Source: a virus. From it: a DNA stretch of 23,128 bases. Position 1 is the first letter of the stretch. Every line of letters begins with the position of its first letter. Of the stretch, positions 1 to 23,128 are shown piece by piece. The position numbers were made by a program, and so were the translations under genes. Where the stretch lies: IMG/VR virus record IMGVR_UViG_3300027906_003344, positions 1 through 23,128 of that record; one strand, given 5' to 3'. The notes below the pieces were generated by a model. The model was not told the origin of the DNA. It saw only the letters and a list, made by a program, of their open reading frames with translations, and did no database searches.

Positions 1-255
1 TATAACAGACAAACCCAAGGTAATATGCATAATGGATCAAACCATACTACACCAGATGGAGGATTCCCTGGTGGAGGTGGAGGTGGATCTAATAGTGGAT
101 CTTCTTGTGGATGTGGTGGACACGGTCTTGTAAGAATTATATGGGGTCAAGTAAGTGGAGCAAATAGAACTTTCCCAACTACTAATGTTGATCGATCAGA
201 TCAATATGTTGGTACTGCAACTGAGTCGGTAGAAGGAACGCAACTGATGTATTGA
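1..255 (+). CDS. Glycine-rich tail-fibre-like protein, C-terminal part (5' truncated)
   Basis: The reading frame is open from the first base of the window, so this is the 3' end of a longer gene; the internal ATG at 25 is probably not the start. The visible 84 residues hold a Gly/Ser-rich stretch, then GGHGLVRIIWG and a closing RTFP motif. These are the same elements that end each unit of the 1390-residue protein downstream (for example HGAVRIIWPGD and RTFP), so this is very likely a paralogue of it, a virion adhesin or fibre. A short non-repetitive tail follows and ends in a TGA at 253. A rho-independent terminator lies about 70 bases downstream, so this is probably the last gene of its transcript. 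Function is inferred from the resemblance only. Confidence 0.65.
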   Translation, partial: YNRQTQGNMHNGSNHTTPDGGFPGGGGGGSNSGSSCGCGGHGLVRIIWGQVSGANRTFPTTNVDRSDQYVGTATESVEGTQLMY

Positions 256-324
256 TGTGTATTATTAATTTGATTTTTGAAGGTAAAAGCCTAACTTTAT
301 TGATCTATAATAATATCGATACTA

Positions 325-352
325 AGATGGGTGACGTTCGTCACCTATTTTT
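325..352 (+). terminator. Rho-independent terminator after the glycine-rich fibre gene
   Basis: GGTGAC (330-335) pairs with GTCACC (340-345) around a GTTC loop. The stem extends outward with A-U and G-U pairs to about 10 bp and is followed by a short run of T (348-352). It separates the upstream fibre gene from the late promoter motif at 385. Confidence 0.75.
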
Positions 353-384
353 GTCTGATGATGATATTCTTTTAGAATATATTA

Positions 385-392
385 AATAAATA
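385..392 (+). promoter_or_regulatory. Late promoter motif (AATAAATA)
   Basis: AATAAATA matches the NATAAATA late-promoter pattern of T4-like cyanophages (T4 itself uses TATAAATA). It lies 14 bases before the ATG at 407, which would leave a very short A-rich leader. It follows a terminator, as expected at the start of a new transcription unit. Confidence 0.55.
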
Positions 393-406
393 TCTAAAAA
401 AAGCAA

Positions 407-1189
407 ATGGCAGATAAAGGTTTTGGTGTAAAGGAAGTTAATTTGATTGGAGTATCTGGTACTCCAAGGATTGAAAGTCCTAATAATTTAAATTTAAATG
501 CCGTAAATGTTGCTATTAGTACAGACGTTTCTATTGGTGGAACTTGTACTGCAAGTAAATTTGTAGGTGCTTTATCTGGATGGGTAATGGGTAATGATGG
601 AACGAACCATTATACATTTACTGGTCCTGGATTAAATGGAACTGTAAATGATCCAGCATTAACTCTTGTTAGAGGACAGAAATATATTTTTCATAATAGA
701 TCTTCGGGACATCCTTTTAGAATTCAAAGTACTCCTAATGGATCTGCAGGAGCAGCATATACTGGTGTAACAAATCAAGATGGTGTTGCACCAACGGATA
801 TAATATTTGATGTTCCACATGATGCACCAAATACTTTATTCTACCAATGTGTTAATCATCCTAATATGGGTGGAGTTCTTCATATAGGACCAGATTTTTC
901 AAGTACAACAAAAACTAGTTCATATACTTTAACTGCTTCTGATATTGGTACTTTGGTTCAATCTAATTCGACAGTGACCGTAGATCAGAATATCTTTACT
1001 GCGGGAGATGCAATTACAATTTATAATAATAGTGCTTCTGATATAACTATCAGTCAAGGAACTGGTGTCACATTTTATTTGGCAGGATCTTCTACAACAG
1101 GAAATAGGATTTTAGCTCAAAGAGGAGTTGCTACTGTGTTATGTGTTGCGAGTAATGCTTTTACAATATCTGGTGGTGGATTGACATAA
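407..1189 (+). CDS. Virion-type protein with a cupredoxin-like domain
   Basis: This 260-residue protein has three visible parts. Residues 1-65 are a short N-terminal region. Residues about 68-162 resemble a cupredoxin fold, with an RGQKYIFHN strand, the GHPFRIQ motif (His102), and the YQCVNHPNMGG signature near the end (Cys148, His151, Met154). Residues about 170-260 form a C-terminal domain (YTLTASDIG, GDAITIYNNS, ending SGGGLT) that recurs in many phage fibre and tail proteins. His, Cys, His and Met are the usual ligand set of a mononuclear copper site, so metal binding is plausible but not shown. It is followed after one base by the giant glycine-rich gene and is probably co-transcribed with it from the motif at 385. 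There is no clear Shine-Dalgarno sequence; the leader is A-rich. A structural role is inferred from domain content and neighbours. Confidence 0.7.
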   Translation: MADKGFGVKEVNLIGVSGTPRIESPNNLNLNAVNVAISTDVSIGGTCTASKFVGALSGWVMGNDGTNHYTFTGPGLNGTVNDPALTLVRGQKYIFHNRSSGHPFRIQSTPNGSAGAAYTGVTNQDGVAPTDIIFDVPHDAPNTLFYQCVNHPNMGGVLHIGPDFSSTTKTSSYTLTASDIGTLVQSNSTVTVDQNIFTAGDAITIYNNSASDITISQGTGVTFYLAGSSTTGNRILAQRGVATVLCVASNAFTISGGGLT

Positions 1190-1190
1190 T

Positions 1191-4100
1191 ATGTTAGTTC
1201 AACAGATGCTATTGATGTCTAGTAGTGTTGGTTTCACTGGACAACAGACATCATGGTCTAATGATAGTAATGCTACAAATAATCTTTTTTATACTTGGAC
1301 TGTTCCTGCTGGAGTAACTGCTATATCTGCAGTTGTTGTAGGTGGTGGAGGAGGTGGTAGTCCTGCTGTATCCTCTGACGATGGAACAAATGAAATTCAA
1401 ACAAGACCAGGTTCTGGTGGAGGAGGTGGAGGATTAACTTATAGAAATACTATATCCGTTACTGCTGGTGAAACTTTAAATATTTGTGTTGGATGTGGTG
1501 GAAGTCGTGGTAATAGTAATAATAATGATCAAAAAGACCAAGCGAATGCTGGATGGGGTGGTCACTCTTGGATAAAAAGAGGTGGAACTAACGGAACAGT
1601 TCTTATAGGTGCTAGTGGTGGTCAGGGCGGTCAAGGTGCTGGTGATTACGATTCTCGTGGTGGAAATGGACCAGGTGGATCTGTTACTTCAACACCTACT
1701 GCATATATTAATGCTGGAGGAACATTTGCTACTGGTGGAACAGGTAGGCGTGGTGGACATACTGGTTGGCCTACAAACGCAGGATCTGGTGGAGGTGCTG
1801 CTGGATATGGTGGACCTGGTGGTCAAGGTGGTAATTCTGGTGGAACTGGTGGTGGTATAATATCTGATACTAGTGGTGTAGCAAGTGCTGGAACTAATGG
1901 TGGTGGAAGTGGTGGTAGAAATCCAAACGTTTCAACTCAAACTTATGGTGGAAATGCAATAGGAACTGATGTAGGATTTGGTGGAGGAGGTGTAGGTATA
2001 CTTGGTGAGGGTATTAGTGGTGCTTTAGTTTCACAAGGTCCTGGTAAAGGTGGATCTGGTGGTTCTGATGGTGCTCCTGCTCTTGTAGGAATAGGAACTA
2101 CAAATGGAATGTTGGATAAGGATGGTGGAAAATATGGTGGTGGAGGAGGTGGTGGAAACTACTTCCCAGACAGTGCTAGAAAGCATGGTGGATATGGTGG
2201 TGGAGGTGCTGTAAGAATAATTTATCCAGGTGATATTTACGCCTTCCCATCTGGAACTTCATCTCCACCTGGTCAGGTAGAGTGGACTACTGCAGGGACA
2301 TATAGTTGGGTTGTTCCTCCAAATGTATATTCTATATGCATGGTTTGTATTGGTGGAGGAGGTGGTGGTGGATCTGCTTCTCCTAATGATGCTGATGGTG
2401 GTGGAGGTGGTGGATTAGCGTATAAAAATAATATTCCTGTAACACCAGGCGACACTCATACCATGTATGTTGCTGAAGGTGGTGCTCCTGGCACAGGTGG
2501 AGGTGCAGGAGGTAGTGGTGGAAACTCAACTCCATCAGCATCTTTATCTGCTGTAACTGCTTATGGTGGTTCTGGTGGTTCTGGATCTGGTGGATCTGGT
2601 GGTGCTGGTGGTGGAAGAGGTGGTGCTGATGGTGGTGGTAATGGTGGGCAAGGTGGTGGATATAACCCTGCTCAAGGTGGTGGTGGAGGAGCTGGTGGAT
2701 ATTCTGGAAATGGTGGACAAGGAGCAGGTTCATATCCAGGTGGTGCTGGTGCTGCTGGTACAGGTGGTGCTGCTGGTGGTGGATTCCAAGCTCCTGGAGG
2801 TGGAGTAGGAATATATGGTATAGGTTCTAGTGGTGCATCATCAGATCTTGCTAGTAGTAATTACATAGGTTATCCTGGATCTGGTGGTAAAGGTGGATAT
2901 AGTAATGGTGCTGGTCCTAATGGTGCTGCTGATGATGGTGCTGGATTATATGGCGGTGGTGGATGGGGTAGTGCTGCTCATACTGGAAAAGGTGGAAATG
3001 GTGCAATAAGAATTTTATGGGGTTCTGGTCGTTCATTCCCCAGTAATGCAGCAGATAGTCCTATATCTTCAGGTCAAGAAGAATGGACAACAGCAGGAAC
3101 ATACAGTTGGACATGCCCACCTGGTGTATTTTTGGTTGATGCTATTTGTATTGGTGGTGGTGGAAGTGGATCTGTTGCTCAAAATTCTTCATCTGGTGGT
3201 GCTGGTGGAGGCGGTGGACTTGGATGGAAGAATAATATTGTTGTAACACCAGGTCAATCTTATACTGTTGTAGTTGGTGGAGATTCATATTTTATAAACG
3301 CAACTACTGTGAAAGGTGAGCGTGGATTAAATGCTGATCAAACAGGAGGAAGTGGATTTACAGGTGGAACTGGTGGTGGATATGTAGGAGACGGTGGTGG
3401 TAATGGTGGTAATGGTGGAAATAGTGACGGAACAGATGGTGCTGGTGGTGGTGGAGCTGGTGGATATTCTGGTAATGGTGGTAATGGTGCTAATGGAAAT
3501 GTTTCAAGTTCAGCTTCTGGATCTGATGGATCTGGTGGAGGAGGTGGTGGTGGATCAAATGGACCTAATGGTGGTGGAGAAGGTGGTGGAACTGGAATAT
3601 ATGGATTAGGTGTAAGTGGAACTGGTGGAGTAAATTATACAACTAATTCTGGTAATGCTACTGCAGGATCGGGTGGTGTTGGAAAATTATATGGTGGTGG
3701 AGGGCATGGTGCTGCTACTGGTTATGGTCCAAGTGGTGGTGGAAATGGTGCTGTAAGACTTATGTGGGGTAGTAATAGAAGCTTTCCAAATGTTGGCACT
3801 GGAAATAGTGCAGTTCCACCTACAGAGTGGTCATATACAACACCAGGAACATATACTTGGACTTGTCCTGCTAATGTAACATCAATATCAGTAGTTGCTG
3901 TTGGTGGAGGTGGTGGTGGAGCTACTGGAACAACTATGAGCATGTATGCAGCAGGTGGTGGTGGAGGAGGACTCTCTTATGGTAATAATATTACAGTAGT
4001 ACCTGGAACTTCATATCCTATTACAATAGGATCTGGTGGAGCAGGTCAAGCACAAGGTGGTAATCCTAATAATGGTCAAGATACTACTTTTAATACTGAT

Positions 4101-5363
4101 TGGATAATAGGAAGGCACGGTACTGGTGGTAACGGAGTCCTTGGTGGTACTTATGGTGGATCTGCTGGTACTAAGAGAACTGGTGGTGGAAATGGTGGTT
4201 CTGGATACCAAGGAAATACTAGTGGACAGAATCCTGGTGGAGGTGGAGGAGCTGGTGGATATTCTGGAAATGGTGGAGATGGAACTAATAGTGGACAAGG
4301 TGCAAATGGTTCAGGTGGTGGTGCTGCTGGTGGATTCCAAGGTGGCGGCGGCGGTGGAGTTAATATTTTAGGAGAAGGTGCTAGTGGTACTGGTGCAAGT
4401 AGTGGCTACGGCGGCGGCGGTGGTGGATCTGCTGGTGATGATGGAACTGCTGCTAGTAATATTGGTGGTGATGGTGGTAACTATGGCGGCGGTGGCGGCG
4501 GTGGACAAAATGGTATGCATTCTGGTGGAGCTGGTAAAGGTGGTGCATTAAGGATTGTTTGGCCAGGTGATACTAAAACTTTCCCTGATGCAAGTGGATT
4601 AAGTCCTGTAGGACAAGCATTATTTACAGGTGCAGGAAATGGAACTACATGGACCTGTCCTGAAGGAGTAACAAGTGTTAGTGTTGTTTGTATTGGTGGT
4701 GGTGGAGGAGGTACTGATGGTACATCTTCTACATTTGAAGTACCTGCTGCAAGTGTAAGTATGTCTGCTGGTGGTGGTAAAGGTTCCAATAATACTGCTG
4801 GTGGTGGTAGTTCTAGTGGTGGTGATGAAAATTATACTGGTGGTAATGGGCATTCATCTTCTTATGGAGGTGGTGGCGGTGGAGCTGCAGGATATTCTGG
4901 AGATGGTCAAAATGGACCTGGTGGAGCAAACTTGTTTGCTAGTACTTATCCTGTTGGTTCTGGATGTGGTGCTGGTGGTGGTACATTTAGTGGACATAAT
5001 AATGGTGATTCTTCTGGTAAACCTGAAGGTGGTGGTGGAACAGGAATATATGGTAAAGGTGCTGATGCAACAGATTGGGGAAAAGGTGGATCTGGTGGAC
5101 AAGACTCAGTAAACCATAATGGTGCAGAATATGGTGGTGGAGGAGGTAATGATAAAGTAACTGGAACACCAACTGGTGGTGGTGGAGGATTATGTTGGAA
5201 AAATAATATTCCAGTAGTAGCTGGTACAACTTATAATATATTTGTTGGTGGTGGTGGAAATGGTACTAGTGATGTTGGTTCAGGTGGGCACGGAGCAGTA
5301 AGAATTATTTGGCCAGGTGATCTTAGGACTTTCCCGTCATATAGAACGGCTGATGAAGTATAA
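1191..5363 (+). CDS. Giant glycine-rich repeat protein (putative tail-fibre adhesin)
   Basis: This 1390-residue protein consists of five related units of roughly 250-350 residues. A typical unit opens with a beta-strand segment such as YTWTVPAGVTAISAVVVG. A poly-Gly run follows, then a second strand pair such as YKNNIPVTPG. Next comes a long Gly/Ser/Asn field with GGAGGYSGNGG-type motifs, then GxGIYG, and the unit closes with GGGGAVRIIYPGD and an aromatic-Pro motif (AFP, SFP, TFP). Glycine is by far the commonest residue. The pattern recalls polyglycine-II sandwich adhesins such as gp38 of Salmonella phage S16, but homology is not established. Unit 5 carries its second-strand motif at the wrong end. 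The nearest candidate ribosome site is a weak GGTGG; Met6 or Met9 are alternative starts. Many long overlapping frames on both strands are by-products of the repeats. Likely a late virion protein involved in host recognition. Confidence 0.75.
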   Translation: MLVQQMLLMSSSVGFTGQQTSWSNDSNATNNLFYTWTVPAGVTAISAVVVGGGGGGSPAVSSDDGTNEIQTRPGSGGGGGGLTYRNTISVTAGETLNICVGCGGSRGNSNNNDQKDQANAGWGGHSWIKRGGTNGTVLIGASGGQGGQGAGDYDSRGGNGPGGSVTSTPTAYINAGGTFATGGTGRRGGHTGWPTNAGSGGGAAGYGGPGGQGGNSGGTGGGIISDTSGVASAGTNGGGSGGRNPNVSTQTYGGNAIGTDVGFGGGGVGILGEGISGALVSQGPGKGGSGGSDGAPALVGIGTTNGMLDKDGGKYGGGGGGGNYFPDSARKHGGYGGGGAVRIIYPGDIYAFPSGTSSPPGQVEWTTAGTYSWVVPPNVYSICMVCIGGGGGGGSASPNDADGGGGGGLAYKNNIPVTPGDTHTMYVAEGGAPGTGGGAGGSGGNSTPSASLSAVTAYGGSGGSGSGGSGGAGGGRGGADGGGNGGQGGGYNPAQGGGGGAGGYSGNGGQGAGSYPGGAGAAGTGGAAGGGFQAPGGGVGIYGIGSSGASSDLASSNYIGYPGSGGKGGYSNGAGPNGAADDGAGLYGGGGWGSAAHTGKGGNGAIRILWGSGRSFPSNAADSPISSGQEEWTTAGTYSWTCPPGVFLVDAICIGGGGSGSVAQNSSSGGAGGGGGLGWKNNIVVTPGQSYTVVVGGDSYFINATTVKGERGLNADQTGGSGFTGGTGGGYVGDGGGNGGNGGNSDGTDGAGGGGAGGYSGNGGNGANGNVSSSASGSDGSGGGGGGGSNGPNGGGEGGGTGIYGLGVSGTGGVNYTTNSGNATAGSGGVGKLYGGGGHGAATGYGPSGGGNGAVRLMWGSNRSFPNVGTGNSAVPPTEWSYTTPGTYTWTCPANVTSISVVAVGGGGGGATGTTMSMYAAGGGGGGLSYGNNITVVPGTSYPITIGSGGAGQAQGGNPNNGQDTTFNTDWIIGRHGTGGNGVLGGTYGGSAGTKRTGGGNGGSGYQGNTSGQNPGGGGGAGGYSGNGGDGTNSGQGANGSGGGAAGGFQGGGGGGVNILGEGASGTGASSGYGGGGGGSAGDDGTAASNIGGDGGNYGGGGGGGQNGMHSGGAGKGGALRIVWPGDTKTFPDASGLSPVGQALFTGAGNGTTWTCPEGVTSVSVVCIGGGGGGTDGTSSTFEVPAASVSMSAGGGKGSNNTAGGGSSSGGDENYTGGNGHSSSYGGGGGGAAGYSGDGQNGPGGANLFASTYPVGSGCGAGGGTFSGHNNGDSSGKPEGGGGTGIYGKGADATDWGKGGSGGQDSVNHNGAEYGGGGGNDKVTGTPTGGGGGLCWKNNIPVVAGTTYNIFVGGGGNGTSDVGSGGHGAVRIIWPGDLRTFPSYRTADEV
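2682..2717 (+). repeat. 36-base perfect direct repeat, copy A
   Basis: These 36 bases, encoding the GGAGGYSGNGG segment of unit 2, are identical to 4242-4277 in unit 4; flanking bases differ. Synonymous positions are conserved too, which suggests recent exchange or duplication between units. Confidence 0.8.
4242..4277 (+). repeat. 36-base perfect direct repeat, copy B
   Basis: Identical to 2682-2717 and located at the equivalent place in unit 4. The two copies are 1560 bases apart in the same orientation and the same reading frame, so recombination between them would remove about two units in frame. Confidence 0.8.
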
Positions 5364-5367
5364 ACTC

Positions 5368-5375
5368 AATAAATA
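5368..5375 (+). promoter_or_regulatory. Late promoter motif (AATAAATA)
   Basis: AATAAATA fits the cyanophage NATAAATA late-promoter pattern. It sits between the end of the glycine-rich gene (stop at 5361-5363) and the ATG at 5396, 20 bases before that ATG. Confidence 0.6.
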
Positions 5376-5395
5376 CCTAATAAAGTAATCATATA

Positions 5396-6061
5396 ATGGC
5401 ATTCAATAGAGAGCTATCACAATTTGGTCATTATATTGTAGTAGATGACACTACAGGTAAGATAGCTATTACCAGTACGACATCACCTAATATTGGATTT
5501 GGTAATACAAATCCACAGTTTAAAGTGGATGTTACTGGTGATATTAATTTCACAGGTGATATCTATAGACAGGGAGAAAAGTTTACCTCTGGTGTTGGTA
5601 TTGGATCAACTACAAGTAATCCAGTTTCTGCAGAAATTAGTAATAAGGTTGGTGTAGGTTTTACTGACATCAACTTTGTTGGTGCTGGTATGACTGTTAC
5701 TGGTTATGGAACAACAATAGTTGTTGACTTTACTAACCTTTCTGTTAAATCAGATGCTACGATACCTTCATTAACTATATTAAGTTCAAGTGTTAATGTG
5801 GATTCTAATACGAGTTATTTGACTAATACTGTGGGTGCAGGATTTACTGTAACTCTTCCTCTTGTCAAAAACCCTGGAGATTTTATTGAGATTCATGATA
5901 CGGAAGTAAGTTGGGGCATAAATAATCTTATGGTTGCAACCCAAAATAATGAGCAGTTTAAGAACTATTCAGGCGTGATTGATTCTCCTTTAGCATGTGA
6001 TGTCGATGGTGCTACTGTCAAGTTAGTTTGGACCAGCACTTATTGGAGGGTATTTGCATGA
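5396..6061 (+). CDS. Virion structural protein, fibre-like
   Basis: This 221-residue protein begins MAFNRELSQFG. It contains the motif VTGDINFTGDIYRQGEKF (residues about 46-63), which resembles the GDxxFTGxxYxxG segments repeated in long fibre proteins of T4-like cyanophages. A GVGFTDINFVGAGMTVTGYG segment follows, and the C-terminal half is predicted to be beta-rich (VGAGFTVTLPLVKNPGDFIEI). No catalytic motif is visible. The start is the first ATG after the late promoter motif at 5368; there is no Shine-Dalgarno sequence. The stop overlaps the next start as ATGA, so the two genes are probably translationally coupled. Called structural from its motif and position among fibre genes; the exact role is unknown. 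Confidence 0.65.
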   Translation: MAFNRELSQFGHYIVVDDTTGKIAITSTTSPNIGFGNTNPQFKVDVTGDINFTGDIYRQGEKFTSGVGIGSTTSNPVSAEISNKVGVGFTDINFVGAGMTVTGYGTTIVVDFTNLSVKSDATIPSLTILSSSVNVDSNTSYLTNTVGAGFTVTLPLVKNPGDFIEIHDTEVSWGINNLMVATQNNEQFKNYSGVIDSPLACDVDGATVKLVWTSTYWRVFA

Positions 6062-6441
6062 CAATGTTCCTAAGTGGAAGTATGCTATCAGGCTCAGGTG
6101 GAGGAGGTGGTGGCGGACTTCAATTTGGTCAACAAGATAACTTTTCCGTTCACGCTTTGAGAAGGGATGACGATGGTATGCTTAGGTATACTAAAGTTAA
6201 AACATCAGACTCTGAAGTAGTTGATGTTTCTCATAGATTAGATGGTACAGCATATCCAGAATTCTTAGAAGGATTAGATTACGTTGATGAAACAACAGAA
6301 GTGAAAACTTATAAGAATAATTACTACGATAAATACCAACAGTTCAGGTTTGATTTTAGGAGAATATCCTATTATATTGATGATGATGGATATCTAACTG
6401 TATCTTTTAGTGATCATGATTATTCCGCAGGACCAAAATAG
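6058..6441 (+). CDS. Small hypothetical virion-region protein
   Basis: A 127-residue protein. The start is set at 6058 because GGAGGG at 6045-6050 lies 7 bases ahead, and because the ATG overlaps the previous stop as ATGA; an in-frame ATG at 6028 would lie deep inside the preceding gene. The N-terminus has a short hydrophobic stretch and a seven-Gly run (residues about 14-20). The rest is charged and aromatic, with DYVDETTEVKTYKNNYYDKYQ, and a closing SYYIDDDGYLTVSF segment that looks like beta-strands. No recognised family. Its place between two fibre-type genes suggests a structural or assembly role. Confidence 0.6.
   Translation: MTMFLSGSMLSGSGGGGGGGLQFGQQDNFSVHALRRDDDGMLRYTKVKTSDSEVVDVSHRLDGTAYPEFLEGLDYVDETTEVKTYKNNYYDKYQQFRFDFRRISYYIDDDGYLTVSFSDHDYSAGPK
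6328..6335 (+). promoter_or_regulatory. Possible intragenic late promoter motif (GATAAATA)
   Basis: GATAAATA fits NATAAATA and lies inside the 127-residue gene, about 120 bases before the 1318-residue fibre gene at 6458. In AT-rich DNA one such 8-mer can easily arise by chance, so this is only a candidate. Confidence 0.25.
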
Positions 6442-6457
6442 GATTTAAAAAAAAACA

Positions 6458-9400
6458 ATGGCTGAATTTAGACTTGGCAGATTAAAATTTAACTGGCGTA
6501 GTGATTGGACTGCGAGTACTGCGTATGTTATTGATGACATCGTAAAGTATGGTGCAAACACTTATGTTTGTAAGACAAATCATACATCTACTAGTAATCA
6601 AAATCAATTTTATGCTTCTGATATAGCAACTAATTGGTCATTACATACTGAAGGTATTGTTAATACTGGAGAATGGCAAGCAACTCATTGGTATAAAGTA
6701 AACGATATATTTAAATATGGTAATACTCAGTATAGAGTAACTACTGGATTTACTTCTGATGCAACATTTAGTGAAGCAAATACAAGTGGTAATGTAGTAG
6801 AATATTTACAGTCATTTAATTATGAAGATACTTGGAATTCTGCCGCACAGTATCAGGATGGAGATGTTGTAACCTATGGTGGTTACACATATGTTTCAAA
6901 GAGTGTTCATACAAATAAGATACCTGCATATAATTTAACAAATGATTGGGATATTATAACTACTGGATTTAATGTAGTTGGTACTTGGGATAATTCAACC
7001 GATTATAAACAAGGTGATGTTGCTTTATATGGTGGATATTCATATGTTGCGATTACTACAAGTGTTAATACAGTTCCAACAACAACAGCTAACTGGAGTC
7101 TAGTTACTAAAGGTCTTGCTTGGAAAGGTAACTGGGATTCTAATGTAACATATCAACTTGGTGATGCTGTAAAGAGATTAAGTAATAGTTATATTGGTGT
7201 TGCTACTGCTGGTAGTATAAACCAAGATCCTTCGACTGATAATAATAGTACTTATTGGAGTATGTTGGCTGAGGGTGCTGCCAACAATGTGATGACCACT
7301 CAAGGTGATATGGTCTACTACACCACTGGTGCAGCAAGATTACCTAAAGGAACTAATGGTCAAACACTTACTATCAGTAGTGAGGGTGTACCTAATTGGG
7401 AAAATAATAGTGTAACACATCCAGTTTATTATGTAACAGAAGAAGGAAGTGATACTAATGATGGTTCAAATATCAGTAGAGCATTCCATTCTGTTAGACA
7501 TGCTTGTTCTGTTGCAGAGGGTCCAGCATCGATTTATGTAAAGGCAGGAAAATATTCTGAAACACTTCCAATTGTAGTTCCAGATAGTGTATCAATTGTT
7601 GGTGATAACTTAAGAACATCTAAGATCTTACCTGCTATTAATTACGCACATACGTTTATAAGTGCTACTGCAGGTGCAATTATTCCTAACGCTGGAACTC
7701 CACTTACACCTGGTGCTGGAACAACTTATGATTCTACAACAGGAGATCTTGTTTTAGAAGTTGGTACTCATAGTTTAACTACTTCTAATACAGTAGAAGT
7801 TAATGGTAACTCATTAACATTTACTTGTGATCAGGATAATCACGCTACTCAACATACTTATCCAAGACCAAAAGATCCAATTTATGGTAATACTGCTATA
7901 CCTATTACTGCAGTAACTGGAACATCAATTACTATAAATGTTGGTAAAGGAAATGCATCTAGACATCAAGATTTAGTATTAGCAGCTGCTCCTACTACAG
8001 TTTCATATGGTTCTTCAATCTTTAATGGTGCTGGAACTAAGTGTGCTGTTATTTTAGATTCAGATTATGCTGAGAAGAAAATTCAAATCCGTAATCTTTC
8101 TGGTGGAGAATGGACAACATCAGATACTTGGGAGAATGGTGGAACGGATATAAACATTACATCTGCGGATACTAGACCTAACGAACATTCAACAATGTTC
8201 CAGTTAAGCAACTCAACGATGCTTAAGGACATTTTGATGGAAGGTTTGACTGGTTTCACTCCAGCAGGTATAGTTACATCTATAACTTGTAGTATTGCTG
8301 GATCAAAAGTAACTGGTTCAGATCTTTTCCCTGACTTAGTTGGTACAACTGTAACTGGTTCTGGTGTTTCAACTGGAACAAAGGTTAGTGGATTTATTGA
8401 TTCAACTACTATAGAGGTTGATAAGCAACAAAATCTTGGTGCAACTGCATTAACATTTACTGCTAATCAATATGATCCTAATAATGCACATATTAAAGGT
8501 GTATTCGTTACTCTAAACCCAGAAAGTAGAGTTATTAAATCACCATACGTATCAAACTGTTCTTGTAAATCAGTTAAAGGTATTGGTGCAATTGTAGATG
8601 GTGGAATTCATAGACAATTTGTAGATGGAACTGCAACACCTTCTAACAAATCTATCGTGTTTGACTCATTTACAAACATTCACGATGAAGGAATGGCATT
8701 CTGGATAACAGATGGTGCTGTGGCAGAAACAGTTTCTTGTTTCACATACTATAACCATATAAGTTATGCTGCTACTCGTGGTGGAAGACTTAGATCTCTT
8801 GTTGGAAACAGTTCATGGGGTAAGTATGGTGTTGTAAGTTCTGGATTCAGTCCACTTGAAAAGGCAAGAGAGGGTTATTTGGAAGGATTAGTTCTTCAAT
8901 ACGATCCTGATAGTATGAGTGGAACAGGTTTTACTGTTGGAGAAAGAATTAGAGGTAACACTTCTGGTGCTTGGGGATATATTAATTCAGTACAAGGAAC
9001 AACTCAAGAGAAGATATATTATTCATTAATTAGTGAAGGTGCAGTTGGAGTTGGCACAGGATTCGCAGCTGGTGAAACAATCACTGCACAAACTTCAGGT
9101 ACAACTGCTCCACTTCTCGCTAATACAAGTGCAAACGAAGGACAATCTGGACGAGTTCTTGTATTGGCTGGATTAGGAACATCTCCAACGCTTGAAGTTA
9201 ACGGTAGTATTGAATTCATTACTGGATTAGGTAATGGTGGATATAATAGTGATAATACTACTGGTGCTGATCCGTTTACATTTGTGATTTCAGGTGTAAG
9301 TCAGATAGGTCCCCAAGGTAAGGGTAACGTGCAGATTGATAGGGGACAGTGGACTACTACTGGTGCTGCTCATACTGGTGGAAATACAACTTTTGTTAAG

Positions 9401-10414
9401 TATCCAGTTCAAGGAGGTACATTTACACTATTGACTCCAGCAACTGATGCTGATACTACATTTAGTACAAGTACTATTAGTGGATTCAACCCTGGCGAAT
9501 ATTGCTTATCACCTACAAACGAACTTTGTAAGATTGCAAGTTTCCCAACTGCAAACTCTATGAATATCACTAGAGCACAGGATGGTGCTGGTATTGCTAC
9601 TGCATATGCTATTGGAACACAGTTTACTTCAATTGGAGCAACTAGTTATATTGGTTCCGCTGAAGCTTGGAAAGATTTTACTGGTGTTGCTACTGACTTT
9701 AGAGCAACTATCTCAAATAGATTTGAAGATTCTGTTGGTAGTTACGTTAAGATAGATGATGAATTTACAAAAGTAACTGGTGTTACTACTGATACTTATG
9801 GTACTACTACTGTAACTCTTGTTGAAGAGAAAGCTGCTAAAGGTTTCGATGAACAGGATATCAAGATCCGTTACATCTTCAGTCAGGCAAGATTAACTGG
9901 ACATGACTTCCTACAAGTAGGAACTGGTGGAACAGCAACAACTAATTGGCCTGATGTTCCAACACAAGACCCTGTTCAAACACAGGAAATTACAGAAGAC
10001 TTCCCAGGAAGGGTATTCTATGTTTCTACTGATGAACAAGGTAACTTTAGGGTTGGTAAGTACTTCCGTGTTAACCAGGCAACTGGTGCTGCAACACTGA
10101 ATGCTAACAGTTTCGATCTATCTGGTTTGACTTCAATTCGATTGGGTTCAATCGGTGCTCAGTTAGGTGCTCAAGTTAATGAGTTCTCAACTGACGGAAC
10201 GATGTCACAGAATAGTAATGAGAAAGTGCCGACACAAGCTGCTGTTAGAACTTATGTTCAGACAAAAGATAATGAGCATTTGATAATGGCTCAAAATGCA
10301 GCAAACTTAGGTATATCAACTGCAGTATCACATGCTAATGCTGGTATAACCACTTTAACAAATACTACAACTAATGCAATTCAGATTTCTGAATTCTTTG
10401 TTGGACAAATTTAA
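6458..10414 (+). CDS. Large tail-fibre protein with carbohydrate-binding-like repeats and a beta-helix-like region
   Basis: This is a 1318-residue protein. Residues about 14-272 hold five repeats of roughly 50 residues with the pattern W-x(5-6)-Y-x(2)-GD-x-V-x-YGG-x-x-Y-x(n)-W, for example TDYKQGDVALYGGYSYVAIT. This resembles the small carbohydrate-binding modules of the CBM5/12 type. Residues about 281-313 carry a fibre motif (GDMVYYTTGAARLPKGTNG). From about 322 the segment YYVTEEGSDTNDGS, with IYVKAGKYSETLPI and VSIVGDNLR, matches the start of right-handed beta-helix or pectate-lyase-like domains. The C-terminus (GRVFYVSTDEQGNFRVGKYF, ending in a helical tail) is typical of long cyanophage fibres. 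The leader is A-rich, with only a distant AGGA at 6440. Probable receptor-binding or tail/baseplate fibre; no enzymatic residues can be claimed. Confidence 0.75.
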   Translation: MAEFRLGRLKFNWRSDWTASTAYVIDDIVKYGANTYVCKTNHTSTSNQNQFYASDIATNWSLHTEGIVNTGEWQATHWYKVNDIFKYGNTQYRVTTGFTSDATFSEANTSGNVVEYLQSFNYEDTWNSAAQYQDGDVVTYGGYTYVSKSVHTNKIPAYNLTNDWDIITTGFNVVGTWDNSTDYKQGDVALYGGYSYVAITTSVNTVPTTTANWSLVTKGLAWKGNWDSNVTYQLGDAVKRLSNSYIGVATAGSINQDPSTDNNSTYWSMLAEGAANNVMTTQGDMVYYTTGAARLPKGTNGQTLTISSEGVPNWENNSVTHPVYYVTEEGSDTNDGSNISRAFHSVRHACSVAEGPASIYVKAGKYSETLPIVVPDSVSIVGDNLRTSKILPAINYAHTFISATAGAIIPNAGTPLTPGAGTTYDSTTGDLVLEVGTHSLTTSNTVEVNGNSLTFTCDQDNHATQHTYPRPKDPIYGNTAIPITAVTGTSITINVGKGNASRHQDLVLAAAPTTVSYGSSIFNGAGTKCAVILDSDYAEKKIQIRNLSGGEWTTSDTWENGGTDINITSADTRPNEHSTMFQLSNSTMLKDILMEGLTGFTPAGIVTSITCSIAGSKVTGSDLFPDLVGTTVTGSGVSTGTKVSGFIDSTTIEVDKQQNLGATALTFTANQYDPNNAHIKGVFVTLNPESRVIKSPYVSNCSCKSVKGIGAIVDGGIHRQFVDGTATPSNKSIVFDSFTNIHDEGMAFWITDGAVAETVSCFTYYNHISYAATRGGRLRSLVGNSSWGKYGVVSSGFSPLEKAREGYLEGLVLQYDPDSMSGTGFTVGERIRGNTSGAWGYINSVQGTTQEKIYYSLISEGAVGVGTGFAAGETITAQTSGTTAPLLANTSANEGQSGRVLVLAGLGTSPTLEVNGSIEFITGLGNGGYNSDNTTGADPFTFVISGVSQIGPQGKGNVQIDRGQWTTTGAAHTGGNTTFVKYPVQGGTFTLLTPATDADTTFSTSTISGFNPGEYCLSPTNELCKIASFPTANSMNITRAQDGAGIATAYAIGTQFTSIGATSYIGSAEAWKDFTGVATDFRATISNRFEDSVGSYVKIDDEFTKVTGVTTDTYGTTTVTLVEEKAAKGFDEQDIKIRYIFSQARLTGHDFLQVGTGGTATTNWPDVPTQDPVQTQEITEDFPGRVFYVSTDEQGNFRVGKYFRVNQATGAATLNANSFDLSGLTSIRLGSIGAQLGAQVNEFSTDGTMSQNSNEKVPTQAAVRTYVQTKDNEHLIMAQNAANLGISTAVSHANAGITTLTNTTTNAIQISEFFVGQI

Positions 10415-10427
10415 AGTTAATTACATC

Positions 10428-10435
10428 TATAAATA
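10428..10435 (+). promoter_or_regulatory. Late promoter (perfect TATAAATA)
   Basis: An exact TATAAATA stands in the 48-base gap between the large fibre gene and the ATG at 10463, 27 bases ahead of it. The same spacing recurs at 19274/19308. Confidence 0.75.
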
Positions 10436-10462
10436 GTACAAGACTAAGAAAAGTTTAAAAAA

Positions 10463-10783
10463 ATGGCATCTGGTATTTTAGGACAGTCTGCTCTAGCTGC
10501 TTCAACCAATACAACAGTATATACGGTTCCATCAGCAACTCATGCAGTTGTCAATATTAGCGTAGTGAATCGAAGTGCAGCTGCTGCAGCTCCTTTTAGA
10601 CTAGCACTATCAACAACTGGTTCTCCAGGTAATGCAGAGTGGATTGAATATGATGTATCTATTCCCAAGAACGGTGTTCTTGAGAGAACAGCAGTTTCAT
10701 TAAACGCAGCTAAGAATATAGTAGCATACACTACTTCGTCTGATGTAAGTGTAAGTGTATTTGGCATTGAACAGGCAGTTTAA
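10463..10783 (+). CDS. Small beta-domain virion-type protein
   Basis: A 106-residue protein. The sequence alternates strand-like segments (TVYTVPSATHAVVNISVVNRS, FRLALST, IEYDVSIPKNGVLERT, VSVSVFGIEQ), which suggests a compact beta sandwich. The same layout occurs twice at the N-terminus of the 497-residue protein at 19308 (for example QALYTAPAGSESKVTVSICN, EYLDFGFNIGPGQTYTR, KVTFLCHG), so it appears to be a free-standing copy of a domain used in a larger structural protein. It is read from the perfect late promoter at 10428. It has an A-rich leader and no Shine-Dalgarno. A structural role is inferred; it could decorate or trimerise fibres. Confidence 0.65.
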   Translation: MASGILGQSALAASTNTTVYTVPSATHAVVNISVVNRSAAAAAPFRLALSTTGSPGNAEWIEYDVSIPKNGVLERTAVSLNAAKNIVAYTTSSDVSVSVFGIEQAV

Positions 10784-10818
10784 TTATTAATCGTAAATTT
10801 ATTACAGAGGTATAACAA

Positions 10819-11874
10819 ATGGCAGCAGATGTATTAACATACAATGCCTTACAGGAAATAAACCAAGAACTAAAGGCTGAATCTGCTGCATTAACAGCAG
10901 GTATATCTTCTGCTAGTGGTGGCGGCGGTGGTGGTGGAGCTGTTGATTACTCCGACCAAAAATTAATTCTTGCTGGTGCTGGTGCTCCTAATAGTGGCCT
11001 ATGGTGTATGATACCAAAAGTAGCTGCTGAAGGTGGTGGTTGGACTGGTGGTTTTAGTGTTTGTGATACAACCTCTTATAAAAGATGTAACGCTCAGTGT
11101 ACTTGGACTGTTCCTGCTGGAGTAACTTGTGCTCGATTCCAAGTTTGGGGTGCTGGTGGTGGATCTGGTACTAGTTGTTGTTGTGGTGGATCACCTAATG
11201 GTGGTAATGGAGCATACGCATCTATTATTATGCCTGTAACAGCAGGTCAAAACTATAATCTTTGTGCTGGTTGTGCTTATTGTTGTTATGCAGAAAGAGC
11301 GCAGATGACAATTGATGGTGAAGCATCATATGTACAAGGACAAGGATTAACTAACTTCTGTGCAGAAGGTGGTGAATCTAATATCTATTGTGAATCTAGA
11401 GAAAGACGACATAAAGCACAGTATGAACAGAATGGATTCTGTGCTTATATGGGATCTTGTATTTGTAATACTGGAACAGATTATTGTTCCGAAGAGCAGC
11501 AAACTGGTGGTTTAGGTCAACCAGATGATCATTATGATATGAATGATCAGGCTACTGCAAACCATAAAACATTCTACGGAGACGGACCAACTGGTACTGA
11601 TGTATGGGGTCTTCCTGGACAATGGGCATACAATAGATATGTTTGTGGATCTAGAGATCACTGTACTTGGTCTCCAGGTGTATATGGATTCCCAACTTCA
11701 TCTTGCTGTTGCTATTGCTTTAGTAATGAGAATGGTGGATGTTGTTTCCAAGCATGTTATTGTGCTCATCAAATTCCTGGTGCTGGTGCATTTGGTTACT
11801 CTACTTGCGGTGGAGACAACCACGGATGTTCCGATGTTGGTAGAATGGGAATGGTATGTGTTTCCTACTTATAA
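10819..11874 (+). CDS. Cysteine-rich virion-region protein 1
   Basis: This 351-residue protein has 31 cysteines, about 9%. Residues about 1-30 are helical (NALQEINQELKAESAAL) and end in a seven-Gly hinge. A domain follows that resembles the opening of the glycine-rich fibre units: CTWTVPAGVTCARFQVWGAGGG, then ASIIMPVTAGQNYNLCAG. Cysteine clusters follow or interrupt it: CCC after GSGTS, the motif CAGCAYCC, and near the C-terminus SSCCCYCF, GGCCFQACYC and GDNHGC. The paralogue at 12591 shares the layout. AGAGGT at 10806-10811 is a good ribosome site 7 bases ahead of the ATG. The stop overlaps a perfect late promoter. Disulfide bonding or metal binding is possible; no known enzyme motif is seen. 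Probably a fibre or adhesin tip. Confidence 0.7.
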   Translation: MAADVLTYNALQEINQELKAESAALTAGISSASGGGGGGGAVDYSDQKLILAGAGAPNSGLWCMIPKVAAEGGGWTGGFSVCDTTSYKRCNAQCTWTVPAGVTCARFQVWGAGGGSGTSCCCGGSPNGGNGAYASIIMPVTAGQNYNLCAGCAYCCYAERAQMTIDGEASYVQGQGLTNFCAEGGESNIYCESRERRHKAQYEQNGFCAYMGSCICNTGTDYCSEEQQTGGLGQPDDHYDMNDQATANHKTFYGDGPTGTDVWGLPGQWAYNRYVCGSRDHCTWSPGVYGFPTSSCCCYCFSNENGGCCFQACYCAHQIPGAGAFGYSTCGGDNHGCSDVGRMGMVCVSYL

Positions 11875-11877
11875 ATA
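11870..11877 (+). promoter_or_regulatory. Late promoter (perfect TATAAATA) overlapping a stop codon
   Basis: TATAAATA overlaps the TAA stop of the cysteine-rich gene (11872-11874) and lies 32 bases before the ATG at 11910. Its position at a gene boundary supports a real late promoter for the next two genes. Confidence 0.65.
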
Positions 11878-11909
11878 ACTAAAAGAAAAAATCAGAGATC
11901 GTTAAAACA

Positions 11910-12587
11910 ATGGCAAACATTACATCATCGTTTACTCAATTACTCCCGACTGAGGAATTCGTTGCTGGTATTTCTACAAATATTACTGGAAGTTATACGT
12001 ATAACGGACCTGAAGAATTTGACGTTTGGGTTGACGACGCTACTGGTTATGTAATTAAGGTGGATGTGTCAACTGCTCCACCTCAAGCAGGATATACTAG
12101 AAAAACTATTAATGCTAAAGATAGTGCTCAACTACCTATGGCATATACATTATCACATCAATTCATTACTAATTATACTTGGACACACACTTATACTGAT
12201 GTAACAATGAGTAATGGTGATGTTTGGAAAAAGATGAACAATCCTGATTTAAGGGATGTATATCAAGTTAAGTGGAATAAGGTTACTAGTAATTGGGAAT
12301 TAGATCAAATACTAAAAAATGTTAAAAATGATAATAGAGATGAAGCAATAAGAAGAAGGGATTATGTTAAAACATATGGTGATCAATATGATTTTGGTGA
12401 TACAGTCAATACTAAAATAGATCATTATATAGCTGGGATAGGAACATATCTTAGTAATAATCCTTACTATGAAACTTGGAAGTATATTACTCTTCCAGCT
12501 TCAGTAGGAACTATACCTAAGATTCCTGCAGATGTTCAAATTGAATTACAAAAAGTATCTATTGCTGGTGTTGGAGGTAATGTTTAA
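11910..12587 (+). CDS. Hypothetical virion-region protein
   Basis: A 225-residue protein with no family recognised. The N-terminal part is strand-rich, with a DVWVDDATGYVIKVDVS segment. The middle has aromatic motifs (NYTWTHTYTD, GDVWKKM, KVTSNWELDQIL). A basic helical stretch follows (EAIRRRDYVKTYGDQ), and the C-terminus is ITLPASVGTIPKIPADVQIELQ. It lies between the two cysteine-rich paralogues and is followed by the second after only three bases. It may therefore work with them, for example as a chaperone or as a partner in one fibre; that is inference from order only. It is read from the TATAAATA at 11870. Confidence 0.6.
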   Translation: MANITSSFTQLLPTEEFVAGISTNITGSYTYNGPEEFDVWVDDATGYVIKVDVSTAPPQAGYTRKTINAKDSAQLPMAYTLSHQFITNYTWTHTYTDVTMSNGDVWKKMNNPDLRDVYQVKWNKVTSNWELDQILKNVKNDNRDEAIRRRDYVKTYGDQYDFGDTVNTKIDHYIAGIGTYLSNNPYYETWKYITLPASVGTIPKIPADVQIELQKVSIAGVGGNV

Positions 12588-12590
12588 AAA

Positions 12591-13679
12591 ATGGATGTAT
12601 TAGTTTATAGTGCTCTGAATGAACAAGCAGCACTAAAAAAAGAAATAGCTGAGAAGCAGCAATGTTTATTTGATCTAAAAGAAAATAAAGGTGCTGGCGG
12701 CGGCGGTGCTGGCGGCGCAGATAACTCCGTTGCTTGTGCTAAAGCATGGTTAGCCGCTGACGGTGGTAATGAGAAAGCGATGTGGCTTTGTCCAGGAGAC
12801 ACTACCAAATGGACTGTTTGGGAAGGAACTGGATGGACTGGAGAAGTAAAAGTTTGTGATAATACTGGAACTTATCGTTGTAATGCTTCTTGTACCTGGA
12901 CTGTTCCTTCTGGTGTAACCAGTATGAGAGTTCAGATGTGGGGTGCTGGTGGTGGTGCTAATAAACCACCTTGCTGCTGTGGACATACACCATTTGGATC
13001 AACTGGTGCTTATGCTTCTGTTATTGTTCCAGTAACTGCAGGTTGGACTTATACCTTATGTGCTGGTTGTGCTTACTGTTGTTACGGATTTACAACTACT
13101 GGTCATAGAAGGTGGAGAGGACAGTGTTCTTACATTCAAGGATGTCATTTCTGTAACTTCTGCGTAGATGGTGGAAGAGGATCTATGGGTAACTGGATGG
13201 CAGATTATGGTCATTTCTGTACTTGTAGAATTGCATATTACACGGGTAATGAAGGATTCCAATTCTGTAACCAAGGAACTGACTGGTGTGCCACAGGACA
13301 ACAGTTTACTAATGAGATTGATTACGTTGCTGGTGCTGGTATTCATGGTGTTCTGAATGATATAGACGAACCAACTGCAGAGAATGTAGTGTATGGTATT
13401 CGTGGTATTTGGCCAAAACAATGTTGGGACGGCAACCATTACGGATATGAAATTAGCGCACCAACTCCTGGATTCCTAACAGGATCTGAAGCTGTTGACA
13501 CAATATGTTGTGTTCAGTATACATCTGGAGTTTGTTGCGGATGTCAATGTTCTGCTTGGAATACTGCTTGCCATCGAGTACCTGGTGCTGGTGGATGGGG
13601 TTCACATGCTATGGGCGGACATAACAGTTTATATGGTGATAGTGGTAAGTTTGGTATGGTTTGGGTTTGCTACAAGTAG
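12591..13679 (+). CDS. Cysteine-rich virion-region protein 2
   Basis: This 362-residue protein has 30 cysteines. It shares with the 10819 protein a helical N-terminus (ALNEQAALKKEIAEKQ), a Gly/Ala hinge, CTWTVPSGVTSMRVQMWGAGGG, a CCCGHTPFG cluster, the identical motif CAGCAYCCYG-type, and the closing VPGAGGWGSH and GMVWVCYK. Extra histidines lie near several cysteines (HFCNFC, HFCTC, CHRVPG). The central 150 residues have diverged strongly between the two copies, so their binding surfaces may differ. GGAGG at 12573-12577 lies 13 bases before the ATG. It follows the previous gene after three bases and is probably translated from the same late transcript. Role inferred as a virion adhesin stabilised by disulfides or metal. 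Confidence 0.7.
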   Translation: MDVLVYSALNEQAALKKEIAEKQQCLFDLKENKGAGGGGAGGADNSVACAKAWLAADGGNEKAMWLCPGDTTKWTVWEGTGWTGEVKVCDNTGTYRCNASCTWTVPSGVTSMRVQMWGAGGGANKPPCCCGHTPFGSTGAYASVIVPVTAGWTYTLCAGCAYCCYGFTTTGHRRWRGQCSYIQGCHFCNFCVDGGRGSMGNWMADYGHFCTCRIAYYTGNEGFQFCNQGTDWCATGQQFTNEIDYVAGAGIHGVLNDIDEPTAENVVYGIRGIWPKQCWDGNHYGYEISAPTPGFLTGSEAVDTICCVQYTSGVCCGCQCSAWNTACHRVPGAGGWGSHAMGGHNSLYGDSGKFGMVWVCYK

Positions 13680-13709
13680 TATAACCCTCACATAAGATTT
13701 TTTATTAGG

Positions 13710-13738
13710 TTGACTATATACTCAACCGATGCTAAAAT
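13710..13738 (+). promoter_or_regulatory. Sigma70-type promoter of the sugar cassette
   Basis: TTGACT (13710-13715) and TAAAAT (13733-13738) are separated by exactly 17 bases, with a predicted start near 13745. It lies in the 83-base gap ahead of the glycosyltransferase gene, which has no late motif, and suggests that host or early-type RNA polymerase reads the sugar cassette. The -35 box is inside a 6-bp inverted repeat (GGTTGA/TCAACC, 13708-13727). Confidence 0.6.
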
Positions 13739-13762
13739 ATTAAACATTGAGGTTTGACTTGA

Positions 13763-14884
13763 ATGAATAAAGCTTTTTTTGTAAACGGTGGAGCAGGGCG
13801 TGTGCTTTGCTCTATGCCAGGTTTAGAGAGGTACGCCAAAACGCATGATGATTTTATAATCATAGCGGAATCTTGGTCTGAATTGTTTCTAAACAATCCA
13901 ATCTTAAGAAATCATGTATATCCTGTAGGACATAAAGATTTATTTGAAGAGAAATTAAAAGATAAGAAAATTGTATCATTAGAACCTTATAGGGTAAATG
14001 AATACTTTACTCAGAGGTGTAATCTTATACAAGCATTTGATATAGAGATTAATGAACTTGATGAGATCCCTGAAACTGGAGAGATAAAATTAGATCTTAA
14101 TAAAGAAGATCAAATTACTGGATACAATCTTGTAGAGGAGGTAAAACAAAATCTTAAACAAGATAAGGTACTTGTTTTCCAACCATTTGGACAGAGTGCC
14201 AAAGCTGAGGGTAATTTCATTTATGATAGTACTGGTAGAAGTTTTGAAGTTGCTAATCTTATTTCATTAATAGAAAAACTTAAAAAGAGTTTTGGTATTA
14301 TATTAATGTCAGAAGTTGAGATACCAGGATGGACGAATATGGGTATCGCTGCTCCTAAAGGAATGGGATTGAATGGTTGGGCAGGAGTAATTAATGCTGC
14401 TGATCATTTCATAGGATGTGATAGTGTAGGGCAGCATCTTGCACATGCTGTAGGAACAAAGGCAACTGTAGTTATAGGATCTACTTATCCTGAAAATATA
14501 TCATATCCAAGCAGTAAGAAATTTACTGTTATTGATAATGGAAAAGATAAAAGGCAATATAGTCCTATTAGAATAACATTTGATATGAATGCGGATAGGA
14601 ATAATGAAGATCTTATGGTATTAAGTTCAGAGACTATTGATAAAATAGTTAAAGGTATAAAGAAACCAGCAGGTAAACAAATACCTATAAAGAGTGCTGT
14701 AGTGCCAACACCACAGAACACTCCACTTATGTCACCTACAAAATTGACTCCAGCAGTATCAAAATCTGTTGCTAGTCTTGATGCTAAACCTGTACGTAAA
14801 TTTGGCGAACCTTTTGTTGTATCTAAAAAGAAGAAAAAGAAACCTATTGAAGAATTGTTAGATATTGAAACAACAAAATCTTGA
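13763..14884 (+). CDS. GT9-like (heptosyltransferase-type) glycosyltransferase
   Basis: A 373-residue protein. The N-terminus (FFVNGGAGRVLCSMPGLERY) and a segment at residues about 217-245 (GCDSVGQHLAHAVGTKATVV, then IGSTYPEN) match the arrangement of GT9 heptosyltransferases. In that family a D-S-x-x-x-HLA-A-G motif binds the ADP-sugar. The last 70 residues are Pro/Ser/Lys-rich, include a run of six lysines, and look unstructured; this tail is not typical of GT9. TGAGGT at 13748-13753 lies 9 bases before the ATG. The next gene starts 10 bases after the stop. A heptose or related sugar acceptor is likely given the ADP-heptose genes nearby, but the acceptor (lipopolysaccharide, virion protein or other) cannot be told. 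Confidence 0.65.
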   Translation: MNKAFFVNGGAGRVLCSMPGLERYAKTHDDFIIIAESWSELFLNNPILRNHVYPVGHKDLFEEKLKDKKIVSLEPYRVNEYFTQRCNLIQAFDIEINELDEIPETGEIKLDLNKEDQITGYNLVEEVKQNLKQDKVLVFQPFGQSAKAEGNFIYDSTGRSFEVANLISLIEKLKKSFGIILMSEVEIPGWTNMGIAAPKGMGLNGWAGVINAADHFIGCDSVGQHLAHAVGTKATVVIGSTYPENISYPSSKKFTVIDNGKDKRQYSPIRITFDMNADRNNEDLMVLSSETIDKIVKGIKKPAGKQIPIKSAVVPTPQNTPLMSPTKLTPAVSKSVASLDAKPVRKFGEPFVVSKKKKKKPIEELLDIETTKS

Positions 14885-14893
14885 GGTTAAATT

Positions 14894-16666
14894 ATGAGTA
14901 TAATTGTATCTTGTTCTCGTGGGCATAATGCCAGTACGACATTATTAGTTAATGGTGAAATTATATTTTACCTTGAGGAAGAAAGACTTTCTAGATGGAA
15001 ACGTGATGGCACTCCCTTATTGGGGTTAACAAAAGTATTTGATTATGTTGATCATATAGATCATTTAGTTATATGCCACACTCATCGTAATGGTCCTCAA
15101 AGTGATTGGACAGGTGAAGATATCTATAGAGGATATATTAGAAAGTTAAGTAGGAAAAAATTTAATTTTAAAGTAACGTGTATTGATAGAATACATCACG
15201 AAATGCATGCAAGTTGTGCATTTATAAATTCTGGATTTGATACTGCTGGTGTATTGATTGCTGATGGTGCAGGTAGTTTCTTGCAGACAACAGTAACTGA
15301 TAAAACAGTTTTTGAATTTGAATCAATATATCATGCAAGAAAACCTCTTGAAATGATTACCAAATATAAGCATTTGGGAACTGATGGATCTGTTGGGTAT
15401 GTCACAGTAGATGAAGGTCGAGAGATATTCATTTCAGAGAATCCTGGTATAGTAAAAGAGTATGAAGCTGTTACTGCGTATTGTGGTTGGTCAACTATTG
15501 ATGCTGGAAAAACTATGGGTCTTTCTCCTTATGGAAAAGAGAATCCTAATATTCCTCCGATGTTTAGAAATGGTTTAGGAAACAGAGATTTGTTTGTTCC
15601 TAATTATCCAAATGGTGCTCATATTATTGATGACAGGTATCCTATTTTACTAGAGGATTCTAATAATCATAAAGAAGATGAATGGACTCAGACTCAAAAG
15701 GATATGGCATATGCTATTCAAAGAGAATCTGAACAAGAAATGATCAAGTTAATACAGAAGACTTATGATATAACTGGTGAAACAAATATAGTTATTTCTG
15801 GTGGGTATGGTTTGAATTGTGTTGCTAACTATAAATTCAAACAAGAGTTTCCTGATTTTAATTTCTTTGTAGAACCTATTTCACATGATGGTGGTACATC
15901 TATGGGTGGTGCTTATTATGTTTATATTAATCAATACTTAAAAAAATATTCACACTTACCACAACTAAAACAACTTGATAACTTATATTATGGACCACAG
16001 TATGATCCTGATGAGTACTTAGGAGATGTTGATGATCAATTTGAAGTTACTGATGCTTCATATGATAGTGTTGCTAAGTTAATTCGTGAAGGTAATATTG
16101 TAACTATCTTCCAAGGAAGATCAGAGGGTGGTCCAAGAGCACTTGGTAATCGTTCTATATTGTTTGATCCTACTATTAAAGATGGTAAGGATATAGTTAA
16201 TAGAGTAAAACGTCGTGAGTTCTTTAGACCATTTGCTTGTTCTATTCTTGCAGAGAAAGTTCATGATTGGTTTGATCTTGCAGGAATGGAAGATGCTCCT
16301 CATATGATGTATGCTGTTAAGTGTAATGAAGGTGTTGAAGATAAGATTCCATCTGTTATTCATGTGGATGGAACTTGTAGGATTCAAACTGTTACTAAGG
16401 AACAGAATGAGCATTACTATAATTTGATTAGTGCATTTGAAAAACTTTCTGATACTCCTATTCTGTTTAATACATCATTTAATCTTGGTGGAGATCCTTT
16501 AGTAGAAACTATTGAGGATGCTATTGATACTTTAGGTAATAGTGATATTAACTATATGTATCTACCAGAGATACAAAAATTAGTTCATGTTCCTTGTAAT
16601 GATCTTAGAGAATTAATTCCACAATCTGATTATTCTCCTGATGTACAGAGATCAGAAGAGTTCTAA
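14894..16666 (+). CDS. O-carbamoyltransferase (NodU/CmcH family)
   Basis: A 590-residue protein of full family length that transfers a carbamoyl group from carbamoyl phosphate, through carbamoyl-AMP, to a hydroxyl, usually on a sugar. The N-terminal Kae1/TsaD-like domain shows SRGHNAS (7-13), EEERLSRWKRD (28-38), the iron-binding-type HHEMHA (about 100-105), GKTMGLSPYGK, ISGGYGLNCVAN, and SHDGGTSMGGAYY (about 329-341). The C-terminal YrdC-like domain shows GRSEGGPRALGNRSIL (about 407-422) and FRPFACSILAE. All the main motifs appear intact. TTGAGG at 14881-14886 is the ribosome site. Its stop overlaps the next ATG by one base (TAATG). The substrate is probably the heptose-containing glycan made by the adjacent enzymes. 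Confidence 0.88.
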   Translation: MSIIVSCSRGHNASTTLLVNGEIIFYLEEERLSRWKRDGTPLLGLTKVFDYVDHIDHLVICHTHRNGPQSDWTGEDIYRGYIRKLSRKKFNFKVTCIDRIHHEMHASCAFINSGFDTAGVLIADGAGSFLQTTVTDKTVFEFESIYHARKPLEMITKYKHLGTDGSVGYVTVDEGREIFISENPGIVKEYEAVTAYCGWSTIDAGKTMGLSPYGKENPNIPPMFRNGLGNRDLFVPNYPNGAHIIDDRYPILLEDSNNHKEDEWTQTQKDMAYAIQRESEQEMIKLIQKTYDITGETNIVISGGYGLNCVANYKFKQEFPDFNFFVEPISHDGGTSMGGAYYVYINQYLKKYSHLPQLKQLDNLYYGPQYDPDEYLGDVDDQFEVTDASYDSVAKLIREGNIVTIFQGRSEGGPRALGNRSILFDPTIKDGKDIVNRVKRREFFRPFACSILAEKVHDWFDLAGMEDAPHMMYAVKCNEGVEDKIPSVIHVDGTCRIQTVTKEQNEHYYNLISAFEKLSDTPILFNTSFNLGGDPLVETIEDAIDTLGNSDINYMYLPEIQKLVHVPCNDLRELIPQSDYSPDVQRSEEF

Positions 16667-17085
16667 TGGTAGAGACTGATATTGTTTGGTGCAACGGCAC
16701 ATTCGATATTCTTCATCCAGGTCACATAGAACTATTCAAGGTTGCTAGATCTCTAGGAAACAAGGTAATAGTTGCTACGGATACTGATGAGAAGATTCGT
16801 ACTGATAAAGGAGAGCATCGCCCTATAAACAATCTTAGTTTTAGGGTTGCTATGCTTGAGGCAATCAAGTATATTGATGTTGTACATACCTTTGGTAGTA
16901 GACAAGAGTTAGAAGATCTAATTGAACTATATCAACCTGATATATTATTACTTGGTGATGATTGGAGGGATGGTGATGTAGTTGGTTGGGAACACGCTAT
17001 GGAAACAAGACATCTTCCTAGAGTTGGTGGATATTCCAGCAGTAATATCATCAAAAAGATTAATGAAAGTACTGTTACTGGGTGA
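16666..17085 (+). CDS. hldC: D-glycero-beta-D-manno-heptose 1-phosphate adenylyltransferase-like protein
   Basis: A 139-residue nucleotidyltransferase. NGTFDILHPGH (10-20) carries the HxGH motif. DKGEHRPIN (47-55), PDILLLGDDW (91-100) and YSSSNIIKKI (123-132) match the C-terminal domain of bifunctional HldE better than glycerol-3-phosphate cytidylyltransferase, which has a similar size. The expected reaction joins ATP and heptose 1-phosphate to give ADP-heptose. The kinase half follows as a separate gene, in the reverse of the order found in the HldE fusion, and starts inside the last 23 bases of this gene. The start codon overlaps the previous stop. A TagD-like cytidylyltransferase activity remains possible; neighbours favour ADP-heptose. 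Confidence 0.75.
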   Translation: MVETDIVWCNGTFDILHPGHIELFKVARSLGNKVIVATDTDEKIRTDKGEHRPINNLSFRVAMLEAIKYIDVVHTFGSRQELEDLIELYQPDILLLGDDWRDGDVVGWEHAMETRHLPRVGGYSSSNIIKKINESTVTG

Positions 17086-17803
17086 TAGTTGTGAGGATGA
17101 GTATATCTATGGCAGATGTACTAGGTTAAGTCCAGAAGCACCTGTACCTATTTTAGATTATGCTAAGATACAGACCAAGTCTGGTATGGCAGGTAATGTA
17201 TGTTTAAATTTACAATCATTTGGACTTGATATTACATTCTTAACTAATTCTGAAAAGATAGTAAAGACTAGGTTTATTGATGAGAGATCAAATCAACATA
17301 TTCTTAGAGTTGATAATGAGGAGAGAGTAAAACCTTTATTAGTTCCTGTTTCTACTTCAAGTTTTGATGCTGTTGTCATATCAGATTATAATAAAGGGTA
17401 TCTATCTACAGAAAAGATATTTGAAATTGTAGAGAGTGCCTCTTGTCCTGTTTTTATTGATAGTAAAAAAACGGTACTTCCTAATAAAGAGAATTGCTTT
17501 GTTAAGATAAATGATGTAGAATATGAGAAGTTACAGCACGATTGTTATATTGATAATCTGATAGTAACGAAAGGATCTGAAGGTTGTATTTACAAACAAA
17601 CTTTATATCCAACAGAGAAAGTAAATGTATATGATGTAGTTGGTGCTGGAGATACTTTCTTAGCAGCACTTGTTTACGGGTATATAACTACTAACAACAT
17701 AGAAGAATCCCTTATGTTGGGAAATAGGGCGGCAGCAATTGCTGTTCAACAATTAGGAACTTACATTTTAACTGAGGAAGATGTCCAAAAGATACTGTAT
17801 TGA
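17063..17803 (+). CDS. hldA: PfkB-family heptose 7-phosphate kinase-like protein (compact)
   Basis: A 246-residue protein. The start at 17063 (MKVLLLGD) is chosen because it matches the first strand of the family; an upstream in-frame ATG at 16982 lies in the preceding gene. Residues 22-33 (LSPEAPVPILDY) and 41-50 (GMAGNVCLNL) match the HldE kinase domain. VISDYNKGYLS (105-115), LIVTKGSEG (166-174) and YDVVGAGDTF (190-199, with catalytic Asp197) are PfkB-family signatures. HldE kinase domains are about 315 residues; the shortfall is largely in the lid and substrate region after residue 60, where about 40 residues are missing. Expected role: phosphorylation of heptose 7-phosphate at O1. It overlaps the next gene by 23 bases. 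Confidence 0.75.
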   Translation: MKVLLLGDSCEDEYIYGRCTRLSPEAPVPILDYAKIQTKSGMAGNVCLNLQSFGLDITFLTNSEKIVKTRFIDERSNQHILRVDNEERVKPLLVPVSTSSFDAVVISDYNKGYLSTEKIFEIVESASCPVFIDSKKTVLPNKENCFVKINDVEYEKLQHDCYIDNLIVTKGSEGCIYKQTLYPTEKVNVYDVVGAGDTFLAALVYGYITTNNIEESLMLGNRAAAIAVQQLGTYILTEEDVQKILY

Positions 17804-18131
17804 TATTGATGGTACGATTTGTACACCAACTGTGGGTAGAGATTACCATAAAGCAGAACCTTGGCAGGATCGTATCTCAAAAATAAATAATTTATATGAT
17901 GAAGGTAATTATATAATATATTTTACTGCCAGAGCGATGGGTAGGTTCTCTGAGGAGGAACATCTTATTGCAGGTGCAAAGGCTTCAGCAGTTCTATTTG
18001 AATTAACTCAGAAGCAACTTGAAGAGTGGGGTGCTAAGTATCATGAATTGATAATGGGTAAACCACATGCTGATTTATTCATAGATGATAAGGGAATGAA
18101 TTGTAATGATTTCTTCACTAATTACAATTAA
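17781..18131 (+). CDS. HAD-superfamily phosphatase, sugar-cluster type
   Basis: A 116-residue protein with the HAD motifs: motif I DIDGT (8-12, nucleophile Asp8 and acid/base Asp10), motif II FTAR (48-51), motif III Lys94 in GKPHADLF, and motif IV IDDK (101-104). The form without a cap domain, with PWQDRISKINNLYDEG and EEWGAKYHEL, matches small phosphatases found in capsule and lipopolysaccharide clusters. In this context it could do the job of GmhB, removing the 7-phosphate of heptose 1,7-bisphosphate, though it is shorter than GmhB and lacks visible zinc-binding cysteines. GAGG stands close to the ATG (17774-17777). The start lies inside the kinase gene and the end overlaps the cupin gene. 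Confidence 0.7.
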   Translation: MSKRYCIDIDGTICTPTVGRDYHKAEPWQDRISKINNLYDEGNYIIYFTARAMGRFSEEEHLIAGAKASAVLFELTQKQLEEWGAKYHELIMGKPHADLFIDDKGMNCNDFFTNYN

Positions 18132-18468
18132 ACATGTACCCAAGGGGTGGGGATATGAGAAATGGATTGCCAATTCTCCAGAGTATTGTGGTAAGTTATT
18201 GTATATTAATAAGACTAAGAGATGTTCTTGGCATTATCATAAATTAAAAGACGAAACATTTTATATTCAATCAGGTAGAATACATTTATTTTATGGTGAT
18301 ACAGATAGTCTTGAAGATGCAAAGACAACTATACTAGAACCTGGTGATAGGTTCCATGTGTATAGAGGATTGAGACATCAGATGGTTGCACTAGAAGATA
18401 CAGAATTATTTGAGTTCTCTACGCAACACTTTGATGATGATTCTTATAGAATCTTTAAAGGAGATTGA
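18106..18468 (+). CDS. Cupin protein, sugar-isomerase-like
   Basis: A 120-residue single-domain cupin. Motif 1 is CSWHYHKLKDETFYIQSG with metal ligands His43, His45 and Glu50. Motif 2 is EPGDRFHVYRGLRHQMV with His91. The opening VPKGWGYEKWIAN resembles mannose-6-phosphate isomerase type II and related sugar cupins. The ATG at 18106 has AAGGGA at 18090-18095 ahead of it and overlaps the phosphatase gene by 26 bases; no later in-frame start is usable. It may isomerise or epimerise a phosphosugar for the cassette; the substrate is unknown. Its 3' end overlaps the convergent hldD gene by 14 bases. Confidence 0.7.
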   Translation: MISSLITIKHVPKGWGYEKWIANSPEYCGKLLYINKTKRCSWHYHKLKDETFYIQSGRIHLFYGDTDSLEDAKTTILEPGDRFHVYRGLRHQMVALEDTELFEFSTQHFDDDSYRIFKGD

Positions 18469-19273
18469 GATATTGTGCTACGCTTACAAATTGATAGTCC
18501 CAAACCTTTTCTGCTATAGTTAGGTATTGATACTTTCCTTTTAGATGTTCTGGGAATGGAATGTATTCTATTTTTCCATTATATTTTGCTGCTATTAATT
18601 CACCAACACCTTTAAAACTAACTGGGCTACTGGTTCCTAAATCATAGATACCAGATGGTTTATCATTATTAAGAACGACTTCTACTATATCTCCAACCCA
18701 GATAAAATCTCTTAGGTACTTACCTGATCCTTCAAACAGTTTTAGTTTACCTGTTTCTTTTATCTGTTGTGTAAACTTATGTACAGGACTTGCTTGATCT
18801 CCTTTTTTATCTTCTCCTTCTCCATATACATTAAAGTATCTGAAACTTTGAATGGATGAGAACTTATCTAGGTTGTCTTGAATGTAATAATCTATCTGTA
18901 GTTTAGTGATAGCATAATAATTTAATGGAGATATTTTATTAGGAGTAGTTGCGAATAAACTCTTTCTAGTATTACCATATACTGATGCAGATGAAGCAAA
19001 CTTAACGTCTATTTGATGCTCTATTGCCTTCTCAAACAACTCTATAGTGAACCAAACGTTCATCCTATGGAGTTTATCTATATCTGTTTCTGTCGTGTCT
19101 GAGATCGCTCCCTGGTGTATTATAAGAGATACTTTATCCCATTCTTTAAAGTATGCTATCCAATCCCAACAATCAGATTCATTAACTGTGACGATCTCCT
19201 CATCAGAATGTTCTATTAGATACTTAAGAAAGTTCTGACCTATGAATCCTTTTGATCCTGTTAGTATAATCAT
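18455..19273 (-). CDS. hldD: ADP-L-glycero-D-manno-heptose 6-epimerase (HldD-type)
   Basis: A 272-residue short-chain dehydrogenase-type epimerase. TGSKGFIG (5-12) is the NAD(P) glycine motif. IIHQGAISDTTETD (51-64) is close to the hallmark HQGACSDTTE segment of HldD. FASSASVYG (92-100) and Y120-x3-K124 give the catalytic set, and RYFNVYGEGEDKKG (145-158), LFEGSGKYLRDF (179-190) and WVGDI follow in the usual order. E. coli HldD has 310 residues, so this copy is somewhat short. It converts the D,D- to the L,D-form of ADP-heptose. It is the only minus-strand gene found and is convergent with the sugar operon. No Shine-Dalgarno is visible, and the plus-strand late promoter motif directly abuts its start codon. 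Confidence 0.85.
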   Translation of the reverse strand: MIILTGSKGFIGQNFLKYLIEHSDEEIVTVNESDCWDWIAYFKEWDKVSLIIHQGAISDTTETDIDKLHRMNVWFTIELFEKAIEHQIDVKFASSASVYGNTRKSLFATTPNKISPLNYYAITKLQIDYYIQDNLDKFSSIQSFRYFNVYGEGEDKKGDQASPVHKFTQQIKETGKLKLFEGSGKYLRDFIWVGDIVEVVLNNDKPSGIYDLGTSSPVSFKGVGELIAAKYNGKIEYIPFPEHLKGKYQYLTIAEKVWDYQFVSVAQYLNLL

Positions 19274-19281
19274 TATAAATA
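19274..19281 (+). promoter_or_regulatory. Late promoter (perfect TATAAATA)
   Basis: An exact TATAAATA lies directly next to the hldD start codon on the other strand and 27 bases before the ATG at 19308. It would restart late transcription after the sugar cassette. Confidence 0.7.
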
Positions 19282-19307
19282 TTTAAAATTGTATTCGGTT
19301 GAGATAG

Positions 19308-20801
19308 ATGGCGTTTGGTCTATTAAGTTCTATTATACCAGGAACAGGTCCAGTTGTCGACCTTTACGAAGGACCTGCTAACAAATTAACAGTTGGTAAA
19401 ATTACTATTGGTAGTAAGAATTATAACCCATCCAGAATTCAAATTGGTTATAGAGACGGTGATCAAATAAGATACTTTGAGTATAACAGATATATTAAGT
19501 ATGGTGAGGTAATAGAGACTGAAAATCTTTATATAGGTGCAGGGCAGAAGTTGGTTGTAAGATCAACAGAAACTGATGTTAACTTCTTGTTCTATGGACA
19601 AACTTCTAATGATATTATAAACCCTATAAGATCTGGAGTTCTTCAACATACATTATCTACAGGTGCAACAAAGCAAGCATTATATACTGCTCCTGCTGGA
19701 TCTGAATCTAAAGTAACAGTATCTATTTGTAATTTAGGACCAGATCCTGCAACTGTAAAACTTGGTCTTTCTGATGGTGGATTAGAGAATTTTGACAGTA
19801 CTGAATATTTAGACTTTGGTTTTAATATTGGACCAGGACAAACATATACTAGACCTGATATTAAATTGGGTGCAGGTCAATCTTTAGTTGGATTTTCAAA
19901 TCCTGGATCAAAAGTAACATTCCTTTGTCATGGTAAGTTATTTTATGAGGTAAGTGGATTACCTACAAGTGATGATTTTGTCGTCCTTGGTAACTCTAGA
20001 TTTGATGGTAATGTTGGAGTTGGAAGATCCGCTACCACTAAGTTTGATGTATTAGGTGATGCAATAATCACAGGTAACACTAAGATTAAGAGTGTAAATT
20101 ATAATGAGGATATTGATAATGTTAGAAATATAAGATCGATAGGAATATCTACCTTTACTGGTGCTCTTAATATAGATGGAGATCTAAGAATAAATACAAA
20201 CTCTCAATTGAGAGTAAGATCAAATGATATTGTCTTAGGTTTTTCAACTGATACACTCTTTACTGCAACTGCGGGTGCTGGATCATCAATAATTCATAAT
20301 GTTAGTCCTATTACTGATATAATAGAGGGAATACCTGTTACTTTAACATTTCCATCTGGTCTAAACATACCTGCAGGGACTACAATAGTATCCATAGCCT
20401 CATCAACCGTATATCTATCAAATGTTATAGGTGGTAGTGGTACTTATGATGATGCACAATTCTTAATTGGTGATCCAACCGATGAAATGGCAAACAATGG
20501 TGGTATAGTAATTAAAGGAACCACTGATAAATCTATTCTATGGCAAACAACTACTGGTGATTTTAATTTCAGTCATGGTGCTACATTCCATACTGGAAAA
20601 ATACATTTAGTAGATTCAGAATCTAAGATTACTATAGGATCTACCGATGTTATCACTAAAAATCAAGTTTTAGGAAAGACTATTACAAATGAGATAGTTA
20701 CTGCTAATGATAGTGAACTTTATATTCCTACAGCAAGAGCAGTTACGGTAAGATCTAGGAAAATGTCTTCGGAACAGTATTTCCTAACAAGTTCTTGGTA
20801 G
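19308..20801 (+). CDS. Virion structural protein, fibre-like, with duplicated beta domain
   Basis: A 497-residue protein. Residues about 13-98 and 111-209 are two copies of a beta domain also seen alone in the 106-residue protein at 10463 (compare IGAGQKLVVRSTETDVNFLFYG with LGAGQSLVGFSNPGSKVTFLCHG). From about 225, segments such as RFDGNVGVGRSATTKFDVLG, GDAIITGNTKIKS and GALNIDGDLRINTNSQL form the repeated strand pattern of phage fibre shafts. A globular part and a C-terminal segment (NSELYIPTARAVTVRSR-like) follow. TTGAGAT ahead of the ATG is a weak ribosome site. Read from the TATAAATA at 19274. No enzymatic motif. Likely part of a tail fibre or its attachment. Confidence 0.65.
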   Translation: MAFGLLSSIIPGTGPVVDLYEGPANKLTVGKITIGSKNYNPSRIQIGYRDGDQIRYFEYNRYIKYGEVIETENLYIGAGQKLVVRSTETDVNFLFYGQTSNDIINPIRSGVLQHTLSTGATKQALYTAPAGSESKVTVSICNLGPDPATVKLGLSDGGLENFDSTEYLDFGFNIGPGQTYTRPDIKLGAGQSLVGFSNPGSKVTFLCHGKLFYEVSGLPTSDDFVVLGNSRFDGNVGVGRSATTKFDVLGDAIITGNTKIKSVNYNEDIDNVRNIRSIGISTFTGALNIDGDLRINTNSQLRVRSNDIVLGFSTDTLFTATAGAGSSIIHNVSPITDIIEGIPVTLTFPSGLNIPAGTTIVSIASSTVYLSNVIGGSGTYDDAQFLIGDPTDEMANNGGIVIKGTTDKSILWQTTTGDFNFSHGATFHTGKIHLVDSESKITIGSTDVITKNQVLGKTITNEIVTANDSELYIPTARAVTVRSRKMSSEQYFLTSSW

Positions 20802-20805
20802 AACG

Positions 20806-20814
20806 TGTTATAAT
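20806..20814 (+). promoter_or_regulatory. Extended -10 promoter ahead of glutaredoxin
   Basis: TGT followed by TATAAT (20809-20814) forms a perfect extended -10 element 35 bases before the glutaredoxin ATG at 20850. No convincing -35 box is seen. A CTAAATAA at 20820-20827 is a weaker late-like motif in the same gap. Confidence 0.5.
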
Positions 20815-20849
20815 AGATACTAAATAATTTTTTAAAATAATATCGAGAA

Positions 20850-21098
20850 ATGAACTTTACGATTTATAGTAGAGAAGGTTGCCCATATTGTGAGAAAGTA
20901 AAAGAAGTAATGCAGTTGACAAAACTAGAACATGTTGTGTATAATCTAGAGAATGATTTTACACGAGAAGATTTCTATGCTGAGTTTGGTCAAGGATCAA
21001 CATTTCCTCAAGTAGTCTGCGATGACACAGGAGAAAGGCAAAAAGTCGGGGGTTGTACAGAAACTGTTCAATTTCTTAGGGAAAAGAAAATCGTTTAA
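20850..21098 (+). CDS. Glutaredoxin
   Basis: An 82-residue glutaredoxin. The active site CPYC is at residues 11-14 after YSREG. TFPQV (51-55) supplies the cis-proline (Pro53), and VGGCTE (67-72) is the glutathione-binding GG motif. Length and motifs are complete. Phage glutaredoxins usually supply electrons to ribonucleotide reductase; no reductase gene lies in the window. It could also affect thiol status of the cysteine-rich virion proteins, but that is speculation. The gene has its own extended -10 promoter and only a weak GAGAA ribosome site. The next reading frame begins inside its last 77 bases. Confidence 0.9.
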   Translation: MNFTIYSREGCPYCEKVKEVMQLTKLEHVVYNLENDFTREDFYAEFGQGSTFPQVVCDDTGERQKVGGCTETVQFLREKKIV

Positions 21099-21438
21099 AA
21101 AACCTATAAATAAACCAGATTATGATATTGATCGTGGTTTTGAATTCATTCTAACGGGAGGTAAAAAGAAAACCAATCCATTACATATCACTACACTCAC
21201 TATAGGAGGCAGACAGATGTTAGCAATAAGTTTAGTTTTTGGTTCTTTACTAACAATAATGTTTCTAATAGTAGGAGCAATAGGTGGATGGGTTGCCAGA
21301 GAGTATTTTATGAACTATCATGACGTTAAAGTACATCCAGAGATGTTTGATGTTAATGGTAATTTAGTTCCCGATGAAATTGTAGCATTCAGATTTGAAA
21401 ATTATGACAACACAGAAGAAGACGACAACGACGACTAG
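21022..21438 (+). CDS. Small membrane protein, single transmembrane segment
   Basis: A 138-residue protein if the ATG at 21022 is used. The N-terminal 50 residues are basic (KKSG, GKRKSFKK, GGKKK). A single hydrophobic segment at about 66-91 (MLAISLVFGSLLTIMFLIV and onward) is likely to span the membrane. The C-terminal part is acidic (ENYDNTEEDDNDD). The basic side before the helix suggests N-in topology. The first 26 codons overlap the glutaredoxin gene, an unusually long overlap, but no later ATG, GTG or TTG start exists before the hydrophobic segment. No Shine-Dalgarno is seen at 21022. PDYDIDRGFEFILTG (32-46) looks conserved-type, but I do not recognise a function. Confidence 0.6.
   Translation: MTQEKGKKSGVVQKLFNFLGKRKSFKKPINKPDYDIDRGFEFILTGGKKKTNPLHITTLTIGGRQMLAISLVFGSLLTIMFLIVGAIGGWVAREYFMNYHDVKVHPEMFDVNGNLVPDEIVAFRFENYDNTEEDDNDD
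21105..21112 (+). promoter_or_regulatory. Possible intragenic late promoter (TATAAATA)
   Basis: A perfect TATAAATA lies 7 bases after the glutaredoxin stop but inside the membrane-protein reading frame as annotated. It may be a real promoter for the genes from 21404 onward, or chance in AT-rich DNA. Confidence 0.35.
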
Positions 21439-22033
21439 AAAGAAGTCAACAACTAAAAAGGTTACTGCAACAAAAAAACCTAGAACAGTTGCACAGAAGG
21501 TTCCTGATCTACCTAATAATCCCTTTGCATATGAGGTTCTTGGTGCTGCTTCTAAGATGAGAAGTAATGCAAAGAAAGTAGAAGTTCTCCAGAGATATGG
21601 TGATCCTTCTTTAAAGGCAGTTCTTATATGGAATTTTGATGAAACTATTGAAACTCTTTTACCACCAGGCGATGTTCCTTACGGTAGTAATAAAGAGGAT
21701 GCATTAACATCAGGATCGTTATCTGATAAGATTAGTGATGCAGTTGATAAGATGGGCGAACTTAGATCTTCGTCTCTTGGATCACAAGATCAAGGGCAGA
21801 CTACTATTCGTAGAGAATATAAGAAGTTTTATAATTTCTTGAAGGGTGGTAATCCTGGTATGAATGGACTTCGTAGAGAGTCTATGTTTATTGATATGCT
21901 TCAGGGATTACATCCACTTGAGGCAGAGATACTTTGTCTTATTAAGGATAGTAGATTAACTGAGAAGTATAAGATCACAAAGGAAAATGTATCTGAAGCT
22001 TATCCTGATATTACATGGGGAGGAAGAGGATGA
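21404..22033 (+). CDS. Conserved T4-like phage protein (DUF6433-like)
   Basis: A 209-residue protein. ATG 21404 is preferred over an in-frame TTG at 21395. Residues 1-30 are a Thr/Lys-rich basic tail. From about 38, NPFAYEVLGAASKMRSNAKK, VEVLQRYGDPSLKAVLIWNFDE and LLPPGDVPYG follow the layout I associate with the DUF6433 family, which is widespread in T4-like phages and has no known function; this family name is recalled and was not searched. The C-terminal half is helical (REYKKFYNFLKGGNPGMNG, MLQGLHPLEAEILCLIKD). The start overlaps the membrane-protein gene by 35 bases, and the TGA stop overlaps the next ATG. A nucleic-acid or replication-related role is possible but unproven. Confidence 0.65.
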   Translation: MTTQKKTTTTTRKKSTTKKVTATKKPRTVAQKVPDLPNNPFAYEVLGAASKMRSNAKKVEVLQRYGDPSLKAVLIWNFDETIETLLPPGDVPYGSNKEDALTSGSLSDKISDAVDKMGELRSSSLGSQDQGQTTIRREYKKFYNFLKGGNPGMNGLRRESMFIDMLQGLHPLEAEILCLIKDSRLTEKYKITKENVSEAYPDITWGGRG

Positions 22034-22152
22034 CAATTGAAGAAAGATTGCAAGCATTAGAAGCACAGGCACATAAAGCACCTTCTACTAATCATGGAGA
22101 ACGTCTTACTGCTCTTGAAAATGCAGTTAAAGAATTACAATCAAAAAAATAG
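22030..22152 (+). CDS. 40-residue helical microprotein
   Basis: The ATG at 22030 overlaps the previous stop as ATGA and has the strong ribosome site AGGAAGAGG directly ahead. The product has 40 residues: MTIEERLQALEAQAHKAP, then STNHGERLTALENAVKELQ and SKK. Two amphipathic helices with leucines at heptad-like spacing (LQALEAQ, LTALENAVKEL) suggest a coiled coil or helical hairpin. The next gene starts three bases later. No family recognised; probably a small partner or adaptor of a neighbouring protein. Confidence 0.65.
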   Translation: MTIEERLQALEAQAHKAPSTNHGERLTALENAVKELQSKK

Positions 22153-22155
22153 ATT

Positions 22156-22536
22156 ATGAGTAATGAAACTGCAGAAACTAAAAAGTTAGAAAAACCCGTA
22201 AAGAAAGAGGAAATTTGGTCTACTGAAGAAAAGAGTAAGATCAAATCATTATATGGTTGTGAAATGTTAGTTGAGAATGGTTCTCGACAAGATGTTTCTA
22301 TTACTGAAGTTCCTACAGATGCGTATATTGTAAGTTATGCTGTATACGAATCTGGGCAACTTGGAGAAATCAAGTATGATCTAACTAGAGGAACTAAGAC
22401 TAATTTGTTTGATATGTATTACGATAAATTTAAACAGGGTCTTAAGGATATACAGTATGGTCAAGGAACTATAAGTCCAAAGGTATGGGGTTATAGATCT
22501 AAGCAATCAACTAAAAAGAAAAGAAGAAAGCCATAA
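22156..22536 (+). CDS. Conserved hypothetical phage protein with basic tail
   Basis: A 126-residue protein. The N-terminus is highly charged (KKLEKPVKKEEIW). The middle holds IKSLYGCEMLVENGSRQDVSI, VPTDAYIVSYAVYESG, and YDLTRGTKTNLFDMYYDKF. The C-terminus is basic (KQSTKKKRRKP), which suggests nucleic-acid or polymerase contact. The pattern feels familiar from T4-like cyanophages, but I cannot name the family; the late co-activator gp33 is one possibility I could not support from sequence. It is the last gene before a strong terminator, in one closely packed run with the three genes upstream. Confidence 0.6.
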   Translation: MSNETAETKKLEKPVKKEEIWSTEEKSKIKSLYGCEMLVENGSRQDVSITEVPTDAYIVSYAVYESGQLGEIKYDLTRGTKTNLFDMYYDKFKQGLKDIQYGQGTISPKVWGYRSKQSTKKKRRKP

Positions 22537-22560
22537 CCAAATTCAACTTTTAATTCCCAT

Positions 22561-22591
22561 ATATCCCGATAAAAAATCGGGGTATTTTTTT
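22561..22591 (+). terminator. Strong rho-independent terminator
   Basis: ATATCCCGAT (22561-22570) pairs with ATCGGGGTAT (22576-22585), including one G-U pair, around an AAAAA loop. Seven T residues follow (22585-22591). It ends the operon that runs from the glutaredoxin region. Confidence 0.9.
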
Positions 22592-22627
22592 GCTCTGTAG
22601 GGTCGATGTAGTAAAACGACATATTAC

Positions 22628-22656
22628 TTGCCTAAATAGTTCAAATGTGTTATTAT
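22628..22656 (+). promoter_or_regulatory. Sigma70-type promoter with extended -10
   Basis: TTGCCT (22628-22633), a 17-base spacer, and TATTAT (22651-22656) preceded by TGT form a good host-type promoter. The predicted start, about 22663, falls at the first base or two of the RNA motif described next, so the leader appears to be almost entirely aptamer. Confidence 0.65.
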
Positions 22657-22662
22657 TAACAC

Positions 22663-22724
22663 AACGTTCATCCCCCTTAGATAGGGGACGCAAGTAAGCC
22701 GACTCGGAACGGATCGTTCATCCT
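22663..22724 (+). ncRNA. Downstream-peptide / glutamine-class riboswitch motif
   Basis: CGTTC (22665-22669) pairs with GAACG (22707-22711) as P1. TCCCC (22671-22675) pairs with GGGGA (22684-22688) as P2. The segment ACGCAAGTAAGCCG (22688-22701) between them resembles the conserved core of the glnA and Downstream-peptide RNAs, which bind glutamine and are known from cyanobacteria and marine sequences. As the class name predicts, a short peptide gene follows directly. A second copy of the P1 5' strand (CGTTCATCC, 22715-22723) ends one base before the start codon and can form a competing hairpin with GAACG. The class call is from memory of the consensus, not from a covariance search. Confidence 0.75.
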
Positions 22725-22880
22725 ATGGACATACTACTCGCTACTCTTTTAACTTGTGATTATGCCAAAGATATTATCTCTGGCGTTAGTGATTTTGACG
22801 GACAGGCTAAGTCTGAAATCGTTAAAATGGTTAAAGGAACTACTGAGCCAGGATGCGAATGGGACGCAAAAGTTGACTAA
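22725..22880 (+). CDS. 51-residue peptide under the riboswitch
   Basis: The ORF gives MDILLATLLTCDYAKDIISG, then VSDFDGQAKSEIVKMVKGTT and EPGCEWDAKVD. The first 10 residues are hydrophobic; two cysteines (Cys11 and Cys44) may pair. It starts one base after the riboswitch's second CGTTCATCC copy, and no separate Shine-Dalgarno is visible, so translation is probably set by the RNA fold. Small peptides of this kind define the Downstream-peptide RNA class; glutamine-class RNAs in cyanobacteria can control small inhibitors of glutamine synthetase, but no such similarity is visible here. It is codirectional with the DUF4278-like gene 39 bases downstream. Confidence 0.75.
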   Translation: MDILLATLLTCDYAKDIISGVSDFDGQAKSEIVKMVKGTTEPGCEWDAKVD

Positions 22881-22919
22881 AGGAACGGATTAAAAACCCT
22901 ACTACTTTGGAGTAAAACA

Positions 22920-23060
22920 ATGGCAAAAGTCACTTACCGTGGAAATGAGTACGATACTGAAGAGTATCGTAGATCTCTCATCGAAGAGCACAATCAGCAT
23001 AGAAACTACGATCTAATGTATCGTGGTCTTAAAGTTTCTAAAAAACTTCATGCTGTCTAA
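22920..23060 (+). CDS. DUF4278-like small protein
   Basis: A 46-residue protein with two YRG motifs (VTYRGNEY at 4-11 and LMYRGLKV at 32-39), the layout I recall for the cyanobacterial family DUF4278. The middle is charged and helical (DTEEYRRSLIEEHNQHRN). GGAG at 22909-22912 lies 7 bases before the ATG. It is probably on the same transcript as the 51-residue peptide, since no terminator lies between them, and ends ahead of the terminator at 23081. Function unknown; likely acquired from or shared with the cyanobacterial host. Confidence 0.7.
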   Translation: MAKVTYRGNEYDTEEYRRSLIEEHNQHRNYDLMYRGLKVSKKLHAV

Positions 23061-23080
23061 TTTCACAGAACAAAATGATC

Positions 23081-23110
23081 AAGGAAGGGGGTTGAACCCC
23101 TTCTTTTTTT
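23081..23110 (+). terminator. Rho-independent terminator
   Basis: GAAGGGG (23084-23090) pairs with CCCCTTC (23097-23103) around a six-base loop (GTTGAA), followed by seven T residues (23104-23110). It closes the riboswitch-led unit. Confidence 0.9.
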
Positions 23111-23120
23111 ATGCTATAAT
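23092..23120 (+). promoter_or_regulatory. Sigma70-type promoter overlapping the terminator
   Basis: TTGAAC (23092-23097), a 17-base spacer, and TATAAT (23115-23120) preceded by TGC form a strong extended -10 promoter. The -35 box lies in the loop of the terminator hairpin. It reads out of the window toward an unseen gene. Confidence 0.6.
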
Positions 23121-23128
23121 ATATTCAA

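Follow-up and report, generated by a model that had tools for sequence, protein, structure and literature searches.

Receptor-binding proteins set the host choice of phages, yet few have been identified in the T4-like phages that abound in the sea. The closest described system to the locus reported here is the tail fibre of cyanophage Pam3. Pam3 gp24 forms a trimeric fibre docked by long and short N-terminal helices; beyond them come a TNF-like sandwich and, distally, a glycine-rich domain whose loops are hypervariable at their tips (PMC9608196). Virions contained the fibre protein but not its chaperone gp25; the glycine-rich domain contains 39% glycine, and the paper makes no mention of cysteine or disulfide (PMC9608196). 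For the proteins most directly related to those described below, P-SSM2 gp304/gp306 and S-SSM7 gp114-116, annotated as hypothetical, no published function was found in the literature searched. Searches for cysteine-rich cyanophage proteins or for P-SSM2 and S-SSM7 locus tags returned no reports, and no proteomic data were found on any family member, the open proteome papers being without these proteins.

We analysed a window of 23,128 nucleotides, the whole of the stretch taken from IMG/VR virus record IMGVR_UViG_3300027906_003344. Gene content and synteny with P-SSM2, a Prochlorococcus phage of the Kyanoviridae, identify the virus as a P-SSM2-like T4-type cyanophage. Two of its proteins, here called A and B, seem to have a known glycine-rich fold of receptor-binding proteins in a form packed with cysteines, and are encoded in a cassette found in many marine viruses.

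Two cysteine-rich paralogues and the gene between them

The features on which the comparison rests are the following.

10819..11874, + strand: protein A, candidate Cys-rich fibre-tip adhesin (351 aa, 31 Cys; phrog_35878, E 1e-125)
10831..10914, + strand: predicted long N-terminal helix of A, residues 5-32 (AF2 model, DSSP)
11146..11163, + strand: WGAGGG motif of A, residues 110-115 (alignment)
11263..11286, + strand: CAGCAYCC motif of A, residues 149-156 (sequence and alignment)
11910..12587, + strand: candidate tail-fibre-assembly chaperone (225 aa, 0 Cys; iterated HMM and profile-profile comparison)
12591..13679, + strand: protein B, candidate Cys-rich fibre-tip adhesin, paralogue of A (362 aa, 30 Cys)
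13059..13082, + strand: CAGCAYCC motif of B, residues 157-164 (sequence)

An earlier note on this DNA had given 31 and 30 cysteines, or 8-9%, for the two proteins, and these figures are exact: cysteine makes up 8.8% of A, with 30 of the 31 residues lying within positions 82-351, and 8.3% of B (30/362 aa). The remaining ORFs of the window contain 0-2.6% Cys, a small glutaredoxin excepted, and against a background of 1.2% the binomial chance of such counts is about 1e-17 for A and 3e-16 for B. In both, the tip domain consists of 15.6-16.1% Gly and 9.9-11.1% Cys. The two proteins are indeed paralogues, as the note had proposed; they are 41% identical, both match phrog_35878 (function unknown; each E<1e-120) and, more weakly, phrog_4205, and the CAGCAYCC motif that the note had recorded as common to them was found in each. 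Pfam and NCBIfam gave no direct name to either, and neither reached the curated cut-off of PF21722 Gly_rich_2 or matched it even at E<=0.1. Divergence between the copies had been placed mainly in the middle. Identity is about 67% over residues 91-150, 13-30% over 181-300 and 48% at the C-terminal end, so that the claim is broadly right; within the tip domain, 181-300 is the fastest-diverging region in the A/B comparison, and identity in the linker (residues 31-60) is 13%. Fast divergence of 181-300 fits what is expected of a receptor surface.

The AF2 model of A (pLDDT 85, pTM 0.83) predicts that the helix at residues 5-32, which is likely a coiled-coil docking segment, leads into a poly-Gly linker, a pair of short helices (45-53 and 56-64) and then strands, in keeping with the plan of Pam3 gp24. 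The note's glycine-rich opening domain was thus misplaced: the N-terminus is a predicted helix with a short poly-Gly linker, and in the model it is the Cys-rich part that adopts the glycine-rich fold. In Foldseek searches the top match was the Pam3 tail fibre 7ypx, both for A (E 2.6e-7) and for a 262-aa relative of a shorter type (pLDDT 79; E 1.8e-6), with a probability of 1.0 and TM-scores of 0.36-0.50, the superposition being partial; the next matches of both models were the Bxb1 tail tip and then the ALK/LTK glycine-rich domains. A PDB sequence search with the family profiles gave chance matches only. The long type of A and B and the short type are homologous by hhalign (99.3%, E 2.4e-20 over 97 columns). 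The cut-off of PF21722 is passed by S-SSM7 gp114/gp116 and S-CAM1 SXBG_00224, and 9 of 84 long-type members match it at E<=0.01. The WGAGGG motif, a hallmark of the glycine-rich fold, is common to A and its Cys-poor relatives in the alignment.

The ORF at 11910-12587 had been taken for an unrelated protein between the two copies, a description that we revise, as the cassette HMM and a profile match to a chaperone family tie its function to the pair. On its own it matches no family in Pfam, NCBIfam or PHROGs, PF16778 included. Iterated HMM searches showed that almost all intact cassettes contain one homologue of it. In profile-profile comparison it aligned with the S-SSM7 gp118-type proteins (98.1%, E 1e-13, 187 columns), and these match PF16778 Phage_tail_APC and phrog_4912 tail fiber assembly; moreover, a divergent cassette member and S-SSM7 gp118 match the same phrog_9740. 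Neither the ORF nor 27 of its relatives match PF16778, the connection running through homologues alone. These profile matches make it distantly related to the chaperones of tail-fibre assembly, and from this homology we infer a chaperone role. Cassette chaperones contain 0.66% Cys on average.

Conservation and possible pairing of the cysteines

Chance and composition bias were considered as sources of the cysteines and were ruled out, by the binomial test and by Cys-poor Gly_rich_2 proteins. Other Gly_rich_2 proteins of the same genomes, among them P-SSM2 gp126, an S-CAM1 714-aa protein and a 998-aa protein of genome G003, contain 0.1-0.5% Cys and 16-28% Gly, compared with 8-11% Cys and about 16% Gly in the tips; because glycine-rich proteins of the same genomes hold so little cysteine, the enrichment is not one of composition. 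At the Cys columns, the Cys-poor relatives mostly carry Gly, Val, Thr or Ala in the alignment. The earlier note had named poor conservation of the cysteine positions as a refutation of its reading; the positions are instead conserved. About 22 Cys columns are invariant or near-invariant in the short type (64 clusters) and 13 columns are >=80% Cys in the long type (133 sequences). Columns with >=80% Cys account for 87% of all Cys in the short type (64 clusters), but for only 36% in the long type (74 clusters). By alignment, then, the tip cysteines consist of a conserved core and of variable ones.

We determined whether cysteines were gained and lost together, using 133 long-type sequences placed on a tree, residue controls and 3718 Cys pairs. 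A first test on 74 sequences had given nothing significant after correction. In the larger set three pairs were gained or lost together: 97-145 (p 4.6e-7), 178-255 (p 3e-5) and 90-155 (p=3.6e-5; 5 joint changes vs 0.36 expected), the last corresponding in A to these codons.

11086..11088, + strand: Cys90 codon of A, candidate disulfide with Cys155 (co-variation p=3.6e-5)
11281..11283, + strand: Cys155 codon of A, putative partner of Cys90 (co-variation)

The threshold of p<1e-4 was passed by 3 of the 3718 Cys pairs and, when ten other residues served as controls, by 1 pair in 46,132 (Fisher p 0.0016, a value that treats pairs as independent, though they are not); after Bonferroni correction over 3718 pairs, 97-145 alone survived. 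Strands are predicted at 92-97 and 145-150. Since the position sums are nearly constant (90+155=245, 97+145=242), the pairs 90-155 and 97-145 may be two staples across one antiparallel strand pair. Co-variation of the three pairs lends partial support to cross-strand disulfides. The total number of cysteines per protein was even in 66 and odd in 77 members of one set, and even in 72 of 133 in another; single-residue gains and losses were frequent, and most variable cysteines had no visible partner. The equal parity and the many single gains and losses indicate that not all cysteines are in fixed intramolecular disulfides. A disulfide role is supported in part, for a few pairs.

Surroundings and spread of the cassette

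Upstream of, and within, the tip block lie three further features.

6458..10414, + strand: 1318-aa fibre protein (PF02839 CBM_5_12, E 2.4e-13, three stretches)
10428..10435, + strand: TATAAATA, similar to a late promoter and about 34 bp upstream of the gene at 10463
11870..11877, + strand: TATAAATA, similar to a late promoter and about 39 bp upstream of the chaperone gene, overlapping the end of A

The gene at 10463 opens the block that holds A, the chaperone gene and B. All ten matches of the late-promoter core ATAAATA in the window are on the + strand, with none on the - strand, and five of the ten lie 21-39 bp before gene starts; the sites include 386, 5369, 10429, 11871 and 19275. By synteny, the 1318-aa protein is the positional orthologue of the P-SSM2_301 'tail fiber protein'. 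Its CBM_5_12 stretches, of a chitin-binding type, are best near the N-terminus, and it is a possible carbohydrate-binding shaft and a possible carrier of the tips. After the cassette, at 13763-19273, comes a sugar-modification cluster with a GT9-like protein, a carbamoyltransferase, a cytidylyltransferase, a PfkB kinase, a cupin-like protein and an epimerase (- strand); its order is largely kept in P-SSM2, S-SSM7, Sf-FS3 and S-CAM1. A glutaredoxin gene (20850-21098), some 7 kb downstream of the Cys-rich pair, occupies the position of P-SSM2 nrdC; its product is a likelier partner of ribonucleotide reductase than a helper in the folding of the tips.

P-SSM2 and P-SSM5 carry orthologues of both genes, in P-SSM2 in the same gene order as in the window; those of P-SSM2, gp304 and gp306, are about 62% identical to A and B and belong to T4-GC 299/301. 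In S-SSM7, S-SSM6a and Sf-FS3 there are three shorter copies in tandem, of 260-265 aa and with mostly 9-11.5% Cys, and S-CAM1 and S-CAM3 carry further relatives. IMG/VR scans yielded hundreds of relatives, and a scan of bacterial (host) genomes found none. Among the profile matches in the fetched loci, 366 of 368 have 6-13% Cys; the other two are a Cys-poor pair (0.5-0.9%) on another phage contig (L066:4662-6774), relatives of the fold that provide a natural Cys-less control. The distinct cassettes comprise 67 with the order Cys-Cys-Cys-chaperone and 64 with the order Cys-chaperone-Cys (131 loci), together with a few others, many of which are probably cut by contig ends. All annotated cases sit in the tail-fibre region beside the same fibre genes.

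Some cassette-bearing contigs carry psbA. On others (those of loci L046 and L048) the capsid protein is closest to those of PA5oct-like or Phosso-like jumbo phages (66-71%), and on one the prohead core protein is closest to that of phage C48C1 and then of Methylophilales phage Melnitz. Because of these capsid and prohead core proteins the cassette probably extends beyond cyanophages, and the jumbo-phage-like capsids suggest that it spread there horizontally. On contig IMGVR 3300046171_000193 (loci L062, L165 and L166) the gp23 capsid gene is in pieces with stops inside, reflecting an intron, an insertion or an assembly error.

Proposed role and comparison with known systems

We consider it reasonably probable that A and B are receptor-binding fibre tips in which a glycine-rich scaffold has turned cysteine-rich, with disulfides proposed to form after lysis; this reading starts from the computed homology, fold match, cassette, cysteine conservation and co-variation of three Cys pairs. 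The tips would be expressed late, given the TATAAATA elements that precede two of the block's genes by 34-39 bp. A Tfa/TAC-type chaperone, encoded between two tips or, in S-SSM7-type phages, after three, would fold them in the host cytoplasm and be absent from the finished particle. Trimerisation and docking on the fibre would fall to the N-terminal helix, and after it would come a TNF-like beta-sandwich ending in glycine-rich-type loops, as in Pam3 gp24. Mounted on a fibre, perhaps the upstream 1318-aa CBM-bearing protein, the tips would be exposed after lysis; in oxic water the conserved cysteines, with help from the variable loop cysteines, would then form cross-strand disulfides and so make the stem stiffer, leaving the middle region to diverge as receptor surface. 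The adhesin role of the two candidates is well supported by computation, because of the fold, the gene order and the chaperone gene, and to this extent the adhesin reading of the earlier note holds up. Its disulfides have partial support, from the three co-varying pairs (one at p<1e-6, two at p<1e-4); most cysteines show no partner, and the totals show no parity excess. A more speculative reading, on balance doubtful, is that a whole class of phage receptor-binding tips has given up a lattice of hydrogen-bonded glycines for one of cystines. A dedicated chaperone would fold them in the reduced state, oxidation only after lysis would cross-link them into hardened adhesins with swappable loops, and the cassette would have spread among T4-like phages, both cyanophages and others, and PA5oct-like jumbo phages.

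The same adhesin could carry its cysteines in another state. That they mostly stay reduced, as small residues for packing or contact within the glycine-rich loops, or that they link separate subunits (A to B, or the chains of a trimer), is unlikely in our estimation: the lack of a parity excess, the partnerless variable cysteines and the frequent Gly, Val, Thr, Asn or Tyr at Cys columns in relatives agree with it, but three pairs co-vary as disulfides would while other residues do not, and the near-invariance of some 22 short-type cysteines is stricter than simple packing requires. Zn or Fe-S clusters have been claimed for lambda gpL-type tail tips and in the 'Ferrojan horse' idea, and the conserved cysteines of A and B might likewise bind Zn or an Fe-S cluster rather than form disulfides. 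The CxxCxxCC spacing of the CAGCAYCC motif is conserved in the long type, each of its four cysteines being kept in 118-123 of 133 sequences; losses of C90, C152, C155, C156 and C297 tend to coincide, like those of one-site ligands, and one short-type column has changed from Cys to His in 11 of 64. However, the spacing is lost in the short type (VCAAGVYRCC) though the fold is kept, the pair 97-145 was gained as a two-residue event that better fits a disulfide, and 20-30 cysteines per chain far exceed the need of one or two sites. We rate metal binding as rather improbable. Still further from our expectation, and very improbable, is that A and B are non-virion proteins, metallothionein-like or for host takeover, lying among fibre genes by chance. 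Such a role would agree with the lack of any annotation beyond 'hypothetical' and of proteomic data for any member; against it stand the fibre fold match, the Gly_rich_2 relatives and the fixed cassette with a fibre-assembly chaperone homologue in 131 distinct loci.

Under the preferred reading, receptor-binding fibre tips with proposed disulfides, a likely role can be assigned to 'hypothetical' genes in P-SSM2 (gp304-306), S-SSM7 (gp114-118), S-CAM1 (224-226) and hundreds of environmental viruses. If the disulfides are real, the tips would stand out among phage structural proteins by relying on oxidation outside the cell, an idea testable in cultured phage.

Among known systems, the direct relatives are P-SSM2 gp304/gp306 and S-SSM7 gp114-116, with the same locus and the same Cys richness; the S-SSM7 type differs in its length of about 262 aa, its three copies and its chaperone gene, which comes last. 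PF21722 Gly_rich_2 shares with the family the core TVPxGV...WGAGGG...VTxG..Y and the end GxxGxVxIxY, and several relatives pass its cut-off, but A and B fall below it and have Cys in place of Gly, Val and other residues. Chaperones of PF16778/phrog_4912 are matched by S-SSM7 gp118 and Sf-FS3_100, to which family the ORF at 11910-12587 is homologous over 187 columns, though it and its 27 relatives have no match of their own. The ALK/LTK glycine-rich domain has the same TNF-like plus glycine-rich architecture and is matched by both models, but it belongs to an animal receptor and the match is weaker (E ~1e-3). Nearest in overall plan is Pam3 gp24/gp25 (PDB 7ypx/7yfw): as the top fold match of both models it shares the sandwich and distal loops, within the limits of a partial superposition, as well as the N-terminal helical domain predicted in A, and here too a candidate Tfa/TAC-type chaperone gene adjoins the tip gene. 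Unlike Pam3, with 39% Gly in its distal domain, the tip domain here has about 16% Gly and 10-11% Cys, and two or three tip paralogues accompany each chaperone.
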